Positions 1-64,000 of a stretch of 64,000 nucleotides of DNA are shown piece after piece. The notes under the pieces were generated by a model. It did no database searches. It worked only from the letters and a program-made list of their open reading frames with translations, and was not told the DNA's origin. Origin of the DNA: Blastopirellula sediminis. Its GTDB lineage: Bacteria > Planctomycetota > Planctomycetia > Pirellulales > Pirellulaceae. The translations under genes and the position numbers were made by a program. Within the stretch, counting starts at the first letter, position 1; each line of letters opens with the position of its first letter. The DNA lies in NCBI RefSeq assembly GCF_020966755.1, contig NZ_JAJKFT010000004.1, positions 248,001 to 312,000 on the forward strand, given 5' to 3'.

Positions 1-1923
1 GCTGTTGGGCAAGTCGCCCGTGCGATCGCCCATTACCGTCAGGCCGGCGGAGAACAATCGACGATTGACGAGCAGATGCTCAACGCTCGTTTAGCGCTGG
101 CGGCGGCGATGATCGGCGCTCCGGAAAGCGCCGAGCTTTCCACCTCCGTCGCGATCGGCGGAGAGTCCCTTTCTCCCGATGCGATCAAGCAGTTCGGCGA
201 GCAGCGGCGTTCGATCGGTTCCGACAACTGGAGCGCAGCGCGTCAGATGTCGATCGATTCGTCCCAGCTCGACTTCCCCCCGACCAATCCCAAAGTTGGC
301 GACGCCGTTCGCCTGCAACTCGATTTCGGCGAAGGGGCGAACGACCGGGACAACCTCTATGCGTCGAAGGATGTCGATTGGACCGCCGAAACGTTGGCGG
401 CGACGATGGCCGACGATCGCATTTATCTGAACAATCGCTTTCAACTGTTGGAGCTGAAGCCGGACTCGGGCGAAATCGCCTGGAAGACCGCGCGTATCGA
501 CAGCCATCGCGCTCGCGCTCATGACAAGTGGCCGCTGACGCCGATGCGGCCGGTCGTTGTCGGCGATCGCATTTTCGTCCGCTTGCTCCACTCCAATCGC
601 CCCGAGCTCTATTGCTTCAATCGGGCCGACGGAAAGAAGATTTGGCGTGCCGAGAGCGAACTGCCGGTCCTTTCCGATCCGCTTTGGATTCAGGGAGAGC
701 TGTTCGCCATCGTCGGTGAGGAAGACTCGCAAAACCTGTGGCAGATTCAACTGGCCCGCATCGATGCAGAAACAGGGGAAACGCTTAGCAAGCATTCGCT
801 GGTTCGGCTGCGACAATCGTGGGGCGAGCGGCGACTTTGTGCGGCGTCGGTCGCCGGCGACCTGATTGTGGTCGACTTGGGAGGCGCCGTGCTGGCTTGC
901 GATTTGTCCGGCGGCGTCCGCTGGGTTCGCAAGCAGACGTCGACGCCGACTTCCGCCGACAGCGATCTGGTCCGGCAGCAAGAGATGGCGCCGATCGTTG
1001 TCGACAATCGGGTGATCGTTCGCCAGGTTGGCGCACTTTCAATCGATTGCATCGACATTGCGACCGGTCGGCTCCTCTGGTCTCACTTCGCGCCCAATAT
1101 GGAGCGGAGCGTTGGACTGGCCGACGGTAAGTTTGTTTATTTGAATCGCGGCGAAGCGGTCGCGCTCCATGCCGAGGATGGCGAAGTCGCTTGGAAGCAC
1201 GACGACGATTGGCAAGTCTATTCCGCCGCGATCGCCGGTTCGTATCTGATCGAAGTCGCCGGCGGCGGTCGCCGTCTTGGCAACGATCGGGAAATCACTC
1301 CCTGGATTCGTTGGCTGTCGCTTGAGACTGGGCGGCCGATAGCCGGCGTACCGCTTGCCAAGCTGACTGACAAAGATCCACAGCTCGGCAAGCTGCTGAT
1401 TCACCCGCAGGGAACTTACGTCAGTCATCGCAAAGAGGCGCGCGATCTGGATCTCCGTCTGCATCGTCTGGAAGCGGCCAGCGATCCGTTGAAGCTGGGA
1501 GACTATCAGCCGGTCGCTGGCGCCAAACCGATCTTCCCGACGTTCGCCGCCGCTTGGGGCGGCAGCTTTCCTGGCTGGCGTTTCGCTACAGCGGAAACGA
1601 CGAGTGGGCAGTTGATCATCGAACAGGATGGCAAACCCGAGTTTGAACTCAATCTCCATCCGACGAATGAAACGACGCTGATCCATCCGGCCGAAGCAGG
1701 CAAGCAGGTCACGCTGGCGGTCGACCGCCGTGGCGCCAGAGGGGCGATTCGCGCACAGGTCCGTTGCGGAGACCAAATGCTGCTGGAAGGCCCCATGACC
1801 GACGAGGGGGATCAGGCCAAATTCTCGGTCAACTTGCCCCCCAATCATCAGGCCGGCGACCTGGTCGAAATCTCGCTGACCGGGGGCGGCAAGATCTTGG
1901 TGAGGAATTTAACGATTCAGTAG
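1..1923 (+). CDS. PQQ-like beta-propeller protein, 5' truncated by the window
   Basis: The frame is open from base 1, so the N-terminus lies outside the window. The visible part has repeated propeller blade signatures in which Gly-x-x-x-Trp follows a (D/T)G turn, for example GEIAW, GKKIW, GRLLW and GEVAW. This is typical of PQQ_2/BamB-like eight-bladed propellers. The short start (about 20 residues, ...ARAIAHYRQAGG) looks like the end of a helical, perhaps TPR, segment. There is no C-terminal membrane anchor. In planctomycetes such proteins are usually envelope-associated, and most are not proven quinoprotein dehydrogenases. It lies 116 bp upstream of the Bat-like block on the same strand and could be its first gene. 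The fold is well supported; the substrate is unknown. Confidence 0.85.
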   Translation, partial: AVGQVARAIAHYRQAGGEQSTIDEQMLNARLALAAAMIGAPESAELSTSVAIGGESLSPDAIKQFGEQRRSIGSDNWSAARQMSIDSSQLDFPPTNPKVGDAVRLQLDFGEGANDRDNLYASKDVDWTAETLAATMADDRIYLNNRFQLLELKPDSGEIAWKTARIDSHRARAHDKWPLTPMRPVVVGDRIFVRLLHSNRPELYCFNRADGKKIWRAESELPVLSDPLWIQGELFAIVGEEDSQNLWQIQLARIDAETGETLSKHSLVRLRQSWGERRLCAASVAGDLIVVDLGGAVLACDLSGGVRWVRKQTSTPTSADSDLVRQQEMAPIVVDNRVIVRQVGALSIDCIDIATGRLLWSHFAPNMERSVGLADGKFVYLNRGEAVALHAEDGEVAWKHDDDWQVYSAAIAGSYLIEVAGGGRRLGNDREITPWIRWLSLETGRPIAGVPLAKLTDKDPQLGKLLIHPQGTYVSHRKEARDLDLRLHRLEAASDPLKLGDYQPVAGAKPIFPTFAAAWGGSFPGWRFATAETTSGQLIIEQDGKPEFELNLHPTNETTLIHPAEAGKQVTLAVDRRGARGAIRAQVRCGDQMLLEGPMTDEGDQAKFSVNLPPNHQAGDLVEISLTGGGKILVRNLTIQ

Positions 1924-2039
1924 GTCGAGCCGCCGATTTTGGGGGAAACGGCCGGGATGTTTGAAATTCTGCGTAACGATCCCAGGACCTCCTTACATAC
2001 GATGGAAAGAGGCACTTTTCCTGGATAGTTGGACCTGTC

Positions 2040-3200
2040 GTGCGATCCTATTCCTTTTCACCCAAAGTTTTCGCCTGCTGGCTGCTGGTCGCGATCAGCC
2101 TGGCAAGCGTTCCCCATGCCGCTTTTGCGCAGGGGGAATGGGAAATGACGCCTGAGAGCGAAGCCGCTCTGGCTCGCGGTCTCGATTGGTTGGCCAAGAA
2201 TCAGGGCCCCAAAGGAAACTGGGAATCGGACGACCTCGGTTTGGTCGCCATGGGAACGTTGGCGTTTCTGGCCGACGGTCATGCTCCAGGACGAGGGAAG
2301 TACGGCCGGACTGTTGAACGAGCGGTCGATTATCTGCTAACGAACGCGAAGCCGTCGGGACTGCTCAACGTCGCCGATGCGCAGCGTGATATGTACAACC
2401 ATGGGCTGGCGACTTTCGTCCTCGGGCAGGCTCATGGAATGACCGGCGATCCGCGAATTAATTCGGCGCTCGACCGGTCTTTGAAACTCATTGCCAACAC
2501 GCAATGCGAAGATGGCGGTTGGGATTATCGTGCGCGGCGACAAGAGCATGGCCACGATCTCAGCCTGGCCGTCATGCAGGCCAAGGCGCTGCGGAGCGCC
2601 GTCGATAGCGGACTGGAAGTTCCGCCGGAAGTGATTCAGATGGCGATCGCTAGCGTGCGTGATCACTACGAACCGGAAGGGATTTCCCGCAACGCCCCCG
2701 AAACCGAACAGATGAAGCGGGCCGGTCAATTCACCTATTCGCGTAACGGCGGCAAGTCGTCGACCGCGATGGCGGCCGCCGGGGTAGTTTGCTTGCAGGA
2801 ATTTGGTCAGTACGACGACTGGCGCATCCGCAAGAACATGGACATCATCAACGTCCAGATCGAACAGCTCAAAGGAAAGGAAGAACGTCACAACGGCAAA
2901 CTGCCGTTTGACGCCTACACCTTATATTACGTCGGACAAGCGTTGTATCAGGTTGGCGGAGACGACTGGAAAAAGTCGTATCCGATTTTGCGAGATCAGG
3001 TCGTCGCGAGTCAGATTATTCGACCTGATAATCCTCGCGAGCACGGCAAGTGGAACGCCGGCGCTCACTTGGGCGGCATGCCCAGCGAACTGTACGGCAC
3101 CGCGGTCGGTTGCTTCATTCTGGCGATGCCCAATCGCTACCTGCCGATTCTGCAGGAAGGCCGCATCGAAGGATTGTCGCAGCAGTTTAATTCCAACTAG
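2040..3200 (+). CDS. secreted prenyltransferase/squalene-oxidase repeat protein
   Basis: A protein of 386 aa with a GTG start. An N-terminal hydrophobic signal (about residues 8-30, cleavage near HAAFAQ) precedes alpha-alpha repeats of the terpene-cyclase/prenyltransferase fold. These carry QW-like motifs such as LAKNQGPKGNW (about 50-60) and CEDGGWDY (about 160). The DxDD or DCTAE motif of true squalene-hopene cyclases is not visible, and the protein is exported, so a cyclase reaction is unlikely. A substrate- or partner-binding alpha-toroid is the safer reading. It lies 35 bp upstream of the BatA-like gene, and in planctomycetes this fold recurs beside MoxR/BatA-type clusters, suggesting a periplasmic partner. 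The GTG was chosen because it directly precedes the signal peptide. Confidence 0.8.
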   Translation: MRSYSFSPKVFACWLLVAISLASVPHAAFAQGEWEMTPESEAALARGLDWLAKNQGPKGNWESDDLGLVAMGTLAFLADGHAPGRGKYGRTVERAVDYLLTNAKPSGLLNVADAQRDMYNHGLATFVLGQAHGMTGDPRINSALDRSLKLIANTQCEDGGWDYRARRQEHGHDLSLAVMQAKALRSAVDSGLEVPPEVIQMAIASVRDHYEPEGISRNAPETEQMKRAGQFTYSRNGGKSSTAMAAAGVVCLQEFGQYDDWRIRKNMDIINVQIEQLKGKEERHNGKLPFDAYTLYYVGQALYQVGGDDWKKSYPILRDQVVASQIIRPDNPREHGKWNAGAHLGGMPSELYGTAVGCFILAMPNRYLPILQEGRIEGLSQQFNSN

Positions 3201-3235
3201 CGCTACTCGAATCTACGCTCCTACCAGGCAGACGG

Positions 3236-5752
3236 ATGAACTTTCTCCCCTCACTCACGGCTAGCGGTTTCGCCATTGCGGGACTGTTGTGCGCAGCGGG
3301 GCCGATCATCATTCACTTGATGAATCGCCGCCGTTATCGCACCGTGCACTGGGGCGCCATGGACTTCCTGCAGCAAGCGATGAAGCGGAATCGCCGCATC
3401 CTGCAGCTCCGCGACATCTTGCTGATGATCTTGCGGACTGCGGCGGTGCTGCTGTTCGGTTTGGCGCTGGCGCGTCCTTTCCTGTCGGTCGGAGCGAGCG
3501 ACTTTGACGCTTCTCAACCGCTGCTCGCGGTTTTGGCGATCGACAACAGCATGAGCATGGGAGTCGAATCGCTCGACGGAACCTTGCTCGACGAAGCGAA
3601 ACGTCAGGCGATCGACTTTCTCGATCAACTTCCTCCCGGCAGTCGCATCAACGTGATCGCCGCTTGCGGTTCGACTCGCTCGACGGCGGTCGATCCTTAC
3701 CGAACCCGCGAGGACGCCGCCGCCGCGATCGCCGCCATCGATCCGACCGACCGCGAGGCCGACTTGATCGCCGTCGGCAACCAAATCGCCGTCGCCGCCG
3801 CTCACACGCCGACTCTCTCGCCGCGCGCGATCTTCTTTACCGATCAACAAGCGAGCGCTTGGGACGACCTGCGCTCGGCCGCTCAGTGGGAACAGTTCCC
3901 GCCGCTCCAAGTGGTCGAAATCGGCGCCGACGATTCGACCAACACTTCGATCTCCGGCTTTGAACTGCAAGACGCGCTGGCCGATATCGATACGCCCTCG
4001 ACGTTCGTCGTCCGCGTCTCCCATACCGGCGAAAACTCGCGTGACGACGTGCCAGTCGTCTTCAGCGTGAACGGCGAAGAAGTCGATTCGCAGATGATCT
4101 CGCTCCCGCCGAACAGCGAACGGGAGTTGACCTTTGAGTATCTCTTCGACGGCATGGCGATCGAGCCTGGCAAAGCGACCACGGTCGCGGTCGAAGTTTC
4201 GCTGCCCCCCGATCGCCTCCCGGCCGACGACTCGCGCACGATCGTCGCGTCGGTCGTCGCCGCGCTGCCGGTCGTCTTTCTTGATTCGATGGCCGAAGCG
4301 GACGAAGATCCTCGCCGCAATCGTTATGGCGAAACCTGGGCGCTCCGCCGCTTGCTGGCGCCGGTCACCAGTCGCCGCGAAGAGCAGCGCCAATTGATTC
4401 AGGTTCGTCATCGCCGCTTGGAAGATCTTGACGCTCCCAGCTTGCGGGCGTTGCTTGAAGACGCGCGTCTGGCGGTGGTTGGCGGAATCGCGGAGCCGCC
4501 GGAGTTTGCGGTCGACGTTTTGAACGAATTCGTCAGCCAAGGTGGACAACTCGTCATTTCGGCCGGCGGCGAATTTGATCCGGCTCGCTGGACGCAGGTC
4601 GCTTGGCGCGATGGCGCCGGAATCTTGCCCGCGCCGCTGGAACCGATTCCCAATGGCGTCTCGCTTGACGCTAACGTTGACCGACTCGAGCCGTTCCGTC
4701 TGTCGTATGACAGCATGCGAGACAACGCTTACTTCCAGTTGTCGGGACTCTCCGATTCGCAACTATTGGATCTCTACGCCGAGCCTCTCTTCTTCAAGTC
4801 GATCGTTCCTCGCATTGACGAGACGACGGTCGCGGCGGTTCAGAAGGCGACAAAGGCTGAGGCGAACAAACAAGTTGACGAAGAGGACATGACCTCGGAC
4901 CGTTGGTTGCTGTGGCGCAATGACGTTACAAAAACGACTGCCGTTTCCGAAACGGCCGAGAAAGAAGCAGCCGATTCGAAAGAAGGGGAATCGGCCGAGC
5001 CGAAAGAGACGCCGTTTGATCGACGCTTGTTGCCCCGCATCCTCGCTCGGTTTGATAACGATCAGCCGTTCCTGGTGGAACGACAAATGGGCGACGGCAA
5101 GGTTTTGCTCGTTTCGACCGGTATCGATAACCTCTGGAACACCTTGCCGCGTACGAACGCCGTGCTGATCTTCGACCGCTTGTTGCGAGGGATGCTCGAA
5201 ACGACGTTGCCGCAGCGCAACTTCCCGACCCTCACGCAGGTTTCGCTCCCGCTCGAGTCGGCGTCGACCACGACGATGGTTCAGTTGGCCCGTCCCGGCG
5301 TCGACGGGGCCGAAGAACTGCCGATCGGCTTTCTTGATGATCAAACCCGCGGCGTGACCGTGCCGCAATTGCTCCGCGGCGGAAAGTACGAGTTGACCGT
5401 CAGCGAACGTCAACTGAGCAGCGATCCGACCCTGTCGCCGGAACCGCCGCAAACGATGATCTTGGCGGTGCAGCCGCAAGCGGCCGAATCGCAGATCGAA
5501 CGACTCACGCATGAAGACTTCGAGTCCCGCGGGCTCAGCGAAAAGATCAAATGGCTCTCTCCGGGCGAAGTGATTAGCCTGGCCGGGGCTCAGATACGTG
5601 GACAAGACTGGTGGAAGTACCTGATCGGGCTGGCGCTCGCTTGTCTGCTGATTGAAATGCTGTTGATTGCTCGGCCGAATTGGGTCGATCGACTCTTCTC
5701 CCGCTCGGAGTCGACCGGCGCCACCCCTTTGAACGAGGAGGCTCGTTCGTAA
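3236..5752 (+). CDS. BatA-like membrane protein with VWA domain
   Basis: A protein of 838 aa. Residues 1-85 match the aerotolerance-regulator N-terminal (BatA) domain: a first membrane segment (about 9-28), HLMNRRRYRTVHWGAMDFL, a basic RRILQLRD stretch and a second membrane segment (about 61-82, ending LARPF). A von Willebrand A domain follows with an intact metal-binding DxSxS motif (D103-N-S-M-S107). The large middle and C-terminal region is probably extracytoplasmic, with a last transmembrane helix at about 790-812 and a short charged tail. Family knowledge: BatA proteins work with MoxR ATPases and DUF58 proteins, both encoded downstream here. The TAA abuts the ATG of the next gene, so the two are probably coupled. 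The target is unknown. Confidence 0.88.
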   Translation: MNFLPSLTASGFAIAGLLCAAGPIIIHLMNRRRYRTVHWGAMDFLQQAMKRNRRILQLRDILLMILRTAAVLLFGLALARPFLSVGASDFDASQPLLAVLAIDNSMSMGVESLDGTLLDEAKRQAIDFLDQLPPGSRINVIAACGSTRSTAVDPYRTREDAAAAIAAIDPTDREADLIAVGNQIAVAAAHTPTLSPRAIFFTDQQASAWDDLRSAAQWEQFPPLQVVEIGADDSTNTSISGFELQDALADIDTPSTFVVRVSHTGENSRDDVPVVFSVNGEEVDSQMISLPPNSERELTFEYLFDGMAIEPGKATTVAVEVSLPPDRLPADDSRTIVASVVAALPVVFLDSMAEADEDPRRNRYGETWALRRLLAPVTSRREEQRQLIQVRHRRLEDLDAPSLRALLEDARLAVVGGIAEPPEFAVDVLNEFVSQGGQLVISAGGEFDPARWTQVAWRDGAGILPAPLEPIPNGVSLDANVDRLEPFRLSYDSMRDNAYFQLSGLSDSQLLDLYAEPLFFKSIVPRIDETTVAAVQKATKAEANKQVDEEDMTSDRWLLWRNDVTKTTAVSETAEKEAADSKEGESAEPKETPFDRRLLPRILARFDNDQPFLVERQMGDGKVLLVSTGIDNLWNTLPRTNAVLIFDRLLRGMLETTLPQRNFPTLTQVSLPLESASTTTMVQLARPGVDGAEELPIGFLDDQTRGVTVPQLLRGGKYELTVSERQLSSDPTLSPEPPQTMILAVQPQAAESQIERLTHEDFESRGLSEKIKWLSPGEVISLAGAQIRGQDWWKYLIGLALACLLIEMLLIARPNWVDRLFSRSESTGATPLNEEARS

Positions 5753-8245
5753 ATGACCGAAACGCTCGGCTGGCTTCTGAACATTCGCAACGCGTCGTCG
5801 ATCGATCGCGTGCATCTTTCTCTGGCGGCGCCGTGGGCAAGCGGCAACGCCTTTTGGGTCATCCTGGGATGTGCTGCGGCGCTGTGCGCTTCGCTCTGGT
5901 TCTATGCGAAGTTCCATCCGCGGCTCAGCGGCTGGGCGCGATACGCGCTCGGGGCGACGCGCGGATTGCTGCTCGCGCTGCTGATCTTCACCTTGGCTGA
6001 CCCGATCCTGCAAGTCACGGCGACCAATGATCCGGAGCCTGTCGTTTACGCCGTATTCGACGGAACCGAGAGCATGACGATCGCCGATGACTTGCCCGTG
6101 GAAACGCGCGAGGCATTGGCTGCCGTTGTTGGACTACAGACGCAAGGGAGTTCAGCAGCGCTGGGGACCGCTGGGTCTGCAGCCGCCTCGCGCGCCCAAT
6201 GGTTGCAGGCTTACCTGCAAAATCCGAACGGCAACCTGCTGACCCGCCTGGCCGAAGAGCGGGGAGTGCAAGTCGAGCCGTTCATCTTCGACGGACAAAA
6301 CACCAGCCGCCTCCGTCGTCTACTGAATGATGAAGAGAACGCCGAGAAGAGCGAACTCTCGGACGCCGCGGCGCAGCTGACGACCGAAGGACGCGTTACG
6401 GCGCTCGGCGATATGCTGCACGACTTGTCGACGCAACATCGGACGAGCCGCCTGGCGAGCGTCCTCCTCTTCAGCGACTTCGCCCAAAATGCTGGGGCTC
6501 CGCCGCTCAACGCCGCTCGTAGCGGATTGAGCCCGGTTGAGCGAGTCGGCGCTCCGATCTACACAATTGGCCTCGGCGTGCAATCGGCGGTCGACATCGC
6601 CGTCGACGTCCAGCCTCCACCGAAGATGAAGAAGGCGGAACGTGCGACGATCGCCGTTCGGGTGAATCAATCGGGCCTGACCGGAGAAACGGTCGATGTG
6701 AACGTCTACGCCGAGCCGCTGGAAGGGGATTCGCTGACCGGCATGTCGCGGATCCCGGTCGGCACGACGACGTTGACGCTTGATTCGAGCGTAATGTACG
6801 TCGACATGCCCTTCACGCCGGAACAAGCAGGCCGCTTCGCGTTCATCGCCGAAGTCGAACCGCAGATCGGCGAAGCGACGCTGGAGAACAACACCTCGGT
6901 TCGCGCAGTGAACATTATCGACGACTACTTGCGGCTGATGTTCGTCGAAAACGAACCGACCTGGGAATGGCGGTTCGTCAAAGAAGTGTTCCATCGCGAT
7001 CGCCTGGTTGGGATGCGAGGCTTCCGCACGTTCCTCCGTTCGGCCGACCCGAAGGTCCGTCAGAACAACGAACTCTTCCTGCCGACATTGACGCCGCAGC
7101 GAAGCGAGTTTTTCGCCAACGACGTGATCTTCCTCGGCGACATGCCGGGGAACGCGCTCAGCGATCGCTTCTGCGAAATGACGAAAGAATTTGTCGGGCA
7201 GTTTGGCGGCGGTTTGGTGGTGATCGCCGGGCCGCGGTTTGGGCCTTCGCAGCTTAACGGCACTCCGCTGGCCGACATGTTGCCGGTGAAGGTCGACGGG
7301 TCGATGGCGATTCGCGACGACAAAGAATTTGAACTGCGACTGACGCCGCTTGGTCAGCAAACCGATTTCATGCAGTTGGGCGAAACGACCGACAGTCGCG
7401 AAAACGCCGCCGCTTGGAAGTCGCTCGGCAAGCTCCCTTGGTACCAGCCGGTGCAAGGGGTTCACTCGCAAGCAACCGTGCTGGCCGAACATCCATTCGA
7501 CCTTTGTGCGGACGGCAAAACGCCGCAGCCGCTGATCGCAATTCGTCGCTACGGCGCCGGCGAAGTGGTTTACGTCAGCTTCAACGAACTATGGCGTCTC
7601 CGCCGCATGCACGGCGAAAAGTACTACCGCCAGTTCTGGTCGCAGTTGATCAATCGCCTCGGCTTGAGCCATGCTCTGGGCGCCCAAAAACGGTTTGTGG
7701 TTCGGGCCGAACGAGACCAGTATCTGGTCGACGAAAAGGCGCTGATCTCGGTCGAAGCGTACGACGAAAACTTCGAGCCGCTGTCGGCCGCCACCTTGCC
7801 CGGCGGCGCGCTGCAAGGAGAAATCGAAACGCCTGACGATGTAGGGCGTCCCTCGCCGCCGCGGGAGATTTCGATCCCCGAACTGCGGACCGGCCGCTTC
7901 GAAATTCGCGTGCCGATCAGTCGACAAGGGCAGTACGTGGTTCGGGTCAAAGACCCGGTGACCGATAAGGTGAGCGAAGTTCGCTTCCAGGCGACCGGCG
8001 CTTCGGCCGAACTACGCAGTGCGGTCCGCAACGTCAGCCTGCAAAACGAAATCGCCCAGCAGTCAGGCGGCCTGCCGGTCGAGCTGGAAGATGTCGAATC
8101 GCTGCTCGATAAGATCCAATTGAAAGACGTTCGCGAGGAAGTGACCCGCAACGAACCGTTGTGGGGAACGCCAATCTGGTTCGTTTTAGTCGTCGGCTTG
8201 ATGCTGGGCGAATGGTACTCGCGGAAGAGGGCGAACCTGGCATGA
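5753..8245 (+). CDS. VWA/glutamine-amidotransferase-like membrane protein
   Basis: A protein of 830 aa. Two N-terminal membrane segments (about 34-52 and 66-88) are followed by a VWA-like strand, VVYAVFDGTESM, whose metal site reads D-G-T-E-S rather than D-x-S-x-S. A central segment (FVGQFGGGLVVIAGP) resembles the class I glutamine-amidotransferase-like fold often found in large planctomycete VWA membrane proteins. A catalytic Cys/His pair was not recognised there. A C-terminal membrane helix sits at about 805-822. It starts immediately after the BatA-like stop codon and its own TGA overlaps the next ATG (ATGA). The topology resembles the upstream protein, so the two may be diverged partners in one envelope complex. 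The specific role is unknown. Confidence 0.82.
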   Translation: MTETLGWLLNIRNASSIDRVHLSLAAPWASGNAFWVILGCAAALCASLWFYAKFHPRLSGWARYALGATRGLLLALLIFTLADPILQVTATNDPEPVVYAVFDGTESMTIADDLPVETREALAAVVGLQTQGSSAALGTAGSAAASRAQWLQAYLQNPNGNLLTRLAEERGVQVEPFIFDGQNTSRLRRLLNDEENAEKSELSDAAAQLTTEGRVTALGDMLHDLSTQHRTSRLASVLLFSDFAQNAGAPPLNAARSGLSPVERVGAPIYTIGLGVQSAVDIAVDVQPPPKMKKAERATIAVRVNQSGLTGETVDVNVYAEPLEGDSLTGMSRIPVGTTTLTLDSSVMYVDMPFTPEQAGRFAFIAEVEPQIGEATLENNTSVRAVNIIDDYLRLMFVENEPTWEWRFVKEVFHRDRLVGMRGFRTFLRSADPKVRQNNELFLPTLTPQRSEFFANDVIFLGDMPGNALSDRFCEMTKEFVGQFGGGLVVIAGPRFGPSQLNGTPLADMLPVKVDGSMAIRDDKEFELRLTPLGQQTDFMQLGETTDSRENAAAWKSLGKLPWYQPVQGVHSQATVLAEHPFDLCADGKTPQPLIAIRRYGAGEVVYVSFNELWRLRRMHGEKYYRQFWSQLINRLGLSHALGAQKRFVVRAERDQYLVDEKALISVEAYDENFEPLSAATLPGGALQGEIETPDDVGRPSPPREISIPELRTGRFEIRVPISRQGQYVVRVKDPVTDKVSEVRFQATGASAELRSAVRNVSLQNEIAQQSGGLPVELEDVESLLDKIQLKDVREEVTRNEPLWGTPIWFVLVVGLMLGEWYSRKRANLA

Positions 8246-9924
8246 CCCGCAGCAAACTAAACCAACTTCGCTGGCAACTGCAGAAGTTGCGACAAGCCCG
8301 TCGCAGCGTTCGCTTAGGAAGTGCGCTCGCGGTGATCGTCGGCAGCTTGCTGCTGGCGCTGCTCCTCGTCTTCGGACTCGACGTCGCACTCGAAATGAAC
8401 GTCGCTCAGCGAGTGATCATTCTGGTGATTGCTACGGCGACGCTAATCTGGGCCTGGCGAAAATTCGCCGCCCCGTGGCTGGGAACCAGCGAAACGACGC
8501 TCGACATGGCGATGCTGGTCGAACGACGACATGGAATCGAAAGCGATCTGGTCGGCGCGCTCCAATTTGAATCGCCCGAAGCGACGAAGTGGGGGTCGGC
8601 GGAACTCGAATCGGCGGTGATCGATTACGTCGCCGAACTGGGCGGCGACATCGACGTGTTCGACGGATTCGACAGCAGCCCGCTCCGTCGCCGGATGACC
8701 TGGGCGGCGGTCATTCTGGTGTTCGCCATCGGAACGGCGGCGCTCGCCCCGCGTCATGTTTGGACGTTCATGCAGCGTCTGGCCCTGAGCGACATCCACT
8801 ATCCGACCAAGACGACGATCGAGTCGATTCGCATCGGCGGCGTCGACGTTGATCCGACGCAAGCCGCCAAAACGGTGGTGAAGATCGGCTATGGTCAGCC
8901 GTTCGACGTGCAAGTGCTCGCCTCTGGGGTGTTGCCGGCCAGCGGGCAGTTTTCTCTCACCGGTAAGAGCGGCGCGACGCAGGTCGATTTGCTGCCGCCG
9001 AAGGAAGAGATCGAAGGAGCGAATTTCGTCGCCCAGTTACCCCGATTGATGGAGCCGGCCGTTTATCAGATTTCGCTCGGCGATAGCTGGACCGATCCTG
9101 CCCAAATCGAAGTGCTGCCGCTGCCGACGATGGAGACCGAGATGTCGGTCACGCCGCCCGAATACGCCATCGGCTTGGAGAGCGGCGAATCGGCTCGTGG
9201 TCTACAGCGGGCCGTTCTGGAAGGAAGTCGCGTCGATCTGCAGATCATCAGCAGCAAGCCGCTGGCGACCTCGCTGTTGCACCTGACCGTCGGTGAAGAA
9301 GAAAGCACGATCGAAATGGTCGCCTCCGACGACAAGAAGCTGACCTGGAACCTGCCGCCAAGCGAAACGCCGTTCACCAGCGTCGCCGCTCCGGTTCGAT
9401 TCGAGTTGGAAATGAAGGACGAAGATGGACTCGCGCCGCAGTTCATTCCCAAAGGTTATCTCCGACTGAAAAACGATCGAGCGCCGCAAATCGCCGCCAG
9501 CGCGATTCACCGCGTCGTCCTGCCGACCGCCAAGCCGGTGATCGCGTTCCGCGTGAGCGACGACTACGGGGTAGCGTCGATCAAACTGCAATTGAAAGTC
9601 GAGCGGGGAGAGGATGAGTTCGCGGTGAAGACTTACGAACTGCTCGATAACCCGCTGAAAGCGAGCCAACTTCCCTTCTCCAGTGAATACTCGCTTCCCC
9701 TTTCGGAGTTGAAGCTCGAAAAGGGAGATAGTTTGAGCGTCACGCTGGAAGCCCGCGATTGGCGCGGCCGGGGCGAAGGGGTGGTCGCTATCAGCGAACC
9801 GCTGGTCTTGGAAGTGTCGGACGAAAGCGGCGTGCTGGCCGCAATCTCGGAAGCGGACCAACGCTCCGAAGAGCAACTCACCGAAATCATCAAACGTCAA
9901 CTCGGGATTGGAGAGGCGCGATGA
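8242..9924 (+). CDS. DUF4175-like three-helix membrane protein
   Basis: A protein of 560 aa. The start is the ATG in the ATGA overlap with the upstream stop; an open frame reaches further upstream but would overlap needlessly. A basic amphipathic N-terminus (KLRQARRSVR) precedes two membrane helices (about 26-46 and 57-72), and a third lies at about 152-170 (WAAVILVFAIGTAALAP). The remainder looks like tandem beta-sandwich extracytoplasmic domains (for example YPTKTTIESIRIGG and DGLAPQFIPKGYLRL). This layout matches the N-terminal half of DUF4175-type proteins, whose coiled-coil half here appears to be the separate downstream gene. Overlapping start and stop codons on both sides imply coupled translation and probably a stoichiometric complex. 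No enzymatic motif was found. Confidence 0.75.
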   Translation: MTRSKLNQLRWQLQKLRQARRSVRLGSALAVIVGSLLLALLLVFGLDVALEMNVAQRVIILVIATATLIWAWRKFAAPWLGTSETTLDMAMLVERRHGIESDLVGALQFESPEATKWGSAELESAVIDYVAELGGDIDVFDGFDSSPLRRRMTWAAVILVFAIGTAALAPRHVWTFMQRLALSDIHYPTKTTIESIRIGGVDVDPTQAAKTVVKIGYGQPFDVQVLASGVLPASGQFSLTGKSGATQVDLLPPKEEIEGANFVAQLPRLMEPAVYQISLGDSWTDPAQIEVLPLPTMETEMSVTPPEYAIGLESGESARGLQRAVLEGSRVDLQIISSKPLATSLLHLTVGEEESTIEMVASDDKKLTWNLPPSETPFTSVAAPVRFELEMKDEDGLAPQFIPKGYLRLKNDRAPQIAASAIHRVVLPTAKPVIAFRVSDDYGVASIKLQLKVERGEDEFAVKTYELLDNPLKASQLPFSSEYSLPLSELKLEKGDSLSVTLEARDWRGRGEGVVAISEPLVLEVSDESGVLAAISEADQRSEEQLTEIIKRQLGIGEAR

Positions 9925-12900
9925 GTCGATACGTACTATCTGCTTTGGTGATGACGATCGGTCTGTCCTTAGTTGGCACGACCGCCGCCCAGGAATTGAA
10001 CGCGACCAACTTGCGTCGCCGCGAAATCGCCCAAGAGCGTGCCCAAGCGATGGCTCGCGACCTGGTGACCAGCATTCTCGACATTCAACTGCGGCAGTTT
10101 GAAGAAAACGGCCTGGCGGCGATGCCGGTCTACGTCGAAATCAAAACGATGCGCGACAACGTCGACGGACTGGTCGGTTCCGAAATGCAGGCCGTCGTCG
10201 AACTGCTCGTCCAAGCGCAAGAGGGAGACCAAGCTTCCCGCCTGAAACACTTTAATGAGGCCCGCGATCAAATCCGCGAAGTGGTCCTCGCCCTGATGGC
10301 CGAACGGCAGCGGCTTTATCGCCGTCTTCAGATCGCCAAGTTGGCGGCCCAGGTTCGTGAGTTGATTGTGATCGAAGAACGGACCCGCGATCGCACGGTT
10401 GGCCTGCTTGATCAACCGGTCCAGCAGCGCGAATCGGTTGCGTTGACCGTTATTCAAGACCAACGCGACGTCGCCGGGCTCTTCGTTCAATTGGTGCATG
10501 ACCTGAGCGAAGTGACCGAGTGGGGCGGTAAGGTTGGCGCCGGCGCCGCCGACGGCATCCGTATTCTGAAAGCGGCGCAAACCGGCGTCCATCTTGATCA
10601 AGCCGATCAAAACCTCGCCACCGGTCAGTACACCGAAGCAGGCCAAGAGCAAGCCGAGGTGATCAAAGGGCTGAAGCGACTGCTCGAAAAACTGGAGGAA
10701 ACCCGCGGCCTGATCAGCAGCGACCGCGACGCCGCCCGCAAGCTGATTGAAGAGATCACCAAGAAGCAGGAAGAACTGCGCGAGACGACCAAAGAGACTG
10801 ACCTGTCGCAGCTGACTCCAGACGCGTTGACCGAGAAGCAGGAAGAGATCCGCAACGAACTCGGCAAGCTCGCCCAACAGCTGGAAGACTTCGAGCCGCT
10901 CCAGCCCCTGCTCGAACAAAGCAAAGCGGCAGCCCATGACGCGGTGGCGGAGCTCTTTGAAGGGGATCAGGCCGAAGCCCTCGCCGATCAAAGCGAAGTG
11001 CTGGGCGCGTTGGCCGAGTTGGCTCATCAACTTGACTCCGCCGCTCCGAAAGATGACGCCGAGAAGAGCGCCGACGAGTTGGCTGAAGACGTCAAGAAGC
11101 TGGAAGAGCTGCAAAACAAACTGGCCGAAACCGCCAAGGATCAAGCCGCCGCTGCGGAGACCGCGATTAAAGATCCGGCCGCCGCGCAGCAGGAAGAAGC
11201 GAGCGTCGCCGAAGAACTGGCTCACCTGGCGGATGAAGCCTCGCCGGCGCCGGTCGAGTCGCGACTGCTCGACGCCCAGGAAGCGGCGGCTGAAGCGGCC
11301 GAGGCGCTCAAAACTGCCCAAGAGCAGAACGCTTCCCCGGAAGCGATGCAGTCGGCCCAAGAGGCGATGGAGCAGGCGACCGAAGCGATCGAGAAAGCCC
11401 AAGCTGAAACCGCCGCGCAGTTGGCCGACCTGAAACGTAAACAGTTGGCGGTTGAAGTGGGGGAACTGGCCCGGGCCGCCGAAGCGCTGGAACGTGCCGC
11501 CGCCGCCGAACGCGACATCGCCGCGGATGCGATGGAAGCGGCCGCGATGCCGGCCGAAGAAGCGAAGGAAGCCGCCGCGGATCTTGCCGAAACGCAGCAG
11601 CAGGTCGACAAGGTCGCCAAGGACGTCGCCGCGGGGCTCGAGAACACCGCGCCGCAAGTCGCCGAGATGCTGAAGAATTCGGAACCGCAGATCGCCGAAG
11701 CGGCGAAAGATCTCGCCTCTGCCGCGCAGCAGCAAAACGCCGAAAGCGCGGCGAAAGACTTGAACGAAGCGGCCGAAGGCGCCAAGTCAGCGAGCGAATC
11801 GCTCAAGCAAGCCGCCGCTCAGCTCCGCAAAGAAGCTGGTCAGGCCGCTCAAGAGTTGGCCGAAATGACCGGTCAACAGCTGGCGCAAACCTCCGCGGCC
11901 AAAGAAGCGGTCAAGCAATCGCTCGATAACGCTCCTTCTGGCGACAACCTGGAGCAACTGCAAGCGGCTCAGGAAAAGATTGCGGAAGCTCAGATGGAGC
12001 AAATGAAAGCGGAAGGGAAAACGGCCGCGGCGGAAGCGCAGCAGTTGGCTCAGGAGATCGGCAAAATCGCCGAGATGCAACAACAAGCCAACGCCGCCGC
12101 CGCCGAACTGAACCAAGGGAAAGCGAACTCGCCGGTCGACGCCGCTGCTAAACAGCAGCAAGTTTCCGACCAGGCCGAAATGCTCGCCCAGGAAGCGGAC
12201 GGCGGAATCGCCGAAGCGCTGCAAAACGCCGAGAAAGCGGCCGCCACCGCCGCCAAAGAAACGTTGAGCGGCGACCCCAACAAAGCGGCTGCGGCTCGTG
12301 AAGAAGCTGCCGCGCAGTTGGCTTCAGCCCAGCGAAAAGCGGAACAAATGGCGGCCGAAAAGGGGAACGAGCCGGCCGGTCAGCCCGACGCCGCCGCGCA
12401 AGCGAAAGCGGCCGAGTTGGCTGCCGAAGCGGCGCAGATGGCCGCCGACGCCGCGCCGGAAGCCTCCGCCGCCGCGCAGCATGCCGCCGACGCGGCCGAA
12501 GCCGCCGCCGAGAACCTTGCGTCTGGTGAAGCGGATGGCGCCGCCCAGAATCAGGCCGAAGCGGACAAGTCGCTCGGCGACGCCGCCCAGAAGCTCGCTA
12601 GCGCCATCGATCAGGCGGCGCAGCAAATGGCGCAGGAGCTGGGCAAGCAAGCGCCGCAGCTTGATCAGCTGGCGCAAGACGCTGGGATGGTCGATCCGAA
12701 CGCCGCCTCGGCGCTTCGGCAAGCCGAACAAGCGAGCCAACAAGGCGCCGAGATGAACAGCCCGCAGGCCGACGGTTCGCCGGCGACGCCCGCGCCAGGC
12801 GAAATGCAACAAGCGGCCGAGAGCGCCCAGCGGAGCTTGCAACAAGCGGCCGCCGCCCTCACGGCTCGAGAACAACAACTCGCTCGCGATAAGTCGATCG

Positions 12901-13961
12901 CCGAGGCGCTCGCCGCTTTGGCCGAACAACAGCAAGCGGCTCGCGACGCGATCGATAGTTCCGCGCAAGCCCTCGCCGACAACATGCCGAGTCCGCCGAT
13001 GGGGGACGCGGCTGAGGGACAAGCCCAACCGCCGATTTCGCCCGAAGCGGCCGCGGCGGCTCAGCAACTCGCGAACGCTTCGCGTCAATTCGCCGAAGCG
13101 CAGACCGCCACCGGACAAGGCGCCCAGCAGATCTCCGGCCAGCAGGAAGTCGCCAACATGCCGCTTCGCGAAGGTTTAGAAGCGGCGTCGCAACTTCCGC
13201 TGCCCGAACAGTCGCTCGCTCCGGCGCCGCCGGCCAGCGATTTGGCGATGGGAGAGTCTGGCGGCGAAATGAACTCGTCGAGCCAAACCCCCGGCGGAGA
13301 AGGCAACCAACCTTCCTCCAACAACCAACAGCTTGGCCAACCGGCGCAAGGACAAGGTCCGGAGCAGCAGATGGCCGACGCTTCAGCGTCGCAATCGATG
13401 CCCGGCATGGGACAAGACTTGGGGCAAACGAGCAACGAACTTGGCACCGGCCTGGTTCCGAACTCGCCGCAAGCGACCGCCGACGCGATCGCCGGGGGCG
13501 AAGCGGTGCAGCAGGCGCTTGCCGCAATGCCGGCTCCGCCGCAAGAGGGCGCCATGCCAGGACAAACGGCTGGCGCTCCGAAGCCGGGCGTTGGCGATGG
13601 CCCGACCGCTCAGGCGCCTTCGCCGTCGGCAGCCAATGCTCCCACGCCGGGCCAGAAGCCGCAGCCTGGCGCCACTTCCAGCGTCGCCGCCGCCGGCGGA
13701 ACGTCGCAAGGAGGAGAGCAAACGCAAAACCAGGATGGCGCCGAAATGCCGCTCTCCCTTTCCCCTGAACCGGAAGGGGGCGAGTCGCAGGCCAGCTTGG
13801 CCGACGGCGACAGCGACGCGAAGGCGCGTCGATTTGACAACGAGCCTTGGTTCGCCAAGTTGCCGCCGGGATTGCAGAAAGCGATTCAAGCCGGCGCTCG
13901 CCGCGAACCGCCGCGAGGATATGAACAGCGACTCCGTCGTTACTTTGAAAACGTCGACTAA
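9921..13961 (+). CDS. giant exported Ala/Gln/Glu-rich coiled-coil protein
   Basis: A protein of 1346 aa starting at the ATG of an ATGA overlap. A signal peptide (SALVMTIGLSLVGTTAAQ, residues about 7-24) is followed by roughly 1000 residues of near-continuous helical heptads dominated by Ala, Glu, Gln and Lys. A Pro/Gly/Ser/Gln-rich low-complexity segment follows (about 1030-1290), then a compact, conserved-looking C-terminus (WFAKLPPGLQKAIQAG... PPRGYEQRLRRYF) of the type that ends DUF4175-family proteins in this phylum. The composition suggests a long rod or spacer in the periplasm or cell wall, tethered through the membrane proteins encoded upstream. Internal repetitiveness makes its length easily variable between strains. 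An apparent long frame on the opposite strand is a composition artefact. Confidence 0.8.
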   Translation: MSRYVLSALVMTIGLSLVGTTAAQELNATNLRRREIAQERAQAMARDLVTSILDIQLRQFEENGLAAMPVYVEIKTMRDNVDGLVGSEMQAVVELLVQAQEGDQASRLKHFNEARDQIREVVLALMAERQRLYRRLQIAKLAAQVRELIVIEERTRDRTVGLLDQPVQQRESVALTVIQDQRDVAGLFVQLVHDLSEVTEWGGKVGAGAADGIRILKAAQTGVHLDQADQNLATGQYTEAGQEQAEVIKGLKRLLEKLEETRGLISSDRDAARKLIEEITKKQEELRETTKETDLSQLTPDALTEKQEEIRNELGKLAQQLEDFEPLQPLLEQSKAAAHDAVAELFEGDQAEALADQSEVLGALAELAHQLDSAAPKDDAEKSADELAEDVKKLEELQNKLAETAKDQAAAAETAIKDPAAAQQEEASVAEELAHLADEASPAPVESRLLDAQEAAAEAAEALKTAQEQNASPEAMQSAQEAMEQATEAIEKAQAETAAQLADLKRKQLAVEVGELARAAEALERAAAAERDIAADAMEAAAMPAEEAKEAAADLAETQQQVDKVAKDVAAGLENTAPQVAEMLKNSEPQIAEAAKDLASAAQQQNAESAAKDLNEAAEGAKSASESLKQAAAQLRKEAGQAAQELAEMTGQQLAQTSAAKEAVKQSLDNAPSGDNLEQLQAAQEKIAEAQMEQMKAEGKTAAAEAQQLAQEIGKIAEMQQQANAAAAELNQGKANSPVDAAAKQQQVSDQAEMLAQEADGGIAEALQNAEKAAATAAKETLSGDPNKAAAAREEAAAQLASAQRKAEQMAAEKGNEPAGQPDAAAQAKAAELAAEAAQMAADAAPEASAAAQHAADAAEAAAENLASGEADGAAQNQAEADKSLGDAAQKLASAIDQAAQQMAQELGKQAPQLDQLAQDAGMVDPNAASALRQAEQASQQGAEMNSPQADGSPATPAPGEMQQAAESAQRSLQQAAAALTAREQQLARDKSIAEALAALAEQQQAARDAIDSSAQALADNMPSPPMGDAAEGQAQPPISPEAAAAAQQLANASRQFAEAQTATGQGAQQISGQQEVANMPLREGLEAASQLPLPEQSLAPAPPASDLAMGESGGEMNSSSQTPGGEGNQPSSNNQQLGQPAQGQGPEQQMADASASQSMPGMGQDLGQTSNELGTGLVPNSPQATADAIAGGEAVQQALAAMPAPPQEGAMPGQTAGAPKPGVGDGPTAQAPSPSAANAPTPGQKPQPGATSSVAAAGGTSQGGEQTQNQDGAEMPLSLSPEPEGGESQASLADGDSDAKARRFDNEPWFAKLPPGLQKAIQAGARREPPRGYEQRLRRYFENVD

Positions 13962-14026
13962 CCGGCGCGAGCCCAACAACACAAAACCAACGGCGATTTA
14001 CCGCCAGATATTTTGAGGAGCTTTCG

Positions 14027-15058
14027 ATGAGCAGCGAACCGATTTCGCAGGATGACGTCGCAGCCGTGCAGCGGTGCGAACAGGCGTATGGACGCATTCG
14101 TGACGAACTGGCCAAAGTGATCGTCGGGCAAAACGACGTGGTCGAACAAGTCCTCGTGGCGATGTTCGCACGGGGCCACGCGCTGCTCGAAGGCGTGCCG
14201 GGCCTCGCGAAAACGCTGCTCATCAGCTCGCTTTCGGACGCGCTGCATCTCACCTTCAAACGGATTCAGTTCACGCCCGACTTGATGCCGAGCGACGTGA
14301 CTGGGACGGAAGTCATTCAGGAAGATCCGGAAACGCGTCAGCGAGCCTATCGCTTTTTGCCGGGGCCTCTGTTCGCCAACCTTTTGCTGGCGGACGAAAT
14401 CAACCGTACGCCGCCGAAGACGCAAGCGGCCATGCTCGAAGCGATGCAGGAACGTCAGGTGAGCGCCGGCGGTTCGATCCATCGCTTGCCTGACCCGTTC
14501 TTCGTGTTGGCGACGCAAAACCCGTTGGAACAGGAAGGTACCTACCCGCTTCCCGAAGCGCAGCTCGACCGCTTCCTGTTGCACATCAAGGTCGACTACC
14601 CGAGCGGCGCCGAAGAATGGGACATCGCGCGTCGCGTGACGACCAACCAGATGGGAAAAATTGAAGCCTGCGTTACCGGCGACGAGATCAAAGCGTTCCA
14701 AGACCTGGTTCGCCGCGTGCCGGTCAGCGATCAGGTGCTCGGTTACGCGTGGGCTTTGATTCGTGCGACCCGTCCGGGACAGCCCGAGGCGCCTGACTTC
14801 GTGAACAAGTGGGCCGCGTGGGGAGCTGGCCCGCGTGGTCTGCTGACGCTGGTGACCTGCGCCAAAGCCCGGGCGATTCTGTACGGTCGGTATCACGCGA
14901 GCGTCGCCGACGTGCAAGCGGTCGCCAAACCGGCGCTGCGGCATCGTATCGCCGGCAACTACGCCGCCCAGGCGAACAACTTGTCGAGCGAAGACTTGAT
15001 CGGCATGTTGCTCGAAGCGATTCCGGCCGACAAGAAGTACGAACGTCCCGCCGCGTAG
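14027..15058 (+). CDS. MoxR-family AAA+ ATPase
   Basis: A protein of 343 aa, the usual MoxR length. It has VIVGQNDVVEQVLVAM, a Walker A GVPGLAKT (residues 56-63), FTPDLMPSDVTGTE, a Walker B LLLADEINR followed by PPKTQAAMLEAMQERQV, and the sensor-1 segment FVLATQNPLEQEGTYPLPEAQLDRF. These are signatures of the MoxR (AAA_3) ATPases that act as chaperones for VWA-domain partners. A good ribosome site (GAGGAGC) lies about 8 bases upstream of the ATG. The DUF58 gene follows after 21 bp and the BatA-like genes lie upstream, a classic MoxR/DUF58/BatA neighbourhood but with the ATPase placed near the end. Cytoplasmic, probably remodelling the membrane VWA proteins. Confidence 0.95.
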   Translation: MSSEPISQDDVAAVQRCEQAYGRIRDELAKVIVGQNDVVEQVLVAMFARGHALLEGVPGLAKTLLISSLSDALHLTFKRIQFTPDLMPSDVTGTEVIQEDPETRQRAYRFLPGPLFANLLLADEINRTPPKTQAAMLEAMQERQVSAGGSIHRLPDPFFVLATQNPLEQEGTYPLPEAQLDRFLLHIKVDYPSGAEEWDIARRVTTNQMGKIEACVTGDEIKAFQDLVRRVPVSDQVLGYAWALIRATRPGQPEAPDFVNKWAAWGAGPRGLLTLVTCAKARAILYGRYHASVADVQAVAKPALRHRIAGNYAAQANNLSSEDLIGMLLEAIPADKKYERPAA

Positions 15059-15079
15059 TTTTTTGGCGAAAGTGCAGCG

Positions 15080-15985
15080 ATGTCCAGCTCCGTTTTAGCT
15101 CGTTATCTCGATCCCGAAGTCCTCAGCCGCGTCGCCGGTCGTGGTATCGAACCGCGCGGCCTGGTGATGGGGAACCTCGCCGGCGCGCACCGTTCGCCGG
15201 CTTCCGGGTTCGCGGTCGAGTTCGCGGGACATCGCGAGTACGTTCCCGGCGACGATCCGAAGCATATCGACTGGCGCGTCTACTTCACGCGCGACAAGTA
15301 CTTCATCAAACAGTACGAGATGGAGACGAACTTCACGTGCCATCTGCTGCTCGATATCAGTTCGTCGATGCGCTACGGGGAAGGAGACGAGCAAAAGCTG
15401 CTTTACGCGTCGCGGATGGCGACCGTCTTGGGGCATAGCATCGTGCGGCAGAGCGACAAGGTTTCCCTGGCGACGTTCGATACGCACATTCGTGGGCACA
15501 TTCGCCCCAGCAACTCGATGCATCAGGTGGTCAAGATGACGCAGCACCTGGACGAAGTCGAAGCGATCGAAAAGACGAACCTCGCCCAGTGTCTCAGCGA
15601 ACTGGCCGAGCGGATGCAGCGGCGTGAGATCGTGATGATCTTCAGCGACTTCTTCGGCGAGCTTGAATCGTTAGAAGCCGCGATCCAGCGGCTGCGGTTC
15701 AGCAAGCATGAAGTGGTGCTGTTCCAGGTGATGCACCATGACGAACTTTACTTCGACATGGACGGTATGATCCGGTTCGTCGGCCTGGAAGCGGCCGAGC
15801 AATTCCTCGCTCAGCCGGAAGATCTGCGGGCCGCCTATCTGGAAGCGGTCGGCGCCTTCAACAAGCAGTTGGAAGAGATCTCGCTCCGCAACGGTTGCGA
15901 CCATGTCCTGGTCGATACCCGCGAAGATATGGCCAGCATGTTCGCCGACTATCTCAATAAGCGAATGCGCATGCCGCGACGGTAG
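15080..15985 (+). CDS. DUF58 domain VWA-like protein
   Basis: A protein of 301 aa with the DUF58 hallmark region VPGDDPKHIDWRVYFTRD and Y-x-x-E-T-N, then a VWA-like strand with an intact DxSxS motif (LLLDISSSM). It has no membrane helix, unlike many longer DUF58 proteins, so it is predicted to be cytosolic or peripheral. DUF58 proteins are the commonest genetic partner of MoxR ATPases, and this gene lies 21 bp downstream of one. It appears to end the block that begins near position 2040: a 303-bp gap with a repeat and a terminator-like hairpin follows. Family identity is firm; the molecular target is not known. Confidence 0.92.
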   Translation: MSSSVLARYLDPEVLSRVAGRGIEPRGLVMGNLAGAHRSPASGFAVEFAGHREYVPGDDPKHIDWRVYFTRDKYFIKQYEMETNFTCHLLLDISSSMRYGEGDEQKLLYASRMATVLGHSIVRQSDKVSLATFDTHIRGHIRPSNSMHQVVKMTQHLDEVEAIEKTNLAQCLSELAERMQRREIVMIFSDFFGELESLEAAIQRLRFSKHEVVLFQVMHHDELYFDMDGMIRFVGLEAAEQFLAQPEDLRAAYLEAVGAFNKQLEEISLRNGCDHVLVDTREDMASMFADYLNKRMRMPRR

Positions 15986-15996
15986 TCGCTCTTCGT

Positions 15997-16029
15997 GGCC
16001 CGAAGCGCAAGCGGAGGGAATTGCGGCCG
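15997..16029 (-). repeat. dispersed intergenic repeat, copy 1
   Basis: Read on the minus strand this 33-bp stretch is a variant of the repeat also present at 29715-29748 and 31701-31735. The shared core is a C/T-rich TTCCCTCGCTTGCG-like block followed by a GCGGGC or TCGGGCC end, with GCGGCCGCA at the other side in two copies. It sits 12 bp after the DUF58 stop codon. The three copies are intergenic and differ at several positions, as expected for a mobile or decaying interspersed repeat. Confidence 0.55.
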
Positions 16030-16088
16030 GAGTCGCCAAACTGTCTTCCGTCCGTGCGATGATTCCATTCGCATGGCTCGAACGTGGT

Positions 16089-16121
16089 AGGACGTTTTCC
16101 CGGCGGCCCGCGTCCTTTTTT
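16089..16121 (+). terminator. possible terminator after the MoxR/DUF58 block
   Basis: A 6-bp stem AGGACG/CGTCCT encloses a GC-rich 16-base loop and is followed directly by a run of T residues (16116-16121). The stem is short, so this is only a moderate candidate. Its place 104 bp after the DUF58 stop and before the peptidase gene fits. Confidence 0.4.
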
Positions 16122-16288
16122 GCGTCTACCTCGGCGGCTCTCCGCGAAATTGGAACTTCTCCGCCGCCAAACCGTGATTTTCGGCACGACCTGCCTTGCT
16201 GGTTTGGTCTAAGATTACGGGACGTCGCCTCGGTTGGGCGGCGGAAGCTTCGCTTGGAATGTCGCAGTCGAAACGGGGAATTCTCGAT

Positions 16289-18439
16289 ATGATGATGCGA
16301 GTAGCGGCCGGCGCCGCAGCAACTTGGATGATTTTGACGTTAGCTCCTTTCTGCGTTTTTGCGGATGGGACCGCAGAGAATAAGAAAGCGGAAAGCGTGA
16401 GCAGCGAAACCGATCCGTACGTCTGGTTGGAAGATGTCGAAGGAGAAAAGGCGCTCGACTGGGTGCGTGCTCGCAACGAGGTTTCGCAGGCGAAACTCGA
16501 AAGCGATCCCGACTTCGCCAAGCTCCGCGACGATCTGCTGGCGATCTTCGACTCGAACGACCGGATTCCGTTCGTCCGCAAGCGTGGCGAATACTACTAC
16601 AACTTCTGGCGCGACGAAAAGAACGAGCGGGGCGTTTGGCGACGGACGACCCTCGACGAATACAAGAAGGCCGAGCCGAAGTGGGAAGTGATCATCGATC
16701 TTGACGAGCTGGCCAAGGCCGAAAACGAAAACTGGGTCTGGAGCGGCGCCCAGATGCTCCGGCCCGACTACAACCGCGCCTTGATCAGTATGTCGCGCGG
16801 CGGGGCCGACGCCGACGTCACCCGCGAGTTTGACATGACGACCCGCAAGTTCGTCGAAGACGGTTTCAATCGTCCCGAAGCCAAAGGGGGAATGAGCTGG
16901 ATCGATATCGATCACGTCTTTATCTCCACCGACTTCGGTCCCGGTTCGATGACCAAGTCGGGCTATCCGCGGATCGCGAAGCTTTGGACCCGCGGCGAAA
17001 AGCTGGAAGATGCGAAGGTCGTTTACGAAGGGGAAATGACTGACATGTCGATTAGCGCCACGCATGACGAAACGCCTGGCTTTGAGCGGAACTTCGTCCG
17101 TCGCGCGATCGCTTTCTACAACAACGAGATCTACCTGCTGAAGGAGGACGGCTCGCTAGCGCAAATCGAAGCGCCGAATTCGGCCGGCAAGGGAGTTCAT
17201 TGCCAGTACCTGACGCTCGAACTGCGTGACGCTTGGACCGTCGGCGAGAAGACCTACAAGGCGGGTTCGCTGCTGGTGACCAACTTTGACGACTTCATGG
17301 CGGGGAAACGGGACTTTACCTTGCTGTTCGAGCCAAACGAGCGAAACGCTTTAGCCGGCTATAGCTTCACTAAGGATTACCTGCTGCTAAATGTGCTCGA
17401 AGACGTCGCCAGCAAGTTGTTTGTGATGAAAGAAGAAGCGGACGGCGCCTGGTCGAAGACGCCGCTGGTCGGCGCTCCGACGCTCGGAACGGTCAGCGTT
17501 TCGCCGGTCGATCCGGACGAGTCGAACGACTACTTCATGACGTCGACCGACTACCTGACGCCGACGACCCTGCTGATGGGCGAGGTCGGCAAAGAGCCGG
17601 AAGAGCTGAAGGCGATGCCGGAGTTCTTCGACGCGACCGGCCTGACGGTGGCGCAGCACTTCGCCACGAGCAAAGATGGAACGAAGGTTCCCTACTTCAT
17701 GCTCTATCGCAAAGACATGAAGTTCGACGGCAGCAACCCGACGCTACTGTACGGTTACGGCGGTTTTGAAATCTCATTGCAGCCGGGCTATCGGGCGACG
17801 GTCGGTCGCGCCTGGTCGACGCAAGGGGGCGTTTACGTCGTCGCCAACATTCGCGGCGGCGGCGAATATGGTCCTCGCTGGCATCAAGCGGCGCTGAAGC
17901 AGAACCGCTTGAAGGCGTACGAAGATTTCGCGGCAGTCGCCGAAGATCTGTTCGATCGCAAGGTGACGTCGCGTGAGCATCTGGGGATCCAAGGGGGATC
18001 GAACGGCGGTCTGCTGGTCGGCAATATGGTTACCTTGTACCCCGATCTGTTCAAAGCGGCCGTCTGCCAGGTGCCGCTGCTCGATATGAAGCGGTACAGC
18101 CACTTGTTGGCCGGCGCCTCGTGGATGGCCGAATACGGCAATCCTGACGTCCCGGAAGAATGGGAGTTCATCCGGACCTACTCGCCGTATCACAACGTGA
18201 AGGAAGAGGTCGACTATCCGACCGTTCTCTTCACCACGTCGACCCGCGACGATCGCGTTCATCCGGGGCATGCCCGCAAGATGTTCGCCAAGATGGAAGG
18301 GTGGGGGAAAGACGTTCTTTACTACGAGAACATCGAAGGTGGTCACGGCGGCGCCGCGAACAATCGCCAGTCGGCCTTCATGACCGCCATGGCGTTCACC
18401 TTCCTTAAACAGCAACTCTTCGCACCGGCGAAAGAGTAA
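16289..18439 (+). CDS. prolyl oligopeptidase family serine peptidase (S9A), exported
   Basis: A protein of 716 aa from the chosen ATG. S9A peptidases cleave after proline in short peptides. Visible signatures are the N-terminal DPYVWLEDVEGEKALDWV, propeller segments, and the C-terminal hydrolase with GGSNGGLL (the nucleophile-serine elbow), DDRVHPGHA (catalytic Asp region) and IEGGHGGAA (catalytic His). The start with MMMR was preferred because a GGGGAA ribosome site lies 8 bases upstream and a signal peptide follows (AAATWMILTLAPFCVFA). Alternatives at 16259 (ATG) and 16196 (TTG) would bury the signal. The protein is probably periplasmic. It is a single-gene unit with a strong terminator downstream. 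Confidence 0.93.
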   Translation: MMMRVAAGAAATWMILTLAPFCVFADGTAENKKAESVSSETDPYVWLEDVEGEKALDWVRARNEVSQAKLESDPDFAKLRDDLLAIFDSNDRIPFVRKRGEYYYNFWRDEKNERGVWRRTTLDEYKKAEPKWEVIIDLDELAKAENENWVWSGAQMLRPDYNRALISMSRGGADADVTREFDMTTRKFVEDGFNRPEAKGGMSWIDIDHVFISTDFGPGSMTKSGYPRIAKLWTRGEKLEDAKVVYEGEMTDMSISATHDETPGFERNFVRRAIAFYNNEIYLLKEDGSLAQIEAPNSAGKGVHCQYLTLELRDAWTVGEKTYKAGSLLVTNFDDFMAGKRDFTLLFEPNERNALAGYSFTKDYLLLNVLEDVASKLFVMKEEADGAWSKTPLVGAPTLGTVSVSPVDPDESNDYFMTSTDYLTPTTLLMGEVGKEPEELKAMPEFFDATGLTVAQHFATSKDGTKVPYFMLYRKDMKFDGSNPTLLYGYGGFEISLQPGYRATVGRAWSTQGGVYVVANIRGGGEYGPRWHQAALKQNRLKAYEDFAAVAEDLFDRKVTSREHLGIQGGSNGGLLVGNMVTLYPDLFKAAVCQVPLLDMKRYSHLLAGASWMAEYGNPDVPEEWEFIRTYSPYHNVKEEVDYPTVLFTTSTRDDRVHPGHARKMFAKMEGWGKDVLYYENIEGGHGGAANNRQSAFMTAMAFTFLKQQLFAPAKE

Positions 18440-18459
18440 CGACTGCCTGGAATAAAACA

Positions 18460-18500
18460 ACGCGTGGTAACGCACGTGGATTGCGTTACCACGCGTTTTT
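18460..18500. terminator. strong intrinsic terminator, possibly bidirectional
   Basis: A perfect 15-bp inverted repeat (ACGCGTGGTAACGCA paired with TGCGTTACCACGCGT) with a 7-base loop is followed by a T run at 18496-18500. It lies 20 bp after the peptidase stop and 37 bp from the end of the convergent permease gene. The A-rich flank upstream (ATAAAACA) means it may serve both directions. Confidence 0.88.
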
Positions 18501-18537
18501 AATGCGCAAGTTCTGGTGCAACCAGGAGCGTCAGAAC

Positions 18538-19650
18538 TTACGCAGTTTGCTTTTCTAAGAGGGCCGCTTCTTGCCGGGCCCGTCGTGCGGCGATGATCCG
18601 CCGGGCGATTTCATCGGCGATGACGCCGATCAGGATCACGCCGCCGACCACCGCGAATTCGAGTTCCTGAATCGACCACATTTCAATCGAGTTCTGCAGC
18701 ACGCGCAGAATCGCCGTGCCGATCACGACGCCGATGATCGAGCCTTCGCCCCCCCGCAAACTGCAACCGCCCAGGACCGCCGCGGCGATCGCGTAGAGTT
18801 CGTAGAAGTTGCCGAAGGTGCTCGGCATCACGCTACCGATGTCGATCGAAAACAGAACGCCGGCGACCCCTGCCAGGCAGGTGCAGATCATGTAGCTGAT
18901 GATGACCATCGTGTCGGTGCGAACGCCGCTATAGCGCGCCGCTTGTTCGTTCTTGCCGAGCGCCTTCAGATGGCGGCCGAAGACGGTCCAGTTGAGCAGG
19001 ATCGCGGCGACGACGGCGATCACCGCCAAGTAGATGATCGGCGGATGGAGCGGCACCCAGTCGTACCAATCGAGGCCGATACGCTCGCCGGCGTCATTCA
19101 GGGCGAAGTGCCCCGGTTGATCGCCGCGGCTGGGGATCCACTTGTGGAAGCTCCAGTAACCTTCGTTGATCCACGGCAGGAAAGGTACAGGGACGCTTCC
19201 CCATTCGTAGTTGATCAAGTAGCCGAGTTTCGAGAAGCCGCCGACCGAACTTCCCCCGGCGGTAGCGCGCGCTAGGCCGCGCAAGATCAACAGACCGCAG
19301 AGCGTTACAACGAATGGTTGCAGTTTCAGCTTGGTAATTAACAGACCATAGACAAGACCAAGCAGCGTCGACATCGCAATCACCAGGCAGATCGCGGCTG
19401 CCGGCGGTAAGTTGTACTGCGCCATCGTAACGCCGAATAAACAACCGACCAGCGCCAGCATCGAACCGATCGAAAGGTCGATGCCGCCGGTGATGATGAC
19501 GAAGGCGACGCCGATTCCCATCACGCCGTAGAGCGACGTCCAGCGGATGATGTTGGCGAGATTGCCGGGCTCCACAAATCGCGGGCGAAAGACCGCCGTC
19601 ACGACGCAGATCACGATCAGCAAAATCAGCATTCCCCAACTCTTATTCAT
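18538..19650 (-). CDS. sugar ABC transporter permease (RbsC-like)
   Basis: A protein of 370 aa with about eight to ten hydrophobic helices and the family signature GGIDLSIGSMLALVG after the second helix. The second half carries GENSLRG-like GGCSLRGGEGSIIGVVIGTAIL. It belongs to the branched BPD_transp_2/RbsC group that imports ribose, xylose, galactose or related sugars. It is longer than E. coli RbsC (about 320 aa) because of a Trp-rich insertion of roughly 50 residues between helices (around WINEGYWSFHKWIP), probably periplasmic. This insertion may contact the unusual binding protein encoded in the same unit. It follows the ATPase gene by 31 bp in a three-gene minus-strand operon. The substrate is not deducible. 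Confidence 0.93.
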   Translation of the reverse strand: MNKSWGMLILLIVICVVTAVFRPRFVEPGNLANIIRWTSLYGVMGIGVAFVIITGGIDLSIGSMLALVGCLFGVTMAQYNLPPAAAICLVIAMSTLLGLVYGLLITKLKLQPFVVTLCGLLILRGLARATAGGSSVGGFSKLGYLINYEWGSVPVPFLPWINEGYWSFHKWIPSRGDQPGHFALNDAGERIGLDWYDWVPLHPPIIYLAVIAVVAAILLNWTVFGRHLKALGKNEQAARYSGVRTDTMVIISYMICTCLAGVAGVLFSIDIGSVMPSTFGNFYELYAIAAAVLGGCSLRGGEGSIIGVVIGTAILRVLQNSIEMWSIQELEFAVVGGVILIGVIADEIARRIIAARRARQEAALLEKQTA

Positions 19651-19681
19651 TCGGCAGCCCTTTGCGTCGCCTGATGTTGCT

Positions 19682-21181
19682 CTAAGTTGTCGCTGCGGTT
19701 GTTGCGCCGGTCGCCAGACGCATGATCGCTTCTTCGCTCAGCTGATCGCGGCGAAGTTCGCCGGCGATTCGCCCCTCGTGCATGACCAGCATGCGGTCTG
19801 ACATGCCGATCACTTCTTCCATTTCGCTGGAAGCGAACAAGATCGCGACTCCCTGGTGCGCGAGCTGTTCCATCATCTCATAGATCTCGTGCTTGGCGCC
19901 GATGTCGATGCCGCGGGTCGGCTCGTCGAGGAGCAGCACCTTCGGCCCAATCGCCAGCCACTTGGCGATCACCGCCTTTTGCTGATTGCCGCCGGAGAGG
20001 AACTGGATAATCTGTCCTGGGCCCGGCGTTTTGATCCGGAGCTTTTGGATCATCTCGTCGGCGGTCGTCTTTTCCCAGCGCGTCGGTAGCATCCCGGCGG
20101 TGGAGGCCCGCATCAGCCCCGGCAGCGTGATGTTCTCGCCAACGGTCATCTCGATCACCAGCCCGTCCTGCTTGCGATCTTCCGGCACGAGGAAGAGCCC
20201 GGCCGCAATCGCATCGCGGGGGCTTTGCAGACGAACCGCCTGGCCGGCGACTTCGACGGAACCGCCCAGTGTGCGGCGTACGCCGAACAACGTTTCGAGC
20301 AATTCCGTCCGTCCGGCGCCGACAAGTCCCGCCAGACCGACGATCTCTCCCGCCTTTAGTTGCAGATCGATCGGATAGGCGCCGTTGCCGCGAACGCGAA
20401 CTCCGCGAGCCGAAAGGACGACCTCGCCCGCTTCATGCGGCGAATGGGGGAAGAACTGATCGAGATCGCGGCCCACCATCAAGCGGACCATCTGTTCGTG
20501 CGTGATCTGGTCTTTTTCAAGTTCGCCGGAGTTGCAGCCGTCACGCAACGCGACGACTCGATCGGCGACATGGTGGATCTCGCTCAGGCGGTGCGAGATG
20601 TACACGACGCTGACGCCGCGGTCTCGCAAGGTGCGAATCACCCGGAACAGGTTCTCCACTTCTCCGGTCGAAAGGCTGGAGGTCGGCTCGTCCATGATCA
20701 GCACTTGCGCGTCGGAGGCGAGCGCTTTGGCGATTTCGACCAACTGCCGATGCCCGATCGAAAGAGAAGCGAGCGACGCGGTCGGCGGAATATCGAGTCC
20801 GACTTGCCGCAGCACTTCGCTGGCGCGACGTTCCATTTCGCGGCGTCGCAAAAAGCCAAAGGTCCTGGGCTCTTTGCCGAGGAAGATGTTCGCCGCGACG
20901 TCCAGGTTGTCGCACAGATTCAGCTCTTGGTGAATCAGCGCGATGCCGAACTTCTCGGCGTCGCGGACATTTCGAATCTCGACCGGGCGGCCGTCGAGCT
21001 TGATTTCTCCCTCGTCGGGCGTTTGAATCCCGGCAAGGATCTTCATCAGCGTGCTTTTGCCTGCGCCGTTCTCGCCGATCACTGCGACCGACTGGCCGGC
21101 GGCGATCGAGAGGCTGACCCCTTTTAGCGCTTTGACGCCGGGGAAGCGTTTCGAGACGTTACAGACTTCGAGCAGCGGCAC
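19682..21181 (-). CDS. sugar ABC transporter ATP-binding protein (RbsA-like, two ABC domains)
   Basis: A protein of 499 aa, the usual size for the fused double ATPase of CUT2 sugar importers. The first domain has Walker A GENGAGKSTLMKIL, a signature segment LSIGHRQLVEIAKAL and Walker B VLIMDEPTSSL. The second has the typical altered P-loop GLVGAGRTELLETL, then LSGGNQQKAVIAKWL and VLLLDEPTRGIDIGAK. The first signature reads LSIGH rather than LSVGQ, a mild change. It lies between the permease and the binding lipoprotein genes, spaced by 31 and 43 bp, so all three are probably one transcript. It powers uptake of an unidentified sugar. Confidence 0.95.
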   Translation of the reverse strand: MPLLEVCNVSKRFPGVKALKGVSLSIAAGQSVAVIGENGAGKSTLMKILAGIQTPDEGEIKLDGRPVEIRNVRDAEKFGIALIHQELNLCDNLDVAANIFLGKEPRTFGFLRRREMERRASEVLRQVGLDIPPTASLASLSIGHRQLVEIAKALASDAQVLIMDEPTSSLSTGEVENLFRVIRTLRDRGVSVVYISHRLSEIHHVADRVVALRDGCNSGELEKDQITHEQMVRLMVGRDLDQFFPHSPHEAGEVVLSARGVRVRGNGAYPIDLQLKAGEIVGLAGLVGAGRTELLETLFGVRRTLGGSVEVAGQAVRLQSPRDAIAAGLFLVPEDRKQDGLVIEMTVGENITLPGLMRASTAGMLPTRWEKTTADEMIQKLRIKTPGPGQIIQFLSGGNQQKAVIAKWLAIGPKVLLLDEPTRGIDIGAKHEIYEMMEQLAHQGVAILFASSEMEEVIGMSDRMLVMHEGRIAGELRRDQLSEEAIMRLATGATTAATT

Positions 21182-21224
21182 GCGGGCCCCTTTCGCAGAA
21201 GGTGCATGAGTTCGGCGGCGGTCG

Positions 21225-22346
21225 CTACTCGGACTTTGATTCGGCCGCTTCGGCGGCGGCGTCGCCTCCGATGGCGTACTCAGGCGGAATCGGCCTGTCG
21301 AGCAACTCGTCGATCACGCCGGAGCTGCGCTCTTGGGCGTTCAGCTGTTCGAGCTTGCCGACGAAGATCGCCACTTCGCCCCCATCCGGAATCGCTTCCT
21401 TCACCAGCTTGCCGACGGCGCGACCGGCCAGGTAGTTGCCGGTGCCGATGTAGAACAAGCGGTTCGTTTCCGGCGCGTCGCTGTCGTGGCAGATCACCTT
21501 CATCTTCTCGCAGGCACGGTTGATCAGCGTCTGCTGGTTCTCTTTGTCGATCGGCGAAAGAGCCAGGCCTTGGCAATCGTCGTTCAGCTTCCGCTCGATG
21601 AAACGCTTCTGTTCTTCCGCGCTGGCGGTCGGCGGGTGATAGACGTCGCACGACGCATTGAAGATCGGCTCGGCACAGCGAACCCCTTGTTCGGCAAGGT
21701 CCCAGAAGGGATCGACCGTGTTGGTCAAAAAGGCCAAGCTGACCGGTTCTTTGGTGTCGTAGTCGTCTCGTTCCAGCTTCGGCGCGGGAGCTTTGCCGGC
21801 CATCATCTGTTCGATGTCGGCCTTGAACTGCGCGGCGTTATCGGGGCGGATGACGCGGTGCGGGATGTAGATGATTTTGCTTTCGGGGACGTCGACCTCT
21901 TCGCCGCGAACGAGGGCCGAGAGGTACTCGACCGACTTGAAGCCGAACAAGAACGGCTGCTGCACGACGGTGCCGAAGATCTTCCCTTCCTCAATCCCTT
22001 TCAGCGTCTCGATGTCTTCGTCGAAGCCGACGATCTTGATGTCGTCGAGCTTTCCGGCATTTTCTACGGCCCGCAAAATGGTGGGGGGATTGTAGGCGTA
22101 GAGGCCGACCATGCAGTTCAGATTCGGGTATTTCGAGATCGCGGCCTCGGCGTTTTGCTTCGCCCGGTCATGATTCCCGCTGTCCGAGCGGAGGGCGACG
22201 ACCGTGTATTTGCCGTGGGTAACGGGGAAATCGTACTTGGCGGTTCCTCCTCCTCCGGATGTGCCTGAGGGGTTCGACTCAGAGCTACAGCCGATCGCAG
22301 CCGAGGCGGCGACGGCGCACGCCTTCAGAAAGAGACGACGTTTCAT
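21225..22346 (-). CDS. sugar-binding lipoprotein of ABC importer, circularly permuted
   Basis: A protein of 373 aa. The start MKRRLFLKAC gives a lipoprotein signal with lipobox A-I-G-C20; an upstream extension to 22403 would spoil it. The mature part is a type I periplasmic binding protein, but the halves are swapped relative to RbsB. Residues about 43-190 match the canonical second half (YTVVALRSD, DRAKQNAEAAISKYP, IKIVGFDEDIETLKGI, GTVVQQPFLFG). Residues about 200-350 match the canonical first half (VSLAFLTNTVDPFW, GLALSPIDKENQQTLI, HDSDAP, YIGTGNYLAGRAVG, AQERSSGVIDELL). The frame is unbroken, and normal ATPase and permease genes follow, so it is probably functional as the solute receptor. 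The sugar ligand is unknown. Confidence 0.9.
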   Translation of the reverse strand: MKRRLFLKACAVAASAAIGCSSESNPSGTSGGGGTAKYDFPVTHGKYTVVALRSDSGNHDRAKQNAEAAISKYPNLNCMVGLYAYNPPTILRAVENAGKLDDIKIVGFDEDIETLKGIEEGKIFGTVVQQPFLFGFKSVEYLSALVRGEEVDVPESKIIYIPHRVIRPDNAAQFKADIEQMMAGKAPAPKLERDDYDTKEPVSLAFLTNTVDPFWDLAEQGVRCAEPIFNASCDVYHPPTASAEEQKRFIERKLNDDCQGLALSPIDKENQQTLINRACEKMKVICHDSDAPETNRLFYIGTGNYLAGRAVGKLVKEAIPDGGEVAIFVGKLEQLNAQERSSGVIDELLDRPIPPEYAIGGDAAAEAAESKSE

Positions 22347-22508
22347 GGGTGCTGGCCTAAAGCAGAGGAGGGGGTGGTAGAAGAGGAATACAAAAGTAAA
22401 CAAGTCGCTATTTTAAAGTGACATCGCTGCAGAGGCAACTGACGCACAGCAAAGCGAAAGATAACGCTCCGAAATGCCCCGTTACGACCGCCCGATTCGG
22501 TTTCGCGC

Positions 22509-22540
22509 ATAAAAAACGCACGCCCAGAAGGACGCGCGTC
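22509..22540 (-). terminator. intrinsic terminator of the 39-aa lipoprotein gene
   Basis: On the minus strand a 10-bp stem (ACGCGCGTCC with GGGCGTGCGT, two G-U pairs) and a TTCT loop are followed by six T residues. It lies about 60 bp beyond the stop of the small lipoprotein gene, separating it from the transporter operon further along the same strand. Confidence 0.75.
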
Positions 22541-22598
22541 AGAATTTCGCAATTCCGCAGCGAACCCGCAGGCCCGCTGGGAAGTCGAAACAAATAAC

Positions 22599-22718
22599 TT
22601 AGTTGCTGGTGTTAGCCGGCGGAGGAGTCGTCGGGGGTTCCGACGGAGCACAACCGACAAACGGAGCGGCCAAAGAGGCCAACACCACAGCAACCATCAA
22701 CGTCTTCATGATTTTCAT
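22599..22718 (-). CDS. small lipoprotein, 39 aa
   Basis: A very short gene. The peptide begins MKIMKTLMVAVVLASLAAP and has a lipobox F-V-G-C23, then a Pro/Thr-rich tail ending ANTSN. A strong ribosome site (GAAGAAGGG) lies about 8 bases upstream of the ATG and a terminator lies downstream, so the unit has its own complete signals. After cleavage only about 17 residues would remain on the lipid anchor. Proteins of this type (signal, Cys, Pro/Thr tail) are common unannotated genes in planctomycetes. The function is unknown; it may be a peptidoglycan- or membrane-attached lipopeptide. It lies upstream of the ABC transporter on the same strand but is separated by the terminator. Confidence 0.72.
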   Translation of the reverse strand: MKIMKTLMVAVVLASLAAPFVGCAPSEPPTTPPPANTSN

Positions 22719-22950
22719 CTGCGTAACCCTTCTTCAAATTGAGACGTTTCCACGTAACCGCCAGTCTACTGAAAGGCTTTCCGGTACTCAACTACGCGTT
22801 TTTTTCCCCTAGCAGGGTTTAAAAATTTTAGAGCGGTAAAATCGGCGCCATCGGGCTAATAAGATTCGCTGACGCTCCATCGTGCTGTTCGGCCGCCGTG
22901 GCCGACTATTAAACTAAGGTCGTTTCCTTCTTCCCCCTTCGCAGAAGCTC

Positions 22951-23832
22951 ATGCAGCCGACTCTCGTTCAACGTAATCTTCGCACCCCCGCGCGCCTGTC
23001 GGTCGTGGGAGATTGGCGCATCGGCAATCTGGTGGCGAGAGGCTCCTTCTGCGACGTTTCTCGCGCTCAGCCGGTTGGCGGAAAAGGTATCGCGTGGGAC
23101 TACGCGATTAAAACGTTACGATCCGAATATGCGTCCGATCCGTTAGCGCTCGAAATGTTGCGCCGCGAGGTTCGCGTCTCGCAGCAGGTCGCCTCGCCGC
23201 GGTTGGCCACCGTGTTGGCCCACGGTCTCGACGGCAGCGAAGAGGCCTACGTCGTCTTTCCCTACCTGACCGGGGTGACCCTCAATCAGCTCGTTCCGCG
23301 TCGCGGACCGCTCGCCGCTCGGATCTGGATTATTCGCCAAGTGGCCGAAGGACTGTCAGCGCTGCATGCCGCCGGTTGGCGTCATGGCGATGTGAAGCCC
23401 GAAAACGTCATGATCGACGCCACCGGCCGGGTGACCCTGATTGATCTCGGCTTCGCCACCCAGATTGGGATCGACGAAGTCGACGCCGCCCAATACCAGA
23501 AGGGTACGCCGCGCTACATGGCGCCGGAACTCTTCACGTCGACCTTGGCCGCCTCCGACGCCAGCGACATCTACAGTCTCGGCGTGTTGGCCTTTGAACT
23601 GCTCAGCGGGCATCGATTGTTCGATACCCAAGACCTGGCGAAAATCGTCGCCGCTCATCGGGCGCAGTCGCCTCCCCCGCTTCGCCGATTTCTGCCGCAT
23701 GCTCCCGCGGCGCTCTCGACTTTGGTCGCTCGCATGTTGGCGAAAGATCCTCTTCGCCGTCCAGAAACGATTGATGACGTCGCCGAACAACTCCGCGCTT
23801 TGGAGTTCGAGACGATCGGTAACGTCGGTTAA
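22951..23832 (+). CDS. soluble Ser/Thr protein kinase, minimal
   Basis: A protein of 293 aa consisting of a kinase domain alone. The glycine-rich loop reads VARGSFCDV, the ATP lysine is in YAIKTL, the catalytic loop is HGDVKPENVM (Asp kept, HGD instead of HRD), and the metal motif is DLG instead of DFG. The segment GTPRYMAPELF is a normal activation-segment end. There is no membrane helix or sensor domain, unlike most planctomycete kinases. The HGD/DLG changes occur in the PknB/bacterial kinase spread and do not by themselves imply loss of activity. It is convergent with the SH3 protein gene only 6 bp away. Substrate unknown. Confidence 0.9.
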   Translation: MQPTLVQRNLRTPARLSVVGDWRIGNLVARGSFCDVSRAQPVGGKGIAWDYAIKTLRSEYASDPLALEMLRREVRVSQQVASPRLATVLAHGLDGSEEAYVVFPYLTGVTLNQLVPRRGPLAARIWIIRQVAEGLSALHAAGWRHGDVKPENVMIDATGRVTLIDLGFATQIGIDEVDAAQYQKGTPRYMAPELFTSTLAASDASDIYSLGVLAFELLSGHRLFDTQDLAKIVAAHRAQSPPPLRRFLPHAPAALSTLVARMLAKDPLRRPETIDDVAEQLRALEFETIGNVG

Positions 23833-23838
23833 CGCTCT

Positions 23839-25281
23839 CTACTTCGTCTCGACGCTCGTCTTCTCATGGCGGCTCAGCACCACCACGCGGCTCGCGGTCA
23901 AATGAGGCCGCGTGAATTCTTCCGTCGTTGCGACCTGGCCATACAGACCAACCTTTTGCTTCAAGTAACGTCGCAGGTTCACGCCTGGAGAAGGTGTGAC
24001 GAACTGCAGCACGTTGCCGTCTTCGTCGGTCAGCGCGAACGGCGGCGTGTAGCGCGCCGAGTTCCGCGACGACGTCGCTCGTTTGATCACCGGCATCAGC
24101 CAACCTTCGCCGTCATACCGAGCGTCATCGTTTCCGACAAAGACGCCGGTGCCGATGTCGCTCGGTTTCACTTCGGCGTCGCTCGCCATGTCGGCCGAAG
24201 CGACCGTGGCCGCCGGCTTGTCGGTCGGAATGGTCGTCGCGATCCGCGACGCTTCCCGCTTGCGGGCCTGAAGCTGCGAGAACTCTTCGATCTTCTCGAC
24301 CATCACCAGCGCCTCGCCTCGTTCCAGCGGCGTTGCGCCAGTGTAACGAAGCTGCTGGGCGGCCGCTTTGAGCGAATTGAAATCCCACTGGTCGATCGGC
24401 TGGGAGACCGTTTTGGTCAGCTCCGCTTCGAGCCATTGCATCGACGCATGAAAGTCGCCGCCAAAGTTCGGCATCGTCGCCGGAGCGGCGACCGTCATCG
24501 AACCGGGGATCATCGCCACGGCGCTCGCTTTGGCGTGATTCAGCGGACCCGGAGGCAAACTCGCGGTGACCGGGATCTGGGCCGATTGCTGCGCTACCGG
24601 AGTGACCGGGACGGTGCTGTTGCGGACCGGTTCCGGCTCTGGATCGTCCAGCGACCAGGGGGAATCGCCGGAACGTTTGTTCCAGCCGCCGGCCGACAGA
24701 TTCATTTTCGCCTCCGGCGTCGTGCTGCTGGTCGATGCGGTCTCAGGCATTTCCGACAACAGCTTGGCGGTATCGGCTTTGATCCAGCGAAACTCGCCGG
24801 CCGGAGGGGCGATCTTAGTCCACTTTTCAACCTGGCCGGTCTCGGCGTTCAGCGATTGACCGCTCCCCAGCTTCTGAACCACTTCTCCTCGCATCAGGCG
24901 GACATGAGCCGCGTCGCGGCGTTCGTCCAAGCGGCTGCCGATAAAGCAGGGCGCCTGATCGCGGGACGCTTCCAGCAGATTCGGTTTGTCGGTTTCGATG
25001 AGCGCGTCGGCCAACACCCAGCTGAAGCTGCCGTGCGGGGGGCGAATCGCGAGCCAGCCATTTTCGACTTCGTCGTAAATCTCGATCTCGGCGCCTTCCT
25101 CCAGGAAGTCGCAGACGTAGTAGTCTTCGCCGGGGCCGCTGTAAATGTCCGAGACGTTGGTGACGATCACCGCGCGCTGCGGCTTCTGAGCGGCGGCCGG
25201 CGAAACCATCGCCAGCAGCAGCGCAAACAGAGAGACGGACGCCAGACGTGTCAGCGTAACGCGATCGAGTTGTCGTTTCAT
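23839..25281 (-). CDS. exported SH3-domain protein
   Basis: A protein of 480 aa from the ATG at 25281, chosen because a clean signal peptide follows (LASVSLFALLLAMVSPAAAQ). Residues about 35-95 form a bacterial SH3 domain (NVSDIYSGPGEDYYVCDFL, then WLAIRPP and FSWVLADAL), and a second, weaker SH3-like stretch follows (about 110-165, VRLMRGEVVQKLGSG). The middle is Pro/Thr-rich and disordered. The C-terminal 90 residues (YDGEGWLMPVI... VLQFVTPSPGVNLRRYL, KVGLYGQ) look like another small beta domain. Bacterial SH3 domains often bind cell wall or protein ligands in the periplasm. It stands alone; a long non-coding region lies upstream. The function is not known. Confidence 0.82.
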   Translation of the reverse strand: MKRQLDRVTLTRLASVSLFALLLAMVSPAAAQKPQRAVIVTNVSDIYSGPGEDYYVCDFLEEGAEIEIYDEVENGWLAIRPPHGSFSWVLADALIETDKPNLLEASRDQAPCFIGSRLDERRDAAHVRLMRGEVVQKLGSGQSLNAETGQVEKWTKIAPPAGEFRWIKADTAKLLSEMPETASTSSTTPEAKMNLSAGGWNKRSGDSPWSLDDPEPEPVRNSTVPVTPVAQQSAQIPVTASLPPGPLNHAKASAVAMIPGSMTVAAPATMPNFGGDFHASMQWLEAELTKTVSQPIDQWDFNSLKAAAQQLRYTGATPLERGEALVMVEKIEEFSQLQARKREASRIATTIPTDKPAATVASADMASDAEVKPSDIGTGVFVGNDDARYDGEGWLMPVIKRATSSRNSARYTPPFALTDEDGNVLQFVTPSPGVNLRRYLKQKVGLYGQVATTEEFTRPHLTASRVVVLSRHEKTSVETK

Positions 25282-25919
25282 CGAACCGGCCCAACTAGCG
25301 CAGTTTCCCCCCTGCGTAGATGCACTCTGGGGAATACCTGATTCGCCGCAGCGATTCAAGAGCGATAGACCAGGGTTGCTAGCGGGGTGATGCATCGGGA
25401 GAGCCCCCCATGGTCAAAACGCCTCTACCAACCGACGTCGCCGGACAATGACGAATGTCGAATTCCGAATGACGAAATTGGGACCGGACCGCCAACGATT
25501 TTTTCTTGTTCAATAACGGGCGCTCCCGACGAAGTCCATTCGGACCCATCAACGCCGGTCGATAGTATGGACCGCTCGGCTTCATTTTTTTCACGCGACG
25601 GTGAACTGAATCAGACCGCCACGATTCCTTCGCGCCCAAACCGACAGTGGACTGGACTGCAACATTTTTTTCTTGGACGCATTGCGGTCCGAGCGCCAAT
25701 TCTTCGCCGCTCCGTCAGCGCGCAGCGGTAGCGCAATTCGCGAGACGCTTCTCACGCGAAACTCCGATCCAGCGGACTGATTTCGGGGCGCGCGATACCA
25801 CCAGATACGGCCAAAGACGACCGTCGCGCACCAACGGGAATCGACCACGAATCCGTGCGCTTTGTCAACAGACAAAGTTAGGCGACCGCGCGCCTCAGGC
25901 GACGCTCGTAGTCGCCCAA
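25282..25919. other. 638-bp gene-poor region
   Basis: No credible gene: the open frames here are short, lack ribosome sites and look random. It should contain the promoter of the minus-strand SH3 gene. It holds a short dispersed repeat (25447-25479), three poly-T patches (near 25500, 25585 and 25665) and a small hairpin CTTTGTC/GACAAAG at about 25859-25876. None of these matches an RNA family that I recognise. Confidence 0.6.
25447..25479 (+). repeat. short dispersed repeat (GACGAATG/GAATTCCGA type)
   Basis: The stretch contains two copies of an AATGACGAA-like unit around TGTCGAATTCCG. Short repeats of this composition occur between genes in many planctomycete and verrucomicrobial genomes and give rise to spurious proteins rich in HSEFDIRHS. 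Only one copy lies in this window, so recognition rests on recall of that pattern. Confidence 0.4.
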
Positions 25920-27074
25920 CTACTTCCCTTCGACGAGCGTTCGCGCCATGGTGATCGCCGTTTCGTGCCCAGCGGGGTCCGATTGCAGATTACAGAGGAC
26001 GATCAGGGTGACGCCGGTCTTGGGGTCGTGCCCCATGAACGATTGGTAGCCAGGGAGCGAACCGTCGTGGCCGAGCATCGGCCCGAGCTTGGCGATCCCG
26101 AGACCGTAGGAAGGACCTTGCGGGTTGTCGGGCTGGGCAGGTCGAAAGCTCTCCATTTGCGTTTTGTGCATTTCCGGAGAGAGCAGCTTGCCGCCGACCA
26201 GCGCTTCGACGTAGGTCGCCAGGTCTTTGGCGGTCGAGATTCCGGCGCCGGCCGCCCAGCCCCACGACGGATTGTCGTTGGTGTGGTCGCTTGGCAGAAG
26301 CTTGCCGGCGAGCGCCTCTTTTTGCTGATCTTCCGGCAAGACGGGGTTTTCGTTCGTGCCAAACAAATAGCCGTGGGAAAACGGCGGCGGCAGTTGGTTG
26401 TCGCTCAGGGCCGGTAGCGAGGTTCGGGTCAACTTGAGCGGGGCGAAGATCCGCTCCTGAAACGCTTTTTCGAGCGGCATGCCGGTCAATTTCTCAGCGA
26501 TCACGCCCAGCATCACCGTATTGGTATTCGAATAGTCGTAGGCCGTTCCAGGCTTGAAGAGCGGCTTCTGCTCGATGCCGATTTGAATCAGCTCTTGCGG
26601 GGCGAAGACGCGCTGCGGCTGCTGATCCATCGTCTGATTGAAGGACTTCAGTTCGCTGTAAGTCGGAATGCCGCTCCGCATCGAGAGGAGATCGGCGATC
26701 GTGATCTCATCTCCTTGCGGGACGTCTTGGAAGAACTTCGAAACCTTGTCGTCGAGTTTGAGCTTCCCTTCCTGCACCAATTGCAAGATCACGACGCCGG
26801 TCATGGTCTTGGTATTGGAACCAATCCGAAACGCCATGTCGGTTTGCATCGGCGCCTTCGTTTTCAGATCAGCGACGCCAAACGCCTTGAGCCACTCCTG
26901 ATCCCCTTTGCGGATCAGCACGACGACGCCGGGGATGGCCTTCTCTTGCATCATCCCCTCGACCGTCGCCGTCAATTTCGCTTCATCGACCGGCCACTGG
27001 CCAAAGACGCTGGTGCAGGTCGCACAGAAAAGCGGCATGGCGATCACGAGCGAGAGCGTGCGCGAAAGAAGCAT
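25920..27074 (-). CDS. serine hydrolase, beta-lactamase/DD-peptidase family
   Basis: A protein of 384 aa with a signal peptide (LSLVIAMPLFCATCTSVFGQ). The active-site motifs of the beta-lactamase (class C-like, PF00144) fold are present: S-x-x-K as SNTK in FRIGSNTKTMTGVVI, Y-x-N as YSN in AYDYSNTNTVML, and an HxG-type motif in LGHDGSLPGYQSF. The length is close to AmpC-like esterases and D-aminopeptidases. In planctomycetes these proteins are numerous and mostly not antibiotic-resistance enzymes. The protein is secreted, probably an esterase or peptidase acting on envelope or environmental substrates. It is transcribed alone, with the ankyrin/WD40 gene 164 bp upstream on the same strand. Confidence 0.9.
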   Translation of the reverse strand: MLLSRTLSLVIAMPLFCATCTSVFGQWPVDEAKLTATVEGMMQEKAIPGVVVLIRKGDQEWLKAFGVADLKTKAPMQTDMAFRIGSNTKTMTGVVILQLVQEGKLKLDDKVSKFFQDVPQGDEITIADLLSMRSGIPTYSELKSFNQTMDQQPQRVFAPQELIQIGIEQKPLFKPGTAYDYSNTNTVMLGVIAEKLTGMPLEKAFQERIFAPLKLTRTSLPALSDNQLPPPFSHGYLFGTNENPVLPEDQQKEALAGKLLPSDHTNDNPSWGWAAGAGISTAKDLATYVEALVGGKLLSPEMHKTQMESFRPAQPDNPQGPSYGLGIAKLGPMLGHDGSLPGYQSFMGHDPKTGVTLIVLCNLQSDPAGHETAITMARTLVEGK

Positions 27075-27238
27075 GAGTCGTTTCCCTGGGACGTGGGGCA
27101 GGCAGTTTGTTTCGATACCTAACTATACGTTACGAAGCCCTAATCGACCTGGTCAGTTTGTAGGGAATCCTCAGGATCTTCGGAAAGCGAAAGTCGATTC
27201 CGATTCGTTCCCCGCAAGTCGACGTTTCGCTGCGCCGA

Positions 27239-29560
27239 CTATTCCGCCGCCAGGTGATTGGGCAAGTTCCAAAGATGGACGGTCCCGGTTCCGTTGGCCG
27301 TTACCAGACTGCCGTCCGGCAAGAACGCGATCGATTCGATGCGACTCACATCGTCATCGAGAACCAGCAGCGGTCGCCCGGAAGGAATCTCCCAGATCCA
27401 CACCTCTCCCGACCACGTCGTCGCCGCCAACCGCTTGCCATCGGGTGAGAACTCCATGTCGGCCGAAAGGTAGGCGGCCCCATACATCGGCGGCCCGACT
27501 TGTTTTTTCTCCTTCAGATCCCAGAGGAGAATGGTCCCTTGCGATAGGACCGCCAAGAGGGAACCATCCGGCGTCGTCGCCACGCCGCCAATGGTCGACG
27601 GTCGCCGCATCTCTTCCGAAAAGAGATCGCTGCGTGGGGTGAGCTGTTCATTGTCAAAGGACCAGGCGCTCGGAAGTTTGAAAGTCTCGTCGCGCGACTG
27701 CGTAAGTGCGACTCCAAAAATCAAGTTGCCAGGCGTCACCGCAATCGGGTGCTGTTGCGCGTCATAGGCGGTTACCGAAGCGATCTGCTTTCCGGTCGCC
27801 GCGTGAAAGGCGTTCAGATCAAATCCGAGTGCGAACAGCACGTCTCCTTCCGAGTTGTAGGACAATCCGACGGTGCGGCCGCCTCCTCCCCATTTGTCCA
27901 ACTGGCCGGTCGAAAGGTGAAACTGATAAACGCCGCCATCGCCGATCGCCAAGCGCTCTCCCTCGGGGGAAAAGGCGAGCGAGTAGACGAATGAGGAGGT
28001 GGGGATCTCGGTGAGTTGTTCGCCGGTTATTCGATCCCAGATGCGAACCGTCTGATCGTCTCCCCCAGCGGCGATGAGATTTCCAGCGGGAGAAGCGGCC
28101 ACCGCATGCAGCATGCTGCGTGGGCCGGTCAAGGGAATCGGCGCGCCTTTCCGTTCGATGTCGAAAACGTTGATGCGGCTGAGATGGGACATCGTCGCCA
28201 AGTACTGCCCGTTCGGCGAACAGGTGATGACGCGCGGCATTTCGCTGATGGGAGCTCGATCTGGGCGCTCATATTCGGCCTTTAGGATTGGCTGAAAGGA
28301 CTTCAGCCTTGCAGCCGAGGCGGACAGGATCGCATATTGATCGGTCGCCAGGACAAGCAAGTCGTCAGGATTGGCGGCGCCGATATCGACGTGCGGCGCC
28401 AAATCGCCCCAGGTCAAAGAGGTCATTTCCGCGACCTTCACGTCCCCAACGCGACGCACGAAATCTGTTTTCAAATTCCAGATGTAGACGTAGGTCCCCT
28501 GCACTCCGAAGATCAGGTAGCGGTCGTCAGGAGTAAAGAGCGACCACGAAATGTAGACTTTCCGACCAGCTTGCGGATAGGCCCGGCCTTGTTGCGACAA
28601 GCGGAGCGGGCTCGTCGACTCCATGGCAAAGAGACAATTGCCGGTGAAGAGAAAGCGACCATCGGGGGAAACGGATAGCCCGCGTCCTCCGTCTCGTAGA
28701 CGCATCAGCTCACACGACGTTGAGAGGTCCCAGAACTTCGTCTCCCTGAGGGTTGCGGAGACGACGATGTTGGAATTGGGGATCGTGGCGAGTTCCAGAA
28801 CTTCATCGGAGTGGGCGGCGATGACGTTTTGAATTTCTCCGCTTTGGGCGTCGAAAATGCGAATGGCCCCAAAACGGTCGCCGGCGATGATTTGTCGACT
28901 GTCATTGGAATAGGTGAGCGCTTCTCCCCCCAGCGTGACGCGAAAAGCAGCGCTGCCGAGTTGGGAGTCCGGCTTGCGAATACGTCGCGGGACCTGGACT
29001 GGCGTTGGTTGCAATGGATTGGGGTCTCGCTGCAAGAGATCCACATACGGCCTTTTCCACCATCGGGCATGCTCGATGGCCGTTTTGCCATCGATTTCTT
29101 GAAGAGGATCGGCGCCATAACGCAACAGTAGCCGGATCGCTTCGGGAGAGTCTCGCCGGATCGCCGTCAGCAAGGGAGTGTAGCCGTGAACATCGGCGCC
29201 ATTGGGGTCGGCGCCGGCGCGGAGCAGAATCTCCAGGTTCCTTTCGTCGGAATGGCTGATGGCGTAGAGGAGAATTGGGGCCCCCTCGGGACTTTGCGCG
29301 TTGGGATCGGCGCCATTGGCCAGGAGCGTTCCGCAGTTCCCTGCGTGCCAGAGCGCCGCACGCAACGCTTCGTAGCCTGGCTTTTTCCAAAGTAGCAGCG
29401 GCTCGCCTCCTTGCGGCTCGGGATCGATCTGTGCGGAGAGATCGATTTCGCTCAACTGGATCGGCGCGATAATCGGATCGCCGCCCAGCGCCGGGGTAAT
29501 CAAGCCGACAAGCCAGAAGAAGGCGAAGAGCGTTCGGAACAGTCGCTTCCTGACAGGCAT
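27239..29560 (-). CDS. ankyrin-repeat and WD40-repeat fusion protein, exported
   Basis: A protein of 773 aa from the ATG at 29560, where a signal-like segment starts (RLFRTLFAFFWLVGLITPALG). Residues about 50-165 hold three or four ankyrin repeats (GNCGTLLANGADPNAQSPEG, NLEILLRAGADPNGADVHGYTPL, AIRLLLRYGADPL). The remainder, about 190-770, is a set of WD40 blades (DDQTVRIWDRITGEQL, QGTILLWDLKEKKQ, GEVWIWEIPSGRPLLVL, GTVHLWNL), enough for one or two propellers. The fusion is a pure protein-interaction scaffold with no catalytic motif. A perfect 12-bp inverted repeat lies just upstream (29587-29614). An in-frame TTG inside that repeat is an unlikely start. Confidence 0.85.
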   Translation of the reverse strand: MPVRKRLFRTLFAFFWLVGLITPALGGDPIIAPIQLSEIDLSAQIDPEPQGGEPLLLWKKPGYEALRAALWHAGNCGTLLANGADPNAQSPEGAPILLYAISHSDERNLEILLRAGADPNGADVHGYTPLLTAIRRDSPEAIRLLLRYGADPLQEIDGKTAIEHARWWKRPYVDLLQRDPNPLQPTPVQVPRRIRKPDSQLGSAAFRVTLGGEALTYSNDSRQIIAGDRFGAIRIFDAQSGEIQNVIAAHSDEVLELATIPNSNIVVSATLRETKFWDLSTSCELMRLRDGGRGLSVSPDGRFLFTGNCLFAMESTSPLRLSQQGRAYPQAGRKVYISWSLFTPDDRYLIFGVQGTYVYIWNLKTDFVRRVGDVKVAEMTSLTWGDLAPHVDIGAANPDDLLVLATDQYAILSASAARLKSFQPILKAEYERPDRAPISEMPRVITCSPNGQYLATMSHLSRINVFDIERKGAPIPLTGPRSMLHAVAASPAGNLIAAGGDDQTVRIWDRITGEQLTEIPTSSFVYSLAFSPEGERLAIGDGGVYQFHLSTGQLDKWGGGGRTVGLSYNSEGDVLFALGFDLNAFHAATGKQIASVTAYDAQQHPIAVTPGNLIFGVALTQSRDETFKLPSAWSFDNEQLTPRSDLFSEEMRRPSTIGGVATTPDGSLLAVLSQGTILLWDLKEKKQVGPPMYGAAYLSADMEFSPDGKRLAATTWSGEVWIWEIPSGRPLLVLDDDVSRIESIAFLPDGSLVTANGTGTVHLWNLPNHLAAE

Positions 29561-29586
29561 GGGCGGGCCTGGGCTTTCGATCCAGT

Positions 29587-29614
29587 TTGGTTGATAGAAG
29601 AGTCTATCAACCAA
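29587..29614. promoter_or_regulatory. perfect inverted repeat upstream of ankyrin/WD40 gene
   Basis: TTGGTTGATAGA and its exact reverse complement are separated by AGAG (12+4+12). It lies 27 bases upstream of the chosen ATG of the minus-strand gene. It has no T run, so it is more likely an operator or a leader RNA hairpin covering the 5' untranslated region than a terminator. Confidence 0.5.
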
Positions 29615-29714
29615 GACGAACGCAAGTCGCCAAACGTTTTGGGGAACTCGAAGTATTCCGGGAAGAATTTCAGGACGAGAGAGAACGTGTGGAATAGAGG
29701 TGATCGGGAGAATT

Positions 29715-29748
29715 GCGGCCGCATTTCCCTCGCTTGCGCTGCGGGCTA
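29715..29748 (+). repeat. dispersed intergenic repeat, copy 2
   Basis: Contains GCGGCCGCA, then TTTCCCTCGCTTGCGCTGCG and GGCTA. It is nearly identical over about 26 bp to the copy at 31701-31735, and is related to the inverted copy at 15997-16029. It is intergenic, downstream of the cupin gene. Confidence 0.6.
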
Positions 29749-29808
29749 CTAAGGAGCGACCGATTCCTACCGTGTTTCTTACCGTGAACTATCCGTGGCT
29801 TCCGTGTT

Positions 29809-30279
29809 CTATTCCTTCTTGGCCGGTTTGTCATGCTCGGCGTGGTCGTCGAGGATGTTGGTGATGCCTTTTCCTTCGACGCCGGCGTAGAAGACGAGGA
29901 TCTCGGCATCGACTTTGCCGTCGTTTTGGCCCCAGTGCGGTTTGTTGACCAGTTCGATCAGCGAGTCTCCGGCCTTCAGCGTGAGGGACTTGCCCTCTTC
30001 CTTGTGAACGACCAGTTCGCCTCGCAGCAGCACGCCGGCGTTGATGACGCCGTGCGTATGGAGCGGCGTCTTCTCGCCGGCCGGGATGATGATCCGCAGA
30101 ATCGTGATCTCCGGCTGACCGGACGGATAGGCCGGCAGCGGCTCGCCATCCCAAGACTTGGTGCTCTTGGCCACCACGGTGACCTTCAGCACGCCATCTT
30201 CATGAGCCCACGCGACGCCGAGCCCAACGACTACGACGAGGCCGAGAGAGAACAAGACGGTTTTCGTGAAACGATTCAT
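29809..30279 (-). CDS. exported cupin-domain protein
   Basis: A protein of 156 aa. An N-terminal signal or anchor segment (LFSLGLVVVVGLGVAWA, about 9-25) is followed by one cupin barrel. Cupin motif 1 is visible as GEKTPLHTHGVINAGVLLRGE (His-x-His and a later Glu), and the second motif region contains GDSLIELVNKPHWGQN with a metal-type His. Small single-domain cupins bind a metal or small ligand. This one is closest to the group annotated simply as cupin domain-containing or ChrR-like, and no enzyme can be assigned. It is a single gene, with a repeat downstream and a 339-bp gap upstream. Confidence 0.85.
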   Translation of the reverse strand: MNRFTKTVLFSLGLVVVVGLGVAWAHEDGVLKVTVVAKSTKSWDGEPLPAYPSGQPEITILRIIIPAGEKTPLHTHGVINAGVLLRGELVVHKEEGKSLTLKAGDSLIELVNKPHWGQNDGKVDAEILVFYAGVEGKGITNILDDHAEHDKPAKKE

Positions 30280-30618
30280 GGGAAACCTTTCGCGGGCCGA
30301 TCCGGCAGCGCAGGAGTTTCGAGGAAGGAAAAACGCCGCATAAGTCTACGCCAAGGAGTAGGACGCGTACGTGAAGTTATGGCGGGAAATGGGAAAAGTT
30401 GCAACTTGTTGGGGCGAATGAACTTTTCGCTTTTGGCGGTTGTCTTGGCTTCCAGGAGCAATATCTTTGTTCAGGCCGCGAAAGGAGAGATGTTGGGTTG
30501 CGCTTCGCTGCACCCAACCTACAGGGCTTTTCCCTTTCCACGTTTCCCTGTGTGACGCAACGAGCTACGATCAGAGCGGTACAGCTTTTCAAAGCGGTCG
30601 ATTGAGGACAGAAAACAG
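30280..30618. other. 339-bp intergenic region with a dispersed hairpin repeat
   Basis: Divergent promoter region of the cupin (minus) and TPR (plus) genes. Apart from the palindrome at 30492-30518 no gene or known RNA is seen. The open frames crossing it lack ribosome sites and family features. Confidence 0.55.
30492..30518. repeat. hairpin repeat GTTGGGT...ACCCAAC
   Basis: GTTGGGT and ACCCAAC (7-bp stem) flank a GCGCTTCGCTGC-type loop that can pair further (GCG/CGC). Palindromes of this sequence type are scattered in intergenic DNA of many bacteria. No second copy is visible in this window. Confidence 0.45.
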
Positions 30619-31671
30619 ATGCCGATCCAGATTCAATGCACTTCGGTCGTCATTCGGAATGACGCGCTTGATCGCGTTTTGGAGGATGGCGCCGCCGGGT
30701 TTGCGGCGATCGCGCCGAATGCGATGAGCTATGCCGATGAGCTGCTCTCGCAGTCGAGCTTTATGGCGCCGGTCGATGCGGAGGAGTTCGCCAAGCTGCT
30801 TGAACTGCATGGCTTGGAACGGAGCGGCGAGTCGCCTGACTTTGTGATCGTGCAGACTCGCAACCGGTCGGTGGAGCCGGCCTGCGATTGGTTGGTCTTG
30901 TTCGAGTATGAGGGGCGGCTGATCGCGACGTTAAAAGGTTCTGATTCCTGTACCGTGATTGCACCGGCCGACGATACGCCTGATTCGATTCAACACTACA
31001 GCGACGAAGAGATGGCGGAAAAGTTTGAGTTTGTCGAGCGCAAGGATGGGATCGATACCTACCGGGAAAAAGCGACCGGCAAGCTCGTCTACCAATCGCG
31101 GCGGACCGAGACGCCGGACGAAATCTTCGCCAAGGCGTTTGATACCGTTTGGCGGCTGCGGCGCGAGCCAGGGGTTCCCGCGAAGACTGACGAAGAGGCG
31201 TTGTTGATTCAGGAGGCGATCGACGCGTTGCAACCGCTGGCGGCGAAGTTTCCGGAGGCGGCGAACGTTGCGCTGGCGCTGGGGATGGGGATGGCCTGGT
31301 TCGCGATCGGCAAAGAGGAAAAGGGGCAGCGACAACTGGTCCGCGCCGTCGAGTTGGAACCGGAAAACACGATTTTTTACAAAGAGCTAGGCGCCATTTG
31401 TCTGGCGATCAACGATTTGCCGGTCGCGCTCGATGCGGCGATGAAAGCGGTCATGGTCCAACCGGATGACGCGGAGTTGCTCGGCAACCTGGCGGTGATT
31501 CAACTGCTGAGCGGAGCGACTGCCGAAGCGCAGGTCACGATCGAGCATGCGATGCGTCTCGACCCCGAGGATCAGGTGAATCGGAACGTGCAGGGAATCA
31601 TCGCCGACGTTGCGAGCGGCAAGCGAAAACGGCCTGGATCGTTGGTTGAAATGATGAAGCCGGCAGAGTAG
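30619..31671 (+). CDS. TPR-containing protein of unknown function
   Basis: A protein of 350 aa without signal peptide or membrane helix. The N-terminal 170 residues are a mixed alpha/beta domain that I do not recognise (SVVIRNDALDRVLEDGA, DWLVLFEYEGRLIATLKG). A C-terminal array of three to four TPR-like helix pairs follows (KEEKGQRQLVRAVELEPENTIFYKELG, AAMKAVMVQPDDAELLGNLA, HAMRLDPEDQ; only parts of each repeat are quoted). The ATG is preceded by GAGGA. TPRs mediate protein contacts, so the N-terminal domain presumably carries the specific function. It stands alone between the cupin gene and the convergent glutaminase operon. Confidence 0.78.
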   Translation: MPIQIQCTSVVIRNDALDRVLEDGAAGFAAIAPNAMSYADELLSQSSFMAPVDAEEFAKLLELHGLERSGESPDFVIVQTRNRSVEPACDWLVLFEYEGRLIATLKGSDSCTVIAPADDTPDSIQHYSDEEMAEKFEFVERKDGIDTYREKATGKLVYQSRRTETPDEIFAKAFDTVWRLRREPGVPAKTDEEALLIQEAIDALQPLAAKFPEAANVALALGMGMAWFAIGKEEKGQRQLVRAVELEPENTIFYKELGAICLAINDLPVALDAAMKAVMVQPDDAELLGNLAVIQLLSGATAEAQVTIEHAMRLDPEDQVNRNVQGIIADVASGKRKRPGSLVEMMKPAE

Positions 31672-31700
31672 GCGCGAAGCGTTTGGCGATTGGGATTACT

Positions 31701-31735
31701 TGCGAACGCATTCCCTTGCTTGCGCTGCGGGCTAG
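31701..31735 (+). repeat. dispersed intergenic repeat, copy 3
   Basis: TGCGAACGCATTCCCTTGCT followed by TGCGCTGCGGGCTAG. It matches copy 2 (29715-29748) across its core with a few substitutions. It lies between the convergent TPR and glutaminase genes, immediately before the glutaminase stop. Confidence 0.6.
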
Positions 31736-31745
31736 TGTTGTGGAT

Positions 31746-32744
31746 CTAGAGTTGGCTCAGCAGCGACGTTCTTTCGCTCTTCGCTTCGAAGGCGTGCAGG
31801 CCATATTTCTCGGCCAGCGCTTTGTAGAACTGGATGCCGCGGACGCTGTTTCCTTTGGCGTCGAGTCTAGGCGAAAAGGTGCCGATGCCGACTTCGCCGG
31901 GGACGACCGAGACGATGCCGCCGCCGACGCCGCTTTTGGCGGGGATGCCGACGCGGAAAGCCCATTCGCCGGCGTAGTCGTACATGCCGCAAGTATGCAT
32001 CACGGCGAGGACGTCTTTGACGTATTCGGCCGAGATCGCCCTTTCGCCCGTGACCGGATTGACGCCGCCGTTGGCGAGCGTGGCGCCCATCATCGCCAGG
32101 TCATGGCTGGTGACCAGGATGCTGCACTGCTGGAAGTAGAGATCAAGCGTGTCATCCAGCTGTTCGCTGATCATGCCGAAGTTGAGCATCAAGTTGGCGA
32201 TCGCGCGGTTGCGATGGCCGGTTTTCTTTTCGCTGTGATAGACGGTGTTGTCGACGTAGACCTGGCGGCCGCAGTAGGTGCTGAACATCTTCAGCATCCG
32301 TGCGACGCGCTCCGGGAAGTCTTTGCCGTGAATCAAGTCGGCGGCGGCGATCGCGCCGGCGTTGATCATCGGATTAAAAGGGCGATTGGTCGCTTCGTCG
32401 AGGGTGATCGAGTTGAACGCTTCGCCGATCGGCTGGACGCCGATCTTGGAGAGGACGTGATCGCGGCCGTGGTCTTCGATCGCCATGCCGAACATGAACG
32501 CTTTGGAGACCGATTGGATGGTGAACTGCTGATTGCTGTCGCCGACGTCGACCGCTTGCCCGTCGATCGAGACGAGCGAAATGCCGAACCAGTCAGGATT
32601 CGCTTTGGCGAGTTCCGGAATGTAGCTGGCGACCGTGCCGTCGTGGTTGTCCTTGAACTCGGCGTGCAATTGTTTCAGCATGTCGCGAAGCGGCGAAGCG
32701 GCCGACTTCATCTTCTTCAGCAGTGCGTCGAGGTGATCGTTCAT
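31746..32744 (-). CDS. glsA: glutaminase
   Basis: A protein of 332 aa belonging to the beta-lactamase-fold glutaminase family, which converts glutamine to glutamate and ammonia. Family landmarks are VASYIPELAKANPDWFGISL, the nucleophile-containing S-V-S-K in QSVSKAFMFGMAIEDHG, PFNPMINAGAI, SEKKTGHRNRAIANLM and GIPAKSGVGGGIV. It is slightly longer than E. coli GlsA (about 308-310 aa), with no added domain. It is the third gene of a minus-strand unit: FHA protein, then ParA-like ATPase, then glutaminase 19 bp later. The pairing with a ParA/FHA module is unexpected for a metabolic enzyme. Confidence 0.95.
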   Translation of the reverse strand: MNDHLDALLKKMKSAASPLRDMLKQLHAEFKDNHDGTVASYIPELAKANPDWFGISLVSIDGQAVDVGDSNQQFTIQSVSKAFMFGMAIEDHGRDHVLSKIGVQPIGEAFNSITLDEATNRPFNPMINAGAIAAADLIHGKDFPERVARMLKMFSTYCGRQVYVDNTVYHSEKKTGHRNRAIANLMLNFGMISEQLDDTLDLYFQQCSILVTSHDLAMMGATLANGGVNPVTGERAISAEYVKDVLAVMHTCGMYDYAGEWAFRVGIPAKSGVGGGIVSVVPGEVGIGTFSPRLDAKGNSVRGIQFYKALAEKYGLHAFEAKSERTSLLSQL

Positions 32745-32763
32745 GACGGAGATCCGGCGGCGG

Positions 32764-33543
32764 TTATTGGATCAAAGCGTTGGCGACGTTTTGCAGTTCG
32801 ATGGTAAAAGGGTGATCCGGATAGCGATTGGAAAAGATTCCGCTGCTCGCCAGATGGACGATTTCGTAATTCATCGGCAACATCGCGGCGACGTCGGCGT
32901 CGTACGCTTGCTCCACCTTTTGGCGAAGGAGTTCGCGATCCATCCCCGGCGGAATCTTGTTGATGACCAGCAGGATTTCGGCGACGTCCAAACGTCTGGC
33001 GAGTTCCAGCGTGACGGCGGTCCCTTGGAAGTCTTGACTATCGGGACGCATCACCAGCACCAGCTTGTTGGAGACGACGATCGAGAGAAGCGTTTCTTCG
33101 TTGACGCCGGGGTGAGTGTCGATCAGGAGGAAGTCGAGGTTCAACTCGCGGATCAGGCGTTTGAACCCGTCGTTGAGCATGCCGACGTCGTAACCTTCTT
33201 TCAAGATGCGGCCGATCTCGCCGGAGTCGATGCTGGCCGGAACCAGAAAGAGCCGCGGGCGTTCATCCTTTTCGCCGACCGAGCCGATCACGCTGGTCGT
33301 CATGTCGTAGGCGGCTTTCTCGATCTCGCACTTTCCCCAGAGGTAATCGTTGATCGAGTGGGTGATCTGTTTTTCGTCTAAGCGAAACAGGACGTGGACC
33401 CCGGGGGATTGAATGTCGGTATCGACGACGGCCACGCGATAACCACGGCGAGCGATGGTCACGGCGAGATTGGCGGTCGTGTTCGACTTGCCGGTTCCAC
33501 CACGAAAGGAATGAATCGAAACGATTTGGGCCAAGGGGCGCAC
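32764..33543 (-). CDS. ParA/MinD-like P-loop ATPase
   Basis: A protein of 259 aa. The deviant Walker A reads RGGTGKSN (usually KGGVGKT), with the lysine that senses the dimer partner replaced by Arg. Walker A' is VAVVDTDIQSPGVHVLF, and the Walker B-like strand is DFLLIDTHPGVNEETLL. A following RPDSQDFQGTAVTLELARRL fits MinD/CpaE-type proteins. There is no plasmid-type ParB gene or parS-like site nearby, so this is more likely a positioning or assembly ATPase than a DNA partition protein. An FHA-domain gene lies upstream (64 bp), giving a possible phosphothreonine-regulated partner. No amphipathic C-terminal membrane helix is obvious. Confidence 0.88.
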   Translation of the reverse strand: MRPLAQIVSIHSFRGGTGKSNTTANLAVTIARRGYRVAVVDTDIQSPGVHVLFRLDEKQITHSINDYLWGKCEIEKAAYDMTTSVIGSVGEKDERPRLFLVPASIDSGEIGRILKEGYDVGMLNDGFKRLIRELNLDFLLIDTHPGVNEETLLSIVVSNKLVLVMRPDSQDFQGTAVTLELARRLDVAEILLVINKIPPGMDRELLRQKVEQAYDADVAAMLPMNYEIVHLASSGIFSNRYPDHPFTIELQNVANALIQ

Positions 33544-33607
33544 TCCGAAGCAAGACGTCGATCAGGGTTGTCGGTCGGTTTGCGGGAACGTGCGTCGCTG
33601 CGTCGCT

Positions 33608-34099
33608 TTATTGGTTTTCGCGAAGCCGCTTCGCTTGTTCCTGCAGTTGTTGGAACGCCTCCCCTTCGACGATTTGCTGAATCTCTTCCGATTTCTTCCG
33701 CTCGTCGATCACCAGAAAATCAAACGCACTCGGGTCGATGTTATCGATCGTCGCCGAGTAGGTCTTCGCCGCGCTCTTCGCCGAAAAGCGAAGGGTTGGA
33801 CCGCTGCCGCCAAGTTGGAATCGCGCTTGTTCGTCCAAGACTTCGGAGACGATCAACTTGCCGCCGAGACGCGTGCCGTTGCGGCCGAGCGAATGGAGCG
33901 TCCATTGGCCATCTTCGAGCGTCAGTTTGGCGTGCAGCCGCGAGACTTGAGGATCGGCCAGATGGATATCGTTGTCGTCGCTTCGTCCGATCGTAATCTC
34001 AGCGCAGTCGTGGAAAGTCCACGTTTGCAACGGGGTACCTTGCGACGAGTCAAGCAACTCTAGCGTGACGGTGGGGTTTTCTGGGTTTCCTGCGGACAT
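33608..34099 (-). CDS. FHA-domain protein
   Basis: A protein of 163 aa. A single forkhead-associated domain spans residues about 8-100 with the phosphothreonine-binding signature: ITIGRSDDNDIHLADPQVS (GR and S), RLHAKL, and LGRNGTRLGG. The rest is a short helical, Gln/Glu-rich tail (FQQLQEQAKRLRENQ). The protein is cytosolic. FHA proteins read Ser/Thr kinase output, and several kinases are encoded in this window, although none is adjacent. It heads the unit with the ParA-like ATPase and glutaminase. Confidence 0.9.
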   Translation of the reverse strand: MSAGNPENPTVTLELLDSSQGTPLQTWTFHDCAEITIGRSDDNDIHLADPQVSRLHAKLTLEDGQWTLHSLGRNGTRLGGKLIVSEVLDEQARFQLGGSGPTLRFSAKSAAKTYSATIDNIDPSAFDFLVIDERKKSEEIQQIVEGEAFQQLQEQAKRLRENQ

Positions 34100-34396
34100 G
34101 TCAATTCGCCTGGAGAGGTTGCTTGAGGTTGATAGCAGTTTCTGTGCCGAGGCGTTAAGAAACGACTAGTTTGCGGCAACGCTCGCATTTTTAGGGTTTA
34201 ACGGCAAAACTTGAAATAACACATCTGGAGGGCTGCAAACTTCGTGGGCCGCTGCTGCCTAAAGAAAAAACAATTGCCCCAAATTTTATCGGGGGGCATG
34301 ATCGCGACAGGAGTGTGGTAAGAATGCTCTGGCGGAGGTTAGAATCAGAAGTTCCCCCAGCTTGCTCCCCCCTTTTTTGCATATCGAGAGACTCTC

Positions 34397-35866
34397 ATGC
34401 CTCGACTGAATTTGGTCCTCGCGGCGCTGCTCGCCGCGGTCTGTTTCGCCTCCGCCGCCGTCGCCCAGGAGAAGCGGCCCAACGTCTTGTTTATCGCGGT
34501 CGACGACCTGCGGACCGAGCTCGGTTGCTACGGAGACGACTGGATCCATAGCCCGAACATTGATCGTCTCGCCGCCTCGGGAACCGTCTTTACGCGGGCC
34601 TATTGCCAACAAGCGGTTTGCTCGCCGTCGCGGACCAGTTTGATGACCGGGCTTCGTCCTGATTCGACGCGTGTCTACGACCTGGTGACTCACTTCCGCA
34701 AGAACATCCCTGACGTGGTGACCTTGGGTCAGCACTTCAAGCAGAACGGTTACTACAGCGTCAGCATGGGGAAGATCTATCACGGCGGCTATGATGACCT
34801 GCCGACTTGGAGCGAACCGGCCCGCAAACCGAAAGGAGGCAACGGTTATGTGTTGCCAGAAAACAAAGTGCTGCTCAACGAGAAGCGGGTCGCCGCCAAA
34901 GCCAAGGGGCTGAAGGGAACCGCGCTGAGCCGCGCTGTTCGCGGTCCAGCGACCGAAATGGCGGACGTGCCAGACAACGCTTATACCGATGGCGCGATCG
35001 CCGAACTGGCGGTGAAGTCGCTCCGCGAGTTGAGCAAGCGAGACGAACCGTTCTTTTTGGCCGTCGGCTTTGTGAAGCCGCACCTGCCGTTCAACGCGCC
35101 GAAGAAGTACTGGGACATGTACGATCCGGCGAAGATCGAACTGGCCGCCAATCCGTTTCCGCCGAAGAACGTGACGCCGTACTCGCTGACGACTTGGGGC
35201 GAAATGCGCGTCTACGAGGGGATCCCGAAGAAGGGAGATCTGACTGAGGACCAGGCCCGCCAGCTGAAGCATGGCTACTATGCCAGCGTCAGCTTTACGG
35301 ACGCGAACGTCGGCAAGTTGCTGGATGAACTCGACAAGCTGAAGCTGACCGACGACACGATCGTCGTGCTGTGGGGAGACCATGGCTGGAAGCTGGGAGA
35401 GCACAACTGCTGGTGCAAACATACGAACTTTGAAAACGACGCCAACGCGCCGCTGATCATTCGCGCTCCCGGCCAAAAGTCCCCCGGCGCCAAGAGCGAA
35501 GCGCTGGTGGAGTTCGTCGACATCTACCCGACGCTCTGCGAACTGGCCGATCTTTCGCTGCCGGAACGCTTGGAAGGAACGAGCGCCGCGCCGCTGCTCG
35601 ATACTCCCGACGCCAAGTGGAAGAGCGCAGCGTTCAGCCAATACCCGCGCGGCAACATCATGGGCTACACGATGAAGACCGACCAATATCGCTTCACCGC
35701 GTGGAAGAACAAAAAGACCGGCGAAGTGGTCGCGACCGAGTTGTACGATCACCAGGTCGACCCGGCCGAAAACGAAAACGTCGCCGGCGAAGCGGAGAAC
35801 GCCCAACTGGTGGCGAAGCTGCAAGAGCGATTGGACGCAGGATGGAAAGATGCGAAGCCGAAGTAG
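34397..35866 (+). CDS. secreted sulfatase, iduronate-2-sulfatase-like
   Basis: A protein of 489 aa with a signal peptide (LVLAALLAAVCFASAAVAQ). The alkaline-phosphatase-fold sulfatase core begins RPNVLFIAVDDLRTELGCYG (metal aspartates). The modification motif is C-S-P-S-R in AVCSPSRTSLMTGL, where the Cys would be converted to formylglycine by an FGE-type enzyme. The VVLWGDHGWKLGEH segment supplies the C-terminal metal ligands. The arrangement is that of IDS-type sulfatases, which planctomycetes use in large numbers on sulfated polysaccharides such as algal glycans. The specific substrate cannot be read from the sequence. Two small membrane proteins follow, the first only 7 bp away. Confidence 0.95.
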   Translation: MPRLNLVLAALLAAVCFASAAVAQEKRPNVLFIAVDDLRTELGCYGDDWIHSPNIDRLAASGTVFTRAYCQQAVCSPSRTSLMTGLRPDSTRVYDLVTHFRKNIPDVVTLGQHFKQNGYYSVSMGKIYHGGYDDLPTWSEPARKPKGGNGYVLPENKVLLNEKRVAAKAKGLKGTALSRAVRGPATEMADVPDNAYTDGAIAELAVKSLRELSKRDEPFFLAVGFVKPHLPFNAPKKYWDMYDPAKIELAANPFPPKNVTPYSLTTWGEMRVYEGIPKKGDLTEDQARQLKHGYYASVSFTDANVGKLLDELDKLKLTDDTIVVLWGDHGWKLGEHNCWCKHTNFENDANAPLIIRAPGQKSPGAKSEALVEFVDIYPTLCELADLSLPERLEGTSAAPLLDTPDAKWKSAAFSQYPRGNIMGYTMKTDQYRFTAWKNKKTGEVVATELYDHQVDPAENENVAGEAENAQLVAKLQERLDAGWKDAKPK

Positions 35867-35873
35867 GACTTCG

Positions 35874-36176
35874 ATGAGAATCGCCGCCTATACAATGGCT
35901 GGCGTGTTCTTGTTAACCGCCATCGCCATTGTCGCGGCGATGGCGGTTGGCTTCTCCAACGGATTGATCCAACTCGACGGAGGCGAGATGACCTTCGCTT
36001 GGCAAGGGAGCGGCGACGTCGCCCCCTTGGGAGGCGATCCGATCCTTCACCAGTCCTACTTCTATATCACGACCTCCGTTTACGCCGTCGCCGTCATCGG
36101 GATTCTGCCGCTAGTGCTGCTGGGGATACTCACTGCGGTTCTATTCGGCCGAAGTTCGTCCAAGGATTCGAGTTAG
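35874..36176 (+). CDS. small two-helix membrane protein A
   Basis: A protein of 100 aa from the ATG at 35874; a start at 35850 would overlap the sulfatase gene. Two hydrophobic helices (about 4-26 and 68-92, AVAVIGILPLVLLGILTAVLF) flank a short loop containing GEMTFAWQGSGDV. I recognise no family. It has the same layout as the next gene (helix, about 35-residue loop with W/Y, helix, short polar tail), so the two are probably tandem paralogues. It may be cotranscribed with the sulfatase. Confidence 0.65.
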   Translation: MRIAAYTMAGVFLLTAIAIVAAMAVGFSNGLIQLDGGEMTFAWQGSGDVAPLGGDPILHQSYFYITTSVYAVAVIGILPLVLLGILTAVLFGRSSSKDSS

Positions 36177-36180
36177 CGTA

Positions 36181-36468
36181 ATGCGTTTCATCGTCACAAT
36201 TGCAGCGTTTTGTCTGGTGATCGCTGGCGCTGCCGTTGGCGTAAGCTGGGCGTTGGATTACTACGGCGCGCAACTTCAGTTCGGTTGGACTTACGCTGCC
36301 GTCGCTTGGCCGGTTCCCCCAGCTGCCCCGGGAATGCCATGGTCCACACACGCGTACCTGATTCCGTACTACTACGTCGCCGCCGCGCTATTTATTCCGT
36401 TCGTACTGCTAATTGTCGTCGCCGCGATGATCCCTGGGAGAAAGACTTCCCACGCGGAACCCAGGTAA
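36181..36468 (+). CDS. small two-helix membrane protein B
   Basis: A protein of 95 aa starting 4 bp after its neighbour. Helices are at about 5-25 and 62-84 (YYYVAAALFIPFVLLIVVAA), with an aromatic, Pro-rich loop between them (FGWTYAAVAWPVPPAAPG) and the tail PGRKTSHAEPR. No known domain is seen. The layout and the Y-rich start of helix 2 resemble the preceding protein, which suggests a duplicated gene. Function unknown. Confidence 0.65.
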   Translation: MRFIVTIAAFCLVIAGAAVGVSWALDYYGAQLQFGWTYAAVAWPVPPAAPGMPWSTHAYLIPYYYVAAALFIPFVLLIVVAAMIPGRKTSHAEPR

Positions 36469-36472
36469 ACCG

Positions 36473-37108
36473 CTAAGCTGCCAAACGTTGTTGCGCCGGC
36501 GGCAATCCCATCTCGCACTGCACATCAGCGAAGAGCTGCGCAAGCGCACTGGTGCTCTTTCCCCAATCGAACATCTGCCCGGGAATGATCGTCTCGGCGC
36601 CGACCAACGTTCCCTGTACCAAGCGGACGATCGAGATCTTCAGTTGCCCCTTCATCGCCCAGATCGAAGAAGGAAACTCGGCGGTGATGACGCAGCCGCC
36701 TTCTCCTTGCTGCACGCTTTCGATCGGTTGGCCATGCTTGGCCAGGCTGCAAACGACGCGGGCAATCGTGCGGCCGATCGGCGCGGCGATTTCTTCGGCT
36801 CGTTCTTTGCCGGTTTTCATCCCCAGCTTGGCGTACATCGGCTGCGCGATCTCGGCCAGCGCGCTGTAAGAAACCGGCGAGTCGACCACTTTCTCGCAGA
36901 TCGACAGAAACGTTTCGGCCGACATCCCTTTCACGGCGCTCTTCGCGTGAAGATCAATCGCCGCGCGAACGTCGGCGACATGGATGATCGCTTCGTAGCG
37001 GACGTCGTTTTCCCAATCGTCGGTCTGCGGAAAGGGCGCCGAGAGTGGATGCCCGCAGTTAGAACAGAATTTGCCTTGGGCCTTCGCCCCGCACTCGCAG
37101 CAGAACAT
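36473..37108 (-). CDS. zinc-ribbon protein of unknown function
   Basis: A protein of 211 aa from the ATG at 37108. An N-terminal zinc ribbon has two CxxC pairs (MFCCECG ... FCSNCGHPL), and an alpha/beta domain follows without similarity that I recognise (ICEKVVDSPVSYSALAEIAQ, GCVITAEFPSSIWAMKGQL). The open frame extends 165 codons further upstream, but that part overlaps REP-like palindromes and the opposite transposase gene, so it is spurious. Zinc-ribbon starts of this kind are common on small regulatory or membrane-linked bacterial proteins. It is convergent with small membrane protein B. Confidence 0.78.
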   Translation of the reverse strand: MFCCECGAKAQGKFCSNCGHPLSAPFPQTDDWENDVRYEAIIHVADVRAAIDLHAKSAVKGMSAETFLSICEKVVDSPVSYSALAEIAQPMYAKLGMKTGKERAEEIAAPIGRTIARVVCSLAKHGQPIESVQQGEGGCVITAEFPSSIWAMKGQLKISIVRLVQGTLVGAETIIPGQMFDWGKSTSALAQLFADVQCEMGLPPAQQRLAA

Positions 37109-37181
37109 CCTTGTTCTCCGTGCTAGCAGAATGAGAAAAACGGTTCGCCATTTATTGATTCCATCGGCAAAAGCGCGGAGT

Positions 37182-37272
37182 CCGAAAAAGGGGTCTGGTC
37201 TTTTTTTCGCGAGAAGACTTTTCCATCGGTGATAGCTTTCCAGCGAAAAAGAGACCTGACCCCTTTTTCCGC
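37182..37272. repeat. REP-like palindrome pair upstream of RAYT
   Basis: Left arm 37182-37210 (core GAAAAAGGGGTCTGGTCT then a T run) and right arm 37243-37272 are inverted copies of each other with few mismatches. They are separated by 32 bases, so the whole forms a BIME-like long hairpin. The same core recurs at 38001-38088 and in variant form at 38697-38783. Confidence 0.75.
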
Positions 37273-37279
37273 TAGACGG

Positions 37280-37984
37280 GTGGTCCGCTTCTGCTATCGT
37301 CGGGGGGGGGGCAGAGCCAAACGCATCTGTCCCGCCGGCGAAGTCTTCCACGTGCTGAATCGCGCGGTCGGCAGAATGCCGCTCTTTGAAAGACCAAGCG
37401 ACTACGATGCGTTTGTCAGCGTTATAAGCGATACCTGGCGGATCGTTCCTCTCCCAATCTTCGCCATGACGCTCATGCCCAATCATTGGCATTTCGTCGT
37501 TCGACCTGAAGACGATACGCAGGTACAAGAGTTCTTTCGACGACTCACCGTCACGCATACCATGCGCTGGCACGCTCATCACGAAACGAGCGGTACCGGT
37601 CATCTCTACCAGGGGCGATTCAAGTCGTTCCCTGTTGCGACTGACGAATACTTCCTGTCGGTGATTCGCTACGTGGAGCGGAATGCACTACGTGCATGTC
37701 TTGTCAGCTCAGCGGTGAATTGGCGATGGAGTTCGGCTTGGTATCGGCAACAACCGACTGCGGATCGCCCAGTGTGGCTTTGTGATCCGATCGAACCGCA
37801 GCTCCCTTGTGATTTGCAAGATTGGCTTGATGCTCCGCAGAGTGAAGCCGAAGCGGCGAGCATCGGCGAGTGCATTCGCAAAGGTTCGCCGTTTGGAAGT
37901 GAGTCTTGGGTTTCGGAGTGTGCCGTTCGGCTTGGGCTGGTGACGACGATGCGTCGTCGTGGGCGGCCTCGGAACTCTGATTGA
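37280..37984 (+). CDS. REP-associated tyrosine transposase (RAYT, Y1/HUH family)
   Basis: A protein of about 235 aa from the GTG at 37280; a GTG at 37229 would translate through a REP arm. HUH motif: NHWHFVV in MTLMPNHWHFVVRPEDD. The catalytic tyrosine is in IRYVERNALRA. Other family features are KRICPAGEVFHVLNRAVGR at the N-terminus, GHLYQGRFKSFPV, and the W-R-W-S-S end. RAYTs are single-copy domesticated relatives of IS200/IS605 transposases that process REP palindromes, and such palindromes flank this gene on both sides. A run of ten G residues (37302-37311) lies inside the first codons, which makes the N-terminus uncertain. Confidence 0.9.
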   Translation: MVRFCYRRGGGRAKRICPAGEVFHVLNRAVGRMPLFERPSDYDAFVSVISDTWRIVPLPIFAMTLMPNHWHFVVRPEDDTQVQEFFRRLTVTHTMRWHAHHETSGTGHLYQGRFKSFPVATDEYFLSVIRYVERNALRACLVSSAVNWRWSSAWYRQQPTADRPVWLCDPIEPQLPCDLQDWLDAPQSEAEAASIGECIRKGSPFGSESWVSECAVRLGLVTTMRRRGRPRNSD

Positions 37985-38000
37985 TTCTTGCCGTGAAAAA

Positions 38001-38088
38001 GAAAAAGGGGTCAGGTCTCTTTTTCGTGATCTGCCCCTTTTTGCGTGGCAAAGAGTTGTGGACGAAAAAGAGACCAGACCCCTTTTTC
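38001..38088. repeat. REP-like palindrome cluster downstream of RAYT
   Basis: GAAAAAGGGGTCAGGTCTCT plus TTTTCG at 38001-38026, a partial inverted unit CTGCCCCTTTTTGCG at 38031-38045, and a full inverted unit at 38062-38088 (ACGAAAAAGAGACCAGACCC then CTTTTTC). The outer units are inverted relative to each other and match the upstream pair. Confidence 0.75.
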
Positions 38089-38104
38089 TTAGACAACATT
38101 TCCA

Positions 38105-38662
38105 TCAGTCGACTCGCCAATGCTCTTTTTGAAATCGTTCTGGCGGCAGAGCGCTTGGTAGGAGCGGCGATTCGCCGCTCAACAGATCGAGCAGCATTTG
38201 CGTGATGCACGTTTGCGGTAGCGTGTACGTTTCGATACCGGGAAAGGACCAGAAAAAGAGTCCCCAGTCGTTCGGCTCGCCTGTGGTGATCCAGCAGAGA
38301 ATGTCTCCGTTGTCGGTCGCTCCAATGGGAAGCAGGCCTCCGCTTTCCGGATACTGCGGAAACGGAACGCATTCGCGTCCTCCTGCAACCGCATCCATCT
38401 CTTCGAATCTCGAAAGCAGCATCGCCAGATAAGATGGCGCCTCTTCCACTCCTGGAGCATCGACTCCAGCGAAGTAGAACGGCGTATGAAACCAGAGGCA
38501 GCCGCAGAAAGTTGCGACTCCGTACGTCTCGGTCAGCGATTTGAAGTCCTCCGGGAGTTCGCTCCCGATTTCACTGGTTACTAAGTCCCAATCGCCCCAA
38601 TTGCAGCAGGGCGTTTCCGGAGGGGGTAACAGCGAAGTCAGCAATTTCACGTTCGGATGCAT
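38105..38662 (-). CDS. SMI1/KNR4 (SUKH-superfamily) protein
   Basis: A protein of 185 aa with the SUKH start signature: WDLVTSEIGSELPEDFKSL then TYGVATFCG (the conserved LPxDY/F... YG). A mid-segment LLPIGATDNGDILCWIT is the typical (G/T)xxGDxxxW strand. SUKH proteins include immunity proteins against contact-dependent and nuclease toxins, but also stand-alone proteins of unknown function, and no toxin gene lies beside this one. It sits between two REP clusters, so it could have moved with them or be passively flanked. It is transcribed opposite to the RAYT. Family confidence is good; an immunity role is inference only. Confidence 0.75.
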   Translation of the reverse strand: MHPNVKLLTSLLPPPETPCCNWGDWDLVTSEIGSELPEDFKSLTETYGVATFCGCLWFHTPFYFAGVDAPGVEEAPSYLAMLLSRFEEMDAVAGGRECVPFPQYPESGGLLPIGATDNGDILCWITTGEPNDWGLFFWSFPGIETYTLPQTCITQMLLDLLSGESPLLPSALPPERFQKEHWRVD

Positions 38663-38696
38663 CGCGGCTCTCCGATTCCGAAGATGCGTGAAAAAG

Positions 38697-38783
38697 AAAA
38701 AGGGGCAGGGTCACTGTTTCGTGACCTGCCCCTTTAGTGTGGCTGATTTTGATTGGCGAAAAAGAGACCAGGCCTCTTTTTCT
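38697..38783. repeat. REP-like palindromes between SUKH and map genes
   Basis: Two elements. At 38697-38735, AAAAAGGGGCAGGGTCAC pairs with GTGACCTGCCCCTTT across a TGTTTC loop (one bulged G). At 38756-38783, GCGAAAAAGAGACCAGGCCT then CTTTTTCT is an imperfect palindrome. Both are variants of the units around the RAYT. They could also act as terminators for the convergent flanks. Confidence 0.65.
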
Positions 38784-38794
38784 TGGTCAGTCCC

Positions 38795-39592
38795 TTAGAA
38801 CTGATGTCCCTTTTGTGGACCATTTTGCGTCAGCGTCAGGATCTCTGGACCTTCTTCGGTCATCAGGATCGTGTGCTCGAACTGGGCGCTCAGTTTGTTG
38901 TCCTTTGTCCGAACGGTCCAGCCGTCGCGGCGGTCGAGGACCGTTTCGTGCGTGCCGAGGTTGATCATCGGCTCGATCGTGAAGCAGACCCCGGCCGGCA
39001 AAAAGACCGACTGCGTGGCGCGGGTCGGGACGTGCGGAATCGACGGTTCCTGATGGAAGCGACGTCCCAGCGCGTGGCCGACATATTCTTCGACGACGCC
39101 GTAGCCATGCTTTTTCGCTTCGGCAATCACCGCGCGGCCGATCGTCGCGACGCTGCAATCGGGCGAAATCGCCGAGATCGCGGCATGCATCGCGTCGAAG
39201 GCGCACTGCGTGACGGCGCGAGCTTCGTCCGAGACGTCGCCAATCAGGAAGGTCTCGGACTGATCGCCGTGCCAGCCGTCGACGATGCTGGTGACGTCCA
39301 CATTGACGATATCTCCGTCCTTGAGGACGTAACTTCCGGGGATACCGTGACAGATAACTTCGTTGACGCTGGTGCACGAGCTTTTGGGAAATCCGTGGTA
39401 ACCCAAGCAAGCGGGGACGTGTCCATGATCCAGCGTGTATTCGTGAATCAGCCGGTCGAGTTCTCCGGTCGTGATCCCGGCTTTGACGTAAGGACGGATG
39501 AAATCCATCAGTTGGGCGTTGAATTTGCCCGCAATACGCATTGCGTCGCGATCGGTGTCTACCAGCCTTAAGTTCCTGCGACCATCGAGCAT
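38795..39592 (-). CDS. map: methionine aminopeptidase, type I
   Basis: A protein of 265 aa from the ATG at 39592, which has a GGAAGG ribosome site about 9 bases upstream and gives the normal length. A further 40 codons are open upstream but look non-conserved. It removes the initiator Met from new proteins. The five metal ligands are visible: two Asp in [20 protein letters not shown], His in [16 protein letters not shown], Glu in [11 protein letters not shown], and Glu in [26 protein letters not shown] is a type I signature. It is not beside secY/adk/infA as in many bacteria, so it may be one of several paralogues. It is divergent from leuS. Confidence 0.94.
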
Positions 39593-39928
39593 GAAGGAAA
39601 ACCTTCCGAATTTGCGGTTAGATAAGCGTTCGACACGTCCAAAGAGGCCCAGCAGCGCGACGTGCGAATATATGAAGAAGTTTAACAACACCCCGGCTCT
39701 CGTCATACGCATCGATCAACAATTCTTAAGGTAAAAACCGGGATCGGCGAGATGTTTTCGTCCTTTTTTCGGGACCTAGCGGTTGTAAGGGTTCGCCTCC
39801 GTCGATTGCGATAAATCGGGCAAAGAATTAGAATCACGGCTTTCTTGGGGGATAGCGAAAGCCGAACAAAGATAACGGCTTACGTACAAACCAGGCTCTC
39901 CCCGCTTACCAAAAACCACAATAGACAG
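39593..39928. other. divergent promoter region between map and leuS
   Basis: A 336-bp region that must contain the promoters for both genes. No T-box, riboswitch or tRNA-like fold was recognised. A T-rich stretch (around 39760-39775) precedes a short GC segment, but no clear -35/-10 pair can be assigned by eye. Confidence 0.4.
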
Positions 39929-42766
39929 ATGCCGCGCTACAATCCCGCCGAAATCGAACCGAAATGGCAGCAATTCTGGGAACAAAACCGCACCTTTGCG
40001 ACGCCGGAAATGCCTCAGGGCGAAAAGTTGTACGTGCTGGACATGTTTCCCTATCCCAGCGGCGAAGGCCTGCACGTCGGTCACCCGGAAGGATATACCG
40101 CAACTGACATCGTCTGCCGCTTCTCGCGCATGCAGGGGAAATGCGTGCTCCACCCCATGGGGTTCGACTCGTTCGGTTTGCCGGCCGAAGAGCATGCCAT
40201 CAAGACGGGGACCCCCCCGCGAGTGCAGACCGAGAAAAACATCGCCAACTTCACCCGGCAGCTGAAGATGCTCGGTTTCAGCTACGACTGGGACCGCCAG
40301 ATCGCGACGACCGACGTCGAGTACTTCCGTTGGACGCAGTGGATCTTCTTGCAGGTTTACGATACCTGGTACGACCGCGAACAGCAGAAAGGGCGCCCGA
40401 TCGCCGAGTTGCCGATTCCGGCCGAAGTCGCCGCTGAAGGCGCCGATGCGGTTCGCCAATACCAAGACGAACATCGTCTGGCCTATTTGAACGAAGCGCC
40501 GGTGAACTGGTGTCCCAATTTGGGAACGGTGCTGGCCAACGAAGAAGTGATCGACGGCAAGAGCGAACGTGGCGGTCACCCGGTGCAGCGGATTCCGCTG
40601 AAGCAATGGATGATGCGGATCACCGACTACGCCGACCGGTTGGAAAAAGACCTGGACGGCTTGGATTGGTCGGACGGCATCAAGGCGCGCCAGCGCAACT
40701 GGATCGGCCGCAGCACCGGCGCCGAAGTTGACTTCTACATTGGCGCCGCCGACAAGCTGAGCGCCTGGAAGAAGACGCGGGCTGAAAGCGGCTTCCCGCG
40801 CAAGCCGGGCGATGACGTCTTGCGGGTTTACACGACGCGTCCCGACACGCTGTTCGGCGCGACTTACATGGTGATCGCTCCGGAACATCCGCTGGTCGAA
40901 ACTCTCACGACCAAAGAACAAGCGGCCGCCGTCAAAGCTTACTGCGACAAAGCGGCCAGCAAGAGCGATCTGGAACGGACTGAACTGGCGAAGGAAAAGA
41001 CCGGCGTCTTCAGCGGTTCGTATGCGATCAATCCGGTCAACGACGAACAGACGCCGATCTGGATCGCCGACTATGTTTTGATCAGCTACGGCACCGGCGC
41101 CATCATGGCGGTTCCGGCGCATGACGATCGCGACTTTGAATTCGCCAAGACGTTCGACATTCCGGTGATCGCCGTCGTCGACCCCGGCGACTCAAGCGAA
41201 GTTGATCGCGCCGAAGTTTTGGCCGGCGCCGTTTGCTCTACCATCGACGGCGTCGCGATTAACTCCGGCAAGTACGACGGCACGCCGACTGCGGAGTTCA
41301 AGTCGAAGATCGCCGCCGATCTGACCGCCGCCGGACTCGGGAAAACCGCGGTTAACTACAAACTGCGCGACTGGCTCTTCAGCCGTCAGCGTTTCTGGGG
41401 AGAACCGTTCCCGATTCTGAAAGAGCTGGACGCCAGCGGCGAACCGAACGGCAAGATCCTGCCGGTCCCGGTCGATCAGTTGCCGGTCAACTTGCCGGAA
41501 CTGGAAGACTTCAAACCGATCGGTCGCCCGGAACCGCCGCTCGAAAAGGCGCCTGCCGATTGGTTGTATCCCGTCATCGACGGCGTGAAGTACAAGCGGG
41601 AAACGAACACGATGCCGCAATGGGCCGGTTCGTGCTGGTATTACCTGCGCTTCATCGATCCGAAGAACGACACCGCGCTGATCGATCGCGAAAAAGAAAA
41701 AGCGTGGATGCCGGTCGACTTGTACATCGGCGGCGCCGAGCACGCGGTGTTGCACTTGTTGTACGCGCGGTTCTGGCACAAGGTGCTGTACGATCGCGGC
41801 GTAGTGACGACGGCCGAACCGTTCCAGAAGTTGGTCAACCAGGGGATGATCCTGGGCGAGTTGGAATACACCGGCTTTCAAACGGCGGAAGGTCGTTGGG
41901 TCTCGCACAACAAGACGAAGACCAACGTCGAAGGAGAACGGGTCGACGCCAAGACCGGCGAGGCAGTCACCGCGGTGAAGCTCAGCGCCGACGATGTCGA
42001 GAAGCAGGGAGACTCGTTCGTGCTGAAGACGGACGCCAACGTGAAGATCGACGCCCGCGCGATGAAGATGTCGAAGAGCCGCGGCAACGTGGTGAACCCG
42101 GATGTTGTGGTGAAGGACTTCGGCGCCGACAGTCTGCGATTGTACGAGATGTTCATGGGCCCGCTCGAAGCGACCAAGCCATGGAGCATGGCCGGCGTGA
42201 GCGGCGTGCGCAACTTCCTGGATCGCGTCTGGCGATTGATCGTCGACGACTACGCCGAAGAGACGGCGCTGCTCGATGCGGTCCAAGACGTCGAGCCGAC
42301 GGCCGAACAAAACAAGATGGTTCACCGTACGATCGAAGCGGTGACGCGCGACTTGTCGAAGTTGGAATTCAACACGCCGATCGCGCGGATGATGGAATTC
42401 ACCAACTTCTTCACCAAAGAAGAGGTTCGGCCGAAGTCGGCGATGAAATCGTTGGTATTGATGCTTTCGGCCTACGCTCCGCACATTGCGGAAGAGCTGT
42501 GGGCCGTTTTGGGCGAGACCGAGTCGCTGGCCTACCATCCTTGGCCGAAATTTGACGAAAAGTTCACCAAGGATGACGAAATTGAAATTCCGGTCCAGAT
42601 TCTGGGCAAAGTTCGGAGCAAAATTGTCGTCGCGGCCGATATTTCTCAGGCCGATTTGGAAAAAGCGGCGCTCGCGGACGAACGAATCCAAGAGCTGATT
42701 GAGGGAAAACAGGTCGTAAAAGCGATCGTGGTCCCTGGCCGCATGGTCAATTTTGTCGTCAAATAA
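39929..42766 (+). CDS. leuS: leucyl-tRNA synthetase
   Basis: A protein of 945 aa from [17 protein letters not shown], the conserved bacterial LeuRS start. It charges tRNA-Leu. The class I signatures are HVGH (residues 49-52, in [20 protein letters not shown]) and KMSKS in [14 protein letters not shown]. Editing-domain landmarks are [20 protein letters not shown] and [12 protein letters not shown]. It is longer than the E. coli enzyme (860 aa), mainly through extra sequence before KMSKS (leucine-specific region) and in the N-terminal half. It ends in the usual GKVRSKI... and [12 protein letters not shown] tail. It is followed by ppa after 72 bp. Confidence 0.98.
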
Positions 42767-42838
42767 ACGTACAGGCTTGCCGCACTCGGCATCCTGCCCC
42801 CCCGCTCACTTTTCTTTCATTGACAATCAGGACGAACG

Positions 42839-43396
42839 ATGACGCACTCATGGCACGACGTCAGCCCGGGCCACCGTATGCCGCTCGAATTTTGCGCGGT
42901 GATTGAAATTCCGACCGGCTGCAGCCTCAAGTACGAACTCGACAAGCCGACCGGGCTGCTGCGAATGGATCGCATCCTTTACTCGGCGGTGCACTACCCG
43001 GCCAATTACGGGTTCATTCCGCAAACGCTGGCCGAAGACGACGACCCGCTGGACGTGCTGGTTCTTTGCCAAGAGCCAGTTTATCCGTTGTGTTTGATCG
43101 AAGCTCGCGTCGTCGGGCTGATGACGATGGTCGACAGCGGCAAGCTGGACCATAAGATCATCGCCGTCGCGGTGAACGATCCCGAATATTCGTCATATCG
43201 GGAAGCGGTCGACCTGCCGAGCCATCGCCGCAACATGCTCCGTCGCTTCTTCCAGGACTACAAGCAGCTGGAAGGGAAGACGGTCGAAGTGGACGAAATG
43301 CAACCGGCCGAAGAGGCGATCCCGGTGATCGAGCAGGCCCTGCAGCGGTATAGCGAGCAGCGCCGCCGCGGCTTTTATCAAAAAGCTCCGGTCTAA
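42839..43396 (+). CDS. ppa: inorganic pyrophosphatase, family I
   Basis: A protein of 185 aa that hydrolyses PPi to phosphate, pulling biosynthetic reactions such as tRNA charging and the GlgC reaction encoded on either side. The signature active-site segment is EDDDPLDVLVL, with IEIPTGCSLKYELDKPTG (Glu and Lys ligands) and YSAVHYPANYGFIPQT before it. The usual Asp/Lys pair appears as DSGKLDHKIIAVAVND. Size and order fit the Mg-dependent soluble family. It starts 72 bp after leuS and may be cotranscribed. Confidence 0.96.
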   Translation: MTHSWHDVSPGHRMPLEFCAVIEIPTGCSLKYELDKPTGLLRMDRILYSAVHYPANYGFIPQTLAEDDDPLDVLVLCQEPVYPLCLIEARVVGLMTMVDSGKLDHKIIAVAVNDPEYSSYREAVDLPSHRRNMLRRFFQDYKQLEGKTVEVDEMQPAEEAIPVIEQALQRYSEQRRRGFYQKAPV

Positions 43397-43400
43397 CTGG

Positions 43401-43492
43401 GCGGAGAACGCTAGAACTTCATCCGTCTCCGCTCTGACGACGCTTGCCAGAGCGGCGGCGGGACGGTTATGCTAAATGATAAAAGTCCCGCC
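43401..43492 (+). promoter_or_regulatory. three short hairpins between ppa and glgC
   Basis: GCGGAGA/TCTCCGC (43401-43432) competes with CGCTCTG/CAGAGCG (43430-43454), and GGCGGGAC/GTCCCGCC (43457-43492, 20-base A/T-rich loop) lies 37 bases before the glgC ATG. None has a T run. The overlap of the first two stems could allow alternative folds, so a leader regulating glgC or a weak terminator for ppa are both possible. Confidence 0.35.
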
Positions 43493-43529
43493 CCCTGATC
43501 ATCTTCTTTGAGGAATTTCGGTCGACATT

Positions 43530-44822
43530 ATGCGCAATGTTATCTCTTTGGTGTTGGGCGGTGGTCGCGGCACGCGTCTTTATCCTTTGACGAAGTACCG
43601 CTCGAAACCGGCGGTTCCGTTGGCCGGTAAATATCGCCTGATCGACATTCCCCTCTCCAACTGCATCAACAGCGACCTGAATCGCATTTACGTGCTGACG
43701 CAGTTTCTGTCGGTCAGCTTGCACCGCCACATTCGTCAGACCTACCGCTTCGACAACTTCCGCGGCGGTTTCGTCGAACTGTTGGCCGCTCAGCAAACCG
43801 GCAACGAGTCGACCGACTGGTACCAAGGGACCGCTGACGCCGTGCGCAAGAACCTGAAGTACATCCAGCAGTACGGCACCGACTATGTGTTGATCCTGGC
43901 CGGCGATCAGCTCTACCGGATGGACTATCGCAAGATGCTCGACACGCACATCAAGAGCGGCGCCGACGTCACCATCGCCGGGATCCCGGTCACGCGCGAC
44001 GACGCCAAGTCGCTGGGCATCATGCGTCTGGACGAAACGGGCCGCGTCGTCGGCTTCGTCGAAAAGCCGCAAACCGACGAAGACCTGAATCTGGTCACCA
44101 TGGATCCGGCCAAGCTGGAAGCGCTCGGCGTGAAGAGCCAAGGGCGCGACTGTCTGGCGAGCATGGGCATTTACCTGTTCAACCGCGATACGCTGGTCGA
44201 CGTGCTGGAAAAGACCGACTACGAAGATTTCGGTCGCGAAATCTTCCCGGCCGCGATTCGTTCGCGTCACGTCCAACTGCACGCCTTCGACGATTACTGG
44301 GAAGACATCGGTACGATTCGCGCGTTCTACGAAGCGAACTTGTCGCTGGCGAGCCCGAACCCGCCGTTCAGCTTCTCGGACGAAGATGAACCGATCTACT
44401 CGCGTGCTCGTTTCCTGCCGCCGACCTTGATGTCGGAAGTGACGGTCAAGACGAGCCAGATCGCCGACGGTTGCCGCATCGGCGCCGGCTGCGTGATCGA
44501 CAACAGCGTCGTCGGCCTCCGCAGCCTGATCGGCGAAAACGTGACGATCAAAGACTCGGTCCTGATGGGCGCCGACTACTACGAAACCGAGAACGAACTG
44601 GCCGACCACCGCAGCTGCAAGCGGGCTCCGCTCGGCATCGGCAGCGGCTCGGTGATCCAAGGCGCGATCATCGACAAGAACTGCAACATCGGCAAGAACG
44701 TCCGCATCGTCAACGATCTGGGCATCGAAGACAAAGAATACGAAGTCGGCGTGACGGTCGTCGAAGGGATCCCGTGCGTCGAAAAAGGGGCGCATATCCC
44801 GGATGGTTGGAAGCTGACGTAA
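43530..44822 (+). CDS. glgC: glucose-1-phosphate adenylyltransferase
   Basis: A protein of 430 aa. It makes ADP-glucose from glucose-1-phosphate and ATP for glycogen synthesis. The nucleotide-binding start LVLGGGRGTRLYPLTKYRSK and the P-A-V-P-L-A-G-KYRLIDIPLSN segment are diagnostic. The catalytic Asp is in ILAGDQLYRMDY, and the glucose site is GFVEKPQTDE. A C-terminal left-handed beta-helix regulatory domain follows (IGAGCVIDNSVVGLRSLIGE). It is monocistronic by its strong terminator. No glgA, glgB or glgP lies in the window. Confidence 0.97.
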   Translation: MRNVISLVLGGGRGTRLYPLTKYRSKPAVPLAGKYRLIDIPLSNCINSDLNRIYVLTQFLSVSLHRHIRQTYRFDNFRGGFVELLAAQQTGNESTDWYQGTADAVRKNLKYIQQYGTDYVLILAGDQLYRMDYRKMLDTHIKSGADVTIAGIPVTRDDAKSLGIMRLDETGRVVGFVEKPQTDEDLNLVTMDPAKLEALGVKSQGRDCLASMGIYLFNRDTLVDVLEKTDYEDFGREIFPAAIRSRHVQLHAFDDYWEDIGTIRAFYEANLSLASPNPPFSFSDEDEPIYSRARFLPPTLMSEVTVKTSQIADGCRIGAGCVIDNSVVGLRSLIGENVTIKDSVLMGADYYETENELADHRSCKRAPLGIGSGSVIQGAIIDKNCNIGKNVRIVNDLGIEDKEYEVGVTVVEGIPCVEKGAHIPDGWKLT

Positions 44823-44853
44823 GACGGCTTTTGCCTTCAAATTCAATTCTGAG

Positions 44854-44887
44854 AAAACGCCCTCCAAACTTGGAGGGCGTTTTTTTT
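44854..44887 (+). terminator. intrinsic terminator of glgC
   Basis: An 11-bp perfect stem ACGCCCTCCAA/TTGGAGGGCGT with a minimal loop, a preceding A run and eight T residues after it. It starts 32 bp beyond the glgC stop codon. Confidence 0.93.
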
Positions 44888-44997
44888 GTTCTTGGAATTC
44901 TTTTGACTATGTGGGTTAACACGTTAGTCTGCTCAACAATAGACTCGGAGCAGGTATTGGCTAAGTAACGATCTCAATTGCAACGGAGGCGTCGAGG

Positions 44998-46137
44998 GTG
45001 GCGCGACCAATAAAAGTTCCTGAGCTGGTTGCTCGAGAAGTAGGCGACGTCATGATTGTTGAAAAGACGAGCGAAAGAAAAAATGGGAGGTATCTGTACC
45101 TTTGCAAATGCGTCTATTGCGAAAGGGAATTCAAAGCCGTGCCAAAGGAGGTGCGAGCTGACCGGTGGATTTGCGGATGTATGCGTGGTCGTCGCACAGC
45201 TAGAATCCACCATGTGGGGAATGCTTTAGACTCGACTGAGTTATACTATCTGGCCGGTTTTTTTGACGGTGAAGGTTACATCGGAATTCAGAAGGTGTCC
45301 CGAAGTGATCGTGCTAACCGAGTGAGTTATCAGGCTCGTGCAATTATCGGACATACGAGCGTAGAATTACTAAATAAGCTACGCGAAATGACCGGACTTG
45401 GAAAAATCTTTTTTCACGGTCCTGAAACTGACCGCCGAAAAGAGAGTCACCAACTCAGCTGGACGCCCAACGATCTAAGAGCATTGTTGCCTCAGTTGCT
45501 GCCCTGTCTCTATTTGAAACGGCAACAAGCGGAATTGGTATCGAAGTATTTGTCCTTCGCGGGTCAAGTCAATCATAAAGATGCTGTCGCTGTAGCTGAA
45601 TACAACGCAAAGTGCGAGGAGATCTACGATCAAGTCAGTATCCTGAACCGCCGAGGGGAAAGCAAGGAGCCAGCAATTGCCCATTTTCCGGTGGTTCCGC
45701 TTGAGGAAAAGAAATGGCTAGCCTATCTAGCTGGCCTGATCGATGGCGAGGGGACGCTTACTATTCGAAAAAGTCATCGTGCTCATAGGCAAGGACGAGT
45801 AACGTATAATGCTATGGCCACAATTCCGAGCACGAATTATTCGTTGTTGAATCGGATTATGGGTTGGACCGGAGGTGTGATTCGCGAGAAATTGAAGCGA
45901 AGTGACAATCACAAGCAATGCTTTGAACTTCACTTAGGTCCAACCGAACTGCGTCAGATTCTGCCTGGCTTGAAGCCATTGCTTTTGTTGAAGCAATCAC
46001 AGGCGAAACTGCTTATGGAACACTTGGAAGTCGCAGGTCATTTTAATCGGAAGGATCCGAATGCCGTTGCAGACTATATGAGTGGTCGGGAAGAAGTCTA
46101 TCAACAGCTTAAGAAACTCAATAAGCGTGGCACATAG
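44998..46137 (+). CDS. duplicated LAGLIDADG homing endonuclease-like protein with Cys-rich N-terminus
   Basis: A protein of 379 aa, GTG start with GGAG 9 bases upstream. Residues 36-61 form a Cys-rich ribbon (C36-K-C38-V-Y-C41 ... C59-G-C61), like the treble-clef starts of phage HNH/AP2 endonucleases. Two LAGLIDADG motifs follow: YYLAGFFDGEG (83-93) and AYLAGLIDGEG (242-252), each keeping the acidic residue. The two halves align to the end: LLPQLLPCLYLKRQQAEL with ILPGLKPLLLLKQSQAKL, NHKDAVAVAEY with NRKDPNAVADY, and LNRRG with LNKRG. The gene is visibly richer in A+T than its neighbours, suggesting acquisition. It is free-standing between the glgC terminator and the next gene, with no intron or intein host seen. 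Confidence 0.9.
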   Translation: MARPIKVPELVAREVGDVMIVEKTSERKNGRYLYLCKCVYCEREFKAVPKEVRADRWICGCMRGRRTARIHHVGNALDSTELYYLAGFFDGEGYIGIQKVSRSDRANRVSYQARAIIGHTSVELLNKLREMTGLGKIFFHGPETDRRKESHQLSWTPNDLRALLPQLLPCLYLKRQQAELVSKYLSFAGQVNHKDAVAVAEYNAKCEEIYDQVSILNRRGESKEPAIAHFPVVPLEEKKWLAYLAGLIDGEGTLTIRKSHRAHRQGRVTYNAMATIPSTNYSLLNRIMGWTGGVIREKLKRSDNHKQCFELHLGPTELRQILPGLKPLLLLKQSQAKLLMEHLEVAGHFNRKDPNAVADYMSGREEVYQQLKKLNKRGT

Positions 46138-46210
46138 TTTTTTGAGCGGGCGACGCTTGCCCACCCGTCGCGATTTCGCTTCACGGCAATTAGCGGTGAG
46201 GAATTGAGAG

Positions 46211-46639
46211 TTGTCCAAAATCCGTTGCCAATACTGCCACGAGTACATCGATTCGTCCGACTACCCAGCGCATGAGGACGAACACCTTAAACTTCGCTCC
46301 GATGGTCAGCAGAACGAGTACGTCACGCTGCCTCCCGAAGAACGCGTCGAAGGAGATCTGGAAGGCGTGCCGACCGTTTATCTGCACACCAAGTGCGGCC
46401 ATGCGACCGGGATGCCGGATGAGATTACGCGGAGCTATTTGAAGAACCCCTATCTCTATCTTGCCGATGCGACGTTTTGTACTGGTTGCGGCAAGCATGT
46501 TCCGCTTCGCGAATGCGTCTGGACCGAGACCGGCGAAGATTTGCAGTCGCACATTGACCGGCTGCGGGCGGAGAAGCCAGAGCTCCGCCCGGGGATATTT
46601 ATGCGAATGCTTGTCGCGGTGGTGAAGATGTTTCAGTAG
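46211..46639 (+). CDS. small Cys-rich protein of unknown function
   Basis: A protein of 142 aa with a TTG start preceded by a GAGG-containing leader. The N-terminus is a possible zinc finger (IRCQYCHEYIDSSDYPAHEDEH, C2H2-like spacing; the motif spans residues 4-25), and CTGCGKHVPLREC gives a second CxxC-type site. Y-L-H-T-KCGHATGMPDE has another Cys/His pair. There is no signal peptide or membrane helix. The family is not recognised. It is probably metal-binding and cytosolic, convergent with the kinase-FGE gene. Confidence 0.7.
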   Translation: MSKIRCQYCHEYIDSSDYPAHEDEHLKLRSDGQQNEYVTLPPEERVEGDLEGVPTVYLHTKCGHATGMPDEITRSYLKNPYLYLADATFCTGCGKHVPLRECVWTETGEDLQSHIDRLRAEKPELRPGIFMRMLVAVVKMFQ

Positions 46640-46645
46640 CGCTGG

Positions 46646-49189
46646 CTACTCTTTCTCTTCGGCCTTGGGCGCCGCGGTCAGTTTCGCCTGGATCGTTTCT
46701 TCGGGGATATCGGCGATCACGCGGATGCCGACCGCGAGCCAAGGGTTGCTGGCTCGTCGCTCGAAACGCGAAGCCGAGCGGCAGCCGCTGTTGTTGGCCC
46801 AGTCGTTGGAGAAGCGATAGCCGCCGAAGCACGATCCGCCGCGGATGATTTGCTTTTCGCCGCCGACGACTCCCAGCGGATCAACCGTGTCTGCGTCGCG
46901 ATAGTTGTAGAACGCGTCCTGGCACCATTCAAAGACGTTGCCATGCATGTCGCACAGCCCGAACGGATTGGGGAGCCGGTCGCCGATGTCTTGAGGCCAA
47001 GAGACGTTAACGACGGCATGATCTGCAAGCGAAGCTTCATCGTTGCCGGTCGACCAGTAGGTGGTCGTTCCGGCGCGGGCGGCGTATTCCCACTGCGCTT
47101 CGGTTGGAATCGAATAGGTCCAACCGGGCTCGATTTGCGACAGCCACTCGCAGCACTTGTTGGCGTCGTTCCAGGTGACGTTGACGACGGGCGATTGCGA
47201 TCCCTGCGGGTACTTGCCGGCTTGTCGCCAGTTCTTGGTCGGGTCTAATTGCGGCACGCCGGGCGTCGGGAGCCAGGCGCCTTTGCCGTTCGCTTCCGGC
47301 TCGGTCTGGTAGTCGGTCTCGGTGACGAAGACGCGAAACTGCTCGGTCCTCATTTCGTTCTTGCTCATGTAAAACGGGCGAGTGATTTTCACGGTTCGCT
47401 GAGGTCCTTCCAGGCTGATCCAGGCCAGGTCATGTCTGCGGAGACCATCTTTGACCGCTTTGTCGCGCAGCTGGGCGATTTCCTCTTCGGTGGAGCCCAT
47501 CAGGTATTCGCCGGGGGGAATCAGGATCATGGTCATAGAGACGTCGAGCCCCCGTTTGTCGCGACCGAGCATGATTTGCTTTTCGACCGGCAAGCCGAGG
47601 TAATTGGCCCAGGCTTGTTGGTACTTATGGGCTTGGTCGCTGTCGAATGGAGGGATGGCCATTGCGGGAGCGTCAGCAGGCCACTCGATCGATTGGGGAC
47701 GAGGAGCCGGCATGACGGTGGTCTCCACCACTTTCTTGGCCGGTTCCTCGGTCGAAGGTTGTTGGGGAAGTTCGGCGGCGGACTTTACTGTGGCGACTTT
47801 GACTTCGTCGGCCAGAGCTTCTTCGTCGGCGGTGAAGAGGTGAGTGATGTTGGTGACGCCGGAGAACTCGGCGACGCCAAGGAAAATCAAGGCAATCACG
47901 ATGAGGGCCGCGACTTTGGCGAGCGGTTGACGCCAGACAGGTTGCGGCCGGCGACGCGGCTCTGTTGGGGCAGGCTGTCCAGTGGTTTGTGAGCCGCCGT
48001 TGATTGGGAACGCAACGGTCGGTGTGCGGCCGGCTTCAAGATCGGCCAGGCATTTCTCCAGCACTCCGCTGACCTCTTTCGCCGATTCGAAGCGGTCTTC
48101 GGGCAGCTTGGCGTGGAGGTGATCGATCAACGCACACATCCATTGCGGAACTTCCGGCAGGATCTCCTGGATCGGCCGCGGCGTGTCTTCGACGACGCGT
48201 TTGAGGACCGCGACGGTCGAAGGGGCGCGAAACGGAGGTCGGCCGCTCAGCATCTGATAGAGGACGCTGCCGAAGCTGAAGAGGTCGGCCCGTTGGTCCA
48301 GTTTTTTGCCGAGCGCTTGTTCGGGCGCCATGTACATCGGCGTGCCGGCGATGACGCCGCTTTGCGTCATGCTGGCGTCGTCCGCCGTGCGGGCCAGACC
48401 GAAGTCGGTGATCTTGACCCGATCGTCGATCCCATGTTCCAGCAAGATATTGCCGGGCTTGATGTCGCGATGAATGAGTCCTTGCTCGTGTGCGGCGGCG
48501 AGACCGTCGGCGATTTGCTTGCCCAGTTTCAGCACATGCGGCAGATCGAGCGGCCCTTGCGAGTCAAGTTGTTGCTGGAGCGTCTTGCCGGGGATGTATT
48601 CCATGACGAGGTATGGAATCGGCTCGTCTTCGACCGCGTAGATGGCGACGACGTTTTCGTGGCGAACGGCGGCCGAAGTGCGGGCCTCCCGCAGGAATCG
48701 CTTGCGAGCGGGGGAAGTCGCGGCCATTTGCGGAGCGAGCACCTTGATCGCGACGACCCGCTGCAGCTTTTCATCGAAAGCGCGGAGTACGGTACCAAAC
48801 GCGCCGCGGCCAATCACTTCCAGGATCTCGTAATGCCCCAAACGTCCTAGCGATTCAGGATTGTCAGAAGGGAGGAGGTAGCTGAGATCGGTCGGCTGCG
48901 AAGATTTGTGCTGCACGTGTTGTTGTCCTTGGAGACTGGCGTCATCGTCGCAGGTCGACCCTTCGTCGGGGAGAATCGTGGCGTCAATGTCGGCGTCGCT
49001 GATCGCACGAACCGCCGCTTCCAGCGGGGGATGCTCCAGGAAACTGCCGGCAATCTCAGCATGTCGCAACAAGCTTTCGACGCCGACGCGTAGCTCGTGA
49101 TCGTCGCCGCAGGCTTCGTCCAGGAAGCGGGCACGCTCTTCCGGCGATTGGATGGCGATCGCTTGTGCGAATAGGGATTCTTCGTTCAT
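46646..49189 (-). CDS. Ser/Thr protein kinase fused to FGE/sulfatase-modifying-factor domain
   Basis: A protein of 847 aa. The kinase domain (about 118-395) is complete: IGRGAFGTVLRAF, VAIKVL, HRDIKPGNILL, DFGLART, GTPMYMAPEQ. A membrane helix follows (about 438-457, VAALIVIALIFLGVAEF). The extracytoplasmic C-terminal third is an SUMF1/FGE-type domain: IPPGEYLMGSTEEEI, YSIPTEAQWEYAARAGTTT, NPFGLCDMHGNVFEWCQD and IIRGGSCFGG. The oxygenase cysteine pair of true FGE was not established, so this domain is more likely a ligand-binding sensor of the same fold. An ECF sigma factor gene lies 122 bp upstream, a planctomycete pairing that suggests a signalling cascade. Confidence 0.93.
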   Translation of the reverse strand: MNEESLFAQAIAIQSPEERARFLDEACGDDHELRVGVESLLRHAEIAGSFLEHPPLEAAVRAISDADIDATILPDEGSTCDDDASLQGQQHVQHKSSQPTDLSYLLPSDNPESLGRLGHYEILEVIGRGAFGTVLRAFDEKLQRVVAIKVLAPQMAATSPARKRFLREARTSAAVRHENVVAIYAVEDEPIPYLVMEYIPGKTLQQQLDSQGPLDLPHVLKLGKQIADGLAAAHEQGLIHRDIKPGNILLEHGIDDRVKITDFGLARTADDASMTQSGVIAGTPMYMAPEQALGKKLDQRADLFSFGSVLYQMLSGRPPFRAPSTVAVLKRVVEDTPRPIQEILPEVPQWMCALIDHLHAKLPEDRFESAKEVSGVLEKCLADLEAGRTPTVAFPINGGSQTTGQPAPTEPRRRPQPVWRQPLAKVAALIVIALIFLGVAEFSGVTNITHLFTADEEALADEVKVATVKSAAELPQQPSTEEPAKKVVETTVMPAPRPQSIEWPADAPAMAIPPFDSDQAHKYQQAWANYLGLPVEKQIMLGRDKRGLDVSMTMILIPPGEYLMGSTEEEIAQLRDKAVKDGLRRHDLAWISLEGPQRTVKITRPFYMSKNEMRTEQFRVFVTETDYQTEPEANGKGAWLPTPGVPQLDPTKNWRQAGKYPQGSQSPVVNVTWNDANKCCEWLSQIEPGWTYSIPTEAQWEYAARAGTTTYWSTGNDEASLADHAVVNVSWPQDIGDRLPNPFGLCDMHGNVFEWCQDAFYNYRDADTVDPLGVVGGEKQIIRGGSCFGGYRFSNDWANNSGCRSASRFERRASNPWLAVGIRVIADIPEETIQAKLTAAPKAEEKE

Positions 49190-49311
49190 GGCTGGTACTC
49201 GATGACAAGTGGCGAAGTCGTATCACAGGGCAATGCGATCTTCGGCGGGAAAACCCCTCACGGGATTTCCAACTTTTTTCCAAATTGTTTCAGCCCGAGG
49301 AGTCTGCGGGG

Positions 49312-49860
49312 CTAACCGAGTTCGCGGAGCAGCCAGACGCGGGCGAAAGTCCAGTCCCGCTCTGCAGTTGCCAGAGAGATTCCCAGGGTATCGGCCGCCT
49401 CCTGTACGGTGAGGCCGGCAAAGTAACGAAGTTTGACGAGGGACGCTTTTCGCTCATCCGTTTGCTCGAGCCGCGTCAGCGCTTCATCGAGCGCCAGCAC
49501 GTCGATTTCTCGATCGTTGGAGGTGAGGTCCGGATCGAGATCGACCCGCTGCACCTCTCCACCGTGACGGATTCGCTTTTTACGACGAGCCGATTCGACC
49601 AGGATGCGGCGCATCGCTTCGGCGGCGGCGGCGAAGAAATGGCCGCGCGAATCCCACTTGGGCGCCTTTTCGACATCGACCAGCCGAATGTAGGCGTCAT
49701 GCACGAGCGCCGTCGCTTGCAGCGTGTGGCAATTGTTCTCGTGCGAAAGCTTGGCGGCGGCGAGCTTGCGGAGCTCTTCGTAGACCAGCGGCAGCAATTG
49801 ATCTGCAGCCGATTGGTCTCCGTGCTCAATCTGGAAGAGAATCTGCGTGACGTCGTTCAT
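49312..49860 (-). CDS. ECF RNA polymerase sigma factor (planctomycete TIGR02999 type)
   Basis: A protein of 182 aa from MNDVTQILFQIEHGD; a longer frame upstream is rejected because the family starts here. Region 2 is visible as LLPLVYEELRKLAAAKL ... TLQATALVHDAYIRLV, and region 4 as RYFAGLTVQEAADTLGISLATAERDW with its helix-turn-helix. YEELR...A and ALVHEAYLRL-like segments are diagnostic for the sigma-70 subgroup common in planctomycetes. There is no anti-sigma gene. The membrane kinase encoded 122 bp downstream is the likely regulator, perhaps through phosphorylation. Confidence 0.93.
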   Translation of the reverse strand: MNDVTQILFQIEHGDQSAADQLLPLVYEELRKLAAAKLSHENNCHTLQATALVHDAYIRLVDVEKAPKWDSRGHFFAAAAEAMRRILVESARRKKRIRHGGEVQRVDLDPDLTSNDREIDVLALDEALTRLEQTDERKASLVKLRYFAGLTVQEAADTLGISLATAERDWTFARVWLLRELG

Positions 49861-49975
49861 ATCGGACCAGCATACGAGCGAGTGCGGTCCGATGCCATAA
49901 GGAAAGAGCGGAGATTGCGATCGTGAGCTAGCTCTTTCTTTCAGCACGAAAAACAAGAGCTGTGCGGTGGCAGTT

Positions 49976-51346
49976 TTAGTTCGCTTCTTCGCCGAGATAC
50001 TTGCCGTAGTAATAACGGAACTGATGGTAACTGAGACCAAGTTGCCGTGCGGCGGCGGCCTGGTTGTTACGCGATTGGGCCAGCGCGTCTTCCAGCATCA
50101 TGCGGCCGAAGTTGTCTAGGCGATCTTTGAAGCTGCCGCCGGGAACTTCGATCTGCGTGTTGGCGAGCATGCCGATGTCGTCGGGCGTGATCTCGTCGGT
50201 GGTGTCGCGATAGGCGGCTCGTTCGATGATGTTCTTCAGTTCGCGGACGTTGCCCGGGAATTGGTAACGCCGCAAGACGTCGATCGCCGAGCGGGAGAGA
50301 CGCTTGCCGGCGAAGAGGGGGATTTCTCGAGCAAACTGGTCGAGGAAGTGCTGTGCGAGGACTTCGATATCTCCTTCGCGACCTCGCAGCGGCGGGACTT
50401 CGATGACTTCAAAGGCCAAGCGATCGTAGAGGTCGCTGAGGAATTCTCCTTCCTGGATTCGCTTCCGCAGATCGACGTTGGTCGCCGCGATGATCCGCGC
50501 TGACGTGATCAGTTCTTTCTGGCCGCCGACGCGATTGTAGGTGCCGTATTCGACGACGCGGAGAATCTTTCGCTGAAACGGAAGCGACATGTGGCCGATC
50601 TCGTCGAGGACGAGCGTGCCGCCATGCGCCAGTCCGAACTTGCCGTCGCGCGTTTGATCGGCGCCGGTAAACGCGCCGCGCTCGTGACCGAACAGTTCGC
50701 TTTCGAGCAACTCCGTCGAGAACGCCGCGCAGTTGACGGTAACGATCGGCCGCAGATGATCTCCTTGGGCGAAGTGTATCGCGCGGGCGATCACCTCTTT
50801 GCCGGTTCCTCGTTCACCGACGATCAGCACCGGACGAGGAACGCGGGCGACCATCTGCACGCGCTCGACGATCGCTTGGATTTGCGGCGACTGGCCGATG
50901 ATCTGGCAGCGAAATTGGAGGTCCTTTTGGAGCTCGGTATTCTGGGCGTCTAGGGTGCGGGCTTCGCGCAGCACTTCAAGCAAGTAGCCCATCTTGCCCA
51001 ACAACGTCGCCACGCGGGCGGTCAGCTGTGGGCCGCGCACCAAAAAGTCGTTGGCGCCCATGCCGATTGCGGAGGCGGCCGTTTCGACGCTTCCTTGATC
51101 GGCGGCGATCACGATGAGCGCGGTTGTCGATAACTCGCGCATCGCGCCAACCAGGCCGACGCTCGCGCGGCGTCCATGAATCACAAAGAGGCTATCGTCC
51201 GCTTTGCTGCGAAGTTCGCCGAGCAAATCGTCGTCGTCCCGCACAATCTGGACTTTGCTACCGGGCGCCGCATCGCAAAACGACGAGCGCAGGTCCTCCA
51301 GTGGGTCGTGAGCGGGGGCCAGGATGGTGATTTTTGCGATCTGCAT
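49976..51346 (-). CDS. sigma54-dependent transcriptional activator (NtrC-type)
   Basis: A protein of 456 aa from MQIAKITILAPAHDP. The N-terminal 120 residues have receiver-like strands but no recognisable phosphoacceptor Asp after the third strand (SLFVIHGRRASVG), so it is a pseudo-receiver. The AAA+ core has Walker A GERGTGKE, the sigma54-contact loop GAFTGA in ELFGHERGAFTGADQ, Walker B GTLVLDEIGH and the arginine-finger region NVRELKNIIERAAY. The C-terminal Fis-type helix-turn-helix is MLEDALAQSRNNQAAAARQLGL. It is divergent from the SPFH gene, whose upstream region carries a sigma54 promoter and inverted repeats, so that gene is the likely target. Confidence 0.93.
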   Translation of the reverse strand: MQIAKITILAPAHDPLEDLRSSFCDAAPGSKVQIVRDDDDLLGELRSKADDSLFVIHGRRASVGLVGAMRELSTTALIVIAADQGSVETAASAIGMGANDFLVRGPQLTARVATLLGKMGYLLEVLREARTLDAQNTELQKDLQFRCQIIGQSPQIQAIVERVQMVARVPRPVLIVGERGTGKEVIARAIHFAQGDHLRPIVTVNCAAFSTELLESELFGHERGAFTGADQTRDGKFGLAHGGTLVLDEIGHMSLPFQRKILRVVEYGTYNRVGGQKELITSARIIAATNVDLRKRIQEGEFLSDLYDRLAFEVIEVPPLRGREGDIEVLAQHFLDQFAREIPLFAGKRLSRSAIDVLRRYQFPGNVRELKNIIERAAYRDTTDEITPDDIGMLANTQIEVPGGSFKDRLDNFGRMMLEDALAQSRNNQAAAARQLGLSYHQFRYYYGKYLGEEAN

Positions 51347-51370
51347 GACTCTGATCGTACCGGCCGATGT

Positions 51371-51402
51371 GAGACTTTTCACTACATCTAGTGAAAAGTC
51401 TC
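51371..51402. promoter_or_regulatory. perfect 14-bp inverted repeat, likely activator binding site
   Basis: GAGACTTTTCACTA and its exact reverse complement surround CATC. It lies 24 bp upstream of the regulator ATG and about 70 bp upstream of the -24 element of the SPFH promoter, so it can act as enhancer for one gene and autoregulatory operator for the other. The inner half-site TTTCACTA recurs near 51459-51466. Confidence 0.72.
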
Positions 51403-51452
51403 AGGTTTGAATGGGAGGATGTTTGTCGTATCTCCTTATTAGGTAGTGGGTT

Positions 51453-51464
51453 GTGAAATTTCAC
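51453..51464. promoter_or_regulatory. second operator-like palindrome
   Basis: GTGAAATTTCAC, a perfect 12-bp palindrome, shares the TTTCAC/GTGAAA half-sites with the longer inverted repeat 50 bp upstream. Eight bases separate it from the -24 GG of the sigma54 promoter. Confidence 0.55.
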
Positions 51465-51470
51465 TAAATT

Positions 51471-51487
51471 CGGCATGGTCTGTGCAA
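51471..51487 (+). promoter_or_regulatory. sigma54 (-24/-12) promoter of the SPFH gene
   Basis: CGGCATGGTCTGTGCAA matches the consensus TGGCAC-N5-TTGCA with the invariant GG (51472-51473) and GC (51484-51485) exactly 10 bases apart. The start of transcription would fall near 51497, about 33 bases before the ATG, and TTGGAG provides a ribosome site. The presence of a divergent sigma54 activator gene supports it. Confidence 0.7.
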
Positions 51488-51529
51488 ATGAGAGGGGGAA
51501 CGTCACTCCCTACCCTTTGGAGATTGTCA

Positions 51530-52891
51530 ATGAACAAGGAATTGAGCGGGAATCAGATGATTCTGCGACGTGCACTCATCGTGGCGGGGATCGCCGGGTG
51601 CGCCGTCGCGGCCGACACGATGGTCGAGAATTTCGTCTGGCCTGCCGTCGCCGGTCCGCTGGCGATTCACCAGTTCGATTCGCCCGGTTGGTCGCAGACG
51701 TTGCAGACGGCGACCGCCCTGCATGCGATCTTTCCGGTCGCGCTGGGGAGCATGGTTTTGTGCGCCGCCGTAGTGTTGATCGGCCCGCTGTTTGTGAGCG
51801 GTCGCTGCGAAGAGTGCGGCGCGAAGCGCAAGATGTCGTCTGCGTCGAAGCGGGGCTTGTTGGCCTTTGCGGCCACGGCGCTGCTCGTGGCGACGTCGAC
51901 CGGTTGCCGTCCGTTTGACGCGCCGGAGTTTGCGGAGATCGATACTTCGGAGACGGGCTTCTTGATTCCGCTGGAAGGGGCGACCGACGAGCAAGTCACT
52001 TTCGAGTCGGAGTCGTACTTGGACCAGCGGAAGGTCGCGACGAAACGCGTGCAGGTTCCTCACCGTTGGGTGCAGACCGGTCGCATGTACTTCACCGGCG
52101 ATTGGATGGATACGGTCCGTTTGATCAAGGTTGATCGTTCGCCGGTCACGCGTGAGTGGACGGCCGACTCCGCGAGCGGCACCAGGAACGCGAACGAAGC
52201 GATCTGGATCGAAAGCAAAGATTCGGTCGGCTTCTCGGTCGGGTTTAACTGCACCGCGTTTATCGAAGAGGAGGATACCGCCCGGTTCCTGTACATGTAC
52301 CGCAGCCGTTCGCTGGCCGACATGATGGACTCGGAAGTGCGCGCTCGCATTCAAGCGGTCGCGGCGGAAACGGCGGCGCGGTACGACCTGGACGAACTAC
52401 GTTCGCGCAAACAGGAGATGGTCGACGACGTCCGAACCGACGTGATTAAGTTCTTCAAGGAACGCGGGATTACCGTCACCACGATCGGCATGTTCGGCGG
52501 CTTCACCTATCAGAATCCGAAGATTCAGGAAGCGATCGACGAAACGTTCGTCGCGCAGCAAAAGAAGGTGGTCAACATGGCGCTGTTCGACGCGCAGCAG
52601 AAGGAGAACGAACGGATCGAACTCGCGGCCGAAGGTCAAGCGAACACGGCGCGAACCGTGGCGCAAGGGGAAGCGGACGCGATTCGCGAATTGGCCGAAG
52701 CGACCCGCGAGGCTCAGTCGGATCCGTTGTTCGTGCAACTCAAGCAGTTGGAAGTGGAGAAGGAGAGAATCGAAAAGTGGAACGGAGAGTATCCGACCTA
52801 CTTGTTGCAAATGGGCGCCGGCGGCGAATCCCCCAACATGATGTTGGAACTGCCGGCTCAAAGCTCCAGCGTCGCGACGCGAAGCAACTAG
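51530..52891 (+). CDS. SPFH/band-7 domain membrane protein
   Basis: A protein of 453 aa from MNKELSGNQMILRRAL. Two membrane helices (about 12-30 and 60-85), a CEECGAKRK CxxC site (about 90) and a third hydrophobic stretch ending LLVATSTGC (about 110-125) precede the SPFH domain (about 130-330: TGFLIPLEGATDEQVTFES, RSLADMMDSEVRARIQAV, FFKERGITVTTIGMFGGF). An Ala/Glu/Gln coiled coil follows (AQQKENERIELAAEGQANTA), as in prohibitins and flotillins, which form membrane microdomain scaffolds. A sigma54 promoter and operators upstream suggest stress- or signal-induced expression by the divergent activator. A GC-rich hairpin lies downstream. Confidence 0.88.
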   Translation: MNKELSGNQMILRRALIVAGIAGCAVAADTMVENFVWPAVAGPLAIHQFDSPGWSQTLQTATALHAIFPVALGSMVLCAAVVLIGPLFVSGRCEECGAKRKMSSASKRGLLAFAATALLVATSTGCRPFDAPEFAEIDTSETGFLIPLEGATDEQVTFESESYLDQRKVATKRVQVPHRWVQTGRMYFTGDWMDTVRLIKVDRSPVTREWTADSASGTRNANEAIWIESKDSVGFSVGFNCTAFIEEEDTARFLYMYRSRSLADMMDSEVRARIQAVAAETAARYDLDELRSRKQEMVDDVRTDVIKFFKERGITVTTIGMFGGFTYQNPKIQEAIDETFVAQQKKVVNMALFDAQQKENERIELAAEGQANTARTVAQGEADAIRELAEATREAQSDPLFVQLKQLEVEKERIEKWNGEYPTYLLQMGAGGESPNMMLELPAQSSSVATRSN

Positions 52892-52914
52892 ACGTCTGAC
52901 ATGATCATCACCCA

Positions 52915-52943
52915 GCGGCCCGCACAACGATTGTGCGGGCCGC
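52915..52943 (+). terminator. GC-rich hairpin after the SPFH gene
   Basis: A perfect 13-bp stem GCGGCCCGCACAA/TTGTGCGGGCCGC with a CGA loop lies 24 bp after the stop. It lacks a clear T run (ATCTGTTG follows), so termination is probable from stem strength and position but not certain. Confidence 0.55.
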
Positions 52944-53133
52944 ATCTGTTGAAGTGGGGGGGGCGATTCCCTGCGTTGGTGGCGCCTGACGACGCAAAGT
53001 TGAGCTGTCGTGCGAAAATGGCGACTCTCAAGATACCTAGGGGAGCGATCGGAGTCGCTTTCGCAAAATCGCCGCCGGTCGAGTAAACTGGGGCGAAAGA
53101 CGCGGTACTCTCCAACCCCCAAACGCTATCGTC

Positions 53134-54096
53134 ATGAAAACCATCCTCTCGTTGATGGTCGTCTGTCTTGTGGCGCAGACGTCGATCGCGCAAACGTTAG
53201 TCGTCGCTTACGTGCCGAATTGGATCGATTTGAAATCGTTCTCGCGCGAGATCGATTACGATCGGTTGACGCATATCAATATCGCATTCGAGAATCCGAC
53301 GAGCCCGACCGGCGAGATGTCATATCGCCGTGACAATGATCTGTTGGTTGCGGCGGCGCATCAGCGGGGAGTGAAGGTCTTGGTTTCGATCGGCGGAGGC
53401 GCCGCTTCCGGGAACGAACCGCTGAAGGCTCGTTACTTCGAGTTGCTCGCGGATGAGAAACGAGCCGAGTTCTGCCAACGGTTGGCCGACTATGTGGATG
53501 AACATCACCTGGACGGCATCGACGTCGATCTGGAAGGGCCGGCGATCAATGAAGACTATGGCAAGTTCATTACGGAACTTGCGGCGCAGCTGAAGCCGCG
53601 CGGTAAGTTTCTGACCGCTGCACTCTCGCAAGGATACGGCGGCGCGAGCGTACCGGACGAATGTTGGCGCAACTTTGATTTCATCAACGTGATGGCGTAC
53701 GACTATACCGGTCCGTGGGCGCCGGACTCGCCGGGACAACATTCGTCGCTGGTCCACGCCAAGCGACAGATCGAATACTGGCGGACGAAACGGAACGTGC
53801 CGGCCGAAAAGCTGGTCCTCGGCGTTCCTTTTTATGGACGCGGGTTTGGCAAGGATTTCAGTCACACGGCTGAAACTTACGAACGAATCGTCGCCAAGCA
53901 TCCTGGCGCCGAGAAGAAGGACGAAGTGGGCGAAACGATCTGGTACAACGGCATTCCGACGATTCAGAAGAAGACGCAGTACGTGCTGGACGAAGAGCTG
54001 CGCGGCGTGATGATCTGGTCGCTCAACAACGACGCCAAAGGAGAGAAGTCGCTGCTCAAAGCGATCGACGATACGATCCAGGCCGATCGTAGTTAG
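53134..54096 (+). CDS. secreted glycoside hydrolase family 18 protein
   Basis: A protein of 320 aa with a signal peptide (ILSLMVVCLVAQTSIAQ). The GH18 catalytic motif DxxDxDxE is intact as DGIDVDLEG, and the preceding strand motif is VLVSIGGGAASG. Substrate-site landmarks are FINVMAYDYTGPW and the C-terminal Trp strand RGVMIWSLNND. There is no carbohydrate-binding module. GH18 enzymes cleave beta-1,4-GlcNAc polymers (chitin, peptidoglycan fragments) by substrate-assisted catalysis. The small size fits spore-cortex or ENGase-like members as well as chitinases. It overlaps the convergent pseudokinase gene by 4 bases at the stop codons. Confidence 0.92.
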   Translation: MKTILSLMVVCLVAQTSIAQTLVVAYVPNWIDLKSFSREIDYDRLTHINIAFENPTSPTGEMSYRRDNDLLVAAAHQRGVKVLVSIGGGAASGNEPLKARYFELLADEKRAEFCQRLADYVDEHHLDGIDVDLEGPAINEDYGKFITELAAQLKPRGKFLTAALSQGYGGASVPDECWRNFDFINVMAYDYTGPWAPDSPGQHSSLVHAKRQIEYWRTKRNVPAEKLVLGVPFYGRGFGKDFSHTAETYERIVAKHPGAEKKDEVGETIWYNGIPTIQKKTQYVLDEELRGVMIWSLNNDAKGEKSLLKAIDDTIQADRS

Positions 54097-56003
54097 CGTG
54101 AGAACGCGTCGTCGGCGAGCGGCTGAAATTGTTCGCCGTCAAAGAAGGTCGCCAGCGGCGCATCATCGGCGATCGTCAGCTGTTTCAAGTCGAAGCGAAC
54201 TTGCGGCGCGTAGGGAGCTTGTTTGCCGCCGATCACGGCGATCGCAGCGCCATTGTCTCCAGGAGCAATCTGCGAGTCGCTGATTCGCATGTTGGCGGTG
54301 AAGGGGAGATCGGGCCGAGCTTGGAAGTGATGCCATAGCATACCGCCGACGGTGGTCAGTCCTGATCCTTGCAAATGAAAGCGGAGCGGGGAGGCTGCTG
54401 CCTTGGTGCGGATGAGCCCGCCGACTCCTTCGTACCGGCAATCGGCAAGCTGCAGGGCCGCGTCTCCCGACGCTGAGACGTCGACGCCGATCAGCAAGTC
54501 GGTGAAGCGGCAGTTGGCAAGGTTCGCTTCCGGCAACGCCCGGAGCCCGGCGGAAGTTCGGGACGTCGGCCGCCACTCGACGGCGATCGACTCGGCTGCG
54601 GACGCTTGGGAGGCTCGGAAGGTGCAATCGCGGAGCGTGATGTTGGCGGCGGCGACTTCGAGCAGCACAAATCTGCCGGTGGACGAAGTGGCGACAAAGT
54701 CGATTCGCTCCAGCGTCAGCTTTTCGGCGGAAAGGCGAAGCGGCTCGGCGCCAATTTCGATTGTTGTGCGTGCCCCATCGGGCGCGGCGATGGTCGACTC
54801 GGCTGCGATCTGTTGGGGGAATTCGGCGGCGGTCAGCTTCGCCGGGAGTTCGATCCGCCGCGAAGTCGCTGTCGGAACTTCGATCGACGCCAAGTGGATG
54901 TCGCTCGGTTGTCGTTCGCTGACCTGCGGTGTGAGCGGCTTGGCGGCGAGCGGCGTCAGGGGCGCGGGGGAGTCTAACGAAGCAGGCGCATTCGAAGCGT
55001 CGCTGGGCCAGAAGTACCCGCAGCCAACGAGCAGCGCAGCGGCGGCCGATGCGGCGAGCACGTTCCGTTTGCGGCGCTGAGCCGCTTCCTGGCGACGATG
55101 AACGTGCAGGTTCGGCAGTACCAGCGGCGGATCGACCAGGTAGTTACGCAACTGCCGCGCATCCGATTCGCTTGCGGGACCCAGGAGGGCGAACCAATCG
55201 GCCAGGCGCGTTTCTGGTTTGGCTTGCCGCGCGTGAAGTTCGCGCAAGAGCGGATCGTCGGTGAGCGAGTCGAACGGGACTCGCGGCGGCGCCCCATGAG
55301 GAATTCCGCAGAGGAGTTGCCGCATCAGTTGCGAAAGCCGCTGGAGGTCGGTTGTCTTGCGCAGTGGGTTGGCCGAGGGCCAACGAAGTCCGGGAAACGG
55401 GGCGCTGGCGACCCCGTCGGCGCTCAGGAAGATCGTCTCGGGAGCGACGCGACCATGCGTGCGGCCGGCCGTTTCGAGCGAAAGGAGTTGATGGACGATT
55501 TGGCGGAGCAGGGGGATCACCGCGCTCGACGGCATCCGACCATAGCGAGTCAGCAATTCGGCGAGCGTTTTTCCGGAAGGAAGAATCGCAGCGACCCAGT
55601 GACGGTTTCCAACCTGGCCCGAGTCGACGATGCGGCCCCGATAGCCGGCCAGCGGCGTAACGATCCGATCCTGTAGCGGCTGATCGCAAACAGCCAGCAG
55701 ATAGCCTGGCTGGCCTTCGCTGCTCGCTTCGTACCAGGTAACGCCGTCAACCGAAATTCTCTTGCGGAAAATCAGGTATTGTCCGCAGGTCAGTTCCGCT
55801 TCGCGCCCGGCGTAGAAGAATTCGGATTGCGTCGGCGTGATCAGCCCCAGTTGCTGGAGGGCGTCGATCCAGACGATGTCCATTTCGCGCAGGGCGGCTG
55901 GAGTTTCGTGGAGGAACTCTTCGGCCGCGTTGAGCGCAATCGGTTCGATCCAGCCGCAAGCGGCCAGCCGCTGAGAGATTCGGGCGGGGATCGATTTAGC
56001 CAT
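54093..56003 (-). CDS. pseudokinase-like membrane protein with C-terminal beta-helix-like region
   Basis: A protein of 636 aa. Residues about 70-290 resemble a protein kinase C-lobe: a hinge-like region, then THGRVAPETIFLSADG in place of HRDxKPxNIL, and DLQRLSQLMRQLLCGIPHG like the DxxSLG... helix. The catalytic Asp, the DFG motif and a P-loop Lys are not seen, so it is probably inactive. A membrane helix (about 312-330, LAASAAAALLVGCGYFW) separates it from an exterior region with repeated short strands (ITLRDCTFRASQ, LANCRFTDLLIGVD, LQLADCRYEGVGG) that look like a right-handed parallel beta-helix. The function is unknown; it may be a scaffold or ligand-binding signal transducer. Confidence 0.7.
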   Translation of the reverse strand: MAKSIPARISQRLAACGWIEPIALNAAEEFLHETPAALREMDIVWIDALQQLGLITPTQSEFFYAGREAELTCGQYLIFRKRISVDGVTWYEASSEGQPGYLLAVCDQPLQDRIVTPLAGYRGRIVDSGQVGNRHWVAAILPSGKTLAELLTRYGRMPSSAVIPLLRQIVHQLLSLETAGRTHGRVAPETIFLSADGVASAPFPGLRWPSANPLRKTTDLQRLSQLMRQLLCGIPHGAPPRVPFDSLTDDPLLRELHARQAKPETRLADWFALLGPASESDARQLRNYLVDPPLVLPNLHVHRRQEAAQRRKRNVLAASAAAALLVGCGYFWPSDASNAPASLDSPAPLTPLAAKPLTPQVSERQPSDIHLASIEVPTATSRRIELPAKLTAAEFPQQIAAESTIAAPDGARTTIEIGAEPLRLSAEKLTLERIDFVATSSTGRFVLLEVAAANITLRDCTFRASQASAAESIAVEWRPTSRTSAGLRALPEANLANCRFTDLLIGVDVSASGDAALQLADCRYEGVGGLIRTKAAASPLRFHLQGSGLTTVGGMLWHHFQARPDLPFTANMRISDSQIAPGDNGAAIAVIGGKQAPYAPQVRFDLKQLTIADDAPLATFFDGEQFQPLADDAFSR

Positions 56004-56028
56004 GAAACGATGGAAATTAAGTGTAGGG

Positions 56029-56212
56029 GGTTAGCCCTGATAGCTCTTGCTATCAGGGCGGCGCAGCCGCAGGAAGCATCGAGTCACGGTCGAAAGTAAA
56101 GAGGCGGATTGCGATCTCAAACGGTGGAATGTCCGCCGCTCGGCTGCTGGCCACGGATCGATGCTTCCTGCCGACTTTGTCGGCCCTGATAGCAGAGCTA
56201 TCAGGGCTAACC
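56029..56212. mobile_element. MITE-like inverted-repeat element, 184 bp
   Basis: The ends are inverted copies of GGTTAGCCCTGATAGCTC then TTGCTATCAGGGC (right end lacks one T). Further in, GCAGGAAGCATCGA on the left is matched by TCGATGCTTCCTGC on the right, giving terminal inverted repeats of roughly 57 bp interrupted by a short unpaired part. The centre contains another stem GGCGGA/TCCGCC (56103-56137). The outermost repeat is itself a hairpin (GCCCTGATAGC/GCTATCAGGGC). No gene is inside. It lies in the gap between the pseudokinase and epimerase genes. Confidence 0.65.
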
Positions 56213-56283
56213 GACATCTATACGGAACTTTGCGCAGCTAGTTGCTATCACAATCCGGTTTTTGGGGCAATCGAGAACTGCCC

Positions 56284-57330
56284 TTAGAATTGCAGACGTG
56301 GGTTGCGGTAGAGCAACTCCAGGATCTGCTCCGGCCCCCGAAGTTCTTCGGCCGGGCGTTCGTGATGCCAATCGTGATGGGTCGGCATCCAGCAGTCGTG
56401 ATACGGCCAGGGATCGAACGGATCGTAGCCGAGTTCGTCGGCCAGCTTGGTCGAATCCATGGTGACGTCGCCGGCTCGCGGCGGCATGGGGCCTGCTTCG
56501 AGCCGCATGCACCCCATCAAGTTTTTGGGGTTATAGTCGCCGACGCGATTGATGATCTGAGCGATCTGATACAGGCTGAGACGCCGCGGTCCGCCGGCGT
56601 GGAAGATGCCGGACGTGGTTCGACCGAGCATGTCGTCGATGACGCGATTCAAGCAGTCGGTGTAGGTGGGGGTGCGAATCTCGTCGTAGTAGAGGGTCGC
56701 CGGCTTGTCTTTCATAAACCGCGACTGAATCCAGTCGATCGCGCCGGCATGGCCGTTGAAGCTGATCCCCATCGGTAGCGAGATGCGCAAGATCGCCGTT
56801 TCGGGACGCTCTAGCTGAATCAGATTCTCCGCGGCGGCCATCGTCTTGCCGTAGATCGTGACCGGATCGGTCGGCTCATGTTCAAAGTAGCCGCCGCCGT
56901 CCTTGTCGGAGTAGACCAGATCGATCGAAAGCTGCACCAGGCGCGTGTCGCTTCCTTCCAGCACATGCAGCAGATTGCGGACGCTCTCGAAATTGATCCG
57001 CCAGGCCATCGACGGATCCATCTCGCACGACTTCAGGGCGCAACTGCCGCCGCAGTTCAGGACCGCTTTAAACTGGTACTGGTCGAAGAGTCGCTTCAGT
57101 CCATCGACGTCTTCCACATCGCAGGCGACGATGTTCTCGCCCAGCATGCGCCAGTTGTTGACCTGGCGGACTCCGACGACTTGGCCTGGATACTTAGCAG
57201 TGAAGTAGGGAAGAGCATTGTAGCCGGGAACCCCTGCGACGCCGGTGATCAGCAGCGGCAGGGGAGTCTCTCGGCGCATCGCGTCGGCAGACAAATTTCT
57301 TACTTGTTCTAAATGCGTGTTATGAATCAT
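56284..57330 (-). CDS. NAD(P)-dependent sugar-nucleotide epimerase/reductase (RmlD-like SDR)
   Basis: A protein of 348 aa. The Rossmann start LPLLITGVAGVPGYNALPYF has the GxxGxxG motif of extended SDRs, and the active-site pair YxxxK appears in VTIYGKTMAAAENLI, with the catalytic Ser/Thr strand VQLSIDLVYSDKDGGG before it. The GIFHAGGPRRLSLYQIAQII segment is typical of dTDP-4-dehydrorhamnose reductase-like proteins. The exact sugar is not assignable, and no rmlABC genes are nearby. The C-terminal Trp/His-rich tail (DPWPYHDCWMPTHHDWHHE) is unusual. Its ATG overlaps the stop of the DinB gene (TAATG), so the two are translationally coupled. Confidence 0.85.
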   Translation of the reverse strand: MIHNTHLEQVRNLSADAMRRETPLPLLITGVAGVPGYNALPYFTAKYPGQVVGVRQVNNWRMLGENIVACDVEDVDGLKRLFDQYQFKAVLNCGGSCALKSCEMDPSMAWRINFESVRNLLHVLEGSDTRLVQLSIDLVYSDKDGGGYFEHEPTDPVTIYGKTMAAAENLIQLERPETAILRISLPMGISFNGHAGAIDWIQSRFMKDKPATLYYDEIRTPTYTDCLNRVIDDMLGRTTSGIFHAGGPRRLSLYQIAQIINRVGDYNPKNLMGCMRLEAGPMPPRAGDVTMDSTKLADELGYDPFDPWPYHDCWMPTHHDWHHERPAEELRGPEQILELLYRNPRLQF

Positions 57331-57830
57331 TACCAGCGAGGTTCCGCTCCCAGCAATCTTCGCAGGAGCCCGATCTGTCCGGCGTGCAGCATTTCGTGCT
57401 GAGCGCTCCAGAGCAGACTATCGAGTTTCGTGTTGAATAGGGGATGAGGCTCTTCTGGAGGCTCTGACAAGCGGGAAAGCGGAAATCGGGGCAGCTCTTC
57501 CATTACCCGACGATGAACATGGTGATAAACCGACAGGATGTCGTCCGGACAAGGGTAAACCTCCGGCTGAGGAACAGGGGTAGATCCCTTGCCGAAGATT
57601 CGAATGAAATCGGAGGAAATTAGCTTTTCATCCTCCTCTTCCGGCCCGCGCAACCGGACTAAGACCAGACGATATTGCGCCATCGCAATATGTCCGACCT
57701 GCCAGGCGATGTGCGAGACTCCTTCGTCGGTCATCCGGTACCAATCGGCGTGATCGATCGACTCGATCAGGCTGGCGCTATACCGGCGAACGGTCTGGAT
57801 CTGATGAAGGGCAACTTCCAGCGAATTCAT
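57330..57830 (-). CDS. DinB-family metalloprotein
   Basis: A protein of 166 aa forming a four-helix bundle. The three metal-binding His positions are likely in GVSHIAWQVGHIAM (helix 2) and SAQHEMLHAGQIGLLRR (helix 4, HxxxH), the usual DinB/YfiT spacing. The family includes thiol-dependent transferases (mycothiol, bacillithiol) and proteins of unknown role. The conserved HAGQIGLLRR end supports the assignment. It is the first gene of a two-gene unit with the epimerase (one-base overlap), an unusual partnership. Confidence 0.87.
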   Translation of the reverse strand: MNSLEVALHQIQTVRRYSASLIESIDHADWYRMTDEGVSHIAWQVGHIAMAQYRLVLVRLRGPEEEDEKLISSDFIRIFGKGSTPVPQPEVYPCPDDILSVYHHVHRRVMEELPRFPLSRLSEPPEEPHPLFNTKLDSLLWSAQHEMLHAGQIGLLRRLLGAEPRW

Positions 57831-58218
57831 CTCGCGTCTCCCAGCCGAAGCATTCTAGACACAAATTTTTGGCCTACCGCCCTTGGATTTGGTTCCATTC
57901 GGGGAAATTCGGGCATCCGTAGCCCGGAATCTTGGAAATACCCCCTCGTGACTGGACTATTTGCAGCCAGTGGACTAATTGGCCGGCCCACGTGAGGGTG
58001 AAATCGATTGTAGCGTAGATTCCTGCACGATTGAGGGAGGCCTTGCCCGGCATTTTGACCAGCGCCAAGAAGTCGAAAATGGCGGATTCTACTTATTTGG
58101 CTAGGAATTAGGAATCAAAAATTGCCGCAACGACCGGAACGACCTATGTTTCACGAGGAAAATTCCTCTCGCGTATGGGAATTACTCCGTAAGTACAGTC
58201 CGAGTAACGGGTTTGACT
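57831..58218. other. 388-bp intergenic region
   Basis: Divergent promoter region of the DinB and HD-GYP genes. No gene is supported. A small palindrome GAGGAAAATTCCTC lies at about 58155-58168, upstream of the HD-GYP start. The remainder shows no recognised RNA or repeat. Confidence 0.5.
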
Positions 58219-59877
58219 ATGTCCACCCTGCCAGGCGCTCCTGCCCTGCCGACGAAAACGCTAGAACGACACGCCAATCTGCATCGCCTCGAGTTGGTCA
58301 ACCGAGAGCTGCAAAACTGGTTTGGCGTCGACTTTACGTATTGGGATGGCGAAACCGGGGAGATGATGCGCGCCGCTGAAATGCAGCCCCCCGGCGACGA
58401 GAACTATCTCTCGCCGATCATCCGTACGGTCGCCGCCAAGAAGAAGCCGGAGATCGTCGCGGAACAAGCAGGCGCGTGCATTTTGGCGATGCCGCTGGCG
58501 ATGGACAGCGGAACGGTGGTCGCGACCAGCCCGTTTGTCACCGGCGATTCGTACGACTGCTTTGACGATGTAGAGGGTCTGGCCCGAATTCTGGGGACGA
58601 CCGCCGAACGCGCCGCACACTGGGGAAGAGAACAAAACCGCTGGACGACGCAGAGCCTGGAGCGAATGGCCCGCTTGCAGTTGTCCAAGTTGAGCGTTGA
58701 TGACGAAGCGCGTCGCTTGTCGAATGAGATCGACAAGATTTCGGACAGCTTGTCGTCGACTTACGAAGAAATCAGTCTGCTCTACGGCCTGACGCAAAAC
58801 TTGCGGATCTCCAGCAGCGACGAACAACTGGGCGATCTGGCGCTGAACTGGTTGCTCGAAGTTTTGCCGTGCGAAGGTCTGGCGATTCAATTTTTGCCGA
58901 CCCGCGGCGAAAACGTCTCGACCAAAGGCCGAACCGAAACGAAGACGCTGAGCGTCGGCATTTGCCCGCTCGAAGCGGAACAACTTTCTCGCCTGGTCTC
59001 GCATTTGAACCTGGGTGAAAAAGGGGCGCCGTTTGTGGCGAACCAGCGGATCACGGCTCGCGAAGAATGGCCGTTCCCGAAAGTTCGCCAGTTGATCGTC
59101 GTGCCGCTGGCCGAAGGAGATAACATCTTCGGCTGGATCATGGCTTTCAACCACTGCGAAAACAAAGGCTTCGGCACTGTTGAAGCGAGCCTCTTGAGCA
59201 GCGTGGGCGCGATCCTCGGAATCCATAGCGGAAATATCGAGCTCTATCGACAACAGTCCGAGTTCGTCACCAGCGTCGTGCAGGCGCTCACCTCGGCGAT
59301 CGACGCGAAAGATCCTTACACTTGCGGTCACAGCGATCGCGTCGCCCGGTTGTCGGTCTGCCTGGCTCGCCAGATGGGCCAAGACACCGACTCGCTCAAC
59401 CTGCTTTACATGGCGGGGTTGTTGCACGACGTCGGCAAGATCGGCATCGACGACAGCGTCCTGCGTAAGCCGGGACGTCTTACCGATGCGGAATATGAGC
59501 ACATTAAGCTTCACCCCGAGTTGGGCTACAACATCCTCAAGGGTTTGAAGCAGATCGAAAAAGTGCTGCCGGTCGTGCTGCACCATCACGAACAATGGGA
59601 CGGCAAAGGTTACCCGCACCGACTGAAGGGAACCGACACGCCGCTTTTGGCCCGCATTACGGCGGTCGCCGACGCCTACGACGCGATGTCGAGCGATCGT
59701 CCCTACCGTAAGGGGATGCCGGAAGAAAAAGTGGACGCGATCTTCCGCGAAGGCGCAGGTCAGCAATGGGATCCAGCGGTGATCAACGCCTTTTTCGCCG
59801 CTCGTGACGAACTTCGCGATATCCTGAGCGAAGAGCGTGCCGAGATTCGCTTCGATGTGCGGGACTGGTTGAAGTAA
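58219..59877 (+). CDS. HD-GYP domain protein with GAF-like sensor regions
   Basis: A protein of 552 aa from ATG 58219 (an in-frame TTG lies two codons earlier). Residues about 15-130 form a small sensory domain starting RLELVNRELQNWFGVDFTYW. A helical linker (NEIDKISDSLSSTYEEISLL) and a GAF-like domain (about 190-345) follow. The HD-GYP domain (about 355-540) has CGHSDRVARLSV, LLHDVGKIGIDDSVLRKPG, HHHEQWDGKGYP and ADAYDAMSSDRPYR. The GYP triplet is present as GYP and the HD pair is intact, so cyclic-di-GMP phosphodiesterase activity is likely. It has no membrane helix, so it is a cytosolic sensor. Confidence 0.93.
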   Translation: MSTLPGAPALPTKTLERHANLHRLELVNRELQNWFGVDFTYWDGETGEMMRAAEMQPPGDENYLSPIIRTVAAKKKPEIVAEQAGACILAMPLAMDSGTVVATSPFVTGDSYDCFDDVEGLARILGTTAERAAHWGREQNRWTTQSLERMARLQLSKLSVDDEARRLSNEIDKISDSLSSTYEEISLLYGLTQNLRISSSDEQLGDLALNWLLEVLPCEGLAIQFLPTRGENVSTKGRTETKTLSVGICPLEAEQLSRLVSHLNLGEKGAPFVANQRITAREEWPFPKVRQLIVVPLAEGDNIFGWIMAFNHCENKGFGTVEASLLSSVGAILGIHSGNIELYRQQSEFVTSVVQALTSAIDAKDPYTCGHSDRVARLSVCLARQMGQDTDSLNLLYMAGLLHDVGKIGIDDSVLRKPGRLTDAEYEHIKLHPELGYNILKGLKQIEKVLPVVLHHHEQWDGKGYPHRLKGTDTPLLARITAVADAYDAMSSDRPYRKGMPEEKVDAIFREGAGQQWDPAVINAFFAARDELRDILSEERAEIRFDVRDWLK

Positions 59878-59917
59878 ACCCGTTCGATTGGTGAGCCGGA
59901 ACCTCTATAATTAGGGT

Positions 59918-60415
59918 ATGGCTCAAAGCGAAGAAGACCGCGAAGATCTGATGCAAGAGGCGACCGCCCTGGTCCGCCGCGGGGAGTACGCTGCGCCGCA
60001 AGAGGTCGAAGTGGTGACGATCGGCTATCGTCAAAACGGCGCTCTCAGCATCTTCTTTGGCCAAGATCCGGTCTATCAGTTCAATGACGCCGGCCAATTC
60101 CGTCGAGGCTATATCGACGGCGAACTCTTTAAGGCGGACGGCGGCCGTTTGGTCTGCATGCGACGCCAACGGGACGGCAAGAAGACGACGCTCGTCTCCA
60201 CCTCGCTCAGCGACGTCGATCAGGCTGAAGTGATCGTCAAAATGGAATGGCGACTCAACGAGCTGGCCGAGTCGATCGAAGAGCAAGAGACGACCTGCAA
60301 TGAGGTGATCCCAGACGACGCCAATGTCGCCGGCGAGTTCCTTGAATGGTGGCGACAGAAGCAAATGAATATCGACATCGCTCCGGCGCCGAACGTCGTC
60401 GCGCCGAAGGCGTAA
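59918..60415 (+). CDS. conserved hypothetical protein, 165 aa
   Basis: A cytosolic, acidic protein without signal or membrane helix. The N-terminus is Glu/Asp-rich (MAQSEEDREDLMQEATALV), the middle is beta-rich (EVVTIGYRQNGALSIFFGQD, RRGYIDGELFKADGGRLVCM), and the C-terminal helix is EFLEWWRQKQMNIDIAP. I do not recognise the family. It starts 40 bp after the HD-GYP stop on the same strand, so the two may be cotranscribed. It is convergent with the YgfZ gene. Confidence 0.75.
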   Translation: MAQSEEDREDLMQEATALVRRGEYAAPQEVEVVTIGYRQNGALSIFFGQDPVYQFNDAGQFRRGYIDGELFKADGGRLVCMRRQRDGKKTTLVSTSLSDVDQAEVIVKMEWRLNELAESIEEQETTCNEVIPDDANVAGEFLEWWRQKQMNIDIAPAPNVVAPKA

Positions 60416-60423
60416 ACGAATCG

Positions 60424-61356
60424 CTAAGCGGAGTAGGGGAGAGCGACGACGTCGACCGGGCCGCTTGACGTCTCCAGCGTTTCGCCCGGCTTGTCGAATC
60501 CACGGCGAACCATCGCCAGCCCGATCCAGCGGTCGAGCGCCGGCGAGTAGGCGGTCGACGTCACCGTCAGCACTGGTTTGCCGTCGATTTCATAAACGGC
60601 GTCCGCATCGGGCTGCGACGGGAACTGCACGCCTAGCAGTCGACGATTCACGTGGCCCAGCGCATCGATACGAGCGATCGTTTCCTGGCCTAAATAGCAC
60701 CCTTTGGTGAAGCTGATCGCCGACGCGTCGCGAGCCGCCTCTTGGCAAAGGTTGTCGACCGTCAGATCTCGACCGTAGTAGGGAAAGCCGGCTTCGATCC
60801 GCAGCGCGTCTAGCGCTGCGTCGGTGACGGCGGTGCGCTCGATCGCGTCGAACTTTTCTTTCAGCGGCGAGTCGCTCAAAAAGATGACGCTCCACGCGGG
60901 CTCGGCGACAAAGTTCGTGCGGTAGACGAGCATGTCGTCTTGCGCGACGAATTGCAGGTTTCCCTGCGGCGGCGTGATCGAGAGGTTCTCGGCGAGCCAG
61001 CTTTCGGCCTGCTGACCGATCACTAGCAGTTCGCTGGTCGCGTCGGTCCGATCGACAAGCTCGACGTCTTCGATGACCGCGTATTTTTGAAAGTGGGGCA
61101 GCAGCGTTTCCGCTTGGCCAGGAACTCCCGACAACAAGATCGAATCGCCAATCGGCAGCGCGAAAAAGTGCCCGAGGATTTTTCCCTGCAGCGTCGGGAC
61201 GAAGATTTCGCAACCTTGCTGCGGCGGCAGCTTCTTGATGTCGTTGGTCGACAGGTTGTGCAAAAATTTTACCCGATCGGCGCCGGTCAATTGCAGCCGA
61301 GTGCGGTCGGAGAGATCGAAGCACAACAGGTCGCAGCGAGATTCGGTCGAACTCAT
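60424..61356 (-). CDS. folate-binding YgfZ/GcvT-like protein
   Basis: A protein of 310 aa from the ATG at 61356, which overlaps the upstream stop codon as ATGA. The YgfZ signature K-G-C-Y-x-G-Q-E is present in ISFTKGCYLGQETIARIDALGHVNR. The N-terminal GcvT-fold part begins DRTRLQLTGADRVKFLHNLS and contains TNDIKKL. YgfZ-type (COG0354) proteins bind tetrahydrofolate and support assembly or repair of some Fe-S enzymes. The translational coupling with the LarA-like gene suggests the two proteins are made in step, which is not a standard arrangement. Confidence 0.92.
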   Translation of the reverse strand: MSSTESRCDLLCFDLSDRTRLQLTGADRVKFLHNLSTNDIKKLPPQQGCEIFVPTLQGKILGHFFALPIGDSILLSGVPGQAETLLPHFQKYAVIEDVELVDRTDATSELLVIGQQAESWLAENLSITPPQGNLQFVAQDDMLVYRTNFVAEPAWSVIFLSDSPLKEKFDAIERTAVTDAALDALRIEAGFPYYGRDLTVDNLCQEAARDASAISFTKGCYLGQETIARIDALGHVNRRLLGVQFPSQPDADAVYEIDGKPVLTVTSTAYSPALDRWIGLAMVRRGFDKPGETLETSSGPVDVVALPYSA

Positions 61357-62615
61357 AACGCGTACTGATCCCAATCAATATCGCTGGAGATTTCTTCTCC
61401 TTCGACCGCGACTTCGGCGAGTTGCCCGTGCGCGATGAAGGTGCACGACTCATAATATTCGCACACCTTGCGAGCTTCTTCCAGATTGGCGACCGGCGAC
61501 ATGTTCAATTCGTCAACAATTCCCTCGGGCAAATTGCTAATCAAATACACCTTATTTCTGTCGAGGGTGGTCGCCAGTTGCAGTGCTGCGGCGGCGTCGG
61601 CAGTTCGTTCGCGACGAATGCGACGACGTTGTTCATCAAGGTCGTCATGCTCGGCCAGTTGCATCATGGTCGGCGAAGGAAACGTCGTCAGTTCGCTACA
61701 GACCAGAATCGCGCCGTTGTCATCGGCTGCATTCGATGCGACCGCGAGCGAACGGGCGAAGTTCGCCCACGTTTGTTGCTCTTGTCCGCCGCTGATTGCG
61801 ACGATCGTCAGGGCTGCACGCTTGGCCGGTTGATAGCGCCATGTCTTGGCGAGCTCGTCTTGGATTTGCGCCGAAATCAGATCGATCGCGCCGGCGCGAA
61901 TTGCGCTGATGCTTTCCGGCCCATTCGCTTCGACCACGATCCCAAACAGCACGCCGAGCAGATGCCCCGCTTCGGTCGCTTCGCCGGCGCGACGTTTGCG
62001 TAGCACCGGTTGTTCGACGAACGTGGGAGCCGACAGACGCTGCATCGTTTCGCGATCGGTGAAGGTCGGAAAGACCGCTTCGTACGGACCGAAGTAGTCG
62101 AGTGAAGAATCAAGCCGCGCCAATCCGACCGGAATTACCATGTCGGCGTCGCTCAAGATCCGGTTGACCATGATCGGGCGGTTTTCTTTGGACGCGCCGA
62201 TGAACGCGAGCTTGTTGCGATCATCGGGATCATGTCGCTCGAGCGTGACGTCGGTGCGCTCACCGATCATCGCGGTGACGGCGGCTTGCAGATGATCGGC
62301 CGCGTCATGCGGCAATACGATCGCCGTGCGGCGATCCGCCATCTCCGCACGAGCGGTTACGTCGAGGATGGCCGCGATGATATCCGCGACGTTGGGAATA
62401 TGACGTCCGATCGCGAATGCGATCAGGTCGCCTGGGACCGTAGCTTCGGCAAGACCGGGAAACTGCGGGGGATTGGTGAGCGCCGTTTCGACTTCGCTCC
62501 GCACCGAAGAAAGGGTCGGTCCGGCCCCATCACAAATGGCGACGATCTTCTCGTCTTTCAGCTGGAGCTCGAATTTTTGGCTTTCGCCGAACGACAATGA
62601 GATTTGCATGGGCAT
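61353..62615 (-). CDS. LarA-like (DUF2088) protein lacking nickel-pincer residues
   Basis: A protein of 420 aa. By eye it follows the lactate racemase LarA layout: DLIAFAIGRHIPNVADIIAA at the DxTRPxP strand, then IGASKENRPIMVNRILSDAD at the GxPVxINxxVxxAD segment, then LDYFGPYEAVFPTFTDRETM at the AGYxGGxKxxxPG segment. The Lys that carries the nickel-pincer cofactor and the neighbouring His of LarA appear replaced (GPYEA instead of GGRK), and the GTHR motif is absent. Racemase activity is therefore unlikely. A second methionine (third codon) is an alternative start. Its stop overlaps the YgfZ start (ATGA). Confidence 0.7.
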   Translation of the reverse strand: MPMQISLSFGESQKFELQLKDEKIVAICDGAGPTLSSVRSEVETALTNPPQFPGLAEATVPGDLIAFAIGRHIPNVADIIAAILDVTARAEMADRRTAIVLPHDAADHLQAAVTAMIGERTDVTLERHDPDDRNKLAFIGASKENRPIMVNRILSDADMVIPVGLARLDSSLDYFGPYEAVFPTFTDRETMQRLSAPTFVEQPVLRKRRAGEATEAGHLLGVLFGIVVEANGPESISAIRAGAIDLISAQIQDELAKTWRYQPAKRAALTIVAISGGQEQQTWANFARSLAVASNAADDNGAILVCSELTTFPSPTMMQLAEHDDLDEQRRRIRRERTADAAAALQLATTLDRNKVYLISNLPEGIVDELNMSPVANLEEARKVCEYYESCTFIAHGQLAEVAVEGEEISSDIDWDQYAL

Positions 62616-62764
62616 CTGCGGAGGTTGGAACAGCGAGTCGATCCCTGCAATCTTAGAAGGGATTGTCGCTGGGGGTCAACGAGTCGAGGTTTACGCCGAG
62701 ACGCGAAATCGATGATAATAGGCCCTTTCAGCGAGAGTCTTCGTTTGTCGGAAGGGAAGTCGTC

Positions 62765-64000
62765 ATGCGAGTTTGGATCGTTCTGTTGGCCTTGGGGGCC
62801 CTCCTGACGATTGGGTGCGAAAAATCGAGCAATACGGCTGAAAATTCGGCTGCCAGCGCCCCTGGCGCCGCGGCGGAAAAGGATGCTCCGCCCGCCAAGT
62901 CGCCGCTGGAACTCCTCCAGGGTATGGCCGCCGCCTACGCCCAGGCCGACAGCTACTTCGATCGCGGTACGCTTCGGCTGAGTCGTACGCTGGCCGGAGA
63001 GACGACCTTCGACGACGTTCCCTTCTCAGTCAAATTGAAGCGGCCGAACCAGTTGCGGGTCGACGCCTATCAAGTGACGATCGCCTGCGACGGCAAGCGG
63101 CTGATCGCGAAGATCTTTGACGAAGCGACGGAAGAAATGGATCACCAGGCGCTCGTCCGTCCCGCGCCGGAGCAGATCACCGCCGAAGTCCTCTATCTCG
63201 ATCCGCAGCAGAGCGATCCGATCTTGTCGGAAATTTTGCTCGGCGGAATCGTCGGACTGCCGCCGACGCTGGAGATGTTGCTCGCGAAAGAAATGCCCGA
63301 CTTCTCGGAACAAGCGGACAGCTACGTGTTGGGGCTCGACGACGAGATCAATGGTCGTCGTTGTCATCGCTTGATTTGTCAGACGCCGAATGGTCCCCTC
63401 ACGATGTATGTCGATGCGGAGAACTTCCTGCTGCGACGGATCGAGTATCCGCAGGAACCGATGCTCTCAGCGCTGAAGGAAAGTGATCCGAACGCGAAGA
63501 TCTCGCTGGTCGCCGACTTTGCCGACGCGTCGATCAACGACCCGATTCACGAAAACGAATTCCTATACAACATTCGCGGCGGCGACAAACAGGTCGCCTA
63601 CTTCGTCCGTCCTTCGCAAGCGACGGCGAGCCAGCTGTTGGGAGAAACGCCGGAAGCGTTTACGCTCGAAAAACTTTCCGGCGACAAAATCGCGTCGTCC
63701 GAATTGTTGGCGACGCCGACCATCTTGGCCTGGATCAACGATCATCCGTCGAGTCGCTTGATGACCGACCAATTGACCCGCTTCGCCGCCGATCCGTCGA
63801 CCGGCGTCAGCGTGAAACTGGTTTCGGTCGACCCGCGGGAAACGTCCGGCGAGCAAGTGCAGCAGCGTCTCGAACAATGGGGCGCCAACTTCCCGATCTA
63901 TCGCGATTCGGAAGCGGTCGGTCAAAAGCAGTTCCGGGTCCCGGGCGCACCGACCGTGGTGATGCTCGACGGCAAAGGACGCGTGCAGTTTTACGAAGCA
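62765..64000 (+). CDS. lipoprotein with LolA-like and thioredoxin-like domains, 3' truncated by the window
   Basis: The frame is open for 412 codons to the window end. A lipoprotein signal begins MRVWIVLLALGALLTIGC, with the lipidated Cys at residue 18, followed by an Ala/Ser/Glu linker. Residues about 55-260 resemble the outer-membrane lipoprotein-sorting/DUF2092 fold (YFDRGTLRLSRTLAGE, VKLKRPNQLRVDAYQ, GPLTMYVDAENFLLRRIEYP). Residues about 300-412 look like a thioredoxin-like fold (STGVSVKLVSVDPRE, FRVPGAPTVVMLDGKGRVQF with the cis-Pro). No CxxC is visible in the part present, so redox activity is doubtful. The start follows GGAAGGG by 10 bases. Confidence 0.8.
   Translation, partial: MRVWIVLLALGALLTIGCEKSSNTAENSAASAPGAAAEKDAPPAKSPLELLQGMAAAYAQADSYFDRGTLRLSRTLAGETTFDDVPFSVKLKRPNQLRVDAYQVTIACDGKRLIAKIFDEATEEMDHQALVRPAPEQITAEVLYLDPQQSDPILSEILLGGIVGLPPTLEMLLAKEMPDFSEQADSYVLGLDDEINGRRCHRLICQTPNGPLTMYVDAENFLLRRIEYPQEPMLSALKESDPNAKISLVADFADASINDPIHENEFLYNIRGGDKQVAYFVRPSQATASQLLGETPEAFTLEKLSGDKIASSELLATPTILAWINDHPSSRLMTDQLTRFAADPSTGVSVKLVSVDPRETSGEQVQQRLEQWGANFPIYRDSEAVGQKQFRVPGAPTVVMLDGKGRVQFYEA

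Follow-up and report, generated by a model that had tools for sequence, protein, structure and literature searches.

A naturally circularly permuted sugar-binding lipoprotein of Blastopirellula sediminis and evidence for at least four such permutations in its family

Have the two halves of the receptor encoded in a sugar ABC operon of Blastopirellula sediminis traded places, and if so, how often has such a rearrangement arisen among its relatives? The gene lies in a window of 64,000 nucleotides (positions 248,001 to 312,000 of contig NZ_JAJKFT010000004.1), which is the whole stretch of DNA analyzed here and to which all coordinates below refer. It forms one open frame of 373 aa on the minus strand (22346..21225), and the frame itself together with HMM, PDB, and concatemer comparisons identifies it as the gene for a circularly permuted sugar-binding lipoprotein of the kind called type A below. 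A first-pass annotation had described a single unbroken frame with a lipoprotein signal without naming a strand, and this description applies to the minus-strand frame. The sequence and a lipobox scan place the lipoprotein signal peptide (MKRRLFLKACAVAASAAIGC) at 22287..22346 (minus strand), with the lipobox cysteine at residue 20. The old C-terminal half now comes first (residues 38-183; 21798..22235, minus strand) and corresponds to columns 166-308 of the family HMM, while the old N-terminal half, delimited by the HMM and concatemer BLAST, now comes second (residues 202-356; 21279..21743, minus strand; HMM columns 3-158) and is followed by a short tail that ends the chain. Between the halves, the gap between HMM segments at residues 184-201 (21744..21797, minus strand), together with the sequence there (GKAPAPKLERDDYDTKEP), marks a linker from the old C-terminus to the old N-terminus, much where the annotation had placed it, near residue 190.

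The swapped order appears in several types of comparison. The Pfam model PF13407 (Peripla_BP_4) matches the receptor over both lobes in two stretches (E=1.7e-48), and NCBIfam SBP models match residues 44-152 with their profile ends and residues 206-329 with their profile starts, so that the order of segments is the reverse of that in canonical type I sugar SBPs (Peripla_BP_4). For BLAST, the 308-aa core of a canonical planctomycete relative (L083) served as the reference, both single and written twice. Against the single core the receptor aligned as two swapped pieces (each with E of about 3e-50), whereas against the concatemer, a comparison that the annotation had proposed, it aligned as one continuous piece (residues 46-356 to positions 170-464, 50% identity, E=1e-101). 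As a control, the canonical L091 was compared with the single core and was collinear with it from end to end. Among solved structures, chain A of 5er3, which we take to be a structural-genomics entry for a sugar-binding protein of Rhodopirellula baltica, shares the permuted order along the whole chain and aligned with the receptor in one collinear stretch (residues 38-355, E=8e-99), while TM0114 (2qvc) and other canonical SBPs aligned in two reversed stretches. The canonical relative L083 shows the converse, being collinear with 2qvc and split on 5er3. The concatemer, HMM, and PDB comparisons bear out the swap of halves and agree on new termini at the junction named in the annotation, where the RxxG helix would lead into the following strand; alignment could have revealed the canonical segment order, and the NCBIfam, PDB, and BLAST comparisons instead found it reversed. 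A structure prediction from a two-sequence alignment reached a pLDDT of 38, and the model was left unused.

A contig scan with the receptor protein and narrow peptide patterns returned only two loci. The wider survey covered Planctomycetota and one canonical Verrucomicrobiales locus, with gene starts set mechanically and the order called for each gene with an HMM built from 34 canonical relatives. Most Planctomycetota relatives have the canonical order, and by HMM order there are about 69 canonical, 30 type A, and 9 type B loci. In type A, the class of the receptor under study, the cut separates the helix bearing the conserved Arg of the RxxG motif (RbsB R141) from the "KYTVV" strand, with chains starting at HMM columns 154-168 and ending at columns 152-170 (n=30). 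In type B, the cut immediately precedes the "IKVVGFDED" strand, with starts at columns 222-228 and ends at columns 224-227 (n=9), and no collinear relative of type B was found among solved structures. The cuts fall near residue 150 (type A) and near residue 206 (type B) in RbsB numbering. Domain 2 of RbsB comprises about residues 104-235, and from what is established for RbsB both cuts lie in helix-to-strand loops of its C-terminal lobe. The annotation had suggested looking for the permuted order in other genomes, and it is present in the 30 type A loci and, as single collinear hits, in 39 of the 241 genomes from the family to which B. sediminis belongs; another 7 of the 241 have the type B pattern (both counted from the hit list). 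Forms also coexist within genera: one genus (g23) holds canonical (G146, G535), type A (G023), and type B (G082, G533, G540) members, a second (g68) holds canonical and type A members, and a third (g11) holds types A and B.

Directly downstream of the receptor gene lie a sugar ABC ATPase gene (AraG/XylG/RbsA-like, 499 aa; 19682..21181, minus strand) and then a sugar ABC permease gene (GguB/RbsC-like, 370 aa; 18538..19650, minus strand), both recognized by NCBIfam models, and this order of SBP, ATPase, and permease is kept in most permuted loci. The insertion that the annotation had noticed in the permease is real, comprising 38 aa after residue 158 (residues 159-196; 19063..19176, minus strand) at a variable site. 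Two sites in the permeases of this family accept insertions, one at alignment core columns 76-78 and the other at columns 152-158; these insertions reach 344 aa and occur in canonical and permuted operons alike (L083, L095, L186, and others). The idea that the Trp-rich insertion compensates for the permutation was rejected because it is absent in some permuted members and larger in some canonical ones. In a Rhodopirellula-like type A subclade, no transporter genes adjoin the receptor gene. However, four genomes of this unlinked subclade (G075, G013, G028, G129) have a same-family ATPase-permease pair elsewhere without a receptor (L193-L196), and because these receptor-less pairs occur in genomes with a stand-alone receptor, the receptor and the distant transporter parts may act in trans as a split transporter. 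The ATPase tree is out of step with the permutation states, and receptors and transporters have been shuffled. A divergent Ser/Thr protein kinase gene (22951..23832, plus strand) is a further neighbor and adjoins many SBP genes of the receptor family (also L002, L055, L056, L058, L063-L066, L068, L069, L071, and L072). Many type A loci have it divergently upstream, and some canonical receptors also have it nearby, either upstream or after the permease; with 58 Pkinase matches in a genome of 7.05 Mb, this recurring position is unlikely to be due to chance alone.

Several alternatives to repeated natural permutation need to be weighed. A rearranged contig or faulty gene model could make a normal gene look permuted, but no point in favor of such an artifact was found, and the same order occurs in closed genomes, in Blastopirellula marina (L002, 89% identity), in many genera, and in 5er3. 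Because independent genomes and the 5er3 chain share the order, the assembly rearrangement that the annotation had considered is refuted, its probability being practically nil, and at the level of sequence the order is confirmed as a real natural circular permutation. Whether it arose repeatedly was addressed with a tree of sequences rotated to canonical order (94 rows, 305 columns; unrooted with respect to the direction of gain and loss). Form labels on this tree require five changes, three to type A and two to type B, and both types are polyphyletic. A single ancient permutation of each kind, followed by many reversions or obscured by tree misplacement, would gain from the unrooted tree and from two type A genes (L079 and L203) that lie near the clade of the studied receptor and could belong there. 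However, AU tests reject one clade of all type A members (lnL difference 102, p=0.0003) and one of all type B members (lnL difference 49, p=0.001), and both half-gene trees agree with repeated permutation, giving much the same picture as the full tree with weaker support. In addition, two permuted members (L074 and L075) have halves that share up to about 75% identity with canonical members, and the outside relatives RbsB and TM0114 are canonical; because these more distant SBPs are canonical, that order is taken as ancestral. A single origin for each kind is therefore highly improbable. Joining the studied receptor's clade with L074 and L075 was also rejected (lnL difference 77, p=0.004), while joining L079 to it was not (p=0.205), and L203 fell in the same region as that clade and L079 in a quick tree. 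These two genes may share an origin with the clade of the studied receptor, so the safe count is four events. The data thus point to at least four independent permutations in the planctomycete receptor family, two or more at site A and two at site B, in place of the single case that the annotation had assumed. The best explanation for the studied receptor is that its permutation dates to an ancestor of its Pirellulaceae clade.

The annotation had attributed the permuted order to gene duplication followed by loss of the outer halves, a route that is plausible and has been reviewed as duplication, fusion, and trimming (PMC3320104). The receptor gene would have been duplicated in tandem and fused, with the first copy contributing the signal peptide, after which the outer parts of the fused duplicate would have been lost to leave the permuted receptor. 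However, no duplicated intermediate or relic, including double-length forms, was found near permuted genes at E<0.01. It is this lack that gives some weight to a different route, in which the receptor gene split into two genes that were joined again in reverse order; split two-gene forms were not seen in the loci read, though, and a split secreted receptor would require a second signal peptide, making this route rather unlikely. Duplication, fusion, and trimming is the simplest and most likely path. Another possibility concerns function, namely that the permuted receptor no longer serves transport and has become a sensor for the neighboring protein kinase. The kinase gene upstream of many members and the separation of receptor from ATPase and permease in the Rhodopirellula-like subclade would fit such a role, but the studied receptor has both transporter genes directly downstream, the four unlinked genomes have a receptor-less pair elsewhere, and the kinase also lies near some canonical receptors, so that a sensor role is improbable.

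Instead, the permuted protein most likely acts as a sugar receptor of the ordinary lipid-anchored kind, except that the anchor has shifted to the other lobe. Canonical, type A, and type B members have identical or nearly identical residues at the equivalents of RbsB pocket positions F15, F16, N64, D89, R90, R141, N190, F214, D215, and Q235 (mapped through an alignment of RbsB to the HMM, E=2e-24). With its Cys20 lipobox and adjoining ATPase and permease genes, the studied receptor has the signal and operon of an RbsB-type SBP. Pocket residues, lipoprotein signals, and operons together lend indirect support to the view that the permuted protein is a working receptor. By analogy with 5er3, a solved chain with the same order, it would fold as an ordinary two-lobed SBP whose lobes close on the sugar and then release it to the permease and ATPase encoded next door. 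The new N-terminus at a helix-to-strand loop would put the lipid anchor on the equivalent of the RbsB C-lobe and not the N-lobe. In sum, the locus very probably encodes a permuted lipid-anchored sugar ABC receptor of the RbsB/TM0114 kind, in a family with at least four permutations. All permuted members resemble lipoproteins (by lipobox scan, with two judged by eye), as do many canonical ones (lipobox in 45 of 64 by pattern and about six more by eye). A tie between permutation and lipid anchoring was considered and set aside as not significant, because most canonical members are lipidated too and there are 4-5 events. It is possible, although doubtful, that recurrence at two loops of one lobe, each time in lipid-anchored members, was driven by transfer of the anchor to the other lobe and a resulting change in the docking of the tethered receptor on the permease; if so, permutation would have been recurrently selected and would not reflect drift. 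Three divergent canonical receptors (L175, L176, and L179) show no lipobox but a hydrophobic stretch at the N-terminus, and are perhaps membrane-anchored.

Natural circular permutations are usually regarded as single old events, yet several have arisen independently within this one small family, some of them recently (as the halves up to about 75% identical suggest), and permuted and normal forms coexist in one genus with the operon layout unchanged. The family is therefore a natural experiment that bears on where new termini can be accommodated among the loops, on how permutations get started, and on whether an ABC importer is affected by where its lipid anchor sits. It also carries a caution, since domain annotation with linear models splits permuted proteins. 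Naturally permuted sugar SBPs are already known, and what appears to be new is that the permutations recur, and do so at these two cut sites: searches of a library with few subscription papers turned up no description of planctomycete permuted SBPs and no paper on the permutation of 5er3. TpMglB-2 (Tp0684) of Treponema pallidum is a natural circularly permuted sugar SBP, classified as 'type Ic / cluster Bc', in which the first three N-lobe strands are shifted to the C-terminus, and its authors proposed a link to membrane tethering (PMC4990184). It shares with the receptor studied here a permuted type I sugar SBP chain, a lipid anchor, and a gene location beside its own transporter genes. However, TpMglB-2 is cut in the N-lobe, after the third strand, while the planctomycete cuts lie near RbsB 150 and 206, in the equivalent of the RbsB C-lobe, and recur independently; the different cut and the closer canonical relatives argue against common descent. 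TM0114 (2qvc) and RbsB (2dri) belong to the same family and align with the receptor by halves, pocket positions included, but have the canonical order. The resemblance of 5er3 extends less far in its surroundings, as its sequence suggests that it is a member of the subclade in which the receptor gene stands apart from transporter genes, unlike that of the studied receptor. Natural circular permutations also occur in DNA methyltransferases and in saposin/swaposin (PMC3320104), families that are unrelated and in which intermediates or repeats back duplication, whereas none were found for the planctomycete receptors. As a minor observation at the locus itself, a 39-codon frame upstream of the receptor gene and on the same strand (22718..22599, minus strand; MKIMKTLMVAVVLASLAAPFVGCAPSEPPTTPPPANTSN) resembles a tiny lipoprotein.
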